DNA from: Hymenobacter negativus
GTDB lineage: Bacteria > Bacteroidota > Bacteroidia > Cytophagales > Hymenobacteraceae
NCBI RefSeq assembly: GCF_016056375.1
Contig: NZ_JAEDAE010000001.1
Coordinates: 992,001 to 1,056,000 of the forward strand
Direction: 5' to 3'
Length of the DNA: 64,000 nucleotides
Part shown: positions 1-64,000 of the stretch, in pieces
Position numbering within the stretch: the first letter of the stretch is position 1
How the letters are laid out: every line of letters starts with the position of its first letter
The notes under the pieces: generated by a model
What the model saw: the letters and a program-made list of their open reading frames with translations, nothing else
Told to the model about the DNA's origin: nothing
Databases searched by the model: none
Made by a program: the position numbers and the translations under genes

Positions 1-789
1 CAAATCGTACTGCCGCAGGAAGCCGATGACGGTGGCCGCATCGTAGTCATACTGGTGCTTGGTGGGTTCCATCGGCTTGGGCTCGATGAAGAAATTGCCC
101 TTGAAGCCCTGCTGGCGAGCGTAGTCGCGGGCCGTGTGCAGGAAGCGGGCAAAATGCTCCTGCTCACGCTGCATGTTAGTGTTCAGCAATGACATATACC
201 CCTCGCGGCCGCCCCAGAACACGTAGTTTTCGCCGCCCAGCGCGATGGTCGCGTCGATGGCGGCCTTCACCTGGGCCGCACCGTGGGCCAGCACGTGGAA
301 ATCGGGGTTGGTAGCCGCGCCGTTCATGTAGCGGCGGTGCGAAAACAGATTAGCCGTGCCCCAGAGCAGCTTCAGGCCGGTTTCCTGCTGCTTTTGCCGG
401 GCGTACTCGGTCAGGGTGTGGAGGCGGCGCTCGTTGTCGGCCACGTCGTTGGTATAGTCTACCACGTCCACATCGTGAAAGCAATAGTAGGGCAGGTTGA
501 GTTTGGAGAGAAACTCAAACGCGGCGTCCATTTTCGCCTTGGCCCGGGCGATGGGGTCTTTCTCCGAATCCCAGGGAAACAGGTGCGTGGGCTCGCCAAA
601 CGGGTCGGCGCCGGAGCCGTTGAACGAGTGCCAGTAGGCCCCGGCAAAGCGCAGCCAATCCTTCATTGGCTTGCCGGCCACCACCCGCCCGGCATCATAC
701 CAGCGGAAAGCGAAGGGATTATCAGATTCCAGTCCCTCAAACTTAATTTGAGGAATATCAGCGAACAGCGTTTTGGCGGTTAAGCTCAT
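1..789 (-). CDS. xylA: Xylose isomerase, 3' end cut by window edge
   Basis: Converts D-xylose to D-xylulose in the cytoplasm. The frame opens with ATG at 789 and stays open to base 1, giving 263 codons of a protein that is usually about 440 residues. Motifs seen are [15 protein letters not shown] near residues 51-65, FHDVDV at 104-109 (the His and second Asp match the catalytic His101/Asp104 pair of the E. coli enzyme), [19 protein letters not shown], and the metal-ligand stretch [10 protein letters not shown]. It lies 44 bases downstream of xylB on the same strand, so the two are very probably cotranscribed. Identification is secure; only the C-terminal part is missing from view. Confidence 0.97.
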
Positions 790-833
790 GCGATGAGGGA
801 AATAAGGCAGATGTTGAATACTGATTAGTAGAA

Positions 834-2345
834 TTATGCCACAGGCAACGCCGCCGGCATCAACGCTGGCAGCAGCGACAGCAACACCTGCCGCCACCGC
901 TGATAGGCAGCCTCATAAGCTGGCGCGTCGGCGTCGGGATACACGGTGCGCAGTGGCGGTACGGCGCGGAAAGCCACAGCCGGCGTGGCGTAGTAGCCCA
1001 CCCCGATGCCCGCGCCCAGGGCCGCACCCACGCTGCCGTCGGTTTCGTAGAGTTCCACGGCTAGTCCGGTGGCATTCACAAAAGCACGCGTAAACAGCTC
1101 ACTCAGAAACATATTGGTATAGGCAGCGCGCACCACGGCAGGGTGCAGGCCACCGGCGCGCATCACATCGAGGCCGTAGCGGAAGGCGAAGGCCACGCCC
1201 TCCTGCGCGGCCCGCAGCAAGTGAGCGGGCGTGTGCACATTCAGGTCGAGGCCATGGAAATGAGCCCCTACGGGATGGTTGGCCAGCATACGCTCCACGC
1301 CGTTGCCGAAGGGCAGGCAAAGCAGCCCATCGCTGCCCGCCGGGGCCTTGGCCGCCAGCGCATTGGCCCCGGGGTAGCTCAGGTGCGCGGCAAAGGTTTG
1401 TTTGGCCCAGCGGTTCATGCTGCCCGCGCCGTTGATGCAGAGCAGTACGCCCAGCCGGGGCTGCGCCCGGGTGTGGTTGACGTGTGCAAACGGGTTTACC
1501 CGCGACTGTGCATCCACAAATAGCTGGTCGGTCACGGCGTAAATCACGCCCGAGGTGCCGGCCGTAGCGGCTACTTCGCCGGGCTCCAGCGCGTTTAGGG
1601 CCAGGGCATTGTTGGGCTGGTCACCGGCCTTGTACGCGACGGGGATGCCGGGCGTAAGGCCCAGCTCGGCCGCCACCTCGGGCCGAAGCTGGCCGTGTGT
1701 TGAAAACACGTCCTGCACCAGCGGAATCAGCTTTTTGTCGAACCCAAAATAGTCCAGCACCTCACCAGATAGCTCGTGACGGGCAAAATCCCAGAATATC
1801 CCCTCCGACAGCGCCGATGGGCTGGTGGTGGCCACGCCGGTGAGCTGCAAGGCCAGGTAGTCGCCGGGCAGCATGATGTGGTCGATTTGTGCGTAGAGCG
1901 CGGGCTCGTTTTCGCGCACCCAGGCCAGCTTTGCGGCGGTGAAATTGCCCGGCGAATTCAGCAGGTGCGTCTGGCAGTATTCGTCGCCCAGGGCCTGCTG
2001 CGCGGCTTCGCCGTAGGGCACGGCGCGGCTGTCGCACCAGATAATGGCATCGCGCAAGGGCTGGCGGGTTTCATCGACCACTACCAGCCCATGCATCTGG
2101 TAGGCAATGCCAATGGCCCCGATTTCGACCGGATTATAAGCGCCCGTGGCGTGGGCTTTCCTGATGGCGTGTTGGGCATCGGCCCACCACTGGCGCGGGT
2201 CCTGCTCGGCCCAGCCAGGCTGGCGCACGATGATTTCGCGCTCCGTGTCGGGGTAGCTGGCGGCAGCCAGCACGCGCCGCGTCGCGGCATCCACCACCGA
2301 AACTTTGATGGAAGACGTACCTAAATCAATGCCAAGAAGCAACAT
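834..2345 (-). CDS. xylB: Xylulokinase
   Basis: Phosphorylates D-xylulose to D-xylulose 5-phosphate, feeding the pentose phosphate pathway. The 503-residue protein has the FGGY-kinase N-terminal phosphate loop ([10 protein letters not shown], residues 5-14), the xylulose-binding QMHG at 83-86, and GDQ at 241-243, whose Asp is the expected catalytic base. Length is normal for XylB. It sits 36 bases after a KduD-like dehydrogenase and 44 bases before xylA, forming a leftward three-gene unit. No xylose transporter or XylR-type regulator is visible beside it. Confidence 0.95.
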
Positions 2346-2381
2346 AAAATCTACGCTAAGCCATTGACGAATACCCTTTCA

Positions 2382-3152
2382 CTACCGGCCCATCCAGCCA
2401 CCATCCACGGTGAGAATAGTGCCGTGCACGTAGTCCGAGGCGGCCGAGGCCAGGAATACGGTGGGGCCTTTGAAATCCTCGGGGGTGCCCCAGCGGCCGG
2501 CCGGAATGCGGCCCAGAATGGTCTGGCTGCGCTCCTCATCCTCGCGCAGGGCGGTGGTGTTGTCGGTGGCGATGTAGCCGGGCGCAATGGCATTCACGTG
2601 CACGCCCCGGCCGGCCCATTCGTTGGCCAGCGCCTTCACCAGCGAGCCCAAGGCACCTTTGCTGGCCGCGTAGCCCGGCACGTTGATGCCGCCCTGAAAG
2701 GTGAGCAGCGAGGCCGTGAAAATAATTTTGCCGCTGCCCTGGCGCAGCATCTGGCCGCCAATGGCACGAGCCAGCCGGAACGGCGCGTCGAGGTTGATGG
2801 CCAGCACGTCGTCCCAGTCCTGGTCGGAATGCTCGGCAGCGGGCGCGCGACGGATGGTGCCGGCGTTGTTAATCAGGATGTCGATGCGCGGAAAAGCCTG
2901 TTGCACCTGCGCGATAAATGCATCGGTGGTGGCGCGCTGGCTGAAATCGGCCTGGTAGGCGTGGAATTCGCGGCCCAGCGCCCGCACCTGGCGGGCGGTG
3001 TCGCCGCCATCGGCCGCCAGCGTGGCCGATACGCCGATGATGTCGGCGCCGGCTTCGGCCAGCCCCAGCGCCATGGCCTGGCCAATGCCCTTGTTGCAAC
3101 CGGTTACCAGCGCAATTTTGCCGGTCAGGCTGAAAGCGGAATTACTACTCAT
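2382..3152 (-). CDS. SDR oxidoreductase, KduD-like (2-deoxy-D-gluconate 3-dehydrogenase family)
   Basis: Classical short-chain dehydrogenase of 256 residues. NAD(P)-binding TGCNKGIG is at 17-24, NNAG at 95-98 and the catalytic Ser148, Tyr161 and Lys165 are all present. The C-terminal half (PGYIATDNT, and ILGRIPAGRWGTPEDF) is typical of KduD, which acts on 2-dehydro-3-deoxy-gluconate-type ketoaldonates. I chose ATG 3152 because the 13 extra codons up to 3191 (MGSRIFQQ...) do not resemble the family N-terminus. As first gene of the xyl unit it may serve an oxidative sugar branch, but the exact substrate cannot be read from the sequence. Confidence 0.85.
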   Translation of the reverse strand: MSSNSAFSLTGKIALVTGCNKGIGQAMALGLAEAGADIIGVSATLAADGGDTARQVRALGREFHAYQADFSQRATTDAFIAQVQQAFPRIDILINNAGTIRRAPAAEHSDQDWDDVLAINLDAPFRLARAIGGQMLRQGSGKIIFTASLLTFQGGINVPGYAASKGALGSLVKALANEWAGRGVHVNAIAPGYIATDNTTALREDEERSQTILGRIPAGRWGTPEDFKGPTVFLASAASDYVHGTILTVDGGWMGR

Positions 3153-3418
3153 GCAGGAAGAAAGGGCTTGCTGAAAAATGCGACTGCCCAAAAGTAGCGC
3201 CGCCCGCCCGGCGCACTCTTCCGCACTCTACTGAATTTTATTGGCATCTGGGCCATGCATGCTGTGCAACCCAGGCCGATTGAATAGCTTGACCAACGTA
3301 CTCACAACATGCCAAGCATCTGCAAACCAGAAAAATGCAGCCATACAGCTCGAAAAATAATTGCACCTTGCAGCAGTGTTAACCGAACTGCTTGCGCAAC
3401 TAAAACGCCTCCTGCATC

Positions 3419-3877
3419 ATGAAAAAAACGCTTTTTGGTGGGTTAATGGGGCTAGTTGTAGCCCTGGGCAGCGCGGGACCTGCTTGCGCCCAGAACACAC
3501 CGACTGTCAGCCATGTCGCGCTCTACGTCTTCGACCTGCAGAAAAGCGTGGATTTCTACGGCAAGGTGCTGGAATTGCAGCAGATTCCGGAGCCATTTAA
3601 GGACGGCCGCCACGTCTGGTTCCGGATGGGGCCGCACAGCCAGCTGCACATCATTCAGGGCGCGGCCAAAATAGAGCCGCACGACAAGAATCTGCACCTA
3701 GCTTTCAGCGTGAAAGACCTGAAAAAATTCACTGCGCACCTCGACCAACTTGCCACCACCTACGGCAGTTGGGCCGGCTTGGCCCGGGAATCGACGGCCC
3801 GGCCCGATGGCGTGAGGCAGGTGTATCTGCAGGACCCGGACAACTATTGGGTCGAAGTGAACGACGACCCGTTTTAG
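3419..3877 (+). CDS. Secreted VOC-family (glyoxalase/bleomycin-resistance fold) protein
   Basis: A 152-residue protein with a Sec signal peptide (residues 1-24, likely cut at ACA-Q). One vicinal-oxygen-chelate domain follows, starting SHVALYVFDLQKSVDFYGKV and ending YLQDPDNYWVEVND. His32 and the Glu in the terminal WVEV are the usual metal ligands. Export is unusual for this mainly cytoplasmic family, although such proteins occur in Bacteroidota. The gene is alone between two leftward genes and ends 12 bases before the convergent Gfo/Idh gene. Substrate unknown; it may act on a periplasmic sugar or aldehyde given its neighbours. Confidence 0.8.
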   Translation: MKKTLFGGLMGLVVALGSAGPACAQNTPTVSHVALYVFDLQKSVDFYGKVLELQQIPEPFKDGRHVWFRMGPHSQLHIIQGAAKIEPHDKNLHLAFSVKDLKKFTAHLDQLATTYGSWAGLARESTARPDGVRQVYLQDPDNYWVEVNDDPF

Positions 3878-3889
3878 CCTGCCTCCCTC

Positions 3890-5353
3890 CTACCAGCCCG
3901 GCCGGTAGGTGCGCTTCACAAACTGGTTGGCCGCCTCGAAGTTGGTAACGCGCAGCTGCTGCGGGTCCCAGAGCAGCTCGATGCCGCGGCCGGGGTAGTC
4001 AAATCCCGTGCTGGTGGTTTTCGGTTGCCGGATGTCGTAGCCGCGAATGGCGAGGTTGGCCATGAGCAGGGCTTCGGTGAGCGGGCCGGCCAGCTCGAAA
4101 GGCGAGCTGACGGCCTTGTTGCCGTAGCCGGCCAAGCAGGCCTCCACCCATTGGGCGTAGTGGCCGTTGGCACCGTCGGGCACGCGGGCCAGGGTGGGTT
4201 TTACGTGCACCTCGTTGGTGCGGGCGGTGGGTAGCAGGCGCGGGTCGGCTGAGTAGGTGCTGGCCATCATCTTGCCCTTTTTACCGATGAACAGGATGCC
4301 GTTGCCGCCGTCGCCGAACTTCTCATTCGGGCCTAATTCTTCGGGCCGCTCGGGCTGAATACCGCCGTCCATCCAGTGCATCGTGACTTCGTTTTTAGTC
4401 TTATTGGTTTTCGGAAAGGTGAGCGTAACGTGACTTGACGGCGGGCAGCTGTCCGGGAAATAGCCGCGCTTAAACTCATCCACATACACGCTGCCTACAC
4501 TGGCCTGCACCGCCGTGGCGTAGCCCAGATTCAGCACCCGAAACGGCGCTTCCATCAAGTGGCAACCCATGTCGCCGAGCGCGCCGGTGCCATATTCCCA
4601 CCACCCGCGCCAGTTGAAGGGCACCAGCTTATCGACGTAGGGCCGCTGCGGGGCGGTGCCCAGCCACAGGTCCCAGTCCAGCTCCTTGGGTACGCTGGTA
4701 GCGGGCGGGGGCCAGGCAATTCCCTGGGGCCACACGGGCCGGTCGGTCCAGCAATACACAGTGTGCACCTCGCCGATGAGGTGGGCGTCGTACCATTCCT
4801 GCAGCTGGCGCACGCCGTCGCCGGATGCGCCTTGGTTGCCCATCTGGGTCACCACTTTGTAGCGTTTGGCGGCCTCGGTGAGGGCGCGGGCTTCGTAAAT
4901 GTCGTGGGTAAGCGGCTTTTGCACGTAGACGTGCTTGCCCAGCTGCATGGCCGCCAGCGTTATAACGGCGTGGTTGTGGTCGGGCGTGGCCACCGAAACG
5001 GCATCGAAATTCTTGCCTTCTTTTTCGAGCAGCTGCCGCCAGTCCTTATAATACCTGGCCTGCGGAAACGCCTGCACCGAGCGGGCAGCGCGCCGGTCGT
5101 CCACATCGCAGAGGTAGCCGATGCGGACTTTGCCGGTTTTGGCGAAGGCGGCCAGGTCGCTTTCGCCCTTGCCGCCCACACCCACGCCGGCCACCACCAG
5201 CTGGTCGCTGGGCGCGGTGAAGCCCCGGCCGCCCAGCACGAAGCGCGGCACAATCATAAACACGGCCGCGGCAGCAGCGCCCTGCTTCAAGAATTCGCGT
5301 CGCGAGGGTGCTTCGGGCAGGTTATTCGGCGACGTTTCGGGAAGGTTATTCAT
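3890..5353 (-). CDS. Tat-exported Gfo/Idh/MocA family oxidoreductase
   Basis: A 487-residue NAD(P)-dependent sugar oxidoreductase. The N-terminus has a Tat-type motif (SRREFLK, residues 17-23) and a hydrophobic stretch, so it probably folds with its cofactor before export. A Rossmann segment (VVAGVGVGGKG) follows, then VQKPLTHDIYEA, where the Lys belongs to the EKP-like motif of the family. The C-terminal half carries GTGALGDMGCHL, typical of the large Bacteroidota subgroup. Such proteins act on glycosides with tightly bound cofactor or on keto-sugars. It is divergent from the GMC oxidoreductase gene at 5679, sharing a 325-base control region. Confidence 0.88.
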   Translation of the reverse strand: MNNLPETSPNNLPEAPSRREFLKQGAAAAAVFMIVPRFVLGGRGFTAPSDQLVVAGVGVGGKGESDLAAFAKTGKVRIGYLCDVDDRRAARSVQAFPQARYYKDWRQLLEKEGKNFDAVSVATPDHNHAVITLAAMQLGKHVYVQKPLTHDIYEARALTEAAKRYKVVTQMGNQGASGDGVRQLQEWYDAHLIGEVHTVYCWTDRPVWPQGIAWPPPATSVPKELDWDLWLGTAPQRPYVDKLVPFNWRGWWEYGTGALGDMGCHLMEAPFRVLNLGYATAVQASVGSVYVDEFKRGYFPDSCPPSSHVTLTFPKTNKTKNEVTMHWMDGGIQPERPEELGPNEKFGDGGNGILFIGKKGKMMASTYSADPRLLPTARTNEVHVKPTLARVPDGANGHYAQWVEACLAGYGNKAVSSPFELAGPLTEALLMANLAIRGYDIRQPKTTSTGFDYPGRGIELLWDPQQLRVTNFEAANQFVKRTYRPGW

Positions 5354-5678
5354 TGCGAAAGACTGGAAAATTGCCGTTTGGAAAGGAAGCCGGAAAGCTA
5401 GCTGATAAGGCCGGCTAAAATATTAACAATAAGCCCGTTGCATTACCCTGAAATTCAATCTGCGAATCTGTTGGATTATGGCCTCGCCACTTAGTAAGTG
5501 GGTGGACACTCATGCTCAGCAATATTATGTAAATAATTGGTCCCGTTGTGATTGGCCGGCAGCAAATTATTTTATATTTGCTCGCACTGCATGGCCGGTG
5601 TTGCTCGCCAGCCTGATACCAGTTGATGGCACTCCGATTGGTTCCTTTCTCAAATCCCACATCATTTGCTAGCGTAAC
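5354..5678. promoter_or_regulatory. Divergent control region between Gfo/Idh and GMC oxidoreductase genes
   Basis: This 325-base stretch has no convincing gene. The rightward half is AT-rich and holds the TATATTTG box listed separately. It must carry the start sites for both the leftward Gfo/Idh gene and the rightward GMC unit, so the two may be co-regulated. No clear operator palindrome was recognised. Confidence 0.5.
5552..5580 (+). promoter_or_regulatory. Bacteroidota-type promoter for the GMC oxidoreductase unit
   Basis: TTG at 5552-5554, an 18-base spacer, then TATATTTG at 5573-5580 matches the -33 TTG / -7 TAnnTTTG promoter pattern known for this phylum. It would start transcription about 90 bases before the ATG at 5679. 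Assigned by eye. Confidence 0.5.
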
Positions 5679-7355
5679 ATGGAAAAAAATACGTACGATG
5701 CCATTGTCATCGGGTCGGGTATCTCGGGTGGCTGGGCCGCAAAGGAATTGACAGAGAAAGGGCTAAAAACCATCATGTTGGAGCGAGGCCGCAACGTGGA
5801 GCACATCAAAGACTACGTGAATGCCAACAAGGCTCCGTGGGAATTTGAGCACCGGGGCGGCAAAACCCAGCAGATGATTGCCGACTACCCGGTGCTGAAG
5901 CGCGACTACACCCTCAACGAAACCAACCTCAGCTACTGGGCCAGCGACAAGGACAGCCCTTACGTGGAAATTAAGCCCTTCGACTGGTTCCGGGGCTACC
6001 AGGTGGGCGGCCGCTCGCTGATGTGGGGCCGACAGTCGTACCGCCTGAGCGACTTCGACTTTGAGGCTAACTTAAAGGACGGCATTGCCGTGGACTGGCC
6101 CGTGCGCTACAAGGACATGGCCCCGTGGTACAGCTACGTGGAGAAGTTTGCCGGCATCAGCGGCTCCAAAGAAGGCCTGCCGCAACTGCCCGACGGTGAT
6201 TTTATGCCGCCCATGGAAATGAATGTGGTGGAAAAGGACGTGGCCGCCCGCCTCAAAAAGCACTACGCGCACCGGCGCATGGTCATCGGGCGCACGGCCA
6301 ACATTACGGTGCCGCACCACAACCGCGTGAACTGCCAGTACCGCAACAAGTGCTGGCTGGGCTGCCCGTTCGGGTCGTATTTCAGCACGCAGTCGGCCAC
6401 GCTACCGGCCGCTGTGGCTACGGGAAACCTCACGCTGCGGCCGTTTTCCATCGTCACCAAAATCCTCTACGACAAGGACACCAAGCGGGCCAAGGGCGTG
6501 GAAGTGCTCGACGCCGAAACCAACCAGACCGTTGAATACTACGCCAAAGTCATTTTCCTCAACGCCTCGGCCCTGAATTCGGCCTGGGTGCTGATGAACT
6601 CGGCCACCGACATCTGGCCCGGCGGACTGGGCAGCAGCAGCGGCGAGCTGGGCCACAACCTGATGGACCACCACTTCCGGGCCGGCGCGCACGGCGACGT
6701 GGAAGGCTTCGAGGACAAGTACGTGTACGGCCGCCGCGCCAACGGCATCTACATCCCCCGCTACCGTAACCTGTTCGGCGACAAGCGCGACTACATCCGC
6801 GGCTTTGGCTACCAGGGCGGGGCTGGCCGCGAAGGCTGGGGCCGCGAGATTCCGGAAATGAGCATCGGCGGCGACTTCAAGGACGCCCTCACCGAGCCCG
6901 GCAAGTGGACCATGGGCATCACCGGCTTCGGCGAAACCCTGCCCTACCACGACAACCAGATTTCCCTCGACAAAACCAAGAAGGATAAGTGGGGCCTGCC
7001 CGTGCTGGCCATTGATGCCAGTATCCGCGACAACGAGCAGAAAATGCGCATCGACATGATGGCCGACGCCCAGGAAATGCTGGAAAAAGCGGGCCTGAAG
7101 AACGTAAAGACCTACAACAACGGCTACAACCTGGGCGGCGGCATTCACGAAATGGGCACTGCCCGCATGGGCCGCGACCCCAAAACGTCGGTGCTCAACG
7201 CCCACAACCAGGTTTGGGATGCCCCCAACGTATTCGTGACCGATGGTGCGGCCATGACCTCGGCCGCCTGCCAGAATCCCTCGCTGACCTATATGGCCCT
7301 CACCGCTCGCGCCGTGGACCACGCCGTGAGCGAGCTCAAAAAGCAAAACCTCTAA
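5679..7355 (+). CDS. GMC-family FAD oxidoreductase (sugar dehydrogenase catalytic subunit)
   Basis: 558-residue flavoprotein that oxidises an alcohol group of a sugar. The N-terminal dinucleotide fold is GSGISGG (residues 12-18) with LERG ending the second strand. The C-terminal GMC domain has GGGIHEMGTARMG, VFVTDGAAM and CQNPSLTYMALT, giving the catalytic His and Asn. A Cys-rich stretch, NCQYRNKCWLGC, is typical of GMC dehydrogenases that pair with a subunit-3 partner. It has no signal of its own. The next gene, 10 bases on, is that partner, and a cytochrome c is encoded at 11588. This resembles glucoside 3-dehydrogenase or gluconate/sorbitol dehydrogenase complexes; the substrate is not certain. 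Confidence 0.92.
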   Translation: MEKNTYDAIVIGSGISGGWAAKELTEKGLKTIMLERGRNVEHIKDYVNANKAPWEFEHRGGKTQQMIADYPVLKRDYTLNETNLSYWASDKDSPYVEIKPFDWFRGYQVGGRSLMWGRQSYRLSDFDFEANLKDGIAVDWPVRYKDMAPWYSYVEKFAGISGSKEGLPQLPDGDFMPPMEMNVVEKDVAARLKKHYAHRRMVIGRTANITVPHHNRVNCQYRNKCWLGCPFGSYFSTQSATLPAAVATGNLTLRPFSIVTKILYDKDTKRAKGVEVLDAETNQTVEYYAKVIFLNASALNSAWVLMNSATDIWPGGLGSSSGELGHNLMDHHFRAGAHGDVEGFEDKYVYGRRANGIYIPRYRNLFGDKRDYIRGFGYQGGAGREGWGREIPEMSIGGDFKDALTEPGKWTMGITGFGETLPYHDNQISLDKTKKDKWGLPVLAIDASIRDNEQKMRIDMMADAQEMLEKAGLKNVKTYNNGYNLGGGIHEMGTARMGRDPKTSVLNAHNQVWDAPNVFVTDGAAMTSAACQNPSLTYMALTARAVDHAVSELKKQNL

Positions 7356-7365
7356 CCGCCCCATC

Positions 7366-7977
7366 ATGAACAGAAGAGACGCCCTGGCCCGCGTGGCCAT
7401 CATCATGGGTGGCACCGTTATCGGCGCCGAATTTTTTCTGAGCGGCTGCTCCTCGCCCGCTAAGAAGGAGGACAAAGCCGCCGCCGGTGAGACACCAACG
7501 GCCAAAGAAACCAAGCCGTTTCTCGACGCCAAGCAGGTGAGTTTGCTCGATGAGGTGGGAGAAACCATCTTGCCGGCCACCAAAACGCCGGGAGCCAAAG
7601 CTGCTCAGGTGGGCAGCTTCATGAGCGTGATGGTGCGCGACTGCTACACGCCCGCCGACCAGAAAATTTTTCTCGACGGCCTCGCCAAGCTCGACCAGGA
7701 CTGCCAGAAGAAAAACGGCAAAGGCTTTATGGCCTGCGACGCAGCCCAGCGCACCGCCTTCCTCACCGCCCTCGATGCCGAGCAGAAAGCCTTCACCCAA
7801 AACAAGCAGAAGGACGACCCGGCCCATTACTTCCGCATGATGAAGGAGCTCACGCTGCTGGGCTTTTTCACCTCCGAAGTAGGCGCGACGAAGGCCCTGC
7901 GCTACCTGCCCGTGCCCGGCCGCTACGACGGCAACGTGCCCTACAAAAAAGGCGACCGGGCCTGGGCAACGACCTGA
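7366..7977 (+). CDS. Gluconate 2-dehydrogenase subunit 3 family lipoprotein
   Basis: 203-residue small subunit of a membrane-bound FAD sugar dehydrogenase. The N-terminus has RRDALAR, a hydrophobic stretch and FLSGC, so it may be exported by Tat and lipidated at Cys26. The mature part is the subunit-3 fold (LLDEVGETILPATKTPGAKAA, then FFTSEVGATKALRYLPVPG). In known complexes this hitch-hiker subunit carries the signal that exports the catalytic subunit, which fits the GMC protein lacking one. It starts 10 bases after the GMC stop, so the pair is an operon, closed by the strong hairpin at 7985-8038. Confidence 0.9.
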   Translation: MNRRDALARVAIIMGGTVIGAEFFLSGCSSPAKKEDKAAAGETPTAKETKPFLDAKQVSLLDEVGETILPATKTPGAKAAQVGSFMSVMVRDCYTPADQKIFLDGLAKLDQDCQKKNGKGFMACDAAQRTAFLTALDAEQKAFTQNKQKDDPAHYFRMMKELTLLGFFTSEVGATKALRYLPVPGRYDGNVPYKKGDRAWATT

Positions 7978-7984
7978 TTTTTGT

Positions 7985-8038
7985 AGGCCAACAGAGAACG
8001 GTCATACTGAGCGCAGCATGACCGTTCTCTGTTGGCCT
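7985..8038. repeat. Palindromic repeat, GTCAT...TGAGCGCAGC family; terminator-like
   Basis: A perfect 21-base stem (7985-8005 with 8018-8038) closes a loop containing TGAGCGCAGC. The same core lies in the hairpin at 38735-38770, so this is a dispersed palindromic family used at gene ends. It lies between the dehydrogenase pair and the MFS gene. Confidence 0.8.
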
Positions 8039-8069
8039 CTGCATTCATTCCAATACCAACCACCTGCCC

Positions 8070-9320
8070 ATGACGCCTGCCATCCGCTTTAAGTTGTCCC
8101 TGATGATGTTCCTGGAGTTCTTCATCTGGGGAGCGTGGTTTGTGACATTGGGCACTTACCTGCTGCACAACCTGCACACTACCGGCACGCAGGTAGGCAG
8201 TGCCTTTCTCACGCAGTCGGTGGGGGCCATCGTGGCTCCGTTCATTATCGGGCTCATTGCCGACCGGTTCTTCTCGGCCCAGAAAATTCTGGGTGTGCTG
8301 CACCTGCTGGGCGCGGTGCTGCTGTGGCTGGCTTCCCGGGCGGGCGATTTCTCGGCTTTCTATCCTTATGTACTGACGTACATGATAGTGTACATGCCCA
8401 CGCTGGCACTGGTGAACTCCATTTCCTTTCGCCAGATGCAGAATCCGCAGAAAGAATTTGCCTCGATTCGGGTACTCGGCACGCTGGGCTGGATTATCGC
8501 CGGCATCACCATCGGATGGCTGAACTGGGAGCAGAGTGGCAACCTCGGCCTCACGTTTCAGATGGCGGCCGGGGCTTCGGCCCTGCTGGGGGTGTTCAGC
8601 TTCACGCTGCCGCCCACCCCGCCTGTCAAGAAAGCTGGTCCCGCCACCATGGGTGAGTTGTTGGGCCTCGAAGCCATCGGATTATTGAAGAACCGCTCGT
8701 ACCTGATTTTCTTTCTGGCTTCAGTGGCCATTTGCGTGCCGCTGTCATTTTACTACGGCTTCACCAATCCGTTTTTGAACGAGACGGGCATGAAATCGGC
8801 CGCCGGCATCCAGAGTTTAGGGCAGGTGTCGGAAGTGCTGTTTATGCTGCTGATTCCGGTGTTTTTCGCGCGGCTGGGCGTGAAGAAAATGCTGGCCATC
8901 GGCATGTTGGCCTGGGTGGTGCGGTACATTTTCTTCGCCTACGGCAACGGCGATTCGAACTACTGGATGCTGATTGCAGGCATCGTGATGCACGGCATTT
9001 GCTACGACTTTTTCTTCGTAACCGGCCAGATTTATACCGACAACCTGGCCGGCGAACAGTCGAAAAGCGCGGCCCAGGGCTTCATTACGCTGGCTACTTA
9101 TGGGGTGGGCATGCTCATCGGCTCCCTGCTCTCGGGCCAGATTGTGGACGCCCACAAAACCACCGGCGACCTCCACGACTGGCACACTATCTGGCTGATT
9201 CCGGCCGGCATTGCGGCCGTGGTACTGGCCGTGTTCGTGCTGCTGTTTAAAGACCAGAACGCACCCGCGCCGGCTGAGGAAATAAGCTACGCAGAAGCCA
9301 ATGCCCGTTTGGAGGTGTAG
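8070..9320 (+). CDS. MFS permease of the nucleoside/sugar:H+ symporter family (NupG/XapB-like)
   Basis: 416-residue inner-membrane carrier with about twelve hydrophobic segments. It opens with SLMMFLEFFIWGAWFVTLGTYL, the hallmark of the NHS (NupG) group, and shows FASIRVLGTLGWI in the first half and the ATYGVGMLIGSLLSG segment near the end. In Bacteroidota, members of this group are often found in gene sets for sugar or polyol use rather than nucleosides, and the neighbours here are sugar oxidoreductases. Import of an oxidised sugar or glycoside is a reasonable guess; the substrate cannot be read from sequence. Confidence 0.85.
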   Translation: MTPAIRFKLSLMMFLEFFIWGAWFVTLGTYLLHNLHTTGTQVGSAFLTQSVGAIVAPFIIGLIADRFFSAQKILGVLHLLGAVLLWLASRAGDFSAFYPYVLTYMIVYMPTLALVNSISFRQMQNPQKEFASIRVLGTLGWIIAGITIGWLNWEQSGNLGLTFQMAAGASALLGVFSFTLPPTPPVKKAGPATMGELLGLEAIGLLKNRSYLIFFLASVAICVPLSFYYGFTNPFLNETGMKSAAGIQSLGQVSEVLFMLLIPVFFARLGVKKMLAIGMLAWVVRYIFFAYGNGDSNYWMLIAGIVMHGICYDFFFVTGQIYTDNLAGEQSKSAAQGFITLATYGVGMLIGSLLSGQIVDAHKTTGDLHDWHTIWLIPAGIAAVVLAVFVLLFKDQNAPAPAEEISYAEANARLEV

Positions 9321-9341
9321 AGACGCATATTTGCGTCTCCA
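9318..9341. repeat. Short hairpin of the GAGACGC repeat family
   Basis: TAGAGACGCA and TGCGTCTCCA form a stem directly over the stop codon of the MFS gene. The GAGACGC core recurs in the larger element at 36076-36164. It probably acts as a weak terminator or mRNA-end stabiliser. Confidence 0.6.
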
Positions 9342-9363
9342 CTTCTAGCATTACACTTCCCCT

Positions 9364-10515
<1,152 letters not shown>

Positions 10516-10522
10516 CCCGCCC

Positions 10523-11575
10523 ATGACTACCATCCAGGGACCCGCCGTTTTTTTGGCCCAATTCATTGGTGATGAAGGGCCTTTCGACAGTCTGGCCGGC
10601 ATTTGTGCCTGGGCCAAAGGGCTGGGCTTTCAGGGCGTGCAGCTGCCCACCAACGACCCGCGCTTTATCGACCTGCAAAAAGCTGCCGAAAGCCAGGCCT
10701 ACGCCGACGAAATCCGGGGCGTGGTGAATGCCGCCGGGCTGGAAATCACCGAATTATCAACCCATTTGCAGGGCCAGCTGGTCGCCGTGAACCCGGCTTA
10801 TGACCAATTGTTCGACGGCTTCGCACCCGAGGCCTACCGCAACAACCCCAAAGCCCGGCAGCAATGGGCCGTGCAGCAGCTTAAATACGCCGCCAAGGCT
10901 TCGCAAAACCTGGGCTTGAAGGCGCACGCTACGTTTAGCGGGGCGTTGCTGTGGCCCATGCTGTACCCGTGGCCGCAGCGCCCAGCCGGCCTGGTGGAGG
11001 ATGGTTTCGCGGAGCTGGGCCGCCGCTGGCTGCCCATCCTGAACGCCTTTGATGGATGCGGCGTGGACTTGTGCTACGAAATCCACCCCGGCGAGGACCT
11101 GCACGATGGCGTGACCTACGAGCTGTTTCTCAACCAGGTGCAGCAGCACCCACGCGCCTGCCTGCTCTACGACCCTTCGCATTTCGTGCTGCAATGCCTT
11201 GATTATCTGGAATACATCGACATCTACCACGAGCGAATTAAGATGTTCCACGTCAAGGATGCCGAATTCAACCCTACGGGCCGGCAGGGCGTGTACGGCG
11301 GCTACCAGAGCTGGCTGAACCGGGCCGGTCGCTTTCGCTCACTGGGCGACGGGCAGGTTGATTTCAAGGCCATTTTCAGCAAGCTGACGCAGTACGACTT
11401 TCCCGGCTGGGCCGTGCTGGAGTGGGAATGTGCCCTGAAAAATGCCGAGGACGGGGCCCGCGAAGGCGCCCAATTCATCAAAGACCACATCATCCGCGTC
11501 ACCGATAAGGCGTTCGACGACTTTGCCGCCACGGCCCCCAACCCGACCCTCAACCATTCCCTGCTCGGAATCTAA
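10523..11575 (+). CDS. Sugar phosphate isomerase/epimerase-like TIM-barrel protein (AP endonuclease family 2 fold)
   Basis: 350-residue cytoplasmic TIM-barrel protein. Metal-site segments of the xylose isomerase-like superfamily are visible: CYEIHPGEDLHD, LLYDPSHFVLQ, MFHVKDAEF and AVLEWECALK. I start it at ATG 10523, 7 bases after the preceding stop, because the longer version (10469) overlaps that gene and the extra residues are unrelated. Gfo/Idh genes paired with such barrels occur in myo-inositol and 3-keto-sugar catabolism. No single substrate can be assigned. Confidence 0.87.
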   Translation: MTTIQGPAVFLAQFIGDEGPFDSLAGICAWAKGLGFQGVQLPTNDPRFIDLQKAAESQAYADEIRGVVNAAGLEITELSTHLQGQLVAVNPAYDQLFDGFAPEAYRNNPKARQQWAVQQLKYAAKASQNLGLKAHATFSGALLWPMLYPWPQRPAGLVEDGFAELGRRWLPILNAFDGCGVDLCYEIHPGEDLHDGVTYELFLNQVQQHPRACLLYDPSHFVLQCLDYLEYIDIYHERIKMFHVKDAEFNPTGRQGVYGGYQSWLNRAGRFRSLGDGQVDFKAIFSKLTQYDFPGWAVLEWECALKNAEDGAREGAQFIKDHIIRVTDKAFDDFAATAPNPTLNHSLLGI

Positions 11576-11587
11576 CCGCCTTTTCCC

Positions 11588-12061
11588 ATGAAAAAACCTG
11601 CTTTATTCTTCAGCCTCTGCGCCTTATTGGCCGCTTGCGATTCGGGCTACAAAAAAGACGGTCCCGACGAAGTGAGCCAACAGGCCGCCTCATCGGCCGA
11701 GCTCAAAAGCGACAGCACCACCGGCGCCAACGTGGCGGCCGTAGCCGAGCAGCCGCAGGTGGACACCAGCACTTCGAAGATTGGCACCGGTCACAGCGGC
11801 GGCTTGGTCGCCAACGGCGCCAAGCTGATAGCCGCCTCGGACTGCGCCAGCTGCCACAAGGAAAAGGAGAAGCTGGTGGGCCCGGCATACGCCGATGTGG
11901 CCAAGAAATACCCGAGTAATGAGGCTAATATCAGCATGTTGGCCGGTAAAATCATTCAGGGTGGCTCGGGCAACTGGGGGGCAGTGCCCATGACGCCGCA
12001 CCCCGGCGTGACAGAGGCCGACGCCCGGGAAATGGTGAAATACATCCTGACCCTGAAATAA
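11588..12061 (+). CDS. Lipoprotein class I cytochrome c
   Basis: 157-residue envelope electron carrier. Lipobox LLAAC puts the lipidated Cys at residue 17. A low-complexity Ser/Ala/Thr tether follows to about residue 70, then a short cytochrome domain with heme motif CASCH at 86-90, VGPAY, and the axial Met in AVPMTPHP (Met135). It lies 12 bases after the isomerase-like gene and 12 before the next one, so it is within an operon. It is the natural electron acceptor for the GMC dehydrogenase pair at 5679-7977, though that pairing is inferred from proximity. Confidence 0.92.
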   Translation: MKKPALFFSLCALLAACDSGYKKDGPDEVSQQAASSAELKSDSTTGANVAAVAEQPQVDTSTSKIGTGHSGGLVANGAKLIAASDCASCHKEKEKLVGPAYADVAKKYPSNEANISMLAGKIIQGGSGNWGAVPMTPHPGVTEADAREMVKYILTLK

Positions 12062-12073
12062 GCCCCATTCGTC

Positions 12074-12961
12074 ATGGCCACGCCTTCCACCCGCCGCACG
12101 GCACTCAAAAACATTCTGGCGGGGACAGCGGCGGCTGGGGCCGCGGGAGCACTCGGCGCATTTGCACCCGCTGAACACCCGCTGGAAACGCCCGCCTTGA
12201 AAAACAACATCAACCATTCGGTGTGCCGCTGGTGCTACGGCGATTTAACGCTCGACCAGCTATGCGCGGCGGCCAAAAGCATTGGCATCAAAGGCATTGA
12301 CCTAGTCGGGCCGAAGGAATGGCCGACACTAAAGAAGTACGGCCTGGATTCGCCAATGTGCAACGGGGCTGAAATCAACCTGACCGACGGCTTCAACGAC
12401 CCGCAGTTTCATGCCACGCTGCAAAAGAATTACGCCGAGATGATTCCGAAAGTGGCCGCGGCAGGCTACAAGAACCTGATTTGCTTCAGCGGGAGCCGGC
12501 GGGGCAAGGACGATGCCACCGGCTGGGCCAACTGCGTGCAGGGCCTGACGCCTCTGCTGGAGCTGGCCGCCAGGCACAAAGTGGTGCTGGTGATGGAGCT
12601 GCTGAACAGCAAAATCGACCACAAAGACTACCAGTGCGACCGCACGGCCTGGGGCGTGGCGCTGGCCAAAAAGCTGGGCTCCGAGCATTTCAAACTGCTT
12701 TTCGATATTTACCACATGCAGATTGACGAGGGCGACATCATCCGCAACATCACCGACAACCACCAGTACATCGCGCACTACCACACCGGTGGCGTACCCG
12801 GCCGCCACGAAATCGACGAAACCCAGGAGCTATATTACCCGGCCATCATGCGGGCTATTGTGGCCACGGGCTTTAAGGGATACGTGGCGCAGGAATTCAT
12901 TCCGAAGCAGCCCGATAAGCTGGCCTCGCTGCGCAAAGCCGTGCAGCTGTGCGACGTGTAG
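12074..12961 (+). CDS. Tat-exported hydroxypyruvate isomerase-like TIM-barrel protein
   Basis: 295 residues. A twin-arginine signal (RRTALK, residues 7-12) and an Ala-rich hydrophobic stretch are followed by a hydroxypyruvate-isomerase-like barrel (HSVCRWCYGDLTLDQLC, GIKGIDLVGP, VLVMELLNSKIDH, LLFDIYHMQIDEGD, HYHTGGVPGRHE). The Glu/Asp/His metal site is present. Export makes true hydroxypyruvate isomerisation unlikely. In Bacteroidota such exported barrels accompany DUF1080 proteins and oxidoreductases, and some act on 3-keto-glucose or keto-glycosides. It is the fourth gene of the rightward unit. Confidence 0.87.
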   Translation: MATPSTRRTALKNILAGTAAAGAAGALGAFAPAEHPLETPALKNNINHSVCRWCYGDLTLDQLCAAAKSIGIKGIDLVGPKEWPTLKKYGLDSPMCNGAEINLTDGFNDPQFHATLQKNYAEMIPKVAAAGYKNLICFSGSRRGKDDATGWANCVQGLTPLLELAARHKVVLVMELLNSKIDHKDYQCDRTAWGVALAKKLGSEHFKLLFDIYHMQIDEGDIIRNITDNHQYIAHYHTGGVPGRHEIDETQELYYPAIMRAIVATGFKGYVAQEFIPKQPDKLASLRKAVQLCDV

Positions 12962-13010
12962 CGCGCCCTGCTCGCGTGCCAAATACTCCACTCTCCAACC
13001 ATTCACCGTC

Positions 13011-13805
13011 ATGAAAACCCGCCTGTTACTCACCGCCCTGCTGGCCGGCAGCCTGGGCGCCGCCCACGCCCAGCAAACCGCCAAACCCGAGGATACGGAA
13101 GTGTATGAGCCCGTGCCCAAAGTGGTGACGCCCGGCAAAGCCATCGGCGATGCCCCTTCGGATGCGCTAGTGCTTTTCGATGGCAAAAACCTGGACCAGT
13201 GGGTGCTCACCAGCGACCACAAGGCGCCCGCTAGCTGGACGGTGGCGGGAGGCGTGATGACGGTAAAAAAGGACGTTGGCAACATCGAAACCAAGCGCAG
13301 CTTCGGCAATTACCAACTGCATCTGGAGTGGCGCATTCCGGCCAACATCACCGGCACCGGCCAGGCCCGGGGCAACAGCGGCGTCTTCCTGGCCTCGACG
13401 GGCAGCGGTGACCTGGGCTACGAGCTGCAAATCGTGGACGCCTACCAGAATAAAACCTACGTGAACGGCATGGCCGGCAGCCTCTACAAGCAATCAATCC
13501 CGCTGGCCAACCCCGCCCGCAGGCCCGGCGAGTGGCAAACCTACGACGTGGTATGGACGGCGCCCGTGTTTGGCGCAGGCGGCGCGCTGGTGACGCCGGC
13601 CTACGCCACCGTGTTTTTCAACGGCGTGCTGGTGCAGGACCATACCGCTCTCACCGGCCCCACGCAGTACATCGGCAAGGCCTCGTACCAGGCCGCGCAC
13701 GGCCCCTCGCCCATCAAGCTCCAGGCCCATGGCGACAAGAGTGAGCCGCTCAGTTTCCGCAACATCTGGATTCGGGAGCTGCCGATGGCGGCGGTGGCGA
13801 AGTAA
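13011..13805 (+). CDS. Secreted DUF1080 (3-keto-disaccharide hydrolase-type) protein
   Basis: 264 residues with a Sec signal peptide cut near AHA-Q (residue 20). One concanavalin-like jelly-roll domain follows, showing ALVLFDGKNLDQWV, YQLHLEWRIP, GQARGNSGVFLA, GYELQIVDAYQN, and ending FRNIWIRELP. Family members have been shown to cleave 3-keto-glycosides after C3 oxidation of a sugar. I start at ATG 13011; the open frame upstream (to 12723) is the shadow of the preceding gene. It closes the unit, right before the terminator at 13818-13871. A companion for the GMC dehydrogenase is the attractive reading. Confidence 0.88.
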   Translation: MKTRLLLTALLAGSLGAAHAQQTAKPEDTEVYEPVPKVVTPGKAIGDAPSDALVLFDGKNLDQWVLTSDHKAPASWTVAGGVMTVKKDVGNIETKRSFGNYQLHLEWRIPANITGTGQARGNSGVFLASTGSGDLGYELQIVDAYQNKTYVNGMAGSLYKQSIPLANPARRPGEWQTYDVVWTAPVFGAGGALVTPAYATVFFNGVLVQDHTALTGPTQYIGKASYQAAHGPSPIKLQAHGDKSEPLSFRNIWIRELPMAAVAK

Positions 13806-13817
13806 AATCGACTTCTC

Positions 13818-13871
13818 AAAAAAGGAAAACCTCCTGCTAAATCCAAGCTTAGCAGGAGGTTTTCCTTTTTT
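13818..13871. terminator. Strong bidirectional terminator
   Basis: A 23-base perfect stem with AAAAAAGG at the left and CCTTTTTT at the right sits between two convergent genes (stops at 13805 and 13883), so it can end transcription from both sides. Confidence 0.93.
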
Positions 13872-13882
13872 CGGCCTTATGG

Positions 13883-14776
13883 CTACACTAAATTCTTCTT
13901 GATGTAAGCCAGGCTTTTAGCAGCACTATCGAAGGGCGAGCCAGGCGTGATGTCCTGCTCCACGAAGAAGTATTGCAGGCCGGCTTCGTTGGCGTGGGCG
14001 AATATCTTTTTGAAGTCGATGCTGCCGTTGCCCACTTCGGTGAAGGAGTGCGGGGCGGCTTTGTTCATGTCCTTGACGTGCCAGAGCGGGAAGCGGCCGG
14101 GGTGCTGCTTGAAGAGCGTGAGCGGGTCGTGGCCGGCTTTGGTGGCCCAGTAGAGGTCGAGCTCCATTTTCACCAGTTTGGGGTCGGTGGCGAGGAGCAG
14201 GTCGTAGGGCAGCTTGCCGTTTTGGGCCACGAATTCGAAGTCGTGGTTGTGGTAGCAGAGCTGAATACCGGCTTTCTGGCAGCGCTCGCCGGCTTTGTGG
14301 AGCTGGTCGGCGACGTATTTGTAGTGGTCAAGGTTGCCGCGCTCGGCTTCCGAGAGGTAAGCGCACACCATGTATTTCACGCCAGCGGCGGCGGCATCGT
14401 CCACGGCGCGGTCCCACTCGTGGAGCATGGTGCCCATGGCCGGCGCGCCGTTCATCTGCTCCTCGCCGAGGCGGTAGTGGCTGCTGGGCATTATCAGGCC
14501 GTTTTGCTTGAGCAGAGCGGCGAAGGCCTGGGGCGTCATGCCGTAGAATTTCTGACTGCCGGTGTAGGTAGCGCCCTCAAGCGAGTTGTAGCCCATTTCG
14601 GCCAGCCGCGCCAGGGTGCCGGCGGGGTCCTTGGCCATGGCATCGCGCACGGTGTAAAGCTGCAGGCCGATGTACTTTTTATTGTAGCCCTTGTCACGGG
14701 CCAGCAGGGCCGGCGATACCAGCAAACCGGCCGATAGCAGCGCGGCCGAAGTCAGGAAATTTCTGCGGGAATTCAT
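13883..14776 (-). CDS. Exported sugar phosphate isomerase/epimerase-like TIM-barrel protein
   Basis: 297 residues with an RRNFLTS-type signal (Tat or Sec, residues 4-26). The barrel has YIGLQLYTVRDAM, LCYHNHDFEF, KMELDLYWATKAGHDP, LWHVKDMNK and FFVEQDITPG, giving the expected metal ligands. It is very typical of the Bacteroidota family found next to Gfo/Idh and DUF1080 genes. It points toward the rightward sugar unit and is a third barrel paralogue within 5 kb, suggesting successive steps on related keto-sugars. The exact reaction is unknown. Confidence 0.87.
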   Translation of the reverse strand: MNSRRNFLTSAALLSAGLLVSPALLARDKGYNKKYIGLQLYTVRDAMAKDPAGTLARLAEMGYNSLEGATYTGSQKFYGMTPQAFAALLKQNGLIMPSSHYRLGEEQMNGAPAMGTMLHEWDRAVDDAAAAGVKYMVCAYLSEAERGNLDHYKYVADQLHKAGERCQKAGIQLCYHNHDFEFVAQNGKLPYDLLLATDPKLVKMELDLYWATKAGHDPLTLFKQHPGRFPLWHVKDMNKAAPHSFTEVGNGSIDFKKIFAHANEAGLQYFFVEQDITPGSPFDSAAKSLAYIKKNLV

Positions 14777-14854
14777 GGAGCGGCGTGGGTTGAAGGATGG
14801 GTTAATGCGAAGCCAAGATAGGGATTAACAATTACTTGCGGCTAATTCAAAACT

Positions 14855-16198
14855 TCATAATCGTGCCAGAACGTGCGCTACCACCGGCAGCACCCAGTCG
14901 AGCACCAGCACGCCCAGCAGCCCCACCACCGACACAATGGTTTCCATGGCCGACCACGAGCGCAGCGTGTCGCGAATGGATAGGTTGAAATACTGCTTAA
15001 ACAGCCAGAACCCGCTGTCATTCAGATGCGAAAACAACAGGCTGCCCGCCCCAATGGCCAGAACCATCAGGTTGGGGTTGACGGCCGAATGGGCCATCGT
15101 GGGCAGCATCACGCCGGCCGCCGTGAGGCCCGCCACCGTGGCCGAGCCCAGACACACCCGAATGAGGCCCGCCAGCAGCCAGCCCAGCACCAGCGGGGGC
15201 AGCCCGGTGCCATGCAGGCCAGCCGTAATGGCCTGGCCCGCGCCACTTTCCACCAGCACTTCCTTCAGCGCACCCGCCCCGCCGATGATGAGCAGCAGCA
15301 GCGCTACGTCGCGCAGGGCTTCGCCGTAGGTTTCCATCACGGCGGCCATCGTTTTGCCCTGGCTGCGGCCCAGGCTAAACGTGGCCACGCCCACCGACAG
15401 CAGCATCACCACGCCCGGGTCGGCCAGAAACGCGAGGGCCGGGGCGAGCGGGCCGCCGGGCGGCAGCACCGCCTGCAAGCCCAGCACGGCCGCCAGCACC
15501 AGCACCGGCAGCAGCGACGACAGAAAGCTGTTTGCCCGGCCCGGCAAGGCGCTTTCGGCCCGCGCTTCACCCCCAAACCCTGCCAGCGGCGCGGACACGA
15601 TGCCCCGCAGCGTGCGCGCATACAGCGGCCCGGCCACCACCACAGCCGGCACCGCCACCAGCAGCCCATAGCCAAACGTGAGGCCCACATTGGCATGGAA
15701 CAACGCCACCAGCGCCGTAGGGGCCGGGTGCGGCGGCAGGAAGCCATGCAGCACCGAGAGCGAGGCCAGCATGGGCAGGCCCACGTACACGGCTGGCAAC
15801 CGGTATTGGTACACCACCGAGAATATCAGCGGGATAACCAGCAGAAAGCCCACGTTGTAGAACAGCGGAATGCCGATGATGAAGCCGGTGACCATCATCG
15901 TCCACTGAATATTCTTCGCACCAAACGCCTGCATCAGCACGGCGGCGATGCGCTGGGCGGCACCGCTTTCGGCCACCAGCTTGCCCAGCATAGCCCCCAA
16001 TACGACCACCAGCACGACGGAGCTCAGCGCATCGCCGAGTCCTTTTTGCACGGCGGCCAGCACCCGCGCGGGCGGCAGCCCCAGCGCCAGCCCCGCCGGA
16101 ATGGTGACCAGCAGAAACGCCAGAAACGCATTAACTTTTCCCCAGCTGCTGAGGACGATAAGCGCCAGCACGGCCAGCACAATGATGAGGATGGTCAT
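14855..16198 (-). CDS. Gluconate:H+ symporter (GntP family)
   Basis: 447-residue inner-membrane permease with about twelve to fourteen hydrophobic segments. Family signatures include VVVLGAMLGKLVAESGAAQRIA, FLPPHPAPTAL and the C-terminal NDSGFWLFKQYF segment. GntP carriers import gluconate or other sugar acids. It starts upstream of the exported isomerase (78-base gap, same strand), so import of an oxidised sugar acid could be tied to the oxidation genes around it. Length and motifs are normal. Confidence 0.92.
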   Translation of the reverse strand: MTILIIVLAVLALIVLSSWGKVNAFLAFLLVTIPAGLALGLPPARVLAAVQKGLGDALSSVVLVVVLGAMLGKLVAESGAAQRIAAVLMQAFGAKNIQWTMMVTGFIIGIPLFYNVGFLLVIPLIFSVVYQYRLPAVYVGLPMLASLSVLHGFLPPHPAPTALVALFHANVGLTFGYGLLVAVPAVVVAGPLYARTLRGIVSAPLAGFGGEARAESALPGRANSFLSSLLPVLVLAAVLGLQAVLPPGGPLAPALAFLADPGVVMLLSVGVATFSLGRSQGKTMAAVMETYGEALRDVALLLLIIGGAGALKEVLVESGAGQAITAGLHGTGLPPLVLGWLLAGLIRVCLGSATVAGLTAAGVMLPTMAHSAVNPNLMVLAIGAGSLLFSHLNDSGFWLFKQYFNLSIRDTLRSWSAMETIVSVVGLLGVLVLDWVLPVVAHVLARL

Positions 16199-16250
16199 GC
16201 CGCAAGGTAGCCCGCCGGGTGGGCATTAACTGCACTCGCAGCCTGGCACC

Positions 16251-19200
16251 CTACCCCGCCACCGGCTGCGGCGGCTGCATCCGCTCGTTCTGGCGGCGCA
16301 GGCGCTGGCAGAGCACCTTCAGGATGTTGCGGGTGACCTCGGGGCAGTCCTCCATCACGTCATAGAAGTCTTCCTGGTCGATGCGAAATGCGGTGGCGGG
16401 CCCCAGCGACACGGCCGAGGCCGAGCGGGCTTCGGCATCGAGCAGGGCCAGCTCGCCAAAAAAGTCGCCGTTGTGGAAGGTCGTCAGCTGGCGCGGGCCA
16501 TCGAAGATGCCGATTTCGCCTTCATTCACAATGAAAAGTGAGGTGCCCAGGCTGCCTTTGCTAAAGATTTCCTGGCCTGCTTCAAACGTCACTTCCCGCA
16601 TGATGGGCTCGATGTTGCCGAGGATGTTTTCGGGCGTGTTGGCAAACAGGGAGGTCCCCTTGAGGATGAGGACCCGGTCGCGGGCCGTGGTGCGGGGGGT
16701 AGTGGTCGGCGGATTCATGGCAAGGAAGGCGACGGCGGGATGCGTGAGAAGGAGTTGGTCGTAGGCCGCCGGGCGCAGCACGGGTAATTGCTGAAGCACG
16801 GCGAGGGCAATTTCCTGAACCAGCAGGCTGGTGGCTTGTAAATGAGGAACGAGGTAGGCCACGGTGGCGGGCTGGGGGTGCCACTGCCGCAGGGCCACGC
16901 TAATCGTCCAGGCGGTAAACGCTTCTGCTCCCCGGCGCACAATGGTGGTTTGCACAGTTTCGGCGGTGGTGATGGGCCCGAGCAGGGCATCCATCACCTC
17001 GGCCCGCTGGCTCAGGCGGCCCGTTTCCAGCATGGCCTGCAAGCCGGCAAACAGCGGAAGCGGAATAATATTTTCCAGGATTTCGAGGGCGCTGGCCTGG
17101 GTTTCGCCGGTGGTATGAATGGCGCCGTGCTGCGCTTCCTGCAGCGGCGGCCGCTCGTACACCTGCATCAGCAGGCCAAACAGGCGCTGGGTGCAGCGGC
17201 GCAGCTCCTGGCGCAGGGCGGCGCGCAGCTCGGAATTGGCGGCGTGCATGCCGTGCAAAAAGTGTTGCGCCAGGCGCATCTCCTCCTCTATCAGCTGCTG
17301 AAAAAGAGGCGCATCGCTGGGCATGGTGGCAAAGCTGTCGAGTGCCCGCAGCGCGGCCGCCCGCGCCTGCAGGTTGGCGCTGCCAGCTATTTCCAGCAGC
17401 ACCTGTCGGGCGGCCGGCGTGGCCATGCGGGCGCATACCTGGGCCATTGCCAGGGCGCGGCGCGGGTCGGTTTCCTGAGCCAATGTGGGTTTGAGCAGCG
17501 GCAGTACCGGCGCCCCGATGCGTACCAGGCCGGACAGGGCCGGTTTCTGCACCTTCTTCATGCACAGGAAGCTCATCATCAGGCTTATCATATCGGGGCC
17601 CGGCACTTCGGCCACGGCTCGCACGGCGGCCTGCACCAAGGCCGGCTCGGCGCTGTGCAGGCAGGTCGTGATGGCCTGTTGCTGCTGGTCCGGCGTGAGC
17701 AGCGCAATGAGCTCCAAAGCGGCGTGCCGGGCATTTGTTTCGGTGGATGATGCCACGGCGGCCAGGCTGGCCAGCGCCGCGCCATCGGTGGGGTGCGCGC
17801 CCAGCCGGCCCCGGATAGCACCCTGGCGCACAGCCCAATCGGAGTGCAGCAGCAGGTCATCGGCCGACGGGTGGGGGCCGGCCAGGCAGCTGGCCATTTC
17901 GCGCAGGGCGGGGTCGGGGTCTTCCAGGGCCAGGCGCCGCAGCCGGGGCAGCTCCACCCGGGTTCCCAACAGCCGCAGCGCGCGGTGGCGAATGCGGTTG
18001 CTGGGGTGCGTAAGCAGGTGCTCGGCCTGTTCGAGCAGGGCCGTGGCTTCTATTTTGTGTAGGTGCTCGATGGCCTGCAACACCATCTCCACGCTGGAGT
18101 CGGACTCGACCGAGCGCAGGGCCGGCGGGCCATCACCCACCTTAACCGGCTCATTATCTGCTACGCCGTGCAGATGCAGGCTGGTTTTCAAAGCCTCCAG
18201 GTAGTGCCAGAGCATGTACCGCAGCAGATACACCACCCCGAGTACCAGCGCAGCCATCCACGCAAAGGGCAGCCAAGCGCGGAACGCCGGGAACGGCTGA
18301 GCCGCCAGCAGCAGCAGGCCGCCCAGCCCCACGCCGGCCGGCTCATAAATCCCCTTGACCACACTGCGCCCCGCCAAATGCTCGGGCGGCGGCAACCGAT
18401 GGAACAGCACCAGAAAAACCGGCTCGAACAATGCGCGACGGCATATTTCCAGCCCCAGGTACAGCCCGCTGAAATAAACCAGCTGCCCCCATGGCCCCAC
18501 CGGCAGCACCCGCAATACCCAGAACACCAGCACACTGCCCAGCACCATGAGCGGCAGCAGCAGCAAGGTGCGGCGCACGCCCACCCAGGCCAGGCCGCGC
18601 CGCGCAAACAGCAGCCGCCCCGCCGCCGCCAGCAGATACGCCAGCGCCAGCACCGCGCCCAGGTACTGCAGCACATCTACCGGGCCGGGCAGAAAATTGC
18701 GCACACTGAGCAAAAAAGCATACTCCACGCCCACCGCTACGGCGGCCACGGCCATCACGCTCAGGCCCATTACCCGCACCAGCGCGCCCGGCCCCAGTAG
18801 CTGCCGGATGAGTGGCAACGTGCGCCCGGCCGGTGCAAGGGGGCCCAAATGGAGCAAGCCGGTTCTTCGTCGAAAAGCCGCCTGCTGCACCAGCGCCGCC
18901 AGCACATACGCACTCAGCGCCATAATTAACAGCATCGAAATGGCATGGGCCGCGGGCACGAAAATGGCCAGCGCCGCCCCCACGGCTTTGGCCGGCAGTT
19001 CGCCCGAGCTCACCACCCCGAACAGCCGCCGCCCCTGGCGCGCGTTGAACAGCGTGGCCGCCATGCTCCAGGCCTCCAGGTTGGTGAGCAGGTAGAGCAG
19101 GCGGTAGCCCGTCATAATGCCCACGGCCGTGGCCACCGATGGCGTGGGCTGCCAGGCCAGCGCCAGCACCACGGCAATGGCCACCACCGCCAGCAGCGCC

Positions 19201-19454
19201 CGCACGGCCAGGCTTGGCCCCAGCCAGCGCCGTTCCAGGTAGGCATACAGGCTGCCGGTCAGGGCCATAGCCGCTGCTCCAATGCAGTAGGCCACGGGCA
19301 GGCTGGCGGCCGGGTGCCGGGCCAGCAGCAACGCCGTGGCCGCCAAATACACCAGCACGGTACCGAAGCTGAGCAGGGAATTATGGGCAAAGAGCAGCCA
19401 TACCGACGTGGTTTCGTGCGGCCGAACTCCCAGAAACCGGTACCACCTTTCCAT
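16251..19454 (-). CDS. NTT/MFS-like transporter fused to HEAT repeats and a cyclic nucleotide-binding domain
   Basis: 1067 residues. About residues 1-425 form a twelve-helix carrier resembling ATP/ADP translocase-like (Tlc/NTT) proteins (LFNARQGRRLFGVVSSGELPA is characteristic). About 455-900 is alpha-helical HEAT-like repeat (RIRHRALRLLG, ALREMASCL, ARHAALELIALL, ARAAALRAL). About 925-1050 is a CAP/cNMP-binding domain with GTSLFIVNEGEIGIF and GDFFGELALLDAEARSAS, where the FGELAL and R-S-A-S segments are the phosphate-binding cassette. This suggests a transporter or sensor gated by cAMP/cGMP-like ligands. Transported substrate unknown; a comparable architecture is reported in some free-living bacteria. 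It is 56 bases after the YitT gene, perhaps cotranscribed. Confidence 0.85.
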   Translation of the reverse strand: MERWYRFLGVRPHETTSVWLLFAHNSLLSFGTVLVYLAATALLLARHPAASLPVAYCIGAAAMALTGSLYAYLERRWLGPSLAVRALLAVVAIAVVLALAWQPTPSVATAVGIMTGYRLLYLLTNLEAWSMAATLFNARQGRRLFGVVSSGELPAKAVGAALAIFVPAAHAISMLLIMALSAYVLAALVQQAAFRRRTGLLHLGPLAPAGRTLPLIRQLLGPGALVRVMGLSVMAVAAVAVGVEYAFLLSVRNFLPGPVDVLQYLGAVLALAYLLAAAGRLLFARRGLAWVGVRRTLLLLPLMVLGSVLVFWVLRVLPVGPWGQLVYFSGLYLGLEICRRALFEPVFLVLFHRLPPPEHLAGRSVVKGIYEPAGVGLGGLLLLAAQPFPAFRAWLPFAWMAALVLGVVYLLRYMLWHYLEALKTSLHLHGVADNEPVKVGDGPPALRSVESDSSVEMVLQAIEHLHKIEATALLEQAEHLLTHPSNRIRHRALRLLGTRVELPRLRRLALEDPDPALREMASCLAGPHPSADDLLLHSDWAVRQGAIRGRLGAHPTDGAALASLAAVASSTETNARHAALELIALLTPDQQQQAITTCLHSAEPALVQAAVRAVAEVPGPDMISLMMSFLCMKKVQKPALSGLVRIGAPVLPLLKPTLAQETDPRRALAMAQVCARMATPAARQVLLEIAGSANLQARAAALRALDSFATMPSDAPLFQQLIEEEMRLAQHFLHGMHAANSELRAALRQELRRCTQRLFGLLMQVYERPPLQEAQHGAIHTTGETQASALEILENIIPLPLFAGLQAMLETGRLSQRAEVMDALLGPITTAETVQTTIVRRGAEAFTAWTISVALRQWHPQPATVAYLVPHLQATSLLVQEIALAVLQQLPVLRPAAYDQLLLTHPAVAFLAMNPPTTTPRTTARDRVLILKGTSLFANTPENILGNIEPIMREVTFEAGQEIFSKGSLGTSLFIVNEGEIGIFDGPRQLTTFHNGDFFGELALLDAEARSASAVSLGPATAFRIDQEDFYDVMEDCPEVTRNILKVLCQRLRRQNERMQPPQPVAG

Positions 19455-19510
19455 GATATTCCTGCTGAATGGGCCCGGCCGCCCGGCGGCGGGCCCTCAC
19501 CCCGAAACGG

Positions 19511-20503
19511 TCAGTGCAAGGCCCGTTTTTTAATCAGGCCGCCCTTCATGTCGCTCACGCTCTGCGAGACCACAAAAGCATTCGGGTCAATTTTATGAAT
19601 CTCATCCGTCAGGCTGACAACTTCCAGACGCGTCACGACCGTGAAAATGGCCTCCACTTTCAAATGCTGGTGTCCGTGCGTGCCAAAGCCTTGGGTACAT
19701 TCGTACACGGTGGCACCACGGTGGAGCTTATCGGTTATCATGCGCCGGATTTCGGTGCTGTGAAACGAGATGATGGTCAGGCCAGTGTATTCTTCAATAC
19801 CCACCAGCACAAAATCCACGGTGCGGGCCGCCGCTAGGTACGCCAGAATGGAATACAGCGCCGTTTCTATCGACAGCAGCCAGGCGGCTACCGAGAAGAT
19901 AATCACATTGATAATGAGCACAATGTCGCCAATGGAGGCAGGTAGCCGGCGCGTGAGGTAGAGGGCCAGAATTTCGGTACCGTCCAGCACCCCGCCGCCG
20001 CGCATGGCTAGCCCCACGCCGGCCCCCAAAAAGAAGCCGCCGAACACGGCAATCAGCAGCCGGTCCTGCGTGAGGGGCGGGAACGACACCACCAGCAGCG
20101 CCCCCGCCAGCGCCAGAATGGTGAGCAGGGTTTTGAGGGCAAACTTCTGTCCCACTTGGTAATACCCCAGCACGATAAACGGAATGTTGATGAGCACAAT
20201 GAGCGCCGAGAGTGAAACCCCGGTCAGCTGGCTCACCAGCAGCGAGATACCCGTCACCCCGCCGTCGATGAAGCCGTTCGGGAGCAGGAAACCCTTCAGC
20301 CCCAGGGCGGCCGAAAAAACCCCACCCGCCAGCAACAAGCCTTGCATGAGCACCACCCCCACCTGGTGCTGCGCAAAAAAACGGAACCCACCCGTGTCCT
20401 CCGGCACCATCACTTTGAGAGGCGCGGGGGCCGGCTGGCGGGCAAGTTTCCGGTTTCGGAAACGTGAAGGCGGTAGTTGTTCGAGCAACATGGCTATTGT
20501 CAA
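19511..20503 (-). CDS. YitT family membrane protein with C-terminal DUF2179 domain
   Basis: 330 residues. An N-terminal cytoplasmic tail of about 50 residues leads into five or six membrane helices (VFSAALGLKGFLLPNGFIDGGVTGISLLV is the family signature), then a DUF2179 domain (TIISFHSTEIRRMITDKLHRGATV...). YitT/DUF2179 proteins are conserved membrane proteins of unknown role, some linked to cyclic-nucleotide or ion regulation. The order YitT then NTT-HEAT-cNMP on one strand is notable but may be chance. Confidence 0.9.
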   Translation of the reverse strand: MTIAMLLEQLPPSRFRNRKLARQPAPAPLKVMVPEDTGGFRFFAQHQVGVVLMQGLLLAGGVFSAALGLKGFLLPNGFIDGGVTGISLLVSQLTGVSLSALIVLINIPFIVLGYYQVGQKFALKTLLTILALAGALLVVSFPPLTQDRLLIAVFGGFFLGAGVGLAMRGGGVLDGTEILALYLTRRLPASIGDIVLIINVIIFSVAAWLLSIETALYSILAYLAAARTVDFVLVGIEEYTGLTIISFHSTEIRRMITDKLHRGATVYECTQGFGTHGHQHLKVEAIFTVVTRLEVVSLTDEIHKIDPNAFVVSQSVSDMKGGLIKKRALH

Positions 20504-20539
20504 AATCTTCTGGCACCGTAATGCTTCCCGGAGTTCCTG

Positions 20540-20575
20540 CCGGCTTCGCTTCTTCAGCGGCGAAGCGAAGCCGGC
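20540..20575. repeat. Perfect 14-base hairpin upstream of yitT-like gene
   Basis: GCCGGCTTCGCTTC pairs with its exact complement after an 8-base loop. No T-run follows on either strand, so it is more likely a leader structure or a small palindromic repeat than a terminator. The 176-base gap 20504-20679 otherwise holds an AT-rich stretch next to the end of the kinase gene. Confidence 0.6.
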
Positions 20576-20679
20576 GATGCTTCCTCGGCGGCATTTATTT
20601 CATGTGCACTAAGCGGTTGGCTAATGTTCAGTTTACAACAAGCAATTATTTAAATATATTCAATAAATACTATATAAAA

Positions 20680-22869
20680 TCAAATAACCGCCCTTTCCAC
20701 CATCTCCCCGACGGTAACTGGCAGACTGATAGTGAATTGACAATATTCACCTTCTTGGCTTTCCACGCTCAAAGCCCCGCCGTGGCCCTTCGTGATAACG
20801 TCGTAGCTCAGCGACAGGCCCAGGCCGGTGCCTTCGCCGGTGGGTTTGGTGGTGAAAAAGGGTTGGAAGATTTTCTCCCGCACCGCCAGCGGGATGCCGG
20901 CCCCGTTGTCGCGTACCCGAATCTCGACGGCGTGGTCGGTTTGGCGGGTTTGCACCTGCACTTCGGGGCGGTAAGTGGCCGGGGCGTGCTTGCTTTTTTC
21001 GGTCACGGCGTAGAAGGCGTTGGTCAGCAGGTTCATGAGTACGCGGCTCAGGTCCTGGGCCACGGCCGGCACGGGCTGGAGGTGGGGGTCCAAATCGGTG
21101 GTGAGGGTGGCGCTGAAATCCTTATTGCGGGCGCACCAGCCGTGGTAGGCTAGGCGCAGGCTGTCCTCGGCCAGGGCATTGAGGTCGGTGGCCTGGCGGG
21201 CGCCGCTGCTCGGGTGCGAGTGTTCCAGCATGCGCTTCACGATGCGGTCGGCGCGGGCCCCGTGCTCCTGAATCTTGACCTGGTTCAGGGTCAGGTCTTC
21301 CAACAATTGCTGGATATTTTCCCGGGCGCTGGTGGAGAGGTGCTCCCCAGCCAACTCCTCCTGCAGCTCGGCCAGCAGCTCCACGTTCAGGTCCGAGAAA
21401 TTGGTCACGAAATTCAAGGGGTTCTGGATTTCGTGGGCCACGCCGGCCGTCATTTCGCCCAGCGAGGCCATTTTTTCGCGCTGCACCAGCTGGGCCTGGG
21501 CAGCTTGTAGCTCGGTGAGGGTGCGGTTGAGCTGGTCGCGGTGGGCGGCAATCTGGGTATTCATCTCGTTCAGGTGGCGGTTGGCCCGCTGCTTGAGGTA
21601 GATGTTGCGCCACAGCAGCCCCGCCACCAGCAGCACGCCGGCCAGCCCGACCAGCAGCCCATTGAGCTGAAGGCGTTGCCGGGCCGCCTTCTGGGCCTGC
21701 AGCTGCCGGGTTTTGGTGAGTAGGTCAATCTGGGCTTGCTTGCTGGTCAGCTCGTAGTCGTAGCGCAGGCGGCTGGTGCGGCGGCGGGTGTCCTCGCCCG
21801 AGAGCGTGTCGTTGTACGCCAGGTGCAGGTTGCGGAAATAGTAAGCCTGCGCAAAATCGTGGCGCTGGGCATAGGCCTGGGCCAGAATGTCACTGGCATT
21901 GCGGATGTTCTCGTTGCTGCGCGCCTGCTGGCTGAGCTGCAGGCCATGCCGGGCCAGGGCCACGGCGCTATCGGTCTGGTGGGCCAGCAGGTAGGCGCGG
22001 GCCAGCATCAGCTCCACGGCAGGCAGGTTATAGTCGTCGTGGGTGGCGCGCACCAGCTGCTGGGCGCGCAAGCCGTGGGCCAGGGCCGCCGCCTGGTTGC
22101 CCTGCAGGCCATACACTTCGGCTAGGCTGGTTTCGCTGCCGGTTTCGCCGATGGCATCGCCGAGCTGCTGGCTCAGGGCCAGCGCCTGCTGGTAGTAATA
22201 GATGGCCTGAGGCCATTTTTTCAGCATCTGGAACGAGTTACCCAAGCCGTTCAGCGCCAGCAGAGTCACTTGCTGGTCGTGGGTGCGCTGGCCGCCGGCC
22301 AGGGCTATTTGCAGCGCGGGCAGGGCCTCGTCGTAGCTACCCATTTTGTAGTAGATATCGCCCAGCGTGGCTTGCAGGCGGATTTTCGTCTGCGCGTCGC
22401 CAGCCTGCTCGGCCAGGCGCAGGCCTTTGAGACCCGAGGCCAGGGCCGGCACGGGGTTGCCCTGGAGCATGTCAATCAGGCTGAGCTGGAGCCAGGCACG
22501 CCCCTGCCCCTCCGTGTCGTGTTGTCGCACAAATAGCGCCTGCGCCTGCCGGGCCAGGCGGCGGGCCAGCGCGAAATCGTTGTGGCGGCGGTGCAGGGTG
22601 CTCAGGCGCAACAGGGCCTGGCCCACGCCCACGGAGTCGCGAAGCTGCCGGGCCAGCCCCAACGCTTGTTGGCTTAGCCGGATAGCCTGCGGAATGTCGG
22701 CGGTGCTCCATTGCTGCGCGGCTTGCAGCAGCTGGCGCACGCGGGCCGTATCGGGCCGGGCCGGGCGGGGTAGCGCCGGCGGCGGACCTGGGGAATGGGG
22801 CACCTGCCCAGCCACCGGTAGAAAGTACACTGTCAGGCTCATGCACAGCAGAATCACGAAGAATCTCAT
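20680..22869 (-). CDS. TPR-containing sensor histidine kinase
   Basis: 729 residues: signal peptide (1-22), a large periplasmic tetratricopeptide-repeat region (about 40-370), one membrane helix near 398-420 ([16 protein letters not shown]), a coiled coil, a HisKA dimer domain with phospho-acceptor His near 479 ([13 protein letters not shown]), and a HATPase domain with [19 protein letters not shown] and [11 protein letters not shown]. It senses an envelope signal and phosphorylates an unseen partner; no response regulator lies beside it, so it is an orphan. This layout is common in Cytophagales. AT-rich DNA follows its 3' end. Confidence 0.93.
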
Positions 22870-22934
22870 GCCGATGAGCGCACAAATCAGATTATTGCCC
22901 GGTGCAGTCGTGCGAAAGCCAGCCAGGCAACTCC

Positions 22935-23165
22935 TCAGATGTTCGGGTTGTGAATCACGCCCGCCACCACTTCGCCGCTGTCGCGGAGGGTGTTGGTTTC
23001 GACGAGATGCAGCTCGTAATCCTGGTCGACGGTCCGGAAAATGACCACCGGCGGGTACTGGGAATAGTCGGGGTCCGTACCCAGCCGCTGGGTGTGCGCC
23101 TCGACGGCCTCGTTCCAGTTATCCTGGGAAACAACTTTTTCTTCGATGGTGGGGTGAGGTTTCAT
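22935..23165 (-). CDS. Small hypothetical protein, 76 aa
   Basis: A 76-residue cytoplasmic-type protein, rich in charged residues (TIEEKVVSQDNWNEAVEAH, PPVVIFRTVDQDYELHLVE). I do not recognise a family. It is preferred over the overlapping plus-strand frame (22902-23180) because its composition is that of a globular protein and an AT-rich upstream region precedes its ATG. It lies 65 bases upstream of the histidine kinase on the same strand and could share its transcript. Confidence 0.65.
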   Translation of the reverse strand: MKPHPTIEEKVVSQDNWNEAVEAHTQRLGTDPDYSQYPPVVIFRTVDQDYELHLVETNTLRDSGEVVAGVIHNPNI

Positions 23166-23427
23166 GGCCGCAGGGGCTAACAGTGAACAGAATATTGTAA
23201 ATATAACAAATAATATATTAATTATATTTTTCCTACCATATCCAGAAATCCGCTATTGCTAAAATGCTGAATCCTGATTTCAGGAGGTGAGGAAAACAGC
23301 TTTCGGAAGCCACCCAAACAGGATGAATTTCTCAGCAAATCAGACTACTAATCCAAAAACACCTCGGCCGGATTCATCCATGAATGAGCCGCTTACGTAG
23401 CAGTTTTGTTCACATTACCATTCATTT

Positions 23428-23910
23428 ATGAAGCGCTACGCCCCCCTCCTGCCGCTGGCATTGCTGCTGAGCTGCGCCAGCACCGACCGTCCCGTGGTCG
23501 AAACCCCAACTGTTTCCACTGTGCCCGCTGTGCAGCGAGCCTTCGACGTGCCCGCCCTGCTGGGCATGAATGCCGACCAGATTGCCCGGCCCCTGATTAG
23601 TCAATCCATCCGCCCCGACCACGACCGCACGCCGCGCGAATCATCGGCGGGCGCTACCGAAGCCCTGTACACCTACTGGCGCGATACGACCGCGCTGGAA
23701 GTGAGCTACGACCCTACCACGCTGCACGTCAACAGCTATTTTATCAAAACCAAAAGCGGGCTGACTTCCGACTATACCACGCTGCTTAAGCTGGCCAACG
23801 TGAGCAAATACGACAAGCGCTTGAGCATCGAGCCAATTGCCTCGGTGAGCAATCCGAACCTGTACACCGGTGTGAAGCTAACGCCGACGGCGACCACGCC
23901 TGTGAACTAA
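23428..23910 (+). CDS. Hypothetical lipoprotein, 160 aa
   Basis: Signal with lipobox LLSC puts the lipidated Cys at residue 16. A Thr/Val/Pro-rich tether follows, then a small domain (VPALLGMNADQIARPLI, then ALYTYWRDTTALEVSYDPTTLHVNSYFIKTKSG written here in parts) that resembles small outer-membrane-lipoprotein assembly domains of the BamE/SmpA type in spirit only; I cannot assign a family. It is a single gene between an AT-rich 262-base upstream region (23166-23427) and the long hairpin at 23914-23996. Confidence 0.75.
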   Translation: MKRYAPLLPLALLLSCASTDRPVVETPTVSTVPAVQRAFDVPALLGMNADQIARPLISQSIRPDHDRTPRESSAGATEALYTYWRDTTALEVSYDPTTLHVNSYFIKTKSGLTSDYTTLLKLANVSKYDKRLSIEPIASVSNPNLYTGVKLTPTATTPVN

Positions 23911-23913
23911 GCG

Positions 23914-23996
23914 CTAAAAATGGTCATTCCGACGCAGGAGGAATCTGAGAACTATTTTTCTCCAGATTCCTCCTGCGTCGGAATGACCATTTTTAG
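23914..23996. repeat. Long near-perfect palindrome, GTCATTCCGACGCAGGAGG family; convergent terminator
   Basis: An approximately 36-base near-perfect stem (left arm from 23914, right arm to 23996) with a short AT-rich loop. CTAAAAATGG on the left and CCATTTTTAG on the right give T-runs in both directions. It lies between two convergent genes (stops at 23910 and 24004) and shares the GTCAT start with the elements at 7985 and 38735. Confidence 0.85.
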
Positions 23997-24003
23997 GAAA
24001 CCC

Positions 24004-24564
24004 TTATTCGGCAGCAGCCGGCACGGGCTCGAACGCCCGCACAAAGGCAGCCTGCTCGGCAGTTTCGGGCGAGCGGGGCATGCGGTAGCGCTTTTCCATG
24101 CCCTTCCACTCCTCGGCGATGCGAGCCAGGGCCTCGTCGCCGCTCAGGCCGAAGTGCTGCCGCAGGTAGCAGCCCACTACCGTGCCCGTGCGGCCCACGC
24201 CGCCCCAACAATGCACCACGGCCCGGCGGCCAGAGGCGGCACTGTCTTCGATGGCAGCCAGTACCTCGGCCAGGCGCTTGGGCGTGGGCACACTCACGTC
24301 GGTAATGGGAAAGCGGCGGAAACGCACGCTTTCGGCGGCCAGGCCCAGATGGGCGGCGCGGGCGCGCAGCAGGTCCTCGTAGGGTTCGAGCAGCTCGGTG
24401 GCTTCAGTGAGGTCGTAAAAGTCGCGGATACCGGCGGCCAGCAGCAGGTCGAGGCGGTGCGCGGCATCGGCCTCCAGCTTAGCGCCGGGGTATTCGGAGG
24501 CCAGCAATAACGGGGTGACCCAATACGAGTTGGGCAGCGGACGAGGGGTGGGAATAGTGTTCAT
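24004..24564 (-). CDS. C-x5-R phosphatase (dual-specificity / tyrosine phosphatase-like)
   Basis: 186-residue cytoplasmic phosphatase. The P-loop HCWGGVGRTG has nucleophile Cys119 and Arg125, and Asp89 in PITDVSVP is the likely general acid. Length matches small DSP-type enzymes. I start at ATG 24564; the longer frame to 24705 overlaps the next gene. It lies 34 bases downstream of the ADP-ribosylglycohydrolase, so the pair is an operon. Members act on phosphoproteins, on phosphoinositides or on RNA 5' triphosphates. Given the RNA-repair genes upstream, an RNA-end or ADP-ribose-phosphate substrate is possible, but this is inference. Confidence 0.9.
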   Translation of the reverse strand: MNTIPTPRPLPNSYWVTPLLLASEYPGAKLEADAAHRLDLLLAAGIRDFYDLTEATELLEPYEDLLRARAAHLGLAAESVRFRRFPITDVSVPTPKRLAEVLAAIEDSAASGRRAVVHCWGGVGRTGTVVGCYLRQHFGLSGDEALARIAEEWKGMEKRYRMPRSPETAEQAAFVRAFEPVPAAAE

Positions 24565-24598
24565 GGCAGAAGGTACGGAAAGTTGTGAAACGCCTTGC

Positions 24599-25573
24599 CT
24601 ACGCGCCCGCCAGCCGCCCGGCCAGGTCCTCAATATCGGCCCGACGGGCCAGCACGGCCAGCCACTCGGCCGGGATGCCGGCCTCACCATAGACCAAGCC
24701 GGCAAGGCCGCCGGCCACGGCTCCGGTGGTATCGGTGTCGTCGCCGAGGTTCACGGCGGTCAGCACGGTGGCAGCGTAGGTGTCGTGCTTCAGCAGGCAC
24801 CACAGGGCTGCTTCGAGCGTATGCACGACGTAACCGGACGAGGAAACTTGTCTTTTATCTAGGTTTGACAGGTTGCCGCTTAAGACTTTTTGGTAATACT
24901 TGTCTTCTACTACGGCGGGAATGCTGCCGTTAGCCAACCATGGATTGACCAATTCGCACATTTGCGCATACGCCTTATCCGAAGCCATACCAGCCAGCAG
25001 CCCCCTCGCCACCAACAGATACAGAAAGCAGCCCAGCGTAGAGCGCGGGTGCCCGTGGGTTACGCTGGCCACGTTTTCAGTAAGCGACCAGGCAGCGCTC
25101 AAATTCAATGTTTCGGCCCGCCAGATATCGTGAAAAACCAGCGGCAGAATGCGCATGAGCGCGCCGTTGCCGTTGTCAAATTCGGAACTTGGACCGGCTT
25201 TAGTTGGCACTATTCCTCTTTGCAGGCGGTCGATGGCAGTACGGGTGGCATTTCCCACATCGAAAGTTTCGCCGTGAGCAGTCCAGTATGATTGATAGAG
25301 CCAGTTAATGCTGCGCCGGGCAAAGTCGGCCAAATCGGGCGCGCCGCTGCGGCCGCCGGGCCGGGCCAGGGTTTCGGCCAGACAGAAGGTGAGCGAGGAA
25401 TCATCGGACCAGGTGCCAGCGGGCTGGTGGTGGGTGCCATAGGCGCGCATGCTGGTCACGGGGTCTTGCTGGCGGGCCGCACGGGGCGCGAATTCAACGG
25501 GTACGCCGAGGGCGTCGCCCACGGCCAAGCCCAGGAGGGCGGCGCGGGCTTGTTCAGTGGTAGCTTGAAGCAT
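24599..25573 (-). CDS. ADP-ribosylglycohydrolase family protein
   Basis: 324 residues of the DraG/ARH fold, which removes ADP-ribose from proteins or nucleic acids with two Mg ions. Metal motifs seen are LGLAVGDALGVPVEF near the N-terminus, GTWSDDSSLTFCLAETL, and NLGDDTDTTGAVAGGLAG near the C-terminus. The start is ATG 25573; 14 further codons upstream lack family similarity. A short AT-richer stretch around 24840-24960 sits inside the gene without breaking the frame. It is 77 bases after a nucleotidyltransferase gene and 34 before the phosphatase, in the same leftward run. Confidence 0.93.
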   Translation of the reverse strand: MLQATTEQARAALLGLAVGDALGVPVEFAPRAARQQDPVTSMRAYGTHHQPAGTWSDDSSLTFCLAETLARPGGRSGAPDLADFARRSINWLYQSYWTAHGETFDVGNATRTAIDRLQRGIVPTKAGPSSEFDNGNGALMRILPLVFHDIWRAETLNLSAAWSLTENVASVTHGHPRSTLGCFLYLLVARGLLAGMASDKAYAQMCELVNPWLANGSIPAVVEDKYYQKVLSGNLSNLDKRQVSSSGYVVHTLEAALWCLLKHDTYAATVLTAVNLGDDTDTTGAVAGGLAGLVYGEAGIPAEWLAVLARRADIEDLAGRLAGA

Positions 25574-25650
25574 TGTAGGAAGGGAGAAATTAGGTTGTGG
25601 GGAGCAAGAAAGCACTAAAGTGGCCTACGGGATGAGCATGGACCACCAAG

Positions 25651-26724
25651 CTAAGCCAACGCATAGAAAGACCGACGCACCTGCCGCAGCAATTGCTCGG
25701 CGGCAAATCTATCTGGGGCATCGGGCAGTGCCGAATTAGCGAAAGCGACCTCTACTTTGGTCACCTGCTGGTCGGCATCGGCCACGAGTTGCTCGTATTC
25801 AAATTCGCCGCGCCGGATTTGCAGCAAGAATTCGCGGTTGGGGCGGCGGACGTGTAGCTGGCCGGTTTCGGCAATTTCCTCGGCCATTTGCAGAAGGCGG
25901 AAAACGTGCAGCATATTTTTAGCATCGTAATTCTTTCCGTGCTGCACCGTGTTTTGATACCGCTCGGCATTGCGCTTTTCCACCCACTCCCAATATTCGC
26001 GGAACACGCGGCAGTACGTGCTGTACCCGTTGCGATTGAAGGACAAATACGCCACGGGTTCCTCCCCTTTTGGCACGGCCGAAAGCAGGACATCCTGCGA
26101 GGTTTCGGCATCGCGCACCAGCCCGCGGTAGCCGAGCGTGCGCCCGGGCGTGGCATCAATAAATAAGGCGAATAAATCGGTGAGATGCGGCACGTTGGCC
26201 AAGCCACACTGCGCGGTTTCATAGCCTTGGCGGGCCAGCCAGTCGGTGGCGGGCTGCGCACCCGCGCCGGCCGTCACGTAGCAGAAATCGAGTACTGATT
26301 TGCGGGCTGGGGGCTCGGGGTGGTTGATTTTCTTGTTCAAACCGCGGGCTTTGCGAATTTGCGCCACCGCGTATTCGGCGAAGCTTTGACGGCAGAGTTT
26401 CGATAAAAAATCAGCGGCTTGAAACTGCTCAAATAGCGGATGTTTATAAATAACACAATCGGCCGGCGTGCCCAATAATTCGAGCACGGTGGGATTATTT
26501 TTCAGCAATAATTCCACAAAACGGCGCAGCTCGTAAAAAACTTCGTCGTTGGTTTCGTTAGCAATTTGTGGGATGTAATCGAGGCCAAAAAAATGCGCTT
26601 CGGGCAAGATGAATACACCTTTTAAATCCGTATCGGAATGCGGCAGATTGGTGCCGTAGGCTCGGCTGCCGCTGATGGCTTCGAAAAGAATAAGGTTTTG
26701 GCGGCGCAGGTCGGCAATGGTCAT
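25651..26724 (-). CDS. Nucleotidyltransferase superfamily protein, 357 aa (YcgL-type)
   Basis: Pol-beta-fold nucleotidyltransferase. The active-site motif is GS at 19-20 followed by D31 and D33 (SDTDLKGVFILP). The rest is helical, with a long C-terminal region typical of the predicted nucleotidyltransferase group annotated YcgL or DNA polymerase beta superfamily. Such enzymes add a nucleotide to RNA, protein or small molecules; no substrate is known. It ends 77 bases before the ADP-ribosylglycohydrolase and is separated from the related 256-residue enzyme by the palindromic element at 26733-26830. Confidence 0.87.
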   Translation of the reverse strand: MTIADLRRQNLILFEAISGSRAYGTNLPHSDTDLKGVFILPEAHFFGLDYIPQIANETNDEVFYELRRFVELLLKNNPTVLELLGTPADCVIYKHPLFEQFQAADFLSKLCRQSFAEYAVAQIRKARGLNKKINHPEPPARKSVLDFCYVTAGAGAQPATDWLARQGYETAQCGLANVPHLTDLFALFIDATPGRTLGYRGLVRDAETSQDVLLSAVPKGEEPVAYLSFNRNGYSTYCRVFREYWEWVEKRNAERYQNTVQHGKNYDAKNMLHVFRLLQMAEEIAETGQLHVRRPNREFLLQIRRGEFEYEQLVADADQQVTKVEVAFANSALPDAPDRFAAEQLLRQVRRSFYALA

Positions 26725-26732
26725 GCACGAAA

Positions 26733-26830
26733 GTAGCGCGGACTTTTAGTCCGCGCGTGATGCGCCGATTACACGAGTGGGAGCAGCAGAAATGGGCTGT
26801 TTACGCTCGCAGACTAATAGTCTGGACTAC
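26733..26830. repeat. Palindromic repeat of the GCGGACT family
   Basis: Left arm GTAGCGCGGACT..AGTCCGCGC (26733-26756) and a degenerate right arm ending GTCTGGACTAC (to 26830), each with its own small hairpin, around a short centre. The same arms form the in-frame insert at 31044-31131 in the Pnkp gene. It fills the gap between the two nucleotidyltransferase genes. Confidence 0.8.
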
Positions 26831-26836
26831 GGTGCC

Positions 26837-27607
26837 CTATGCGGCACCAACTTCGGCCAGCAGCCTCCGGAATAACCCATCCAGTTCGCCCACCGCGCCG
26901 GTGTTACGCAACACGGGCAAAATATCACGCGCGGCCTGCCCTGCAGCCAACTCTTCCCGCAAAAACTCGCCTAAGGCCGTCGGACGTGGCGCGGTCGTTT
27001 TTTCATCGGCCGAAGCTTTGGCGGCCAGCAGCGCGGTTACATCGGCTTCCAGAACAGCGGGGAGCAACATCCGTAACGGGGCAAATTCCATGGGCGGCAC
27101 GGTGTGGCGCTCCCGAATCCAGCGGGCGGCCAGGGCTGAGCGCAAGGCGTAGAACAGGCGTTTCAGGCGCACCTCTTCGGTGGCCAAATCCTCTTCCACG
27201 CCGCGGCGCAACTGGCCCAGGTAGTGGTGCAGGCCAGCTTTCAGGTTGAAACTGGCCGGTAGCAGCGGGGCCAGCCGGGCGCGGAAGTCCAGAGCTTCGT
27301 GGTACACAATGGGCGACTGCAGCCACTCAAACACCGAGGCGTTGGAGCCGCGTAGCAGGCGCAGGGCCTTGCGCAGCTCCCAGCCGGCCAGGTCCAGTTC
27401 GTCATCAACGGGAAAGTTGAGTGTGTCGGGGCCTTCGTCCAGGGCCAGGTACCAGTCGGCGGGGTGGCAATAGATGAAGCGCACATCGTAGTCTGAATCG
27501 GGCGACGGAAAGCCCCAGGCGCGGCTGCCCGACTCGCAGGCGTAGAGGATTCGGATGCCGTGGGTGGCTTCGAGCTCGGTGAGAGCAGTGGCAATGCGGG
27601 TTTGCAT
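26837..27607 (-). CDS. Nucleotidyltransferase domain protein, 256 aa
   Basis: Second Pol-beta-fold nucleotidyltransferase of the island. Active-site GSRAWGFPSPDSDYDVRF gives GS at 27-28 and D39/D41. A helical C-terminus follows, including a likely alpha-helical nucleotide-transfer partner region. The start is ATG 27607; 20 codons upstream (to 27667) overlap the divergent gene and do not fit the family. It resembles the 357-residue neighbour only in the catalytic core. Tandem copies suggest a two-step or hetero-oligomeric function linked to RNA repair. Confidence 0.87.
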   Translation of the reverse strand: MQTRIATALTELEATHGIRILYACESGSRAWGFPSPDSDYDVRFIYCHPADWYLALDEGPDTLNFPVDDELDLAGWELRKALRLLRGSNASVFEWLQSPIVYHEALDFRARLAPLLPASFNLKAGLHHYLGQLRRGVEEDLATEEVRLKRLFYALRSALAARWIRERHTVPPMEFAPLRMLLPAVLEADVTALLAAKASADEKTTAPRPTALGEFLREELAAGQAARDILPVLRNTGAVGELDGLFRRLLAEVGAA

Positions 27608-27682
27608 AGTAGAACTTAATTCGGACAATAGTACGCCATGCCGTCCTTTCCGACTCACAGTCGCCATATTGGCCTACAAATC

Positions 27683-28207
27683 ATGTTTGCCTATTGTCAT
27701 TCACTAAAAATAGCCACCTATATTATGCTCATTCTGACAATTTTAGCTGTTGTATTCACTTTTAGTGTCAGCCTAACACTTTATTTAAAGCGAGTAGCAC
27801 TTAAAAATATTACCAATGATATTCTGCGAATCACCCTGGTAGTTACATCATTTATAGTCATCTGCTGCACAATTTTGTGGGCATGCCTATGGGTGGTTTC
27901 TCCGCCACCCAGTATTTATAGCATAGCAGGCGGTTATAGCATGGCTCAAAGGCCCGGTTATTCCGTAGCACAAACAGCAGATTATTATCATCTAATTTTT
28001 TACCAGAACCGCAGTTGGTGGACTGACAAAAAATTGGGAGAAATAGAATTGAAGTGTCAATGCTTAGGGAACGAAAAAATTACGGCTACCATCACTGACG
28101 CAACCCCTAGTCTTAAAACCCTGCATATTAAAATGGATGACCAGAGTATCGTTGATACGACGTTGAGTTTTAAAACGGATTTTAATTTTCAGGTTTCAGC
28201 GGATTAA
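27683..28207 (+). CDS. Hypothetical two-helix membrane protein (AT-rich gene)
   Basis: 174 residues from ATG 27683 (an upstream ATG at 27638 overlaps the divergent gene's leader). Two membrane helices (YIMLILTILAVVFTFSVSL and LVVTSFIVICCTILWACL) are followed by a soluble domain (YYHLIFYQNRSWW, then beta-strand-like residues). No family recognised. Base composition is clearly AT-richer than the flanking genes, suggesting later acquisition. It is transcribed against the leftward RNA-repair run and precedes the TMEM175-like gene by 10 bases. Confidence 0.65.
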   Translation: MFAYCHSLKIATYIMLILTILAVVFTFSVSLTLYLKRVALKNITNDILRITLVVTSFIVICCTILWACLWVVSPPPSIYSIAGGYSMAQRPGYSVAQTADYYHLIFYQNRSWWTDKKLGEIELKCQCLGNEKITATITDATPSLKTLHIKMDDQSIVDTTLSFKTDFNFQVSAD

Positions 28208-28217
28208 TAATTAATTC

Positions 28218-28811
28218 ATGCATAAAGGACGACTCGAAGCTTTTAGTGACGGTGTGCTAGCCATCATCCTCACCATCATGGTGCTGGAAGTCAAGGTGCC
28301 GCACGGCGCCGATTTTGCAGCCCTGAAACCGCTGCTGCCCGTGACGCTCAGCTACGTGCTGAGCTTCGTCTACATCGGTATTTACTGGAACAATCACCAC
28401 ATGATGCTGGCCAGCACGAGCAAGGTGTCGGGCGGGGTGCTGTGGGCCAACCTGCACCTGCTGTTCTGGCTGTCGCTGGTGCCGTTCGTGACGGGCTGGA
28501 TGGGCGAAAACCACTTCGCCCCCGCCACTTTGGTCATGTATGGCGTGGTGCTGCTGATGGCCGGCGTGGCCTATTTTGTGCTCCAGAACTGCATTATCGC
28601 CATCGAAGGGCCGCACTCTACGCTAGCCCGCGCCATTGGGCGCGACTTAAAGGGCAAGTCCTCGCCCCCGCTCTACTGCCTAGGTATCGCCGCCAGCTTC
28701 TGGAATCCGTGGGTGGCAGGGGCCGTGTACGTGGGTATCGCGCTGATGTGGCTCATCCCCGACCGGCGCATTGAGCGCACGCTTGAGGAGAAGGGTGACG
28801 GGAAGCGCTGA
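28218..28811 (+). CDS. TMEM175/DUF1211 family potassium channel-like protein
   Basis: 197 residues with about six membrane helices. The first helix carries RLEAFSDGVLAIILTIMVLE, the RxxxFSDG hallmark of bacterial TMEM175 channels, which conduct K+ as tetramers. NNHHMML follows at the end of the second helix. Length is typical of bacterial single-repeat members. GC content is normal for the genome, unlike the gene just before it. It is probably independent of the neighbouring RNA-repair genes; it ends 4 bases before the convergent gene at 28815. Confidence 0.9.
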   Translation: MHKGRLEAFSDGVLAIILTIMVLEVKVPHGADFAALKPLLPVTLSYVLSFVYIGIYWNNHHMMLASTSKVSGGVLWANLHLLFWLSLVPFVTGWMGENHFAPATLVMYGVVLLMAGVAYFVLQNCIIAIEGPHSTLARAIGRDLKGKSSPPLYCLGIAASFWNPWVAGAVYVGIALMWLIPDRRIERTLEEKGDGKR

Positions 28812-28814
28812 CTA

Positions 28815-29741
28815 TCAGCTTACCCACCCATTGACATAAGTGAGGTCAACAGAATCTCCATTCACTTTCACCATATAAGTGTTTCCTCTCCCACATCGAG
28901 GCCCGCAGTAGCACGCTTCCTCTACGAAGTAAAGCTGTTCGGACTCAACTATTTTAGTTATTGCGCAAGTATTGTAATTCTCGCTTACGCTTAATTTGGG
29001 AATTATTATCCCACCAATTGACAGCTTCTCAAAGGCGACAATTTCTGATTTGTAATTCCATTCCCTGCCAACTGGGAAATACTTTAAATTATTAACTGTA
29101 TACCACGGGTCTAACTGGATGCGCTGTTCGTCAAGCCGCCGCTGAGGATACTTAGCAGCGTCCAGCTTATTAAGTACCAAAAGCACCTTGTAGATTGTTT
29201 CATCAACTGTTTTCTTTGTCAGCAACACCGGGTCACCCTCGAAAAAACGTTTGAAAAAACTATCTCGGGGCATTGATACTAATTTGTGTTTGACTGACAG
29301 GTAGCGTTCCAATTGGCTTTCAAACACAGCCTCCGCATTGGCGGTTTCCTGATGCAAATACGCTAGGATAACGTCTTCGTCGGCACCGAACACAAACATG
29401 TGCTCTGCACTTACTTGTTCTGCGGCGGCAACATCGTCATCCATCACTTTTTCAAGCAACCGGGCTAATTCAGGTGCCTTGATAGCAATACCTATACTTT
29501 CTAAATAGCGACGGCCCCAACTACTTTGCGCGAACTTGTCAGGAAGCCCATTAAGGAGTTGTAATGCTACCGGCTGATTTGCTCGCCATATAGGCGTATC
29601 GTGTATTAATGCTCGTACCGAATCAGAACCGTATTTCGTCTGAATAGCCGGCAAGTCTTTAATAAGCACTTCTCTGACCTTTAGGGCATAGCAAGTGCAA
29701 TTAACAAAAAATAGCGCTATCCAGAGGCATAGTAGTTTCAT
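28815..29741 (-). CDS. Hypothetical secreted protein, 308 aa (AT-rich gene)
   Basis: Signal peptide (MKLLCLWIALFFVNCTCYA) and then a soluble, mainly helical domain. A Cys-rich end (YFVEEACYCGPRCGRGNTYMVKV) follows, perhaps a metal site or disulfide knot. No family recognised. The gene is AT-richer than its neighbours. It lies inside the RNA-repair run on the same strand, 36 bases beyond the Pnkp stop, so it may be read from the same transcript even though an exported protein is unlikely to serve RNA repair. Confidence 0.7.
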   Translation of the reverse strand: MKLLCLWIALFFVNCTCYALKVREVLIKDLPAIQTKYGSDSVRALIHDTPIWRANQPVALQLLNGLPDKFAQSSWGRRYLESIGIAIKAPELARLLEKVMDDDVAAAEQVSAEHMFVFGADEDVILAYLHQETANAEAVFESQLERYLSVKHKLVSMPRDSFFKRFFEGDPVLLTKKTVDETIYKVLLVLNKLDAAKYPQRRLDEQRIQLDPWYTVNNLKYFPVGREWNYKSEIVAFEKLSIGGIIIPKLSVSENYNTCAITKIVESEQLYFVEEACYCGPRCGRGNTYMVKVNGDSVDLTYVNGWVS

Positions 29742-29776
29742 AGGTTCATCAACTTATAAACCAGCCAATTATTATT

Positions 29777-32560
29777 CTACAGCCGCGGGTCGACGGCCTC
29801 GCTTTCCAGCGCGAGCACGCCGAAGACGCACTGATGCACGCGGCGCAGGGGCTGCCGGGCCACGAAGCGTTCCAGGCCCTCCACGCCGAGGGCGAACTCG
29901 CGCAGGGCGAGGTTGCGCTTGGCTTTCACGTTGCGCTGGCGGAGGCGGTCGAGGTTGCCGGGCAGCAGGTAATCGGGGCCGTAGATGATGCGCAGGTACT
30001 CGCGGCCGCGGCACTTGAGGGCGGGCTGGAGCAGGCCGCCTTTGCCCTGGGGCACGAAGTCGTAGGGCTTGACCACCATGCCTTCGCCCCCGGCGGTGGT
30101 GAGGTCGGTCCACCACTGGATGGCGGCTTCTACTTCGGCAGAATCCTGGAGGGGGACGACGCGGTAGGGCGTGGCGCGGAGCAGGCCGGGGTCGGCCAAG
30201 GCGAGGGAGCGCAGGGTTTCCATGTGCCAGGCGTGGTCGCGGTCGAAGTAGGTGCGGCCTTCGGTGGCGAGCAGGTGGAAGGGCGCCAGCTTGAGGTCGT
30301 CGAGCGAGAGGACGGGCCAGCAGTAGCGGCGGTAGGCGTCGGCATAGTGGGTGGCGGCGTGGTGGCGGGCGGTGGTGCGGGCCAGCAGGGCTTCGGCACC
30401 GTCGAGCTGGCGGGCGGCGGCTTCGGCGAGCACGGCTTCGACCTGGGGCAGGGCGGCGTTGGCGGCGGCGGCCACGGCGGCGTACTGGTTTTTCACCAGC
30501 TCCTGGGCTTTGGCCGACCACGGCAGCAACTCGGCATCGAGGCAGACCCAGTCGGTGTCGAATTTCTCCCAGAAGCTGGCGGTAGTCAGGGCGTCGCGCA
30601 GGCGGGCGAGGAAGGCGGTTTCGAGGGCCGCGTCGGTGAAGAAGTTACGGCCGGTGCGGGTGTAGCACTTGCCGATGCCCTCGCCCACCAGCCCCAGGCG
30701 GCGCTGGATGGCGGCTTCGTCGCGGCCCAGCACCACGACCACGCGGCTGCCCATGTGCTTTTCTTCGCACACCACGCGCTCCACGCCGAGGCGCTTGTAG
30801 TAGTCGAAGGCTTCGGCGGGGTGTTCGAGCAGGTCGGGCAGGGCCGAGGTTTCGGTGGGCGACATGGTGGGCGGCAGGTACAGCAACCACTTGGGGTGCA
30901 GGGCGAAGCGCGACATCACCTCCAGGGCGGCCACGGCGTTTTCCTCGCGGATGGCGACGCCGCGCATCAGCCGGGTTTCGATGAATTGCTTGCCGGTGAC
31001 GTCGCGGATGTCGAGCAGGTCGTCTTGTTCGTGCTGGGCAGACTGTAGAGCGGACTCTGTAGTCCGCGTCTCCGCGCCGTTAAAATCGTTCGGGTTTCCG
31101 TCGGGGACGCGGACTACAGAGTCCGCGCTACTTTCCGCGCCAGGGCGACGGTAGTTGAGGGGGCGCACGGGCTCGCAGTAGACCTGCGCGGCGGGCACGG
31201 CCACGAGCTCGCGCTCGGGGTAGCGCAGGGCGGTGAGGCGGCCGCCGAACACGCAGCCGGTGTCGAGGTCGATGGTGTTGTTGAGCCATTCGGCGTCGGG
31301 CACGGGCGTGTGGCCGAAGGCAACGATGGCGCGGCCCCGGTACTCGCGGGCCCATTCGTAGCGCACGTGCAGGCCGAATTCGTCAATCTCGCCGGTGCTT
31401 TCGCCAAACAGCGCGAAGGCCCGTACGGCGCCCGAGCCGCGGCCCTGCATCTCTTCGGGCAGGCCGGCGTGGGCGACTACCAGCTTGCCGCCGTCGAGCA
31501 CGTAGTGGCTCACTAGGCCGTCGAGGAAGCGCCGCACCTCGCTTTTGAAGGCTTCGGGCTCGGTTTCGAGCTGGGCCAGGGTTTCGGCCAGGCCGTGGTT
31601 GACGGTGACCTTCTTGCCGTTGAGGTGGCGTAGGAGCTTGATGTCGTGGTTGCCGGGCACGCAGAGGGCAATGCCGTCGCGCACCATACTCATCACCAAG
31701 CGCAACACTTGTGGGGAGGCCGGGCCGCGGTCCACAAGGTCGCCGAGGAAGACGGCTTTGCGAGCCCCACCCCCTGCCCCTCCCCGGTGGGGAGGGGTGC
31801 CAGCCGACAGGTATTCAGTGCTTTCAGTGGTAGAGCCATTTGGCTCCCCCTCCCCACCGGGGAGGGGGCCGGGGGGTGGGGCTACCCGCACGCCCAAATC
31901 CCGCACATCGTTAATCGGCTCTTCCAACACCTGATATCCCAGCTGCTCCAGCAGCGCGCGCAGCTCCTCGTAGCAGCCGTGCACGTCGCCGATGATGTCG
32001 AAGGGGCCGGTTTCCTCCTGGCGGTTGTTGTAGAGGCGGTCGCGGGTGATGGACTGGACGGCGTCGATTTCGCCCACGTTGCGCAGGTGGTGGATGTGCC
32101 GGAAGCCCTCTTCTTTCAGACTGCGCAGGCTGCGGCGCAGGTCCTGGCGGTGGCGGGCAATGATGTGCCGGCCCAAGTGGCGGCGGTCAGGGCGCTCGGC
32201 GTTGCGCTCCTGAGCGACGGATTCGGGCACGTCGAGCACAATGGCCACGGGCAGCACATGGTATTGGCGGGCCAGGGCCACCAGGGGCTTACGGCCCTCG
32301 GCCTGCACGTTGGTGGCATCGACCACGGTGAGCAGCCCGCGCTTCAGGCGCTTGGCCACCAAGTAGTGTAGCAGCTCAAAGGCGTCTTTGCTGGCCGATT
32401 GGTCGTTTTCATCGTCGGCCACCAGGCCCCGGCAGGCATCGGAGGACACGATTTCCGTGGGCTTGAACAAGCGCCGCGCAAACGTGGACTTGCCCGCGCC
32501 CGTGCTGCCGATGAGGAGGATGAGGGAGAGTTCGGGGAGCTTGAGGGTATCTTGGGGCAT
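29777..32560 (-). CDS. Polynucleotide kinase-phosphatase-ligase (bacterial Pnkp) with two repeat-derived inserts
   Basis: Heals and seals broken RNA: 5' kinase, 2',3' phosphatase and adenylyltransferase/ligase parts in one 927-residue chain. Kinase P-loop GSTGAGKST is at 18-26. Phosphatase motifs are GDVHG 191-195, GDLVDRG 273-279, GNHD 303-306 and GHTP near 416. The ligase nucleophile is Lys601 in EKHMGSR, with GMVVKP and LKCRGREYLRI later. Start ATG 32560 is 14 residues before the kinase strand; ATG 32593 is less likely. The Clostridium thermocellum enzyme is about 870 residues; the excess fits two palindrome-encoded inserts (residues about 226-266 and 477-506). It partners Hen1 (33795-35291). 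Confidence 0.95.
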   Translation of the reverse strand: MPQDTLKLPELSLILLIGSTGAGKSTFARRLFKPTEIVSSDACRGLVADDENDQSASKDAFELLHYLVAKRLKRGLLTVVDATNVQAEGRKPLVALARQYHVLPVAIVLDVPESVAQERNAERPDRRHLGRHIIARHRQDLRRSLRSLKEEGFRHIHHLRNVGEIDAVQSITRDRLYNNRQEETGPFDIIGDVHGCYEELRALLEQLGYQVLEEPINDVRDLGVRVAPPPGPLPGGEGEPNGSTTESTEYLSAGTPPHRGGAGGGARKAVFLGDLVDRGPASPQVLRLVMSMVRDGIALCVPGNHDIKLLRHLNGKKVTVNHGLAETLAQLETEPEAFKSEVRRFLDGLVSHYVLDGGKLVVAHAGLPEEMQGRGSGAVRAFALFGESTGEIDEFGLHVRYEWAREYRGRAIVAFGHTPVPDAEWLNNTIDLDTGCVFGGRLTALRYPERELVAVPAAQVYCEPVRPLNYRRPGAESSADSVVRVPDGNPNDFNGAETRTTESALQSAQHEQDDLLDIRDVTGKQFIETRLMRGVAIREENAVAALEVMSRFALHPKWLLYLPPTMSPTETSALPDLLEHPAEAFDYYKRLGVERVVCEEKHMGSRVVVVLGRDEAAIQRRLGLVGEGIGKCYTRTGRNFFTDAALETAFLARLRDALTTASFWEKFDTDWVCLDAELLPWSAKAQELVKNQYAAVAAAANAALPQVEAVLAEAAARQLDGAEALLARTTARHHAATHYADAYRRYCWPVLSLDDLKLAPFHLLATEGRTYFDRDHAWHMETLRSLALADPGLLRATPYRVVPLQDSAEVEAAIQWWTDLTTAGGEGMVVKPYDFVPQGKGGLLQPALKCRGREYLRIIYGPDYLLPGNLDRLRQRNVKAKRNLALREFALGVEGLERFVARQPLRRVHQCVFGVLALESEAVDPRL
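31044..31131. repeat. In-frame palindromic repeat (GCGGACT family) inside Pnkp gene
   Basis: Arms 31044-31070 and 31106-31131 are inverted copies, each with its own GCGGACT..AGTCCGC hairpin. Read in frame they encode residues about 477-506, in the linker between phosphatase and ligase domains. The same family is intergenic at 26733-26830. Confidence 0.88.
31763..31883. repeat. In-frame palindromic repeat (GC-rich family) inside Pnkp phosphatase domain
   Basis: Arms 31763-31801 and 31842-31883 are inverted copies, each containing a CCCTCCCC/GGGGAGGG hairpin. The right arm is nearly identical to the left arm of the Hen1 element at 34423. Translated in frame it gives residues about 226-266 (APPPGPLPGGEGEP to PPHRGGAGGGA), between GDVHG and GDLVDRG. 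Confidence 0.9.
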
Positions 32561-32628
32561 TGGAAAGGATAAGGCGTAGAGTTCCGCATACAAGGTTAGG
32601 CACGGCTACCCACAACTGAAGTATTATT

Positions 32629-33183
32629 ATGAAAGTCGGCAAGCAATTGAACACGCTCACCTACGGCGAGTACCTGCACCTGATTGAGAACCACAAGAAG
32701 TTCACGGATTTCAATACACTGGGGCTATTTCGCTCCATCGTAGAAACCACAAAGCTGAGCCTCGAAGAGAAACTTGAGCTTCGGAAAGTGGCTATTGCGG
32801 CGTTTGCAAAGGCGTTTGAGTTTCTGCAATTGAAAGACCCGCGAACCTATCTAGCGGTTACCACGCTGGGCCAAAGTCTGACCGTTGCTGATGAGAACCA
32901 GGCTTGGGAAGATATTCGGCACAATCAGCAGCGAATATTGGAAAGCAAGAAGCTGAAACACCGAAATTTTGGCACTTACTCAAAGCACGAGTGTGGCCAA
33001 GAAATTTGCTACATGAAAGGACTTATGACTAAACAGGGCTCTACTCTAGCGTATTATAGTAGCGGAGGAATGGGTTTTGGTTCTGATACTCGAAGCTGGT
33101 TTAAGTCAGAAAAAGCTGCGCGGTTCAAACAAGGCAGAAAATCCGAGCAGCAAATTGTGACTCAAAGAATTTTAGAAGAATAA
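32629..33183 (+). CDS. Hypothetical protein, 184 aa
   Basis: Soluble protein without a signal. The N-terminal half is helical (LTYGEYLHLIENHKKFTDF, LSLEEKLELRKVAIAAF), and a Cys/Gly-containing C-terminal part follows (KHECGQEICYMKG, YYSSGGMGFGS). No family recognised. It is transcribed opposite to Pnkp and Hen1 and separates them; its ATG is 68 bases from the Pnkp start. GC content is lower than the flanking genes. It pairs with the next gene (41-base gap). Confidence 0.65.
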   Translation: MKVGKQLNTLTYGEYLHLIENHKKFTDFNTLGLFRSIVETTKLSLEEKLELRKVAIAAFAKAFEFLQLKDPRTYLAVTTLGQSLTVADENQAWEDIRHNQQRILESKKLKHRNFGTYSKHECGQEICYMKGLMTKQGSTLAYYSSGGMGFGSDTRSWFKSEKAARFKQGRKSEQQIVTQRILEE

Positions 33184-33223
33184 CCAACCATCCGGTAGAT
33201 TACCGAGTTAGGCTAAGAATCAA

Positions 33224-33787
33224 ATGACTATTGACGAAACTATTAGCTTCTACAGAATCGAGCTAAATGGCAAGCAAATACCTGTAAGCTTTGAAGAAAT
33301 TCATGAGCTTAGGAAGGATATCCTACCCTACTTTGATGAGAACATAGGAGAGAATATATCGGTCCTTCTGCCTACGGGCCAGTTCAACAGACCTTACTGG
33401 AAATTTCTATCAATTGATTTCGAACAGGAATGGGCTGAATCTATTCGCTATAAGAAAGTGGTAGAAGAAGGCTGTTTGGCGCTCCTTAATGGTATAGCAC
33501 TAGAATTACTAGACCAACCAATTACCGACTTGCCTACAAGTTGGCAGGAAACAGAAATTTCTACTATCTTATCTTATATCAATCATTACAATCCTAGTTC
33601 AGAGAGGTTAAACATCGCAAAAAACCATCTTATACGGACTTATAATTTTCTTTTACAATTCTCTTACAATGATATTGATGAGGATAGAATGCTGATTGAT
33701 TTTAATCCTGCGGACACTGGAAGATGGTTCGACGAGGAAATTGTGAAAGCTTATTACAAGTGGCAAATAAAAATTTACGCCTCTTAG
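33224..33787 (+). CDS. Hypothetical protein, 187 aa (AT-rich gene)
   Basis: Soluble, acidic, helix-rich protein (TIDETISFYRIELNG, VSFEEIHELRKDILPYFDEN, and a C-terminal ADTGRWFDEEIVKAYYKW). No family recognised. Base use is strikingly AT-rich compared with Hen1, whose stop lies 7 bases away in convergent orientation. With the 184-residue gene before it, it looks like an acquired two-gene block between hen1 and pnkp. Confidence 0.65.
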   Translation: MTIDETISFYRIELNGKQIPVSFEEIHELRKDILPYFDENIGENISVLLPTGQFNRPYWKFLSIDFEQEWAESIRYKKVVEEGCLALLNGIALELLDQPITDLPTSWQETEISTILSYINHYNPSSERLNIAKNHLIRTYNFLLQFSYNDIDEDRMLIDFNPADTGRWFDEEIVKAYYKWQIKIYAS

Positions 33788-33794
33788 CGAATCT

Positions 33795-35291
33795 TTAAAC
33801 AATCATCCCAAACACCGCCATCTGCGAAGGCGCGCCGACGCCTTCCACCTCCTCCCCCATGCTCTCCAGCCGCAGCTGATACCCGTGCCGCTCGGCCACG
33901 CCGGCGGCCCAGGCGGCAAACTCGGCGCGGGACCATTCGAAGCGGTGGTCGTCGTGGCGAAATTCGCCGGCGTTGAGCTTCTCGAAGAGTTGGTTGTAGT
34001 CGGCGTTGGGGCTGGTGACGAAGACGTGCGCCGGGCGGGCCTGGCCAAACACCACGGCTTCGAGGGCGGCGAGGCGGTTTTCGTCCAGGTGCTCGATAAC
34101 TTCGACCAAGGCCGCAACGTCGAAGCCGGCGAGACGCTCGTCGCGGTAGAGCAGCGAGCCTTGGATGAGGTCGATGCGGGTGCGCTGGCGCGGGGGCATC
34201 TCGTCGAGGTGCAGGCGTTGGGCGGCGCGTGCCAGCGCCTGGTGCGACACGTCCATGCCGAGGATGTACTCGATTTTGGGCTGGCGCAGGAGCAGGCGCA
34301 GTAGCTTGCCTTCGCCGCAGCCCAGGTCGAGCACGCGCTTGGGGGCCAGTTGGTAGATTTCGTGGGCTACTTGCTGCAGGCGCTGGTCGTGGAGGGACAG
34401 TTTGGGGTCACCCTCCGCGTTCACCTCACCCCCCGGCCCCCTCTCCCGCGGAGAGGGGGAGCCAGACGATTCCACATCGAGCATAGCCGGTGCCCCCTCT
34501 CCGCGGGAGAGGGGGCCAGGGGGTAAGGTTTCGTTGGCCGAGTCGTTGATTTCATCGCCTTCCATCAGCCGCTCCAGCGTGGGGTTCACGTAGGCGGCCA
34601 GGTAGCGCAGGTAGCGGCGCGTGATAAAGCCGCGCTCCGGGTGCTGGGGCAGCCAGTCGCCGCCGCGGTGCAACAGCTTCTCGGCCTCGTGCTCGCCGAT
34701 GTAGTAGTGCTTGTCGTTGTCGAGCACCGGGAGCAGCACGTAGAGGTGGGTGAGGACGTCTTGCAGGCGCAGGCCTTCGTGGCGCAGGTGCAGGGTGTAG
34801 TAGCGGCTGTCGCCCCATTCCGGCACTGTCGGGTCGAGCGGGGCGGTTTCGATGTCCACTTCGTAGCCCAACGGCTCGAAGAGGCGGCGCGGCCAGTCGG
34901 GGCCGGGCGCCGATACCACGGCCACTTTCACGGCCAGCGGCAGGGCTTGGGCGGGCAGGTCGGGCTTGTCTTTGCAGGTGCCGTTCATGGCCGTGCCGTA
35001 GGCTTTGCTCAGGGCCGCGCTCAGGAAGGACGAGGCCACGTAGGGCCGGTCGTTCACGTATTGCTCCAGGGCGAAGCCTTCGCCGGACGCGCCGCCCTTG
35101 CCGCGCACGAGGCCCACGGGGTCGAGGTCGAGCAGCAGGGCGGCCGTGCAGCGCTCGGCGGTGGCTTCGGGGTAGAACACGTGGGCCTGGCCGCCGGCCA
35201 CTTCGATGCTTTGCAGGCGCGCGGGGTTCTTGTGCAGCAGGTAGCCGAGGTCGGTGGCGGGCTGGTAGGTGGTGGAAATGGTGAGAAGCAT
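33795..35291 (-). CDS. hen1: Hen1, RNA 3'-terminal ribose 2'-O-methyltransferase, with repeat-derived insert
   Basis: Methylates the 2'-OH of the 3' nucleotide at the RNA break before Pnkp ligates it, so the repaired RNA resists the same cut again. 498 residues: an N-terminal domain (1-245) that binds Pnkp and stimulates ligation, then a methyltransferase with SAM motif DLGCGEG at 322-328 and the Hen1-specific metal site E397, E400, H401 (EVIEH) plus H449 (HDDHRFEW). Residues about 254-290 are encoded by the palindrome at 34423-34530; without it the length is about 462, as in known bacterial Hen1. It is upstream of Pnkp in the same direction but separated by two plus-strand genes. Confidence 0.95.
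   Translation of the reverse strand: MLLTISTTYQPATDLGYLLHKNPARLQSIEVAGGQAHVFYPEATAERCTAALLLDLDPVGLVRGKGGASGEGFALEQYVNDRPYVASSFLSAALSKAYGTAMNGTCKDKPDLPAQALPLAVKVAVVSAPGPDWPRRLFEPLGYEVDIETAPLDPTVPEWGDSRYYTLHLRHEGLRLQDVLTHLYVLLPVLDNDKHYYIGEHEAEKLLHRGGDWLPQHPERGFITRRYLRYLAAYVNPTLERLMEGDEINDSANETLPPGPLSRGEGAPAMLDVESSGSPSPRERGPGGEVNAEGDPKLSLHDQRLQQVAHEIYQLAPKRVLDLGCGEGKLLRLLLRQPKIEYILGMDVSHQALARAAQRLHLDEMPPRQRTRIDLIQGSLLYRDERLAGFDVAALVEVIEHLDENRLAALEAVVFGQARPAHVFVTSPNADYNQLFEKLNAGEFRHDDHRFEWSRAEFAAWAAGVAERHGYQLRLESMGEEVEGVGAPSQMAVFGMIV
34423..34530. repeat. In-frame palindromic repeat (GC-rich family) inside hen1
   Basis: Arms 34423-34463 and 34489-34530 are inverted copies with an internal CTCTCC...GGAGAG hairpin each. 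It is translated as LPPGPLSRGEGAP to SPSPRERGPGGEV in the linker between the two Hen1 domains. Same family and same frame as the Pnkp insert at 31763-31883. Confidence 0.9.
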
Positions 35292-35368
35292 AGACGCGAT
35301 GCGGAAATTCAGGAAGCCGAATGTAGCACGGGCATGCCCGATACAAGGAAAGGTTGCGGGCTGCGAAG

Positions 35369-35376
35369 TAGGTTTG
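35369..35376 (+). promoter_or_regulatory. Possible promoter -7 box
   Basis: TAGGTTTG fits the Bacteroidota TAnnTTTG box, 57 bases before the GTG start of the next gene. No well-spaced -33 TTG is seen, so this is weak. Its presence argues against the earlier ATG at 35334. Confidence 0.3.
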
Positions 35377-35432
35377 CAGTGGGCAAAGCCGTTTTTCGGC
35401 CCGCTTCCCTCCTCTCACCCGCGCCGTTTTCC

Positions 35433-36065
35433 GTGTCCGATTTCATTCCTCCCGCTTCCCCTACTGGCCCTTCGCTGAATGATTTCGCCAGTTTCTACCT
35501 CTACGGCCTCACCAGCCAGCCCTACCAGCAATCGGCTGATTTAACGAAATTTGGCGCACTCTACAACCTCGTAATCGGCGACCACGGTGGCTTGGGCATT
35601 GCTAGCACTTTCCACCCCTATCAGTTGGTGAATCCGGCCGGCATTTCGGTGTGGTACGCCGCTTACGCGCAGTTTTACGCCCAGCCCAACCGCCTCGAAA
35701 TGTTCGCGGAAATGACGGTCGAGAAGGCTTCCTTCGTGGTAGTGCCACCAGCTTCGTTTGCCGAATTCCACGTCTGGCCCGACACCCGGCTGACGACCGA
35801 CGAAAACCCGATTTTCGGGCGCTTCGTCCCCTTCGTCATCCCATTTCTGGTGCGCAAAGACCCGGAATTGTTGCGTTGGGACAAGGAGTTCGCCGCCGCC
35901 GAGGGCGACAAAAACCGCATCAGCCCCTATCTCAAAACGGTGAACGAGGCCATCCATTTTGTGCAGCCCGCGCCAGCTTTCATCCTGGGCTTTGGGGAGT
36001 TTGACGAGCAGCAGCCAGAGCGGCTGATTGAGCATTTCGTGAGCTGCCGTGATATGCTGCTGTAG
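35433..36065 (+). CDS. Conserved-type hypothetical protein, 210 aa
   Basis: Soluble protein starting GTG 35433 (MSDFIPPASPTGPSL); ATG 35334 would add 33 residues of low similarity to any protein. Segments such as DFASFYLYGLTSQPY, VIGDHGGLGIASTFHPYQL and HVWPDTRLTTDENPIFGRFVPF suggest a compact globular fold. I do not recognise the family. It is divergent from hen1 and ends at the convergent palindrome 36076-36164. Much of the open frame upstream (from 34641) is only the shadow of hen1. Confidence 0.7.
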   Translation: MSDFIPPASPTGPSLNDFASFYLYGLTSQPYQQSADLTKFGALYNLVIGDHGGLGIASTFHPYQLVNPAGISVWYAAYAQFYAQPNRLEMFAEMTVEKASFVVVPPASFAEFHVWPDTRLTTDENPIFGRFVPFVIPFLVRKDPELLRWDKEFAAAEGDKNRISPYLKTVNEAIHFVQPAPAFILGFGEFDEQQPERLIEHFVSCRDMLL

Positions 36066-36075
36066 TGGCTGGAAC

Positions 36076-36164
36076 GATGTAGCGACACGACACTTCACGT
36101 CCCGGCATACGCGTCGTTGGGATGTCGTTCAACGCCGAGACGCGAAGTGCCGCGTCTCTACATC
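36076..36164. repeat. Palindromic repeat of the GAGACGC family at convergent gene ends
   Basis: Left arm 36076-36101 (GATGTAGCGACACG then CACTTCACGTC) and right arm 36139-36164 are inverted copies differing at a few bases. It fills the gap between convergent stops at 36065 and 36168. The same GAGACGC core is in the small hairpin at 9318. Confidence 0.8.
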
Positions 36165-36167
36165 CTG

Positions 36168-37631
36168 CTAGCGCGATGTTCCGGCCTGCATAGCCACGGC
36201 TGCCCTGTTCTCCACCACCGCTCCGCCCAGAAATTCCTGGTACCAGCGCCCCGAGTCCTTCACAATCCGCTCCTGGGCTTCGTAATCGACGTGGATGAGG
36301 CCGAAACGGGGCCCGTAGCCCTCGGCCCACTCGAAATTATCGGTCAGGCTCCAAGCGAAATAGCCGCCCACGTCCACCCCTTCCTGCCGGGCCCGCAGCA
36401 CCTGGCCGATGGCCGCCTGCAGGTAAGCCCGGCGGGCGACATCGGGGACCCGGCCGTCCGTAGCAACATCCGGGAAGGCTGAGCCACTTTCGGTTACGAG
36501 CAGCGTTGGCGCATTTGGGTAAGCGGCGAACTGTTTCAACATGTGGTAAATCGACTCGGGATACACCTCCCAGCCCATGTCGGTGTAGGGCACGCTGCGC
36601 TGCTTGGCGGGCACCAGCGCGGCCCACTGCAGCGGCAGCCAGGGCGAGAACTTCACCACCTCGCGGGTATAGTTCTGAATGCCCCAAAAGTCAAAATCGA
36701 AGGCCATGCGCTGCTCGTCGCCGGCCTTTTGGTAGCGCTCCAGCAGCCAGCGCAGGGCGGGCAGCTCGGCCGTGGGGTAGCCCAGGCCGAGGGTAGGCTC
36801 CACAAAAAAGCGGTTCAGCAGGGCGTCGGCGCGGCGGGTGGCGGCTTCGTCGTAGGCATTGCCGGGCCGGTGCGGCGTGAGGTAGGAGCACGAAAACGTG
36901 GTGCCAATTTGGGCCGAAGCAGGCAACGCGGCGCGCAAAACGCGGCCACCTTCGGCCTGGGCCAGCGTGGCGTGGTGGGCCGCCGCCAGAAACGCCCCCA
37001 AATGCCGCCGCCCGGGTGCATGGATGCCCAGCAGGTGCCCCGCACCCACAAACACCATGGGCTCATTCAGCACGCACCACTGGGGCACCCGGTCGCCGAG
37101 GCGGCGGGCCATGATTTGGGCATAATCGGCAAACCAGCCCACGATGTCGCGGTTGGCCCAGCCGCCGCGCGCCTGCAGGGCGCTGGGCAGGTCCCAATGG
37201 TAGAGCGTGAGCATGGGGCGCAGGTCGCGCTCCAGGCAGGCATCCACCAGCCGGTCGTAGAAATCGAGGCCGCGGCGGTTCACGGCCCCGGCGCCATCGG
37301 GCAGCACCCGGGACCAGGCAGCCGAGAAGCGGAAGTCCGTCAATCCCAAGCTGCTGGCCAGGTCCAGGTCGGTTTCGTAGCGGTTGTAGAAATCGGCCGC
37401 CACCCGCCCGTGCTCGTTGCGCCGGATGGCGCCCTTACGGCGCGTAAAATCGTCCCAGATGCTGGGGCCTTTGCCCTGGTGCTGCCACGCGCCCTCGGTC
37501 TGGTAGGCCGCCGCCGAGGCTCCCCACTGAAAATCGGGACCAAAATCGGCCCGCGAAAATGGCAATGGCGCCGAGGCCGGGTAGAAGGCCGCCGGCAGCG
37601 GTTCGGAATAGCTGGGGGGAAGTTTAATCAT
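36168..37631 (-). CDS. GH1 family beta-glucosidase
   Basis: 487-residue retaining glycosidase hydrolysing beta-linked glucosides or galactosides. The GH1 N-terminal signature FQWGASAAAYQTEGAW is at 35-50. Acid/base Glu190 is in LNEP and nucleophile Glu381 in LLVTESGS (TESG in place of the more usual TENG). HWDLP at 145-149 is also present. No signal peptide, so it acts inside the cell on imported oligosaccharides. It is 32 bases downstream of a glycosyltransferase gene on the same strand. Confidence 0.95.
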   Translation of the reverse strand: MIKLPPSYSEPLPAAFYPASAPLPFSRADFGPDFQWGASAAAYQTEGAWQHQGKGPSIWDDFTRRKGAIRRNEHGRVAADFYNRYETDLDLASSLGLTDFRFSAAWSRVLPDGAGAVNRRGLDFYDRLVDACLERDLRPMLTLYHWDLPSALQARGGWANRDIVGWFADYAQIMARRLGDRVPQWCVLNEPMVFVGAGHLLGIHAPGRRHLGAFLAAAHHATLAQAEGGRVLRAALPASAQIGTTFSCSYLTPHRPGNAYDEAATRRADALLNRFFVEPTLGLGYPTAELPALRWLLERYQKAGDEQRMAFDFDFWGIQNYTREVVKFSPWLPLQWAALVPAKQRSVPYTDMGWEVYPESIYHMLKQFAAYPNAPTLLVTESGSAFPDVATDGRVPDVARRAYLQAAIGQVLRARQEGVDVGGYFAWSLTDNFEWAEGYGPRFGLIHVDYEAQERIVKDSGRWYQEFLGGAVVENRAAVAMQAGTSR

Positions 37632-37663
37632 GCGCGGGGCGCGAAGAATTCAGCACGAATGAA

Positions 37664-38716
37664 TTAAGCACGCCACGCGTGACGCTCTTGTTTACGGTGT
37701 ACCGGCCCAACACCGTTTTCCGGCAATTGCTCCCGCAGCAGTTGCTCAATTACGGCGGCCGTCTGGTCGGGGTAGTCAACGGGAATTACCTGGTCTTGGT
37801 GCAGCCACTGGTCCACCTTGTCCAGATTTTTGTCCTTGAAGTTTTTGATGACGGGCACGCCCATTTTTTCCAGGGCGGCGGCGTTGCACTGCTGCTCGTA
37901 TTGCTGCTTCATGGGCATCACCAGCAGCTTTTTACCCAGGTAGAGCGCCTCGGCCGGAGTTTCGAAACCGGCGCCGCACAGCACACCGGCCGCGCGGGCC
38001 AGGCTATCGAGAAACGCCGGGCCGCTCACGGGCCACACCCGCACGTTGCCATATTCGGCGGGCTGCTGGCTGTGCTTGCTGAACACCTCCCAGCGCACGC
38101 TGCGGCTGAGGTATTGCAGCCGCTCCACCAGAATTTCTTCCTCGTAGGCCGGCAGGTACACCGTATAGTGTCCCTCGTTGGTCGGGCTCAGCTCGCGCAC
38201 CTGCTGGCGGATAACGGGCGTAGAAATTTCTGGCGCATACCGCTGAAAATGAAAGCCGTACTGGGCCGTGCTGGGCGCGTAGTGTTTCAGCACGGCGCGT
38301 CCTGCCGGGTCTTCGCGGTCGGGGCGCGGGGCGGCGGGGTGCAGCACGGCGCTTTGGTGGCTGAGCGCCACGCAGGGCACGTGCCGCATTTTGCAGGCCC
38401 AGCTGCTCACCGGCTCAAAATCACTGATTATCAAATCGTAGCTTTCCACCGGCAGGTGCCGCACCTCGCGCAGGAACCGGGCTGAATTGAACTGCCCGAA
38501 CGTTTTCACGAAGTTGATGCCGCCCTTTTTGCCGAACACAAACCCCATGCCCTGAGCCTTGTATTTTACCTCAAACGGCAGCGGTAAATCGGCGGGTGGG
38601 CCGCTCACCAGCACGTCGAGCTGCTCGCAACGGCTTTGCAGCAGCGGCACCACATCGAGCGCCCGGCTCAGGTGGCCATTGCCGGTACCCTGGATTGCAT
38701 AGAGAAGTCGGGACAT
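37664..38716 (-). CDS. Glycosyltransferase family protein (GT-B, MurG/MGDG synthase-like)
   Basis: 350 residues with the GT-B N-terminal start LLYAIQGTGNGHLSRALDVVP and C-terminal acceptor/donor region GFETPAEALYLGKKLLVMPMKQQYEQQCNA, which is the nucleotide-sugar binding site of this group. No signal or membrane helix; likely peripheral on the inner membrane. Such proteins in Bacteroidota transfer sugars to lipids or polyprenols. The LpxH-like gene lies just upstream on the same strand, suggesting an envelope lipid role, not proven. Confidence 0.82.
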   Translation of the reverse strand: MSRLLYAIQGTGNGHLSRALDVVPLLQSRCEQLDVLVSGPPADLPLPFEVKYKAQGMGFVFGKKGGINFVKTFGQFNSARFLREVRHLPVESYDLIISDFEPVSSWACKMRHVPCVALSHQSAVLHPAAPRPDREDPAGRAVLKHYAPSTAQYGFHFQRYAPEISTPVIRQQVRELSPTNEGHYTVYLPAYEEEILVERLQYLSRSVRWEVFSKHSQQPAEYGNVRVWPVSGPAFLDSLARAAGVLCGAGFETPAEALYLGKKLLVMPMKQQYEQQCNAAALEKMGVPVIKNFKDKNLDKVDQWLHQDQVIPVDYPDQTAAVIEQLLREQLPENGVGPVHRKQERHAWRA

Positions 38717-38734
38717 TTATATTTTGAATTATCA

Positions 38735-38770
38735 GACTGTCATGCTTCGGCTGCGCTCAGCATGACAGTC
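38735..38770. repeat. Hairpin of the GTCAT...TGAGCGCAGC family
   Basis: GACTGTCATGC (38735-38745) pairs with GCATGACAGTC (38760-38770); the loop read on the minus strand has TGAGCGCAGC, as at 7985-8038. It lies between the LpxH-like gene and the glycosyltransferase gene, both leftward. Confidence 0.75.
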
Positions 38771-38784
38771 AATTTCTACATCTT

Positions 38785-39708
38785 TTACGCCCTAATCTTA
38801 AACTCGGCCAACAATCCTTCCAGCAGCTGCGCCGGGTTGGCATCGGCCAGCTCCTCGGCAGCATCGGTGGCATCGGCTTCCGCTGCCTGCTGCATGGCCG
38901 GGTCGTCGTTGTAATAATAGAGTTGCCAGCCGGCCTCGGCGGTGTATTCCAGTGCCGTCAGGTTTTCCACCCAATCGCCGGAATTCAGGTAAGTCACCTC
39001 CCCTTTTTCAGTATCCAGAGCCTTGATTTCGGGCTGGTGGATGTGCCCGCAGGCCACGTAGCGGTAGCCTTCATCGGCGGCGATGGTGGCGGCCGTTTCC
39101 TCAAAATTGCTCACCGCCGCCACCGCCGATTTCACCCGCTCTTTCACCCGCTTGCTCAGCGCCACGCGGGGCCGGCCCAGCTTGGCCAGCCCGTAGTTCA
39201 CGAAGCGGTTTATCAGAATCAGTAAATCGTAGCCGTGGCCGCCCAGCTTGGCCAGCCAGCGCGAATGCCGCATGGTCACGTCGAACACGTCGCCGTGAAA
39301 TAGCCAGGTGCTGCCGTGGGGCAAGTCGAGCACCAGCTTGTTATCGAGCCGGAAATTGCCCAGCTTCAGACCGGCAAACTTGCGCAGCAGCTCGTCGTGG
39401 TTGCCGGTCAGGTAATGGATTTTCACGCCCTTGGCGGCTAGGCCGGCCAGGTAGCGCACCACCCGCATGTGGGCCGGCGGCCAGTAGTTTTTGCTGAATT
39501 GCCAGATGTCCACAATGTCGCCATTCAGCACCAGCACCTGCGGCCGGATGCTCTTGAGGTAGCGCAGCAGCTCGCGGGCGTGGCAGCCATACGTGCCCAG
39601 GTGCACATCGGAAATGACGGCCACCTGCACCCGACGCTTGCGGCGGGCAGCGGGCCGGGCGGGAATAATCGGCGGATTTTCGGGCAATGCCATCGTTGCT
39701 ACGCTCAT
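38785..39708 (-). CDS. UDP-2,3-diacylglucosamine diphosphatase (LpxH)-like metallophosphoesterase
   Basis: 307 residues. Binuclear metal motifs are VISDVHLG, NGDIVD, TGNHDELL, FHGDVFD and GHIHQP. Family members cleave UDP-2,3-diacylglucosamine in lipid A synthesis or act on related pyrophosphates. An acidic Ala-rich tail (about 40 residues) follows the core. Start ATG 39708 overlaps the stop of the small membrane gene by 4 bases (ATGA), implying coupled translation. Longer upstream frame is a shadow. Confidence 0.88.
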   Translation of the reverse strand: MSVATMALPENPPIIPARPAARRKRRVQVAVISDVHLGTYGCHARELLRYLKSIRPQVLVLNGDIVDIWQFSKNYWPPAHMRVVRYLAGLAAKGVKIHYLTGNHDELLRKFAGLKLGNFRLDNKLVLDLPHGSTWLFHGDVFDVTMRHSRWLAKLGGHGYDLLILINRFVNYGLAKLGRPRVALSKRVKERVKSAVAAVSNFEETAATIAADEGYRYVACGHIHQPEIKALDTEKGEVTYLNSGDWVENLTALEYTAEAGWQLYYYNDDPAMQQAAEADATDAAEELADANPAQLLEGLLAEFKIRA

Positions 39709-39932
39709 GCGGCGGCCGACTGCGTGAAACGCCCTCCCCGCGCCGGCCCCACCGAGCGGCGCGGCCGGATGGCCGGCCCCGCCGTGCGCCGGCCAAACTC
39801 GCCCCCCAACGCCGAGCGCAGGCTGCCCAGCGTGTGCAACGCATACGCCACCCACAGCGCCATCTGAAACAACTCGTACACGAGCCAGCGCCCCAAACGG
39901 CGCAGCCCCGAAATCAATGCCGGGAAGTACAT
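39705..39932 (-). CDS. Small membrane-associated protein, 75 aa, coupled to LpxH-like gene
   Basis: MYFPALISGLRRLGRWLVYELF and ALWVAYALHTLGSL form one amphipathic or membrane helix region, followed by a basic Arg/Gly/Pro-rich tail. The start at 39932 is preceded by an AT-rich promoter-like region (39933-40159). The overlap ATGA with the LpxH-like gene supports a real gene. No family recognised. Confidence 0.65.
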   Translation of the reverse strand: MYFPALISGLRRLGRWLVYELFQMALWVAYALHTLGSLRSALGGEFGRRTAGPAIRPRRSVGPARGGRFTQSAAA

Positions 39933-40159
39933 AGCAGGAACGGTTATAACCAGTGAAAATCCTGCTTTCAAAGGTCCCCGGCTACTGTTAATCTTTGATT
40001 ACGGCCATATTAAGGTTAAATAAAGGCTGATATTAATTACGCAGTCCAATTCTGGCGCGCCAGAATTTCAGGTATTTCGGCCGGGTTTCCGTTTCTTTGT
40101 TCACCCAATTTCCGGTAGGCTGACATCGCCTTATTTCATTCCTCATTTTACCGCTTATT

Positions 40160-40756
40160 ATGCAGTTTCTACCCCGTCTGGCCCGCCATTTCTTCGCCGT
40201 AGCCCTGCTCCTGCTGTGCGCCGGGGCCGCCCTGGCTCAGCCCACCGGCAAGGCTGCCAAAGGCCGCAGCCGCTACACCTTTGCCCAGCGCGACTCGGAG
40301 TCGCCCTACGTTAAGAATCTCACCAAAAACACCGACGAAGAGCAGGACGTCGACGGTTCCTTCACCCGCCTCGGCTACCGCTCCTACACCGACCTGCTGA
40401 CGGAAATAACCCACCTCAAAAAGCTGCACGACTGGGCCGATACTACCTACCAGCGCCGCGTGGCCGCCATTCCGCCCGGTGGCACGCTCGTGGTCATCGT
40501 GCACCGCCAGGGTCCCAAAGGCGTGGAAATGTCCAACCTCACCCTCACCGCTACCGACAAAGCCGGCAAGGAAGTTTTCACCCAAACCCTGGCCCCCGCC
40601 ACCGGCCGCTTCTTCGGCCGCGACCTCTACCAAGGCAAAGCCGTCATCCCCTTCCCCAGAATGGACCCTCAGGAGCTCAACGTCAGCATCCGCGACGCGA
40701 AGCTCTACCAGACGTTTGATTACACGCTGGCGCTGCCGGCGGCTGCCACGGAGTAG
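40160..40756 (+). CDS. Hypothetical secreted protein, 198 aa
   Basis: Sec signal peptide (residues 1-26, ending GAALAQ). The mature part holds DVDGSFTRLGYRSYTDLL and a beta-rich C-terminal half (TLVVIVHRQGPKGVEMSNLT, DLYQGKAVIPFP). Family not recognised; it could be a small envelope protein specific to Cytophagales. Single gene with the strong terminator at 40783-40829. It is convergent with NUDIX. Confidence 0.75.
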   Translation: MQFLPRLARHFFAVALLLLCAGAALAQPTGKAAKGRSRYTFAQRDSESPYVKNLTKNTDEEQDVDGSFTRLGYRSYTDLLTEITHLKKLHDWADTTYQRRVAAIPPGGTLVVIVHRQGPKGVEMSNLTLTATDKAGKEVFTQTLAPATGRFFGRDLYQGKAVIPFPRMDPQELNVSIRDAKLYQTFDYTLALPAAATE

Positions 40757-40782
40757 GCATTGAATTTATAACTTGGTCACTG

Positions 40783-40829
40783 CACCGGGGCGGCACTCAT
40801 AGTAACGAGTTGCCGCCCCGGTGTTTTTT
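40783..40829. terminator. Rho-independent terminator
   Basis: CACCGGGGCGGCA pairs with TGCCGCCCCGGTG (40783-40795 with 40811-40823), extended by ACTC/GAGT, then TTTTTT. It serves the secreted-protein gene and may also block the convergent NUDIX transcript. Confidence 0.92.
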
Positions 40830-40839
40830 AATAGTGCTT

Positions 40840-41352
40840 CTACCGCCGCAGCCGCACCCACTGTACGGCAGTTATTGACTTCGCATCACGCAGCGGCTCG
40901 GCTACCAGCGCTTCCCAGCTCAGCTCCACCATTTCGATGTTCTCGTTTTCCTCGGCCAGCCCGCCGCCTGCGCCGGGGCGGTGGCTCACTTCGGCGTAGT
41001 ACACGGTGATTTCCTCGGAGCTGGTGCCCGGCGAGGGCCAGATGCACACGATTTCCTCCAGCTTATCGACCTCGTAGCCCAGCTCCTCGTGAATCTCACG
41101 GCGCACAGCCGTTTCGGGGGCCTCGTTGCCATCAATCATGCCGGCGGCAATTTCCAGAATCTCCGCTTCCGGGCCGATGCGGAACTGGCGGGTGAGCACG
41201 TACACCTGCCGGGTCGTGTCATAGACCAGCGCGGCCACGGCCCGGCCGGGCGCGAACTGCTCGCGCCGGAGCCGGTGCTCGCCGTCCTGAACGATTAGCT
41301 GGTTGACTTTGTAATGGCCATTGAAAACCCGGGTGCGCTCGATAATCTGCAT
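40840..41352 (-). CDS. NUDIX hydrolase (ADP-ribose pyrophosphatase type)
   Basis: 170 residues. The Nudix box GMIDGNEAPETAVRREIHEELGYEV is complete in form (Gly, Glu, Arg-Glu, Glu-Glu with expected spacing) and lies in the middle of the protein. The N-terminal strand region (RREQFAPGRAVAALVYD, YVLTRQFRIGP) is typical of ADP-ribose/ADP-sugar pyrophosphatases. Start is ATG 41352; the longer frame lacks similarity. Product would be AMP plus ribose 5-phosphate from free ADP-ribose. It is divergent from rhlE. Confidence 0.92.
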   Translation of the reverse strand: MQIIERTRVFNGHYKVNQLIVQDGEHRLRREQFAPGRAVAALVYDTTRQVYVLTRQFRIGPEAEILEIAAGMIDGNEAPETAVRREIHEELGYEVDKLEEIVCIWPSPGTSSEEITVYYAEVSHRPGAGGGLAEENENIEMVELSWEALVAEPLRDAKSITAVQWVRLRR

Positions 41353-41652
41353 GGTCGGAGTTGTGTGTTGTACCTTTGTTGAAACCAGGGCCGCCGTCGG
41401 AGCAGCCCGCTGCCCGGCCGCGTCGGGCAAAGCCCCGCGCCTCGGCTGTCTCCGCGAAGTAAGCGCACCTCACCCCAATTCCTCTTCATTCAGGGAATCT
41501 GACGGCCTCCGACGAGCCTTCAAACCCCGCCCACGCCTAGTCTCGTCCGGTGTGGCCATGACCGCCTGTGCAGCCTCGCAGGCTCAACCACGTAATACGC
41601 GGACCGCTGTCTGCCAACACGGTACTCAAGTACCCGGTACTAAACCCAACCT
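41353..41652. promoter_or_regulatory. Divergent region between NUDIX and rhlE; long rhlE leader
   Basis: 300 bases without a convincing gene. A TACCTTTG box at 41371-41378 fits the -7 consensus on the plus strand, giving a leader of about 270 bases for rhlE, common for DEAD-box helicase mRNAs that control their own expression. GC-rich inverted stretches at 41380-41500 could fold. Confidence 0.35.
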
Positions 41653-43161
41653 ATGACGTTTGACGATTTAAACCTGATTGACCCCATTCTCAAAGCCCTC
41701 AAAGAAGAAGGCTACACCACCCCTACTCCCATCCAGGAGCAGGCCATTCCCCACGTGCTGGAGGGCAAAGACCTCCTCGGCGTGGCCCAGACCGGCACCG
41801 GCAAAACGGCGGCCTTCACCGTGCCCATCCTGCAGGTGCTGCACCGCACCGCCCAGGTTTCGAATCATTCTTCGCGTGCCATCCGCTGCCTTGTGCTCAC
41901 GCCCACTCGTGAGCTGGCCATCCAAATCAACGAAAGCTTCGGCGCCTACGGCCGCCACCTGAGCCAGATTCGCCACACCGTTATTTTCGGCGGCGTGGGC
42001 CAGAACCCGCAGGTGCAGGCCCTCAAGCGCGGCGTGGAAGTACTAATTGCCACGCCCGGCCGCCTGCTCGACCTCATGAACCAGGGCTTCGTGGACCTGC
42101 GCCAAATCGAGGTTTTCGTGCTCGACGAAGCCGACCGCATGCTCGACATGGGCTTCATCAACGACATCAAGCGCATCCTGCCCAAGCTGCCCACCAAGCG
42201 CCAGACCCTGTTTTTCTCGGCCACCATGCCCGGCCAGATTCAGGAGCTCGCCGCCACCATTTTGCGCCCTAACCCCGTGCGCGTGGCCGTAACGCCCGTC
42301 AGCAGCACCGCCGACACGGTGACGCAATCGGTGTACCTAGTGGAGAACAACGACAAGCCCGCCCTGCTCCGCCACATTCTGCAGGACAAGGACATCAAGC
42401 GCGTGCTTGTCTTCACCCGCACCAAGCACGGGGCCGACAAAGTGGTGAAAGCCCTCGCCGCCAACCAGATTCAGGCCGAAGCCATCCACGGCAACAAAAG
42501 CCAGAACCACCGCCAGCGTGCCCTGTCCAACTTCAAAGCCGGAAGCACCCGCGTGCTGGTGGCTACCGACATCGCCGCCCGAGGCATCGACGTGGACGAG
42601 TTGACCCACGTCATCAACTACGAAATCCCCAACGAGCCCGAAACCTACGTGCACCGCATCGGCCGCACCGGTCGGGCCGGTGCTTTCGGTACGGCTTTCT
42701 CCTTTGTAGAGGACGAGGAGCGCGCCTACCTGCAGGATATTCAGAAGCTCATCAGCCGCCAGATTGACGTGGAAGCGGAGCATCCGTTCGTGTCGGGCCG
42801 CATCAAACCAGTGATGCTGCACGGCAACGAGCGCATCATCCGGCCCAAAGGCCCGGCTGGCCGTCCGGCCCGTGGTCCCCGTGAGGGTGGCAATGGTGGC
42901 GGCGGTCGTTCGGGCGGCGGCCAGGGCGGCGGCGGTCGCTCGGGTGGCGGCCGTGGCGGCGACCGCCCCAGCGGCGAGCGTAGCGGCGGTGGCCGTCCCA
43001 GCGGCGAGCGCAGCCGGCCGGCCGGCAACGGCCAATCGGATACCGCTCGTCGCTTCGGCAGCGGCGGGGCCCGCGTGAATGTGGGCGGCAACCGCGAAGG
43101 CGGTGACATGGGCGGCCGTCGTCGGGGCGATGCCGGCGGCACGCGTCGGGGTTCGTTCTAA
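41653..43161 (+). CDS. rhlE: DEAD-box RNA helicase RhlE-type with RGG tail
   Basis: 502 residues. Q motif [11 protein letters not shown], motif I AQTGTGKT, Ia [15 protein letters not shown], motif II DEAD near 157-160, SAT, and motif [12 protein letters not shown] in order. Residues about 395-502 are Gly/Arg/Ser repeats ([18 protein letters not shown]), an RNA-binding tail typical of Bacteroidota RhlE. It unwinds structured RNA in ribosome assembly and mRNA turnover, often cold-induced. Not linked to the RNA-repair genes. Followed by the terminator at 43192-43238. Confidence 0.96.
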
Positions 43162-43191
43162 GCACGGGCCTTTGGGCCACACCAGACAAAC

Positions 43192-43238
43192 AAAAAGCAC
43201 AAGGCCCCGGAAAACTTTTTCCGGGGCCTTGTGCTTTT
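43192..43238. terminator. Rho-independent terminator after rhlE
   Basis: AAAAAGCACAAGGCCCCGG pairs with CCGGGGCCTTGTGCTTTT around an AAAACTTTTT loop. T-rich on both sides. Confidence 0.93.
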
Positions 43239-43282
43239 CAAGGCTGATTACTTGCTCGTTCGCGAATTATTCCATCCTCATC

Positions 43283-43765
43283 ATGGCCCAGCCCACGCTC
43301 CCCGTTATTCAGGCCCTGCGCGACACGGCCCAGCGCCTCGCCACCCAGGCCCCCTACCAGTGGGGCCACATGGGCAGCTGCAATTGCGGCCACCTCGCCC
43401 AAACCGTTACACGCCTCACCAAGGCCGAAATCCACGCCCGGGCCATGCAGCGCTACGGCGACTGGGAGCGGCAGATTACCGATTACTGCCCCACCAGCGG
43501 CCTACCCATCGACCAGACCATCGACGAGATGCTGGCCCTCGGCTTCAGCCGCCGCGACCTCACGCACCTCGAGCGCATCTCCGACCCCGCCATCCGGGCC
43601 GCCATTCCGTTTGAGCGGCGCGACGCCCTCCGTCACAACCAGCGCGACGATGTAGTGCTCTATCTCCGCACCTGGGCCGACTTGCTGGAGCGCGACTTGT
43701 TGGCCGGCATCAGCCTGCCGAGCTTCGACGGCCTGGTGCCAGCTCCGATATTAGCCGCCCGCTGA
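43283..43765 (+). CDS. Conserved hypothetical protein, 160 aa
   Basis: Soluble protein, no signal. HMGSCNCGHLAQTVT near residues 29-43 has a Cys-x-Cys that could bind metal. The rest is helical (PIDQTIDEMLALGFSRRDL, VVLYLRTWADLLERDLL). I do not recognise a named family, but the sequence looks like a conserved protein of unknown function. ATG 43283 is chosen since the frame upstream belongs to rhlE's shadow. Between two terminators it is a single-gene unit. Confidence 0.8.
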   Translation: MAQPTLPVIQALRDTAQRLATQAPYQWGHMGSCNCGHLAQTVTRLTKAEIHARAMQRYGDWERQITDYCPTSGLPIDQTIDEMLALGFSRRDLTHLERISDPAIRAAIPFERRDALRHNQRDDVVLYLRTWADLLERDLLAGISLPSFDGLVPAPILAAR

Positions 43766-43813
43766 CCATTCCGGCCGCCACGTTCATTGTGGTTGGCAAA
43801 ACCAAAGGCGCAC

Positions 43814-43850
43814 AAAAAGCCCCCGCCAGATTTTTGGCGGGGGCTTTTTT
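43814..43850. terminator. Rho-independent terminator
   Basis: AAAAAGCCCCCGCC pairs with GGCGGGGGCTTTTTT after a short AT loop. It ends the 160-residue gene. Confidence 0.93.
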
Positions 43851-43889
43851 ATTCTTGATTAAGCGCAGCGGCGAAGCCAGCCGCTGACC

Positions 43890-44075
43890 TTAGTTGCGGG
43901 TAACGTTGGAGCGCTGAGCTTCGCGGTATCCCTCGGCACGATGGGCACGTTTGTAAGCGGCATCAGCGGAAGGGTCTTTTTCAGCCTCAGCGGCATCGGG
44001 GGCCTGGGCACAAGAGGCCGTCAGGAGCATGGCCGTTGCGGCGGCCAACCAAAGATTCGTGCGGGTCAGTTTCAT
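43890..44075 (-). CDS. Small lipoprotein, 61 aa
   Basis: MKLTRTNLWLAAATAMLLTASC has a lipobox ending at Cys22. An Ala/Asp/Glu-rich and basic tail follows (SADAAYKRAHRAEGYREAQ). ATG 44075 is the natural start; the longer frame is a shadow. No family recognised. Preceded by the AT-rich region that starts at 44076. Confidence 0.7.
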   Translation of the reverse strand: MKLTRTNLWLAAATAMLLTASCAQAPDAAEAEKDPSADAAYKRAHRAEGYREAQRSNVTRN

Positions 44076-45028
44076 GCCACGAAGGTAGCCTACGGCCGCC
44101 AAACGAACAACCCAACCAGCAGACCATCCACACAGCCTAATGCATTTCGGACTGCCCTTGCGCACTTTCACCCAACAATGAGTTTGGGGAAACAGTCCCC
44201 CCGCTCCATTTACAATTGACAACACGCCAGCAAGCCAGCCCAAATGCAACGGTTCCCCTTGCTTACTATGCCTAGCATAGCATCGTGGCATCAGACAGCA
44301 TTCTACTCAACCGTTGCCGCGCCTTCCAATGACAGTACCATACTCTAAAAATCCATCTCACTATGTTAGTACAAGCGGATTTTGAAGTCAAACCAATATT
44401 GCACTTAGCAATGTCATTTATTTTACCTGGGATGTCAACTCCATTAGCAGAAGCATGCAACCCTTCGGTGTAACACCGGTTGTACATCTGCTCAAATAGC
44501 TAGAATCAATGGGCTGAAAATTATCAATTCAAGACCTAAAAAATCCATCAATCAATCCAAACTACTACTTCCATTAGCTTAATTTAATTTGTTGATAAAC
44601 AATTGTTTATGTACGATAAAATCTTTCTATAGGAGCCTTGCCGATCAGCCCTATAAAAGTTAGCAGCCTATACAATCAAATATTGCGGTTCCAAAGAACA
44701 TTCAGTTTAACCTGGCGGAACCTACAAAAGCATACATGCACCAGCCCCAGACACATGACAAATTGAATAATGATGATACGCTCACACTTCCTAGGTTTAA
44801 CAATCGGAAGTCTGAAGTCGGCCAGGTTTCAGCAGGTGCGTTCAAGTGAGAGCCCGCCGATAGAGTAATACAAACACCCTACATGGCGCCGCTTTGCTGG
44901 CCCGCGTATGTGTTACATACGCCAAATTGAGACCAGCGGGTTCAGGCCTAACGCCCGGCAATGATGGGCAACAACCATCTACAACGAGATGGGAGAATCG
45001 AAAACAGCACCACCCTTTGCCTCGGAAC
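44076..45028. other. 953-base AT-rich region without a supported gene
   Basis: The DNA shifts to low GC here. Short frames exist (minus strand 44272-44487 and 44842-45051), but neither has a believable protein. It holds a 16-base perfect palindrome at 44595-44610 and an ACAATTG near 44212 like the core of the operator sites at 45841-45990. It may be a decayed element or a regulatory region. Confidence 0.5.
44595..44610. promoter_or_regulatory. Perfect 16-base palindrome, operator-like
   Basis: ATAAACAATTGTTTAT reads the same on both strands and shares ACAATTGT with the second site of the array upstream of the XRE regulator (45897-45908). Confidence 0.45.
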
Positions 45029-45832
45029 CTACTCGGGTTGATAATCGGCAAAGGAACCGTCGCGATAGAAAATTACAATCCGACGGATGGGCTTGTCGCC
45101 TCCCGCAAATAGCGCCGAAGCCAATGTTGCCCCCGGCGCTTCATCAGCGGGCACTGATTGAGGGGAAACCGTCTTATCAGCCACCTCGGCCATAGGGGTG
45201 GGCATGGGAACGGGTGCAGTATGGGCAGTACCCTGTACCGGAGCTACTGCCGGGCGCCGTTCAGATGGCACCGCCAACGGCTGGGATGGGGTAGTAGTAG
45301 TATCCGGAAGTTGGGGCAACGCCTCCAAAACGGCGGCATTGCCTACAAAGCGCTTGGGCATAACCCGTCCGCGACTCGAATCAGGCACATTGGCAGGCAG
45401 TGGCACTGGCTTGGGCGAAGCGCTTGCAACATTTTCTTTTTCAGTGGTTTTACTACCTGAAACAGGCGCCTTTGGGGCCTCGACAACAGCCTCAACAACT
45501 GTTTTGCGGCGCTCCTCAGCCCTAACAGGTGCTGGCGTAGCAGCCACGGCTGGCATAACTGGTGTTATTGCTTCCACTGACGGCACGGGAGGCACCGCCG
45601 CAGTATGGGCACCGTCAGCAGCCAGCATAGGTCCGGTCCCGTTGAGCAGCCATGGCATGGCCAAATCGGGCATAGCAGCCAGAATGCGTTGGACGACCTC
45701 AAGACTAGGCTTGTTGCGCCCGGATAGAATGTGGCTGACGATGGGCCGCGCCACGCCGATAACATCCGCAAACTGCGTAGGCGTAAGCTGCCGGCTTTCT
45801 AAAAGGGTTCTGATGCGCTCAACCATAGTCAT
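45029..45832 (-). CDS. XRE-family helix-turn-helix regulator with long Pro/Ala linker and C-terminal motif
   Basis: 267 residues from ATG 45832 (or 265 from 45826). N-terminal HTH: LTPTQFADVIGVARPIVSHILSGRNKPSLEVVQRIL, given here as QFADVIGVARPIVSHILSG within residues about 18-45. A low-complexity Ala/Pro/Val linker of about 170 residues follows, then a conserved-looking end, PIRRIVIFYRDGSFADYQPE. The layout of HTH, tether and C-terminal strand-hairpin suggests a small-molecule or partner-sensing tip. It sits beside an array of inverted repeats, probably its own operators. Target genes are unknown. Confidence 0.82.
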   Translation of the reverse strand: MTMVERIRTLLESRQLTPTQFADVIGVARPIVSHILSGRNKPSLEVVQRILAAMPDLAMPWLLNGTGPMLAADGAHTAAVPPVPSVEAITPVMPAVAATPAPVRAEERRKTVVEAVVEAPKAPVSGSKTTEKENVASASPKPVPLPANVPDSSRGRVMPKRFVGNAAVLEALPQLPDTTTTPSQPLAVPSERRPAVAPVQGTAHTAPVPMPTPMAEVADKTVSPQSVPADEAPGATLASALFAGGDKPIRRIVIFYRDGSFADYQPE

Positions 45833-45840
45833 TATTTTAG

Positions 45841-45990
45841 TTACAAATGTAGCGCATGAAATCAAGTGGGTCTAAAAGCAACTTAAAAACCTGTGATTAC
45901 AATTGTATTTAAACGAACCAATAACATTTGTTTACATCTGTAACACTTTAATAATCTACTTGCCTCAAATCACTCGAAAAACAAATGTAA
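45841..45990. promoter_or_regulatory. Array of TTACA-N2-TGTAA inverted repeats upstream of XRE gene
   Basis: Five related sites: TTACAAATGTAG 45841-45852, TTACAATTGTAT 45897-45908, TAACATTTGTTT 45922-45933, TTACATCTGTAA 45932-45943 (perfect) and AAACAAATGTAA 45979-45990. They precede the XRE gene and are likely its operators. The rest of the 418-base gap (45833-46250) has no gene. Confidence 0.6.
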
Positions 45991-46166
45991 TCAGAGCAAA
46001 TACTGTGAATACCGTAACTCTCATACGTCTGGATTAATACTGGCAACAATGCGTTACTCTCCTAGATTACTGTCTGGCGTAATGTTTCTGCAGCCCAACG
46101 ATGAGTTATTGTCAGCTTGGTTCAAACGCTTGATTCGGCCTATTCTCCCCGTAACATCGACATAAA

Positions 46167-46203
46167 AAAAGGCCCCATAACCTCCTCGGTTACCGGGCCT
46201 TTT
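46167..46203. terminator. Rho-independent terminator of the L,D-transpeptidase gene
   Basis: AAAAGGCCC and TAACC pair with GGTTA and GGGCCTTTT; T-runs on both sides. It lies 47 bases after the minus-strand stop at 46251. Confidence 0.85.
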
Positions 46204-46250
46204 GGGTCATCAACTCCCCACGCAGGGGGGCTGAAGTGACGGCATTTTGG

Positions 46251-48008
46251 CTAGTCGAAGTATTCGCGGGCGAGCTTTTTATCCAGCCCGTAGATGTCGT
46301 CGCGGAAGTGCGGGTGGCCGGCGGCATCGGCCCAGGCCGTGAAGTAGACCAGGTAAACGGGCAACTTTTCCTTGAGGGTGATATACTTTTCGTGGCGGGT
46401 AGCGATGGAGTCTAGGATGGTGGCCTGGTTCCATTCGGGCCGGTCGCGCAGCAAGTAGGTGGCCAGTTTGATGGGCTCGGAAAGGCGCACGCAGCCATGG
46501 CTAAAGCTGCGGTTGCTCTGCGAAAACAGCTCGTCGTGGGGCGTGTCGTGCAGGTAAATATCGTTCGAATTGGGGAAGATAAACTTCACATCGCCCAGGT
46601 CATTCTTGGGTCCGGGCCGGCGGCGCAGCGTGTATTTGAACGTCTCCTGCGTCACGTTGGCCCAGTCGACCGAGGCCGGGTCCACTACGGTAGCTTTGCG
46701 GCCGTAGCCTTTCACCACCTCCATATCGAGACGGTCGAGGTAGTTGGGGTTTGCCACGAGTTTTTCCCGCAGCTCATTATCGATGATGCTGAACGGCACG
46801 TTCCAGTAAGGTGCCAGCACCACGTACTCCATTTTGTCGCTAAAGACCGGGGTTTCGTGCAGCACTTTGCCCACGATAACGCGCATGTTGAAGGCCTCCT
46901 TGTTGGCTTCGATGACGTGCAGTGTGAACTCGGGAATGTTCACGAGGAGGTAGTTTGGCTCGAACTTTTTGGGCAGCCAGCGCCAGCGCTCCATGTTCAG
47001 AATAAGCTGGTCGATGCGCGTACCGATGGGCACGTTGAGCTGCTTCAGCGTCTCGCCGCTAACGATGCCAGTCGGCTTCAGTCCGGCATCCTGCTGAAAT
47101 AATTTGACGGCCTGCACCAGTTCTGGGTCGTAAACCTGCGCAGCCGGCGCAGCGGCGGCCGGGGTGCCGGGCTGGTTGGGAGCCGGAGCGGGCGCGCTGG
47201 CGGCGGCTCCACCGGCACTATCGAGCAGGCGCTTGCGCAGGGCGGCGACGGCCGGCGAGGTGGCACCGGGTTTCAGGTTGAGGGTAGCTGGCAGGGTGGG
47301 CCAGCCACCGGCGCGTTCCTGAGCGCGATAGGTAGCCAGCGCCTTTTTCAGCTGGTCGTACTCGGGGTGAAGAGGCGCAAACTCGTAGTAGTTGTAACGG
47401 CTTTTACGCTCGCCCAAAAAGGTAAGCAGGGCCTTATTGAGCTTGATTTTATTGGGCTTGACCAGCCAGGAAGTGTCTTTTTTATCGTGCGGGTTGGCCA
47501 CGCCCCGGTAGTAGTCGTTGGCCCACTTCATGTACGTTCCGGTCAGAGCAATGTCTACCTGGCGCTCCAGCGCATTGCGGCGCACGGAGTCGCCCCGAAC
47601 CTTTTCCAGTTCAGCTAGCATTTTGGATATGTCCTTAACCTGGTAATCTTTAGGGTTAAGTCCTTCATTGCCAGCTTTAGCAATAATATCCTCGAGGGTC
47701 TTGACGCGGGCCACCGGCTGGTGGTCCTTAAACCACCCCAACTTGAAGCCCCGCTCCCGGTAAAAGCGACGCGCCGGGAGCAGCTGCGCCTTGAACTTGG
47801 GCTCGGCCTGAAAAGCTTTGATGACTTCCGTGCTATCAAGCAGGGGCTGGGGGCCGGCCACAGTGGTCGCCGCTGAAGAGTCGGCCACCGTTTGTCCGGC
47901 AGTCTGGTTCTGCGAGTCGGATGAGCCGCAGGAAGCAAGGGTAGTGCTGCCGAGGGCCGCCATCAGAAGCAGCCACAGCAGGGAAGTAATTCGAAGGAGA
48001 AAATTCAT
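46251..48008 (-). CDS. Lipoprotein L,D-transpeptidase (YcbB/LdtD-like)
   Basis: 585 residues. Lipobox TLASC puts lipidation at Cys27. The middle has a long N-terminal scaffold, a peptidoglycan-binding-like segment (VQAVKLFQQDAGLKPTGIVSGETL), and the L,D-transpeptidase domain with catalytic Cys near 505 in SHGCVRLSEP. It forms 3-3 cross-links in peptidoglycan from the periplasm. A Pro/Ala linker (AAASAPAPAPNQPGTP) lies before the binding segment. Start ATG 48008 begins the signal peptide; the upstream open frame to 48290 is not coding. Divergent from the M1 aminopeptidase gene. Confidence 0.94.
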   Translation of the reverse strand: MNFLLRITSLLWLLLMAALGSTTLASCGSSDSQNQTAGQTVADSSAATTVAGPQPLLDSTEVIKAFQAEPKFKAQLLPARRFYRERGFKLGWFKDHQPVARVKTLEDIIAKAGNEGLNPKDYQVKDISKMLAELEKVRGDSVRRNALERQVDIALTGTYMKWANDYYRGVANPHDKKDTSWLVKPNKIKLNKALLTFLGERKSRYNYYEFAPLHPEYDQLKKALATYRAQERAGGWPTLPATLNLKPGATSPAVAALRKRLLDSAGGAAASAPAPAPNQPGTPAAAAPAAQVYDPELVQAVKLFQQDAGLKPTGIVSGETLKQLNVPIGTRIDQLILNMERWRWLPKKFEPNYLLVNIPEFTLHVIEANKEAFNMRVIVGKVLHETPVFSDKMEYVVLAPYWNVPFSIIDNELREKLVANPNYLDRLDMEVVKGYGRKATVVDPASVDWANVTQETFKYTLRRRPGPKNDLGDVKFIFPNSNDIYLHDTPHDELFSQSNRSFSHGCVRLSEPIKLATYLLRDRPEWNQATILDSIATRHEKYITLKEKLPVYLVYFTAWADAAGHPHFRDDIYGLDKKLAREYFD

Positions 48009-48398
48009 TGAAGGGAATAAAGCGGGCGAAAAACAACTCCGACCGTGGCCGGAGGTTGGGCGTTGTACTGCCGGGCTGCTGGCAGGGTTGCGCCGGGCCG
48101 CCCGCGGGCAGTCCGGTTGCAAAGTACGCCATTGCGGGGCACAGCATGTTGCTGTAGGGCCGTAATCGTGCCAATTCCAGGCAAAAATTTCTGTTCCGTA
48201 AGCAAGGTCGGCCCGGATAGCTTTGTTTACCGGGTGGAGCCGGCTTCCGGAAGCCCTTCCGTGGCAGTTAAATTCCGCTTCCGGGTCCAATCTCCCAGCC
48301 TGGTTGTTATTTCGGCCCGACGCTTAGCGAAGCCCTGGATGGCACGGCGCTCCGATATCCGTCCCGGTCTTTCTGAATTTCTCTTCATCATTTCCCGC
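48009..48398. promoter_or_regulatory. Divergent region between L,D-transpeptidase and M1 aminopeptidase genes
   Basis: 390 GC-rich bases. Frames are open on both strands but lack credible proteins. It must contain the start sites for both genes; no clear box or operator was found. Confidence 0.4.
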
Positions 48399-50237
48399 AT
48401 GGCCTCTCTCGCATCCGACTTCTTACCCACTGTCCTCCCCATCGACCCACATAGCCACGCAGGCAACAGTCCGGTGCGGGTGCGCCACCTCGCCTTGGCT
48501 CTGACCGTTGACTTCGACCAGCGCACCCTGGCCGGCACCGCCACCTGGCACCTCGCCAATCCCGGGGCGGCAGCCGAACTCGTGCTCGACACCCGCGACC
48601 TGACTGTCGAAACCGTGGAGGCTATCGACGCCGCAGGCCTAGCCACACCCACTGATTTCACCTTGGGCTCGCCCGATGCCATATTAGGCCAGGCGCTGCG
48701 CGTGGTCCTGACGCCTGCAACCGCGGCCGTCCGCATCCAATACCGGACGGCCCCGCACGCGGCGGCTTTACAGTGGCTGAAACCGGAACAGACGGCGGGC
48801 ACCGAACCGTTTCTTTTCACGCAGTCGCAGGCCATTCTGGCGCGCACCTGGCTGCCGTGCCAGGACTCGCCGGGCATTCGCTTCACTTACGAAGCCACAG
48901 TGCGCGTGCCCGCCCACCTGCTGGCGCTGATGAGCGCCGAGAACCCGCAGGAGCGCAGCCCTACCGGCGAGTACCGCTTCCACATGGCGCAGCCCATTCC
49001 GGCCTACCTCATGGCGCTGGCGGTGGGCGACCTGGCCTTTGCCCCGCTCAGCGGCCGCACCGGCATCTATGCCGAGCCGGCCACGCTGCCGGTGGCCACC
49101 CACGAGTTTGCCGACCTCGAAAACATGGTGGCTGCCGCCGAGCAGCTGTACGGGACTTACCGCTGGGAACGGTACGATTTGCTGGTGCTGCCCCCCTCCT
49201 TCCCCTTCGGGGGCATGGAAAACCCTCGGTTAACATTTGTAACACCCACCATCCTTGCTGGTGACCGCAGCCTGACCAGTCTGGTGGCCCACGAGCTGGC
49301 CCACTCCTGGTCGGGCAACCTCGTTACAAATGCAACGTGGAATGATTTCTGGCTGAACGAGGGATTTACGGTCTATTTCGAGCGCCGCATCATGGAACAT
49401 TTGTATGGCCCCGAATACGCCGACATGCTCCAGGTACTGGGCCGGGCGGCGCTGCATCACACCATCGAAGAAATTGGCGCGGCTAGTCGCGATACCCATC
49501 TACACCTGGCCCTGGCCGGCCGCGACCCCGACGAAGGCCTCACCGAGATTGCCTACGAGAAAGGCTGCGCCCTGCTCCTGACGCTGGAGTCGCTCGTCGG
49601 CCGGCCCCGGCTCGATGCCTTTATTAAGGAGTACTTCGCCCGCTTCAGTTTTCAGGCAATGGACACCGCGAGCTTCCTGCACTACCTCCGCGCCGAGCTG
49701 CTGGACCAGGAGCCCGGCCTCGAAGCTCGCCTGAACCTGGCCGCCTGGGTCGACGGCCCCGGACTCCCGCCCAACGCGCCGACGCCAACTTCGGAGCGGT
49801 TCGCCAAAGTCGACCAGGTGCTGGCCCGTCTGGAAGCCGGCACCGCACCGGCCGACCTCCTCCCGCCCACCACCGGGTGGAGCAGCCATGAGTGGGTTCA
49901 TTTTCTGCACCGCCTCTCCCCGACCCTAGCCGCTGAGCAATTGGCGGCACTGGATGCGACCTTCCATTTAACCACCTCCGGCAATGCCGAAATTCTGACC
50001 GCCTGGTTTCCGCACACGTTGCGGGCCGGCTACGCGCCGGCCGGCGAAGCCGTGAAAAAATTTCTGCTTCACGTAGGCCGTCGCAAATTTGTGGTGCCGC
50101 TCTACCAGGCCCTGCTGGCCACGCCCGATGTCCCGGCGCGAGCCCACGCCATCTATACCGAAGCCCGGCCCAACTACCACTCCGTGACCACCGGCACTCT
50201 TGATGCCCTGCTGGCCACCCGGGCCGAGCGTCATTAA
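48399..50237 (+). CDS. M1 family metallo-aminopeptidase (leukotriene A4 hydrolase-like)
   Basis: 612 residues. Exopeptidase motif GGMEN at 271-275 (a GAMEN variant), zinc site HELAH 298-302 and third ligand Glu321 in WLNEGFTVYFE. The C-terminal helical domain (from about residue 470) matches the LTA4H group in length. ATG 48399 is used; the frame upstream overlaps the divergent promoter. No signal peptide is predicted, so it is probably cytoplasmic and trims peptides. The gene is followed by cyanophycinase after 92 bases. Confidence 0.94.
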   Translation: MASLASDFLPTVLPIDPHSHAGNSPVRVRHLALALTVDFDQRTLAGTATWHLANPGAAAELVLDTRDLTVETVEAIDAAGLATPTDFTLGSPDAILGQALRVVLTPATAAVRIQYRTAPHAAALQWLKPEQTAGTEPFLFTQSQAILARTWLPCQDSPGIRFTYEATVRVPAHLLALMSAENPQERSPTGEYRFHMAQPIPAYLMALAVGDLAFAPLSGRTGIYAEPATLPVATHEFADLENMVAAAEQLYGTYRWERYDLLVLPPSFPFGGMENPRLTFVTPTILAGDRSLTSLVAHELAHSWSGNLVTNATWNDFWLNEGFTVYFERRIMEHLYGPEYADMLQVLGRAALHHTIEEIGAASRDTHLHLALAGRDPDEGLTEIAYEKGCALLLTLESLVGRPRLDAFIKEYFARFSFQAMDTASFLHYLRAELLDQEPGLEARLNLAAWVDGPGLPPNAPTPTSERFAKVDQVLARLEAGTAPADLLPPTTGWSSHEWVHFLHRLSPTLAAEQLAALDATFHLTTSGNAEILTAWFPHTLRAGYAPAGEAVKKFLLHVGRRKFVVPLYQALLATPDVPARAHAIYTEARPNYHSVTTGTLDALLATRAERH

Positions 50238-50329
50238 TCCCCATCCGGCCCGAACTTTGCCTCGGACCTGGTGCCGGGCTACCGTCCGGCCGTTTCGTTT
50301 TTGCATCACTCCGTAATCTCCGCCATCCG

Positions 50330-51250
50330 TTGAAAACCATCATTCCGCTCGGCAAGCTCATCGCCGTGGGCGGCAACGAGGACAAGGGCACCTACCCCAA
50401 CCCCCGGACCCGCCGCAAGTATTACCTCAACTTTTTCGAGTTGGGCATCCTGAAGCGCATTGTGCTCGAAACCGGCAAAACCGACCCGCGCATTGAAGTC
50501 GTGACCACCGCCTCCATGATTCCGGAGGAAGTAGGACCAATTTATACCGGTTCCTTTGCCATGCTCAACTGCCTAAACGTGGGCATCATGGACATTCGCA
50601 CGCCCGAGGACGCCCGCCAGCCCGAGTACCTGGAGCGCCTGCTGGCCGCCGACGTGGTCATGTTTTCGGGCGGCAATCAGTCGCGCCTGCGCGAGATGTT
50701 CGGCGAAACCGACTTCCTCGACCGCATGATTCAGCGCTACTACGCCGAGCCGAATTTTGTGATTGCCGGCACCAGCGCCGGGGCCATGGCCATGTCGCAC
50801 CACATGATTCGGGGCGGCTCGGTGCCCGATGCCCTGCTGAAAGGGGCCGTGAAAATGGGCACCGGCCTGGGCCTGCTGCCCGCCGCCATCATCGACTCGC
50901 ACTTTGTGAAGCGCGGCCGTTTTGGCCGGCTCATCGAGTCGGTGGCGCTGCACCCCAAGCTCATTGGCATTGGCTTGGGCGAGGACACCGGCGTGCTCAT
51001 CACCGAAGGCAACCTGGTCGAAACCATTGGTTCTAACCTGGTTATCATCATGGACGGCCACAACATCCAGCACAACAACGCTGCCGCTGCCAAAAAGGGC
51101 ACCGTGCTTTCCATCGAAAACGTGACCATGCACGTCCTGGCCAAAGGCAACGTGTACAACATGCGCGAGCGGAAATTCTACCCCAGCAAAGATGTACTGG
51201 CCCCCGCCGTGGCCCCAAGCGTGGCGATTGATGTTACGCCCGCTACATAA
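50330..51250 (+). CDS. Cyanophycinase (peptidase S51)
   Basis: 306 residues starting at TTG 50330 (no in-frame ATG is closer). Nucleophile Ser149 is in GTSAGAMAMS; the FSGGNQSRL segment at 112-120 and the Gly-rich IAVGGNEDKG near the N-terminus are typical. Cyanophycinase cleaves cyanophycin, a poly(Asp-Arg) store, to beta-Asp-Arg. The isoaspartyl peptidase that finishes this path is encoded convergently 96 bases away. No cyanophycin synthetase is in this window. Confidence 0.93.
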   Translation: MKTIIPLGKLIAVGGNEDKGTYPNPRTRRKYYLNFFELGILKRIVLETGKTDPRIEVVTTASMIPEEVGPIYTGSFAMLNCLNVGIMDIRTPEDARQPEYLERLLAADVVMFSGGNQSRLREMFGETDFLDRMIQRYYAEPNFVIAGTSAGAMAMSHHMIRGGSVPDALLKGAVKMGTGLGLLPAAIIDSHFVKRGRFGRLIESVALHPKLIGIGLGEDTGVLITEGNLVETIGSNLVIIMDGHNIQHNNAAAAKKGTVLSIENVTMHVLAKGNVYNMRERKFYPSKDVLAPAVAPSVAIDVTPAT

Positions 51251-51271
51251 AGCCTGCTGGAGTTCACTCAA

Positions 51272-51306
51272 AAAAGCCCGCTCATTACGCAAATGAGCGG
51301 GCTTTT
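51272..51306. terminator. Bidirectional terminator between cyanophycinase and isoaspartyl peptidase
   Basis: AAAAGCCCGCTCATT pairs with AATGAGCGGGCTTTT; both ends T-rich, and it lies between convergent stops at 51250 and 51346. Confidence 0.92.
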
Positions 51307-51345
51307 ACTTTCTACTCCGGCTGTGTTGCGCCGCTGTGCCAATAG

Positions 51346-52326
51346 CTACTCCTTATAAATAGCCACCAGCGCCTCCCCTCCCTCAACGCGGCTGGCGCGG
51401 TACATGCCATCCGAATTGAATGGCAGCGTAATGTTCCCGGCTGCGTCTACTGCAATCAATCCGCCTTCCCCGCCCACCGGCGCAAGCTTGTCCTGCACCA
51501 CAATCCGGGCGGCCTCTTCCAGCGATAATCCCTTGTATTCCATCAGACAAGCCACGTCGTAAGCCGCCACGGCGCGGATAAAATACTCCCCGTTGCCCGT
51601 GCAGCTGATGGCGCAGCGCGCATCGGCCCAGGTGCCGGCCCCAATGAGGGGCGTGTCGCCGATGCGGGAGTAGCGTTTGTTGGTCATGCCGCCGGTGCTG
51701 GTGGCAGCGGCCAGGTGGCCGTGCTGGTCGCGGGCCACGGCCCCTACGGTGCCCTTTTTCCAATTCGGGTCCGCCACGCCCACAAAGGTGTCGGGCTCAT
51801 CGAGCGGCGCTACCGGAGCCGGGCGGGCCTGGCTGTGGTCGAGGCGCATGCGGCCTTCGCGCAAGGCTTCCTGCAATTGATTGTAGCGGTGCTGGGTGAA
51901 GAAATACTCCGTGGGCTGCAGCGGCAGGCCGTACTCAAGCGCCAACTCATCGGCGCCAGGATAGCCCAGTAGTACGTGCTCGGTTTTTTCCATCACCAGC
52001 CGCGCCGCCCGAATGGGATTTTGCACCTGCCGCACACCGGTCACGGCGCCGGCTAGTTTGTTGTGGCCGCTCATGAGGGCGGCGTCCATTTCGTGATGGC
52101 CGTCGTGGGTGAACACGGCCCCGCGCCCGGCGTTGAACAGCGGGCAGTCTTCGAGGCTGCGCACGGCGGCTTCCACGGCATCGAGGGCAGCGGCGCCGTC
52201 GCGTAGCAGGTTGTAGCCCGTGCTCAGGGCTGCATCGAGGGCGGCACGATAGAGCAGTTCATCGGCGGGTGAAAGCGAAGCGCGGGCAATGGTGCCGGCA
52301 CCGCCGTGGATGGCAAGGGCGAACAT
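51346..52326 (-). CDS. Isoaspartyl peptidase / plant-type L-asparaginase
   Basis: 326-residue Ntn-hydrolase precursor. Autocleavage gives a new N-terminal nucleophile Thr193 in GTVGAV; the following GDTPLIGAGTWAD is the substrate-binding stretch. It hydrolyses beta-aspartyl dipeptides (including beta-Asp-Arg from cyanophycin) and L-asparagine. No signal peptide is visible. Its ATG is 133 bases from that of DUF3127 (divergent). Role in using cyanophycin dipeptides is inferred from the neighbour. Confidence 0.93.
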   Translation of the reverse strand: MFALAIHGGAGTIARASLSPADELLYRAALDAALSTGYNLLRDGAAALDAVEAAVRSLEDCPLFNAGRGAVFTHDGHHEMDAALMSGHNKLAGAVTGVRQVQNPIRAARLVMEKTEHVLLGYPGADELALEYGLPLQPTEYFFTQHRYNQLQEALREGRMRLDHSQARPAPVAPLDEPDTFVGVADPNWKKGTVGAVARDQHGHLAAATSTGGMTNKRYSRIGDTPLIGAGTWADARCAISCTGNGEYFIRAVAAYDVACLMEYKGLSLEEAARIVVQDKLAPVGGEGGLIAVDAAGNITLPFNSDGMYRASRVEGGEALVAIYKE

Positions 52327-52414
52327 ATATTATAAGGAGTAAGAAAGTCGGGAGAAATACGCCCGCAAAGGTAGCCGGAGGGAACGGCGGCGGGGCCGCT
52401 TGCGTTTTTTTTCG

Positions 52415-52422
52415 TAGGTTTG
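52415..52422 (+). promoter_or_regulatory. Promoter -7 box for DUF3127 gene
   Basis: TAGGTTTG matches TAnnTTTG and lies 38 bases before the ATG at 52460, giving a short leader. No well-spaced -33 TTG is evident. Confidence 0.4.
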
Positions 52423-52459
52423 ATGTTCAAGTCTACACATACAAAAACACCCCATTTTT

Positions 52460-52873
52460 ATGGCATACGACGTAACCGGCCGGCTGCACGAAATATTTGA
52501 CGAACAGCAGGTAAGCGAAAAGTTTCGCAAGCGCGAGTTCGTGTTGGAAGTCCAGGACGGCCAGTATCCGCAACATATTAAATTTCAGCTGACGCAGGAT
52601 AAAGTTAGCCTCGTTGAATCCTTCAAAATGGGCGACGAAGTGAAAGTAACTTTCGACCTGCGCGGCCGTGGCTTCAACAAAAACGGCCAGATGCTGTACT
52701 TCACCAACCTGGAAGCCTGGAAAATTGAGCCCGCCGGCGCTGCCAACTACGGCGGTGGTGGCCAGCAGCAGGCGGCCCCCCGCCCCGCTGCCCAGAACCA
52801 GAACCCCACGCTGCGCGCTCAGCCTTCGGCCGCACCCATCGCCAGCGACGACGACAACGACCTGCCCTTCTAA
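52460..52873 (+). CDS. DUF3127 protein with SSB-like acidic C-terminal tip
   Basis: 137 residues. The OB-like DUF3127 domain covers about 1-90 (AYDVTGRLHEIFDEQQVSEKF, then FNKNGQMLYFTNLEAW). A disordered Gln/Ala/Pro-rich linker ends in DDDNDLPF, very close to the acidic-hydrophobic tip of bacterial SSB (DDDIPF) that recruits DNA-repair enzymes. A single-stranded nucleic-acid binding role is inferred. Single gene with terminator at 52921. Confidence 0.9.
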   Translation: MAYDVTGRLHEIFDEQQVSEKFRKREFVLEVQDGQYPQHIKFQLTQDKVSLVESFKMGDEVKVTFDLRGRGFNKNGQMLYFTNLEAWKIEPAGAANYGGGGQQQAAPRPAAQNQNPTLRAQPSAAPIASDDDNDLPF

Positions 52874-52920
52874 GGCCAGCCATTTGTGCCGCTAGCACAG
52901 CTACTGGCCTACGTTTTCAA

Positions 52921-52956
52921 AAATGCCGCTTCCATGTGTTGGAAGCGGCATTTTTT
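52921..52956. terminator. Rho-independent terminator after DUF3127 gene
   Basis: AAATGCCGCTTCCA pairs with TGGAAGCGGCATTT, then TTT. It stands 47 bases after the stop. Confidence 0.92.
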
Positions 52957-52981
52957 ATGCGCGCTTTACGTATAATGTTGC

Positions 52982-53608
52982 ATGGATTTACACGAGCTGA
53001 TAGCACGGGGCGAGGGCGAGGCGCTGGAATTCAAGCAGAAAACCACGCACCCGCACCGCATTTCGCGCACCCTGGTTTCGCTGGCCAATACCCGGGGCGG
53101 GCAGGTGCTGGTGGGCGTAGATGATGCCGGCCGCATCCTGGGCGTGCGCGATGCCGAGGAAGAATTATTCGTGTTGCGCGATGCCGCCGCAAACTACATT
53201 GCCCCGCCCCTGGCCGGCCTGCACTTCCACGAAGTAGAAGAAGAAGGCCGCACGGTCCTCATCGTGACCGTGCCCGAAAGCCCCCGCAAACCCCACCGCG
53301 CCCAGGTAGCCCCCAACGACTGGCGCGGCTACGTGCGCGTGCGCGACGCCAGCGTGCAAACCAGCGGCCTCACTGAGAAAGTACTGGAACGCCAGCAGCC
53401 TGAATCCCGCTTCGAGCAAATTCCGCTCAACAAGCAGGAGCTGGCCGTTATCGACTACCTGAAAACCCATCCCCGCATCACCCTGGCTCAGTTCATGAAG
53501 CTGGTGAATTTTGGCAAGCGCCGCGCTTACCAGACACTCATAAAGCTGGTGCTACACGGCTACATCCGGCACCACGACAAGGAGAAAGAGCCATACTATA
53601 CCGTCTGA
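52982..53608 (+). CDS. AlbA_2 (divergent AAA-4/Schlafen-like) DNA-binding protein
   Basis: 208 residues. The AlbA_2 domain covers about 1-130: GEGEALEFKQKT, LANTRGGQVLVGVDDAGRILGV and VRVRDASVQ are characteristic. A C-terminal winged-helix-like segment (ITLAQFMKLVNFGKRRAYQTLI, HGYIRHH) follows. It likely binds DNA or RNA as a regulator; ligand unknown. It ends 2 bases before the palindromic element at 53611. Confidence 0.88.
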   Translation: MDLHELIARGEGEALEFKQKTTHPHRISRTLVSLANTRGGQVLVGVDDAGRILGVRDAEEELFVLRDAAANYIAPPLAGLHFHEVEEEGRTVLIVTVPESPRKPHRAQVAPNDWRGYVRVRDASVQTSGLTEKVLERQQPESRFEQIPLNKQELAVIDYLKTHPRITLAQFMKLVNFGKRRAYQTLIKLVLHGYIRHHDKEKEPYYTV

Positions 53609-53610
53609 AC

Positions 53611-53796
53611 TACGGATTCATGCGAATTTTTCGGATTCCACGGATTTTGTGGACGGCTTTTTTTGCCGATTGTATGAGTGCGCTTCCAAAACCAAAAGGC
53701 CCTGCTCGGTGAGCAGGGCCTTTTGGTTTCGTTTTTTAGAATTACGCAGTCTACGAAATTCGTGAAATCCGAAAAATCCGCAGGAATCCGTGGTTC
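53611..53796. repeat. Large composite palindrome (GGATTTTTCGGATT family) with central terminator
   Basis: Outer arms 53611-53656 and 53747-53796 are diverged inverted copies of an ACGGATTC..CGGATT unit. A perfect stem (CCAAAAGGCCCTGCTC, 53691-53706 with 53711-53726) lies at the centre. It fills the gap between convergent genes. A relative is at 63020-63161. Confidence 0.82.
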
Positions 53797-53803
53797 AGAC
53801 AGT

Positions 53804-53920
53804 CTATTCCTGCTTGCGGGCACGGGCAACTTTTTTCTCCTCTTTCTCCGCTTTCTTTTCCTTCATGGTTTTAGCGGGCTCTTTCTTTTTCTCTTTGCGG
53901 GCGTCTTGGGCTTTGGCCAT
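53804..53920 (-). CDS. Small Lys/Glu-rich protein, 38 aa
   Basis: MAKAQDARKEKKKEP starts a 38-residue, very charged chain (about half Lys/Arg and Glu). Start ATG 53920, stop TAG at 53804. The frame ends exactly at the palindrome. Such basic mini-proteins (often annotated hypothetical) occur in Cytophagales and may bind nucleic acid; this is not proven. Confidence 0.6.
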   Translation of the reverse strand: MAKAQDARKEKKKEPAKTMKEKKAEKEEKKVARARKQE

Positions 53921-54024
53921 GGTTGAAAAGAAGTTTAGGTGAGGGGTTAGGTTTCGGGGATTTCAACGCACGGCCGGGCCGGCGCGTTGTGGTGAGCGAA
54001 GGTAGAAGTTTTACCGAAAATCGC

Positions 54025-55599
54025 CTACAAAATGGGCAAATACCGCTCGCGAATGATGTTAAGGTGGTGCCGCTCATGGCCGGGCACAATGTAGAGCAGC
54101 GCCCGCACCGTGGCTGGCCCGCCGTTGGCCGTGCCCCGCCGGTCCAGTTGCTCTTCAGTGAAGCTATCGAACAAGGCCACGGTGGCCGCGCGAGTCGCAT
54201 CGTACTCGGCCAGCAGGCTCACGATGGAACGGGCGTTGGCCCCGCTGTGTGCCACGTAGTCGTCCTGCTCGAATCCGGGCAGATTCTGGCCATCGTTGCG
54301 GGCAAAACGCATGGCGCGGTAGGCAAATACGCGCTCAGAATCAATCTGATGCAGCAGCATTTCTTTGAGGCTCCACTTTCCGGGGGCATAGGCTTTTTCG
54401 GCCTGTTCTTCGCTCAGGTCCGCAAAAACAGCGTGAATTTCGGCGGGTTGGGCGCGCAGCACTTCGCGCGGGTCGGCATCAGCCGGCACTAAGTTGATGT
54501 AGCCGGCGGCGTAAGGCAGGAAGTCGCCATCGGCAGGGCGGGTTAAGGACATAGGAGCGGGGTTTGGGTGAGTGGCAAGGGATAACGCGGTCGGCAGGGG
54601 TTGCCCGGCGGCACTTTCGGAAGTTTGGAGGACCAACGCGGCGGCAGCTGGCACGACCGGCGGAGCCGAAGGCGTCAGAATAGCAGGCGCCAGCTTCGGG
54701 TCGAGTTGCAGGCGCACCACCGGCAGCGGAGCGGGAAGCACGGACGGGCCTGCCACCGGCCCAAACGCCCAAATCAGAAAATCAGGCATTACCCGGCCCC
54801 AAGTGTCGGGATGATGGTGGCCGCCTTCTACCTGCACGTAGCGCAGGGCTTTCTGGACATCTAATCCACAGGCTATCAATTCGTCTATCAAATCCAGGCA
54901 GTCTTCTACCGAATCGATAACGCCGTTTTCGTTGCGGTCGCCGCGTTCATCCAGCGTGCCCACCTGCAACCAGAACCGGTGGCTGGGGTGCAGGCCCCCG
55001 GCCCGCACCAGGCCGTGCATTATGCGGTCGGCGGGCGTGTAGCCGGCCCCCACGGCCCTCTGTCGCCACCAGAACGAGCCCGAAAACACCCCGGCCCGCG
55101 CAAACGCCTCTGGGTGGTGCCACACCAAATCGAACGCCGACAGACCGCCGAGCGAAAAACCGGCCATCACCGCCTCGGCCGGACTAGCCGAAGCTTGATA
55201 ATTGGCTTGGGCAAAGGGCAACAGCTCTTCCAGCACAAACTGGGCATACGCCCCGGCCAGGCTGCCCCGGCCGTTGAAATCGGGGTGGCCGGCGGTGCCA
55301 TACTCCTGCACCCGCAGCTCGTTGGCGTGCATTCCGACTACTACAAAGGGCCGCACTGCCCCTTGGGCATACAGCGCATCGAGGGTGGCTTGCAGGTGGA
55401 GACGCTCAAAATCCTGCCCATCGTTGAGGTACAGCACCGGATAGGGAGCATCGGCGGCCAGGCGTGCCGGCGGCAGCAGAATGCTCAATTCTACTTGCCG
55501 CTCCAAAAAGCTGGACGGTAGCACTTCCCGGCAAAGGCGGGTGCTAACGGATGATATTATGGGGCTGGTGGAGTCTGCAAGCATCAAACAAAGTAACAC
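54025..55599 (-). CDS. Esterase (enterochelin esterase-like) fused to a DinB-family domain
   Basis: 524 residues. N-terminal alpha/beta hydrolase (about 25-285): nucleophile Ser in GFSLGGLSAF, oxyanion region LYLNDGQDF, and GGHHHPDTW with the catalytic His. A Pro/Ala-rich linker (about 290-350) leads to a DinB-fold four-helix domain (LSEEQAEKAYAPGKWSLKEMLLHQIDSERVFAYR, represented here as GKWSLKEMLLHQIDSE, and GHERHHLNIIRERYL), which has the His metal ligands. An internal ATG at 54552 could give DinB alone. The frame is unbroken, so a true fusion is favoured. It is divergent from the esterase gene at 55724. Confidence 0.87.
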   Translation of the reverse strand: MLLCLMLADSTSPIISSVSTRLCREVLPSSFLERQVELSILLPPARLAADAPYPVLYLNDGQDFERLHLQATLDALYAQGAVRPFVVVGMHANELRVQEYGTAGHPDFNGRGSLAGAYAQFVLEELLPFAQANYQASASPAEAVMAGFSLGGLSAFDLVWHHPEAFARAGVFSGSFWWRQRAVGAGYTPADRIMHGLVRAGGLHPSHRFWLQVGTLDERGDRNENGVIDSVEDCLDLIDELIACGLDVQKALRYVQVEGGHHHPDTWGRVMPDFLIWAFGPVAGPSVLPAPLPVVRLQLDPKLAPAILTPSAPPVVPAAAALVLQTSESAAGQPLPTALSLATHPNPAPMSLTRPADGDFLPYAAGYINLVPADADPREVLRAQPAEIHAVFADLSEEQAEKAYAPGKWSLKEMLLHQIDSERVFAYRAMRFARNDGQNLPGFEQDDYVAHSGANARSIVSLLAEYDATRAATVALFDSFTEEQLDRRGTANGGPATVRALLYIVPGHERHHLNIIRERYLPIL

Positions 55600-55723
55600 C
55601 GCCCGGTTGGAATGAGCTTCTTAATCAAATTAAAACCGGATAAATGCAGCCGGTCCATGATTTCTTTGCTAGTTTGCCGCACCGCTCTTCAACCATTTCC
55701 CCGCCCTTCTTTCCCCCCATCCC

Positions 55724-56431
55724 GTGCAGGAACAACACCGCCGCTTTTACTCGCACCACCTCGGCCAGGATATTGATATGCTGGTTTTTGGCACCTGGGG
55801 CTACCCGGTGGTCATCTTTCCCACCTCCGGCGGCCGCGAATATGAGGCCCGCGACTTCAAGCTCATCGAGGCCGCCCGCCCGCTGGTGGAAGCCGGCCGG
55901 GTCAAGCTTTTCTGCATCGATAGCATCGACCAGCATTCTTGGTACGCCAAGCACCTGGAGCCGCGTATTCGGGTTCAAAACCACGTTTTTTACGACCAGT
56001 TTCTGAGCGAGGAGCTCGTGCCCATGCTCCAGCGGGAGTGTCATGTCGACAAGATTGCCGTGGCCGGCTGCAGCTTCGGCGGCTTCCACGCGCTCAATTT
56101 TGCCTTTCGCCACCCCAACCAGGTGGCGCACTTATTTACGATGGGCGCCGCCTTCGATATCCGTCAGTTCGTGGACGGCTACCACGACGACAACGTGTAT
56201 TATAACAACCCGCCCGAATACCTGCCGGGCGCGTACAACGAGCATTTTCAGTGGATGAACATCATTCTGGGCACTGCCGAGCATGATTTCTGTAAAGAGG
56301 CCAACTTCCAGATGGCCCGCCTGCTCAGCGAAAAAGGCATCCATTACACCCTGGACGTGAAGCCGTTCGGCAACCACGACTGGCCCGTGTGGCGCGAAAT
56401 GTTTCCCCAGTATTTAGCTACTATCGGCTAA
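55724..56431 (+). CDS. Esterase family protein (alpha/beta hydrolase) of the ATP-grasp cluster
   Basis: 235 residues from GTG 55724. The hydrolase core has GTWGYPVVIFPTSGG and nucleophile Ser in AVAGCSFGGFHAL; the C-terminal His is in FGNHDWPVW. No signal peptide, so cytoplasmic. It lies 60 bases before the ATP-grasp gene and opens the rightward run that includes YbdK, an amidotransferase and a second ATP-grasp. In this setting it may hydrolyse or transfer an ester or amide product. Substrate unknown. Confidence 0.85.
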   Translation: MQEQHRRFYSHHLGQDIDMLVFGTWGYPVVIFPTSGGREYEARDFKLIEAARPLVEAGRVKLFCIDSIDQHSWYAKHLEPRIRVQNHVFYDQFLSEELVPMLQRECHVDKIAVAGCSFGGFHALNFAFRHPNQVAHLFTMGAAFDIRQFVDGYHDDNVYYNNPPEYLPGAYNEHFQWMNIILGTAEHDFCKEANFQMARLLSEKGIHYTLDVKPFGNHDWPVWREMFPQYLATIG

Positions 56432-56491
56432 GTCTTCCCCTTCCGACTCCCCAATTCTTCACCCCAGAAAACGCACCAAACACCCCAACCT

Positions 56492-57688
56492 ATGAAAAAA
56501 ATTGGCATCCTCTTCGGGCAGGAAAACACGTTTCCGCAAGCCTTCGTCGACCGCGTGAACCAGAAAGCCGTGGACGGCATCACGGCCGAGTTTGTGAAGA
56601 TTGAGCAGGTAGAGCAGGCCGTGCCCTGCGGCTACGACGTCATCCTCGACCGCATTTCGCAGGACGTGCCGTTTTACCGCGCCTACCTGAAAAACGCGGC
56701 CCTGACTGGCACGGCCGTTATCAACAACGCCTTCTGGTGGAGCGCCGACGAAAAGTTTTTCAACAACGCCCTGGCCGTGCAATTGGGCGTGCCGGTGCCC
56801 AAAACGCTGCTATTGCCCAGCAAGGCCCGCCCCGATGACACCACCGAAAACTCGTTCCGCAACCTGGCTATGTTCAGTTGGGAGCGGGCATTCGAACGCA
56901 TTGGTTTTCCGGCCTTCATGAAACCCCACTCCGGCGGCGGCTGGAAAAGCGTATATAAAGTAGACAACCCCGAGGAAGCTTGGCGCGCCTACGACGAAAC
57001 CGGCCAGCTGGTGATGCTCTACCAGGAAGCCATTGATTTTGATGACTATTTCCGCTGCTACTGCCTGGGCGGCAAGCACGTCCTCATCATGCCCTACGAG
57101 CCGCGCAACGCCCCCCACGAGCGTTACCAGACCACCATGAAAACCCAGGGCGAGGCCGGCCAACAGCTCCTCGACACCATTAAGGACTATACCCTGCGCC
57201 TGTGCCAGGGCCTGGGCTACGACTTCAACACCGTGGAATTTGCCGTGCGCGGCGGGGTGCCCATCGCCATCGACTTCGGTAACCCCGCCCCCGATGCCGA
57301 TATCAACTCTGTTGGTGCGGAGAACTTTGAGTGGGTAGTAGAGCACGCCGCGCTGCTGGCCATTGAGCGCGCCCAAGCCAATAAAGCGGGCAAAACCAAC
57401 CTCACCTGGGGCAGCTTCGTGCAGGACTCGGTGGGGGCCGCCCCCGCAAAACGCTACACTGGCCGAGGCGACGTGCAGGTAGGCCAGGCCGTGACCGAGA
57501 CCAACGACCTGGGTGCCACCGGCGCGCCTAAACCTGCCGCCAAAAAAGCCGCGCCGAAAAAAGCTGCCAATGCCCCCAAGCCCGTGCCACCCACCGGCGA
57601 AGTGCCCGTAGCAAAAGCTCCGGCCGCCAAAAAAGCCACCGCGCCCAAAGCTCCGGCCGCCAAAAAACCCGCTGCTAAAAAGGCTTAA
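56492..57688 (+). CDS. ATP-grasp ligase-like protein with histone H1-like lysine tail
   Basis: 398 residues. The ATP-grasp core covers about 1-325: FPAFMKPHSGGGWKSVYKV holds the phosphate-binding loop, VMLYQEAIDFDDYFRCY and FNTVEFAVRGGVPIAIDFGNPAPD the metal ligands. Residues about 344-398 are almost only Ala, Pro and Lys (14 Lys), in AAKKA/PAAKKA units, like histone H1 tails. ATP-grasp enzymes join a carboxylate to an amine or thiol. The next gene is the YbdK-like ligase (82-base gap with a hairpin). The tail could bind nucleic acid or be a modification target; unusual for the family. Confidence 0.88.
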   Translation: MKKIGILFGQENTFPQAFVDRVNQKAVDGITAEFVKIEQVEQAVPCGYDVILDRISQDVPFYRAYLKNAALTGTAVINNAFWWSADEKFFNNALAVQLGVPVPKTLLLPSKARPDDTTENSFRNLAMFSWERAFERIGFPAFMKPHSGGGWKSVYKVDNPEEAWRAYDETGQLVMLYQEAIDFDDYFRCYCLGGKHVLIMPYEPRNAPHERYQTTMKTQGEAGQQLLDTIKDYTLRLCQGLGYDFNTVEFAVRGGVPIAIDFGNPAPDADINSVGAENFEWVVEHAALLAIERAQANKAGKTNLTWGSFVQDSVGAAPAKRYTGRGDVQVGQAVTETNDLGATGAPKPAAKKAAPKKAANAPKPVPPTGEVPVAKAPAAKKATAPKAPAAKKPAAKKA

Positions 57689-57704
57689 CAGCCTCCCCGC
57701 CAGT

Positions 57705-57732
57705 TAGCCGCGCCCCCTTCCGGGCGCGGCTA
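57705..57732. terminator. GC-rich hairpin between ATP-grasp and YbdK genes
   Basis: TAGCCGCGCCC pairs with GGGCGCGGCTA; followed by a short mixed T stretch. It may attenuate read-through inside the cluster. Confidence 0.6.
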
Positions 57733-57770
57733 TTCTTGTCTTTGTCTTCCTGCTTCCAGTCGCTCCATCC

Positions 57771-58874
57771 ATGCCCACCCCCGTGTTTACCCTCGGCATC
57801 GAGGAAGAATTTCAGACCATTGACCCGGAAACCCGGGAGCTTCGCTCGCACCTCTCCCAAATCGTCGAAAACGGCAGAATCACGCTCCATGAGCAGGTGA
57901 AGGCCGAAATGCACGAGGCCGTGGTGGAAGTAGGCACCAATATCTGCCAGAATATTGGCGAGGCGCGCACCGAAGTACTGCACCTGCGCCGCCAGGTAAT
58001 TGAGCTGGCCGACCGGCAGGGCCTGAAAATTGGGGCGGCCGGCACGCACCCGTTTTCGCGCTGGCAGGACCAGCCCATCACGCCCGATGTGCGCTACGAT
58101 AAAATAGTGGAGGAATTGCAGGAAGCGGCCCGCTCCAACCTCGTTTTCGGGATGCACGTCCACGTCGGCATCGAAAACCGCGAAATGGGCGTTTACATGA
58201 TGAATACGCTGCGGTATTTCCTGCCGCATTTGTTCGCCCTCAGCACCAACTCCCCGTTTTGGGAAGGGCGCGAAACCGGCTATAAGTCATTCAGAACAAA
58301 AGTCTTCGAACGCTTTCCGCGCACCGGCATTCCCGGCTTTTTCCATAGCGCCAGCGACTATGATGAGTTTATCGCGCTGTTGGTAAAAACCGGCTGCATC
58401 GACAACGGCAAGAAAATCTGGTGGGACGTGCGCCTGCACCCCTTCTTCGATACCATCGAGTACCGCATCTGCGACATGATGATGCGCGCCGACGAAACCA
58501 TTGCCGTAGCCGCCATCATGCAGGCCCTGGTGGCTAAAATTTATAAACTTAAAGCCCAGAACCTCAATTTTCGCATCTACCGGAGCGCCCTCATCAAGGA
58601 GAATAAGTGGCGCGCCGCCCGCTACGGCCTCGATGGCAACATGATTGATTTTGGGATTCAGGAGGAGGTGCCCACCCGCAAGCTCATCCTGGAGCTACTC
58701 GATTTCATTGACGACGTGGTGGACGACCTCGGCAGCCGCCACGAAGTGGAATACGTACTGAAAATGATGGAGATGGGCACCGGCGCCGACCGTCAGCTCA
58801 AGGTTTTCCGCGAAACCGGCGACCTGAGCAAGGTAGTCGACTACATTCTCGCCGAAACTACATTCGGCCTGTAG
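57771..58874 (+). CDS. ybdK: YbdK-type carboxylate-amine ligase (GCS2 family)
   Basis: 367 residues. N-terminal GIEEEFQTIDPETREL and the GMHVHVGIENRE segment are signature; the rest keeps the family length. E. coli YbdK has weak glutamate-cysteine ligase activity, and the family forms a gamma-glutamyl or other amide bond using ATP. It sits between the two ATP-grasp genes of the run, so three ligases are clustered here. No glutathione genes are near. Confidence 0.92.
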   Translation: MPTPVFTLGIEEEFQTIDPETRELRSHLSQIVENGRITLHEQVKAEMHEAVVEVGTNICQNIGEARTEVLHLRRQVIELADRQGLKIGAAGTHPFSRWQDQPITPDVRYDKIVEELQEAARSNLVFGMHVHVGIENREMGVYMMNTLRYFLPHLFALSTNSPFWEGRETGYKSFRTKVFERFPRTGIPGFFHSASDYDEFIALLVKTGCIDNGKKIWWDVRLHPFFDTIEYRICDMMMRADETIAVAAIMQALVAKIYKLKAQNLNFRIYRSALIKENKWRAARYGLDGNMIDFGIQEEVPTRKLILELLDFIDDVVDDLGSRHEVEYVLKMMEMGTGADRQLKVFRETGDLSKVVDYILAETTFGL

Positions 58875-58894
58875 CTGATTTATCTTTGCCTTCG

Positions 58895-58920
58895 CAACGC
58901 CAGCCTTCCGGTTGGCGTTG
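58895..58920. terminator. Hairpin with T-run between YbdK and amidotransferase genes
   Basis: CAACGCCAGCC pairs with GGTTGGCGTTG and is followed by TTTATTTTTA. A possible promoter box, TATCTTTG at 58881-58888, precedes it. The cluster may be two transcripts. Confidence 0.7.
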
Positions 58921-58994
58921 TTTATTTTTAAGCTCGGCCCTGGCTTGGCTTTTTTCTATTTTTTGGTTGCAAAAGCCTATTTAATTGCTACTAT

Positions 58995-59819
58995 ATGGAA
59001 GCTATTCGCATTGCGATTCTGGATATGTATGATAATGCCCGCAACGAAGGAATGCGTTGCATTCGGCAGTTGCTCGCGCGGAGCGCGGAGGAAAACGGCG
59101 CCCGATTTCGCGTCGACACCTTCAACGTCCGGGCTGAAAACGAGTTGCCCGGTTTGGGTTACGATATTTATATTTCGAGCGGTGGCCCCGGTAGCCCGCT
59201 GCCTTCTGATGAGCCATGGGAACCCCGCTACTTCCAGCTGATTGACTCAATATTTGCTCATAATCAGGTAAATGAGCAGAAAAAGCATGTGTTATTGATT
59301 TGCCACTCGTTCCAACTGGTGAGCCGCCATTTGGGCGTGGGCACCATTAGCCGGCGCAAATCAACTTCGTTTGGCGTGCTCCCGGTGCATTTCACGCCGG
59401 CCGGCGCGGCCGAGCCCACCCTCCGGGGACTAGCCGACCCGTTTTACGTCGTCGATTCCCGCGATTATCAATTGGCAGACCTGAACCTGCCGCGCATTGA
59501 GGAATTAGGGGCCAAAATTCTGTGCCTGGAAAAAGAGCGGCCCCACGTGCCCCTGGCCCGCGCCGTGATGGCCATCCGCTTTTCGCCGGAAGTATTCGGC
59601 ACCCAATTCCACCCCGAGGCCGACGGCGAGGGCATGCTGCGCTACATGCTCACCGACGAACGTAAGCAACAGGTAATCAACACCTATGGCGAGGCTAAAT
59701 ACCACGAAATGGTGCGCTTGCTGGCCGACCCGGACACGATTGAATACACCGAATCCATCATTCTGCCTACTTTCTTGCGTCGTGCGTTAGTCCAATTGGG
59801 CCAGCTCACGGCTGCTTAA
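58995..59819 (+). CDS. Class I glutamine amidotransferase-like protein
   Basis: 274 residues. Catalytic triad is complete: Cys103 (in CHSFQ, replacing the usual CxGxQ), His206 and Glu208 in QFHPE. The oxyanion region SSGGPGSP is at 61-68. It releases ammonia from glutamine or hydrolyses a gamma-glutamyl amide (GGH/PuuD-like). Spacing of 31 bases to the second ATP-grasp-like gene shows an operon. It could supply ammonia or trim a gamma-glutamyl intermediate in the pathway. Confidence 0.9.
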   Translation: MEAIRIAILDMYDNARNEGMRCIRQLLARSAEENGARFRVDTFNVRAENELPGLGYDIYISSGGPGSPLPSDEPWEPRYFQLIDSIFAHNQVNEQKKHVLLICHSFQLVSRHLGVGTISRRKSTSFGVLPVHFTPAGAAEPTLRGLADPFYVVDSRDYQLADLNLPRIEELGAKILCLEKERPHVPLARAVMAIRFSPEVFGTQFHPEADGEGMLRYMLTDERKQQVINTYGEAKYHEMVRLLADPDTIEYTESIILPTFLRRALVQLGQLTAA

Positions 59820-59850
59820 TTTCTGCTCGTATTCAGCTGCTCCTTTGCTT

Positions 59851-61041
59851 ATGATTCCTGAGTACCGCCACCGCTACAACGCCGCTTTCACAACCGCGAA
59901 ATATCAGGAAATGCTGGCCGATATCAACCAGCAATTTCCCGGGCAACTAGACTTTCGGGTGGCCGAGACGCCGGTATTTATTCCGGCTGATTTACGAGAC
60001 AAATTAATTGCCGCTGGCGAATCAATTATCGACGTAATTCAGCAGGAAAATTTCAAGGAATTAACCGAGGGGGCAATCCCCGCGCACCAGCGCGTGCCCG
60101 GTGAGGAAGGGCGGCCCGAATTTCTGACTTTTGACTTTGCCGTGTGCCGCAACGCCACCGGCAACCTGGAGCCCCAGTTGATTGAGATGCAGGGGTTTCC
60201 TTCACTCTATGCCTTTCAGGCCTGGTTACCTGGCATCTTTGAAAGGCATTTCCCTATTCCCAACTCCGTTTCTGCTTTTCTCAATTCGCCGGATGTCGCT
60301 GATTACCGCGAGGAAATGCGTCGTTTTTTACTTGGCGACGAAGCACCGGAGAACGTTATTCTTTTAGAAATTTTCCCTGAAAAGCAAAAGACTCGGATTG
60401 ATTTCATTTTAACGAAAGAATTTTGGGGAATTGATGCTGTTTGCCTTACCAAAATTCGCAAAAATGGCCGTCAATTATTCTATGAAAAAGACGGGCGTCA
60501 AATTTCAATTAAGCGAATTTATAACCGCGTTATTTTTGACGAATTAGAGCGTTATCCGGACTTACCCGGCGAGTTTCATCTGACCAATGATGTGGATGTA
60601 GTTTGGGTGGGCCATCCCAACTGGTTTTTCCGCGTTAGCAAATACACGTTGCCGCTGCTCAGCGGGCCATTTGTGCCGCCTAGTTTCTACCTGCACGAGC
60701 TAAATTCCTACCCTACCGACCTGGAAAACTACGTGCTCAAGCCCCTGTTTTCCTTTGCCGGGGCCGGTGTGCGCCTGCACGTCACGGCCGCCGATTTGGA
60801 TGCCATCACCGATAAGGAGCATTACTTATTGCAACGGAAGGTTCAGTACGAACCCGTGGTGCAATCGCTTGACGGACTGGTGAAATGCGAAATCCGGCTG
60901 CTCTATGTCTGGCATCCCGACCAGGCGCGGCCTACGCTGGTTTGTGGCCTGAGCCGCCTGAGCCGGGGCGAGATGATTGGGGTAGATTTTAATAAAAACA
61001 AAGACTGGGTAGGTGGCACTACGCCGCTTTTCGAGCGTTAG
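59851..61041 (+). CDS. ATP-grasp-like protein, 396 aa
   Basis: ATG 59851 (a TTG two codons upstream exists). Helical N-terminus, then NLEPQLIEMQGFPSLYAFQ and DFILTKEFWGIDAVCLTKI, and an ATP-grasp-type segment LKPLFSFAGAGVRLHV followed by HYLLQRKVQYEP and VKCEIRLLYVW. The loop and the C-terminal acidic residues are in the order expected of an ATP-grasp fold, but similarity is distant. The gene is AT-richer in the middle than its neighbours. It completes the amide-bond cluster. Confidence 0.78.
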   Translation: MIPEYRHRYNAAFTTAKYQEMLADINQQFPGQLDFRVAETPVFIPADLRDKLIAAGESIIDVIQQENFKELTEGAIPAHQRVPGEEGRPEFLTFDFAVCRNATGNLEPQLIEMQGFPSLYAFQAWLPGIFERHFPIPNSVSAFLNSPDVADYREEMRRFLLGDEAPENVILLEIFPEKQKTRIDFILTKEFWGIDAVCLTKIRKNGRQLFYEKDGRQISIKRIYNRVIFDELERYPDLPGEFHLTNDVDVVWVGHPNWFFRVSKYTLPLLSGPFVPPSFYLHELNSYPTDLENYVLKPLFSFAGAGVRLHVTAADLDAITDKEHYLLQRKVQYEPVVQSLDGLVKCEIRLLYVWHPDQARPTLVCGLSRLSRGEMIGVDFNKNKDWVGGTTPLFER

Positions 61042-61127
61042 CGCCGCTGGCGTGGGATGAAGCCCACATGAACAACAGGGAGTCATTGCGCGTAAAGCCC
61101 GTCCAACCCCCCTTCACTCGCATTAGC

Positions 61128-61649
61128 ATGCCCATGTCTCCGCTGGCCGAAAAAGGCCTCAAAATATCCAAAAACGCCCTTTTCAACGTCTTCATTGGTC
61201 GCGCTACCAAGCTACTGGGCAAGCCATTCAAGGTAGTCACCATCCTGAACGAAACAGCGGATAAGCTGGCCAGCAAGGATAGCAAAGACAATAAATTCAA
61301 GCAACTGTTCGACGTAGCCCTGACGCTGGTGCGGCTGGTGCGGGCCTTCGTTAGCGGTGCATACCGCGACATTTCCACCAGCACCGTGATTTCGGGCCTG
61401 GCCGTGCTGCTCTACGTGCTATCGCCCATCGACCTGGTGCCTGATTTTATTCCGGTGATTGGCTTTCTGGACGATTTGAGCTTGATTGGCTGGTTTGTGG
61501 GCAAATTCCAAGATGAAATTCTCAAATTTCGGGAGTGGGAGCAAACCGGTGCCCGGTCCGCCGATGGCAGCGCTAGTCCGGATGCTGCCGCCGAGCCTGC
61601 CCGGGGCGACCAGGCCCAGCCCAGCGTGGCCGAGCTGGGGCATTCGTAA
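61128..61649 (+). CDS. DUF1232 (YkvA family) membrane protein
   Basis: 173 residues from ATG 61128 (ATG 61134 or 61068 are alternatives; the extra residues from 61068 look unrelated). The DUF1232 segment ISGLAVLLYVLSPIDLVPDFIPVIGFLDDL is the signature, giving two membrane passes. The N-terminal half is helical. It ends with an Asp/Ala/Pro tail. It follows the second ATP-grasp gene by 86 bases; link to it is uncertain. Confidence 0.87.
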   Translation: MPMSPLAEKGLKISKNALFNVFIGRATKLLGKPFKVVTILNETADKLASKDSKDNKFKQLFDVALTLVRLVRAFVSGAYRDISTSTVISGLAVLLYVLSPIDLVPDFIPVIGFLDDLSLIGWFVGKFQDEILKFREWEQTGARSADGSASPDAAAEPARGDQAQPSVAELGHS

Positions 61650-61667
61650 ATTGCCTTTTGCCGTGGA

Positions 61668-61696
61668 AGCCTCAGCGCCGGCTGGGGCTTTTTTCG
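61668..61696. terminator. Rho-independent terminator
   Basis: AGCCTCAGC pairs with GCTGGGGCT (one G-U), then TTTTTT. It ends the DUF1232 unit. Confidence 0.8.
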
Positions 61697-61789
61697 TTGT
61701 GCTGCTGTCTGGCCTCGCTTCGTCAGTTTTCGGTTGCTTCCATTAATTTTAGCAAGGTCCACCCCCCGCCGCTGTGCCGCTCCGCCCGT

Positions 61790-62089
61790 ATGCCGACTTT
61801 TGTAGTAACCCTCCGCCTACCCGATGCCTTTAATGAGGAATTTATCGCCGTTATTCCGCGGCATCGTGATTTCATCAACCGCCTGCTGAACGAAAAAATT
61901 GTGGAATCATACGCCATCAGCAGCGACCGGAGCCGGGGCTGGGTCACCGTGAACGGCGAAGATGCCGCCGCCGTTCAGGCCCTCGTCGAACGGTTTCCGC
62001 TCTATCGTTTCCTGCGCGGCGTGGAAATTGATGAGCTGTTCATTTTCGACAGTACCGCTTCGCGTTTCCCCCACATCAACCTCAATTAA
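61790..62089 (+). CDS. Small protein with YCII/dimeric-barrel-like fold, 99 aa
   Basis: MPTFVVTLRLPDAFNEEF starts a short beta-alpha protein (FINRLLNEKIVESYAISSDRSRG, ALVERFPLYRFLRGVEIDEL). Length and pattern resemble YCII/muconolactone-isomerase dimeric barrels, but no family motif is decisive. ATG 61790 chosen; the upstream frame is shadow. It is 55 bases before the DUF1571 gene. Confidence 0.72.
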   Translation: MPTFVVTLRLPDAFNEEFIAVIPRHRDFINRLLNEKIVESYAISSDRSRGWVTVNGEDAAAVQALVERFPLYRFLRGVEIDELFIFDSTASRFPHINLN

Positions 62090-62144
62090 TGCCTGCTCTT
62101 GCTTCGTAATTTCGAAGTATTCAGTCGCTCATTCTAATCCTTTT

Positions 62145-63017
62145 ATGGCTGTTTTTCCCGTTACGAGTTCTATTGGGTTACGCTTCGCTATTCCAGCAGG
62201 AGTACTGGCTTTGATGGCCGCTTCGGCCCCCGCTACCCCACCCGCCATCACCACGGAGCAGCTCACTGCGCGCATGAGCGCAGCTATTGAAGGACTGAAA
62301 TTCCTGCGTTGCACCGTGAAGGCGCAGGAGCGCATCGAAGGCAGCATTCATCAGGCGCGCAGCATTATGAAGCTGACGTACAAGCCGCTGCGCATCTACA
62401 TCAAGAACCAGAAAGGCGTGGAAGTATTGTGGTTGGCGGGTCAGAATAACGGCGATGCCTGGGTATACCCGGCGGCCTTCCCTTACGTCACCCTCAGCCT
62501 GGACCCCAACGGTAAGCTGATGCGCAGCAGCCAGCACCATACGGCCCTGCAGGCCGGCTTTGGCACTATTTCGGACCTGTTACGCTCCACCGGCCTGCGC
62601 CAGGACAACTCCTACAGCCGCTCGTTCCGCTACGTGGGCGACACCACTTTGCTGGGCCGCACCAATTACGTGCTCCGCTCCGACTATCCGCAATACCGCT
62701 ACGTGAGCTACAAAGCCGGCAAAAACGAAACCATCGGCACGGTAGCTGAGCGGTTTGGGTGCGGCGAATTTCGCATCATCGAACGCAACGGGCTGAGCAT
62801 CGGCGACAAAATACCTGAAGGTAAAGTGCTGCAAGTGCCCAATGCTTACGGCCGCCGCACTATTCTTTGCGTCGACCCCAAAACCTACCTTCCCACCATG
62901 GTGCAGGTGAACGATGAGAAAGGCCTGTTTGAGAAATTTGAATTCCTGGACGTAATACCGAATCAACCCATTCCGCTGGAGGAATTCACCAAGGATTATA
63001 AAGGCTACAAACTCTAA
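62145..63017 (+). CDS. DUF1571 secreted protein with an internal LysM-like segment
   Basis: 290 residues. A hydrophobic signal-like N-terminus (GLRFAIPAGVLALMAASAPA) is followed by a DUF1571 domain (IKNQKGVEVLWLAGQNNGDAW). A segment about 189-235 (ETIGTVAERFGCGEFRIIERN to IPEGKVLQVPN) reads like a LysM repeat inserted in it. It probably resides in the envelope. ATG 62145 chosen because it starts the signal peptide. It ends at the palindrome 63020. Confidence 0.82.
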   Translation: MAVFPVTSSIGLRFAIPAGVLALMAASAPATPPAITTEQLTARMSAAIEGLKFLRCTVKAQERIEGSIHQARSIMKLTYKPLRIYIKNQKGVEVLWLAGQNNGDAWVYPAAFPYVTLSLDPNGKLMRSSQHHTALQAGFGTISDLLRSTGLRQDNSYSRSFRYVGDTTLLGRTNYVLRSDYPQYRYVSYKAGKNETIGTVAERFGCGEFRIIERNGLSIGDKIPEGKVLQVPNAYGRRTILCVDPKTYLPTMVQVNDEKGLFEKFEFLDVIPNQPIPLEEFTKDYKGYKL

Positions 63018-63019
63018 AT

Positions 63020-63161
63020 CACGAATTCGCTCGGATTTTTCGGAGTGCACGGATTTTGTGAACAAAAATTTTTCTATCTCAACCAAAAAGGCTTGCCAAT
63101 CAGCAAGCCTTTTTGGTTTGAAATCGTCTACAAAATCCGAAAAATCCGAGCGAATCCGTGG
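63020..63161. repeat. Composite palindrome (GGATTTTTCGGATT family) with central terminator
   Basis: Arms 63020-63062 and 63126-63161 carry CGCTCGGATTTTTCGGA and its complement. A perfect stem AACCAAAAAGGCTTGC (63081-63096) with GCAAGCCTTTTTGGTT is at the centre. It lies between convergent stops at 63017 and 63163. Same family as 53611-53796. Confidence 0.82.
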
Positions 63162-63162
63162 T

Positions 63163-64000
63163 CTAGCGGCGCATGGTTTTTTCAATGTGGTCCCACATAT
63201 CGGGCGTCAGCATTTCGAGCTTGTTGAACTCGCCGGCTCCGTTCAGCCACTCACCACCGTCAATAGTTACAACTTCGCCATTCACATACGCCGAGAAATC
63301 CGATACCAGATAGGCGGCTAGGTTGGCCAGTTCCTGGTACTGGCCCACGCGCTTGAGGGGCACACTGGCGGCGGGGTCAAGCTTGCTGGCAAGCGGCTCA
63401 GGGAAAAGGCGGCTCCAAGCGCCTTCGGTTGGGAATGGGCCGGGCGCAATGGCGTTGGAACGGATGCCGTACTTGGCCCATTCGACTGCTAGTGAGCGTG
63501 TCATGGCCAGCACACCGGCCTTGGCCGTGGCCGAAGGCACCACAAAAGCCGAGCCTACCGAGGCATAAGTAGTCACGATGTTGAGGATGGTACCGGTCTT
63601 TTTATCGGCAATCCAGCGCTTGCCCACGGCCAATGTGCAGTTATATGAGCCACGCAGTACAATGTCCACAATTACATCGAACGCCTTGTGGCTCAGGCGC
63701 TCGGTGGGGCTGATGAAGTTGCCGGCCGCGTTATTCAACAGCACATCCACGCCGCCAAACTCCTGAATGGTGCGCTCCAGCATGGCCTCCACTTCGTCGT
63801 ACTTGCGCACGTCGCAGGCTATGGCCAGTACTTTGCCGCCGGTTTGCTGGCGGAGCTCATCAGCGGTTTTTTCCAGCACGTCCAGTTTGCGGCTCGTGAT
63901 GGTGACGTTAGCGCCTAGCTGCAGGAAATACGTAGTCATGGCCCGGCCCAGGCCGGTGCCGCCGCCGGTTACGATGATGGTTTTGCCCGCCAGGGCGTTA
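63163..64000 (-). CDS. SDR oxidoreductase, 2,4-dienoyl-CoA reductase-like, 5' end beyond window
   Basis: The frame runs open from the right edge, where AGKTIIVTGGGTGLGRAM shows the Rossmann TGGGxGLG; ATG 63939 is internal. About 279 codons are in view. NNAAGNF, SAFVV with a Lys-x-x-x pattern and IAPGPFPTEGAWSRLFPEP follow the family of peroxisomal-type 2,4-dienoyl-CoA reductases, which reduce double bonds during fatty-acid beta-oxidation with NADPH. Complete except for the first few residues. Confidence 0.88.
   Translation of the reverse strand, partial: NALAGKTIIVTGGGTGLGRAMTTYFLQLGANVTITSRKLDVLEKTADELRQQTGGKVLAIACDVRKYDEVEAMLERTIQEFGGVDVLLNNAAGNFISPTERLSHKAFDVIVDIVLRGSYNCTLAVGKRWIADKKTGTILNIVTTYASVGSAFVVPSATAKAGVLAMTRSLAVEWAKYGIRSNAIAPGPFPTEGAWSRLFPEPLASKLDPAASVPLKRVGQYQELANLAAYLVSDFSAYVNGEVVTIDGGEWLNGAGEFNKLEMLTPDMWDHIEKTMRR

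Follow-up and report, generated by a model that had tools for sequence, protein, structure and literature searches.

A conserved set of three predicted amide-bond ligases in Hymenobacter negativus and other Bacteroidota

We found that a set of three predicted ligases, encoded together with an esterase and a class I glutamine amidotransferase-like protein, is conserved as a group in Hymenobacter and other Bacteroidota. The five genes (A to E) all lie on the + strand at positions 55724-61041 of the window, the 64,000-nt stretch of the Hymenobacter negativus genome that we analysed. Their inheritance and loss tend to go hand in hand, which makes a role in one common pathway very likely. We favour, with a probability of roughly one half, a non-ribosomal and probably cytoplasmic route to a small gamma-glutamyl peptide or peptide-amine, in which C, E and B ligate and D or a substitute cuts. 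The basis for this reading is the gene content together with the folds predicted, the invariant residues that are candidates for catalysis, the linkage of the genes and the inheritance that B, C and E share.

The gene cluster and its proteins

The original prediction had named the five genes as an esterase, an ATP-grasp protein, a YbdK/GCS2 ligase, a class I glutamine amidotransferase and a second ATP-grasp-like protein running in one direction, and the ORF check places all of them accordingly. The families agree by Pfam for A, C and D and by predicted structure for B and E, with E now specified more exactly. A (55724-56431, +) is an alpha/beta-hydrolase of the PF00756 esterase family, over the Pfam cut-off at 46.4 bits, in which G115-x-S117-x-G119, D188 and H218-D219-W220 are invariant among 20 aligned sequences. 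Its 15 PDB matches are mostly other esterases and include a weak one to S-formylglutathione hydrolase (E 0.0029). Upstream of A lies a divergent esterase gene, X (54025-55599, −), which the original prediction had overlooked. Pfam finds in X a fusion of a PF00756 esterase (91.8 bits) with a C-terminal DinB_2/thiol-transferase-like domain (DinB_2 83.4 bits, MST 29.5 bits). The X frame is 457-523 aa long in seven Hymenobacter loci and 238-289 aa, the length of the esterase only, in 22 loci outside Hymenobacter, all with approximate starts.

Ligase C (57771-58874, +) is a clear member of the GCS2/YbdK-type carboxylate-amine ligases (PRK13515), and gamma-glutamyl ligase activity is predicted for it. 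It exceeds the cut-offs of both PF04107 (226.9 vs 21 bits) and NF010039 (540 vs 371 bits), matches the ybdK structure 1r8g at E 9.8e-63 and is the sole PF04107 (GCS2) match in the H. negativus genome. E11-E13, H129-x-H131 and R232 are invariant among 20 aligned sequences; C thus contains the acidic and H-x-H residues that we take to be the GCS2/YbdK active-site motif.

We call the other two ligases ATP-grasp proteins because of their predicted structures and, for B, matches to the RimK family below the cut-off; single-sequence searches with either protein gave nothing convincing. B (56492-57688, +) is predicted to be of the RimK/LysX/Ddl type. It has no Pfam match, fails the threshold of the NCBIfam RimK family (TIGR00768, 30.8 bits vs a cut-off of 143.4), and in a sequence search of the PDB gives at best a weak Ddl match (E 0.002). 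Its predicted structure (pLDDT 73.5) resembles Ddl, ArgX and RimK in Foldseek, with E 4.7e-14 to a Ddl, 7.2e-14 to ArgX and a TM score (target) of up to 0.71 among the best 50 rows. B ends in a disordered Lys/Ala/Pro-rich C-terminal tail (residues ~316-398), which is short in several cluster-bearing lineages.

E (59851-61041, +) is, by its AlphaFold model (pLDDT 89) and the comparison of this model by Foldseek and VIA-align, a predicted ATP-grasp ligase of the eukaryotic-type glutathione-synthetase/glutathionylspermidine-synthetase (GspS)/YgiC fold. The listed ORF runs from 59845 to 61041, and the ATG at 59851 is probably the true start, because every one of the 26 aligned sequences has Met there. 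VIA-align matches the model to 7uk8 (Z 24.3, 345 residues aligned), 2hgs (Z 23.7, 371 residues) and 2ioa (Z 23.6, 343 residues); YgiC, YjfC, GspS and the human, plant and yeast glutathione synthetases all score at Z ~23-24. The best 20 rows span Z 21-24 and 329-371 residues at 8-15 % identity. E is 396-398 aa long, aligns to the E. coli bifunctional glutathionylspermidine synthetase/amidase only over chain residues 207-618 of that enzyme and has no counterpart of its N-terminal amidase domain. No Pfam or NCBIfam model matches E at E 0.001, indicating a likeness in fold rather than membership of a named family, and the best PDB match by sequence is YgiC at E 0.2. E114 and Q116 are invariant among the 26 sequences and stand where this fold presumably carries an E-x-N motif. 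No match to E was found on plasmids at 1e-5 among 72,556 records.

D (58995-59819, +) is a class I glutamine amidotransferase-like protein over the Pfam GATase cut-off (PF00117, 41.9 vs 22.8 bits), with a triad C103, H206 and E208 that is invariant among 25 aligned sequences. It reaches no gamma-glutamyl-hydrolase model (such as PuuD) in NCBIfam, the best score being 37.6 bits against a cut-off of 264 for PRK07567, and this counts against a role of D as a hydrolase.

The intergenic gaps at the cluster measure 124, 60, 82, 120, 31 and 26 nt. With a maximum of 124 nt, they leave little space within the cluster for the precursor peptide gene that a RiPP or graspetide pathway would have, and one encoded elsewhere is possible. 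The longest, between X and A (55600-55723), is presumably a divergent promoter region. The Bacteroidota-type promoter pattern, -33/-7, has 0 matches in the window against 0.48 expected, and a scan for sigma-70-like sites found 4 against 3.5 expected. Pattern scanning and folding placed terminator-like hairpins on the + strand in the B-C gap (57705-57732) and in the C-D gap (58894-58921); the pattern occurs at 17 sites in the region against 12.4 expected. Because of these hairpins, A to E may be transcribed as more than one unit, and we count them against the main reading.

Conservation and shared inheritance

The genes A to E occur in this order at 19 of 20 loci from the same genus, the remaining locus being on a 3.7 kb contig. 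In a scan of named genomes for E at least 580 relatives were confirmed; the 80 E loci analysed from among them all bear Bacteroidota names, and at 49 of these 80 all five genes lie within the stretch covered. Five further loci fall into a class with B, C, D and E only, which includes three (L122, L124 and L128) whose A match (27-28 %) is an X-type esterase. The carriers are mostly environmental bacteria. Within the genus, 21 of 37 genomes have E, and C is present in the same 21 and in no other, a pattern that could be due to linkage alone.

A comparison within families goes further. In seven Bacteroidota families with a patchy distribution of E, both B and C were found in every genome with E (21/21), whereas among the genomes without E, B was found in 1/25 and C in 0/25. 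In these families B, C and E are sometimes unlinked yet co-occur. In three families (f41, f44 and f45) the genes lie apart and are still found together, with the exception of one genome that is without B (G201). Overall, 46 of the 49 genomes with E have B and C as well (28 with D, 18 without). B, C, D and E also co-occur across the phylum, but the Fisher P values for this ignore relatedness, and we relied on the within-family comparison. Since B, C and E co-occur even when unlinked, and do so within families, we reject a chance neighbourhood or mere synteny. The joint pathway proposed in the original prediction withstands the refuting condition set with it: the genes are conserved as a group and are gained and lost jointly, in several families even when they lie apart.

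C is not required everywhere, which we count against the main reading. Two genomes (G095 and G121) encode B, D and E but no C, and in two others (G039 and G058) E is likewise present and C absent. A second form of the cluster (loci L135-L138) consists of B, another ATP-grasp gene, termed CP, and D, with or without esterases, and is without C and E. When the profiles of E and of the CP ATP-grasp protein were compared, the match had a probability of 12 % (E 0.0025, 86 columns). Separately, at locus L148 a distant GCS2 homologue (34 % to C) stands next to a protein with a weak likeness to PuuD (77.6 bits against a cut-off of 266).

A proposed route and its alternatives

In the route that we propose, C would activate the gamma-carboxylate of glutamate, or of a similar acid, with ATP and join it to an amine X. 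E would then join a carboxylate of this product to a second amine Y, which may be an amino acid or a polyamine, and B would add a further amino acid or make the acceptor dipeptide. D would hydrolyse the product at an amide bond or take off the gamma-glutamyl group, a task that in some other lineages would fall to an amidohydrolase or M29-type peptidase encoded next to E; the esterases A and X may serve in trimming or turnover. We infer the cytoplasmic location, the order of reactions, the substrates and the role of D as a hydrolase rather than an ammonia donor.

The last point bears on a rival in which D and E work as a pair in glutamine-dependent amidation: D would free ammonia from glutamine, and with it E would amidate the peptide product of C and B. 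The osmolyte N-acetylglutaminylglutamine amide is a model for such a peptide-amide. The invariant triad of D would fit a glutaminase-synthetase pair too, as would the gene order: at 77 of the 80 E loci the stretch covered includes D, upstream of E and on its strand, and at two (L053 and L168) the genes overlap by 4 nt. However, 19 of 49 genomes with E have no D and 10 of 40 with D have no E, while in one family (f33) D is on another contig or far from E. Other proteins stand beside E instead. An M29-type peptidase, for which we know of no role as an ammonia donor, occupies the D position between C and E in two families (L176 and L181, genomes without D). An Amidohydro_3 protein immediately precedes E at 8/8 loci of family f41 and at L142, all without D; this assignment is by Pfam for L173 and L142 and by blastp cluster for the other seven. 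For these reasons we doubt that D is a mere ammonia feeder to E, and consider the amidating pair unlikely. Of the products suggested originally, the amidated metabolite is less supported, given the absences of D.

The cluster might alternatively make or use a glutathione-like low-molecular-weight thiol, with C as a glutamate-cysteine ligase, E as a glutathione-synthetase analogue, A as an S-acyl-thiol hydrolase and X as a DinB thiol transferase. C and E do parallel both steps of glutathione synthesis, the DinB_2 domain of X also matches mycothiol-S-transferase, and A has its weak S-formylglutathione hydrolase match. A redoxin/thioredoxin-type protein is found near E or D at 10 loci in three families, on the opposite strand in 9/10 and Pfam-checked in 2/10. 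On the other hand, glutathione synthesis offers no step for B or D, and the long fused X was measured in Hymenobacter loci only. The bacillithiol enzyme BshC is present in 147 of 148 genomes, including H. negativus, while the cluster is patchy, an indirect argument. Taken together, a thiol pathway seems rather improbable to us. Much the same holds, a little more strongly, for B as a RimK-like protein ligase in a set that attaches gamma-glutamyl or poly-amino-acid chains to a protein or peptide, to be removed by D and the esterases. The RimK/LysX/ArgX-like fold of B, its weak RimK-family matches and its polybasic tail, which could bind a macromolecular partner, would suit such a function. Against it, no recurrent family of small target-like proteins was found near E across families (ORFs of at least 80 aa), and E and C resemble small-molecule ligases.

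A more speculative possibility, and a very unlikely one, gives the tail of B a part in synthesis. Its lysines could be a protein-borne acceptor on which C, with a GCS2 fold resembling that of the Pup ligase PafA, would begin a gamma-glutamyl isopeptide chain; E and B would extend the chain and D or its substitutes release it, a tethered non-ribosomal assembly without a separate carrier protein. The short tail in several cluster-bearing lineages weakens this idea. In a milder variant, the tail would bind a polyanionic product or a partner. A part in cyanophycin metabolism, suggested by a cyanophycinase gene at 50330 (207 bits, over the cut-off) and an isoaspartyl peptidase gene at 51346, 3-5 kb upstream of the cluster, is highly improbable. 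A cyanophycin synthetase (1103 bits) is encoded elsewhere in the H. negativus genome and an isoaspartyl-peptidase-like ORF (32 %) lies near the second cluster form at L137, but across 26 + 80 E loci (the 80 from the 580 confirmed) cphB and iaaA matches are confined to Hymenobacter-type loci. With its neighbours so restricted, apart from the one at L137, we judged the link weak. An anti-phage defence system was rejected, as PADLOC gave 0 matches for six proteins at E 0.001.

If the gamma-glutamyl route is right, a compact pathway with three ligases yields a gamma-glutamyl-type metabolite in many environmental Bacteroidota; the named loci include Hymenobacter, Spirosoma, Larkinella, Dyadobacter, Runella, Emticicia and Chitinophagaceae. 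Co-inheritance makes the cluster a tractable target from which a new compound might emerge, and as standalone enzymes the ligases might find use as catalysts of amide-bond formation.

Comparison with known systems

Operons that group ATP-grasp and other amidoligases into unknown pathways were reportedly predicted by Iyer et al. in 2009, and, to judge by the title of that study, A to E is of the same general kind. Among the matches listed from the open-licence literature, a body that does not cover that study, we recognised no publication on this gene set. PuuA/PuuD and AtdA1/AtdA2 are gamma-glutamylation/deglutamylation pairs and likewise combine a gamma-glutamyl ligase with a class I amidotransferase-like protein, as C and D do here. 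Their ligase is glutamine-synthetase-like, whereas C is of the GCS2 type and is accompanied by two further ligases.

The Anbu/alpha-E/transglutaminase/ATP-grasp operon (PMC6376114) has a glutathione-synthetase-like ATP-grasp protein with a putative hydrolase partner, a combination also seen in A to E. Anbu, alpha-E and transglutaminase domains were not found by Pfam among the subset of A-E neighbours scanned. B shares the ATP-grasp fold, in its predicted model, with RimK, LysX, ArgX and the D-Ala-D-Ala ligases, and differs from them by its sub-cut-off RimK score and its Lys/Ala/Pro tail. The predicted fold of E is common, as a whole, to glutathione synthetase, GspS, YgiC/YjfC and the fungal Cp1B; E differs in its low identity (8-15 %), in having no Pfam match and in being without an amidase domain. 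YgiC and YjfC are termed peptidylpolyamine synthetases in PMC12568646, where Pederick 2023 is cited for peptide-spermidine ligase activity. Finally, C belongs at full length to the YbdK/GCS2 ligases, such as E. coli YbdK and EgtA, and has a match to the YbdK structure; what sets it apart is that it is clustered and largely co-inherited with two ATP-grasp ligases.

The five-gene set and its predicted folds

We found the esterase A, the ATP-grasp ligase B, the YbdK/GCS2 ligase C, the amidotransferase D and the second ATP-grasp ligase E on the plus strand (55724–61041), at the positions named in the original prediction. The Hymenobacter artigasi locus (L055) has like content and order, with 83–99% identity gene by gene. 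Pfam identifies A as a PF00756 esterase, D as a class I glutamine amidotransferase and C as a GCS2 protein. C also scores above cut-off against PRK13515, a carboxylate-amine ligase model, matches the YbdK structure and is the sole GCS2 match in its own genome. At another locus (L148:3053-7077), a distant GCS2 homologue is flanked on one side by the lipid A genes lpxB/lpxK and on the other by a class I amidotransferase, which has a gamma-glutamyl-GABA hydrolase match below cut-off. Divergent from A and upstream of it lies a further esterase, X (54025–55599, minus strand), fused to a DinB_2/thiol-transferase-like domain according to Pfam. The X frame is 457–523 residues long in seven Hymenobacter loci and 238–289 residues, the esterase part alone, in the 22 loci measured outside Hymenobacter. 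A cyanophycinase and an isoaspartyl peptidase (50330–52326) are located 3–5 kb upstream of the cluster, a position found only in Hymenobacter-type E loci; the genome encodes a cyanophycin synthetase elsewhere (C13).

Neither B nor E gave a match in Pfam. AlphaFold modelled E with high confidence (pLDDT 89.2), and Foldseek and VIA-align comparisons of this predicted model grouped E with YgiC, YjfC, glutathionylspermidine synthetase (GspS) and the human, yeast and plant glutathione synthetases. The best seven VIA-align rows have Z values of 23–24 over 331–371 residues, and the first 25 rows are all of the glutathione synthetase/GspS/YgiC kind with Z of at least 18; they are followed by a putative gamma-glutamylcysteine synthetase (Z 11.8) and then by other ATP-grasp folds below 8. 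PMC12568646 describes YgiC and YjfC as peptidylpolyamine synthetases and reports that Cp1B makes pseudodipeptides; Cp1B is also among the structural matches of E. B was modelled less confidently (pLDDT 73.5), its tail being disordered, and the model resembles Ddl, ArgX and RimK structures. Because its score falls below the RimK-family cut-off, B is predicted to be a RimK/Ddl-like ligase rather than RimK proper.

The model and the composition place a disordered, C-terminal Lys/Ala/Pro tail at about 57437–57685 within B (56492–57688, plus strand). Its sequence varies between species with the Lys/Ala/Pro-rich character kept, and it extends up to 147 residues past the last conserved motif. In four Chitinophagaceae-type loci (L122, L124, L128 and L131) the tail has 13 residues and no such richness, and it is short in several other loci too. 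Net charge is at least +5 in 63 of 108 distinct tails; for 13 of the 108, in which the motif was not found, the last 60 residues were scored. When a fixed tail criterion was applied to 580 mechanical ORFs of at least 150 residues from 35 Hymenobacter stretches, some species being represented twice, 25 ORFs passed and all of them were B; the tail is thus peculiar to B within these stretches. Our plain guess is that it may bind a polyanion.

Linkage and co-inheritance

Among 26 loci of relatives with E (L029–L054), 20 have A–E in the same order, comprising 19 of the 20 same-genus loci and one of the six from other families of the order. The twentieth genus locus contains C, D and E on a 3.7-kb contig; within their stretches, the other five have D and E (two loci) or E alone (three). 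We then collected 80 E loci from named genomes, among the matches listed, some stretches ending at contig ends. Within the stretch, 49 have ABCDE, five BCDE (including L122, L124 and L128, whose A match is an X-type esterase), ten CDE, 13 DE and three E only. The genes are spread out in some of the 49 (for example, L072, L074 and L089), and C and B are on the opposite strand in L124, L128 and L131. Terminator-like hairpins in the B–C gap (57705–57732) and the C–D gap (58894–58921) count against a single operon; such patterns are frequent by chance in the pattern scan (17 found versus 12.4 expected). Several other Hymenobacter loci have B–C gaps with different folds of similar stability (stable folding is seen in L055, L056, L060, L062, L063 and L121), and in L069, L097 and L053 the gap is about 30 nt without a stable fold.

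Among 148 genomes of the phylum, matches at an E-value of 1e-30 or better identified 49 genomes with E, 60 with B, 52 with C and 40 with D (28 BCDE, 18 BCE, 6 BD, 4 BCD, 2 BDE, 2 B, 1 CE, 1 C and 86 none). Relatedness inflates these counts, and the test was therefore confined to seven families having members with and without E. With weak matches excluded, among them a fragment of E in G105 and a match to B in G110 from these families, the 21 genomes with E contain B in 21, C in 21 and D in 17, and the 25 without E contain B in one and C and D in none. None of 20,000 within-family shufflings matched the observed overlaps of B, C and D with E. C is present in 21 of 37 genomes of the genus, exactly those with E; outside the genus, two genomes of the same order (G039 and G058) contain E and no C. 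Co-occurrence extends to unlinked genes: D is found in all seven f33 genomes with E, though far from E or on another contig, and B, C and E co-occur unlinked in families f41, f44 and f45, except in G201, which lacks B. We conclude that A–E are a real, conserved and co-inherited set of three predicted amide-bond ligases and associated hydrolases.

A second form of the cluster occurs in other lineages (L135–L138), where one circularly permuted ATP-grasp protein lies between B and D, and C and E are absent. L136 and L138 also contain A and an X-like esterase, L137 is alike with A not seen, and L135 has the three central genes. In L137 the middle protein passes the CP_ATPgrasp_2 cut-off, in L136 it falls short of it, and the counterparts in L135 and L138 align with this protein at 52–54%. 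Of the genomes with this form, G080 encodes C on a different contig, and no C was found at 1e-30 in G071, G088 and G153.

Proposed chemistry and comparison with known pathways

C and then E might act as in glutathione synthesis: a gamma-glutamyl amide would be formed, and its carboxylate would then be condensed with a second amine. B would perform a third ligation. D is absent in 19 of the 49 genomes with E, and a peptidase or amidohydrolase adjoins E in some of these, which suggests that amide hydrolysis is the role at D's place, although neighbour replacement may have other causes. In L176 and L181, whose genomes lack D and belong to different families, that place between C and E is occupied by an M29-type peptidase. 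An Amidohydro_3-type protein immediately precedes E in L142 and in all eight loci of f41, as confirmed with Pfam for L173 and L142. The intact triad of D in the alignment is a further reason for caution about a hydrolytic role. An Amidohydro_3-type protein is additional to D in L166 (between C and D) and L150 (before D), and none of either type directly adjoins E among those scanned of the other eight E genomes without D (f29, f39, f45 and f50); upstream in L172 is an M16 peptidase. Other neighbours of E include a sodium:solute symporter, which directly adjoins E in L190 and shares one open frame of about 870 residues with it in L187 (4579–7182), and a sodium:alanine symporter following E in L174.

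The cluster might alternatively serve a glutathione-like thiol role, which a redoxin/thioredoxin-type protein near E or D in ten loci of three families (for example, L173:7200-9089 and L150:6163-7377) mildly favours; these neighbours are on the other strand in nine of the ten, and two were checked in Pfam. This role is less likely because BshC, of bacillithiol synthesis, is nearly universal (147 of 148 genomes, this one among them), whereas the cluster is patchy. We found no description of the A–E set in the literature searched, Iyer et al. 2009 being outside that comparison; predicted non-ribosomal amidoligase pathways are an already known kind.
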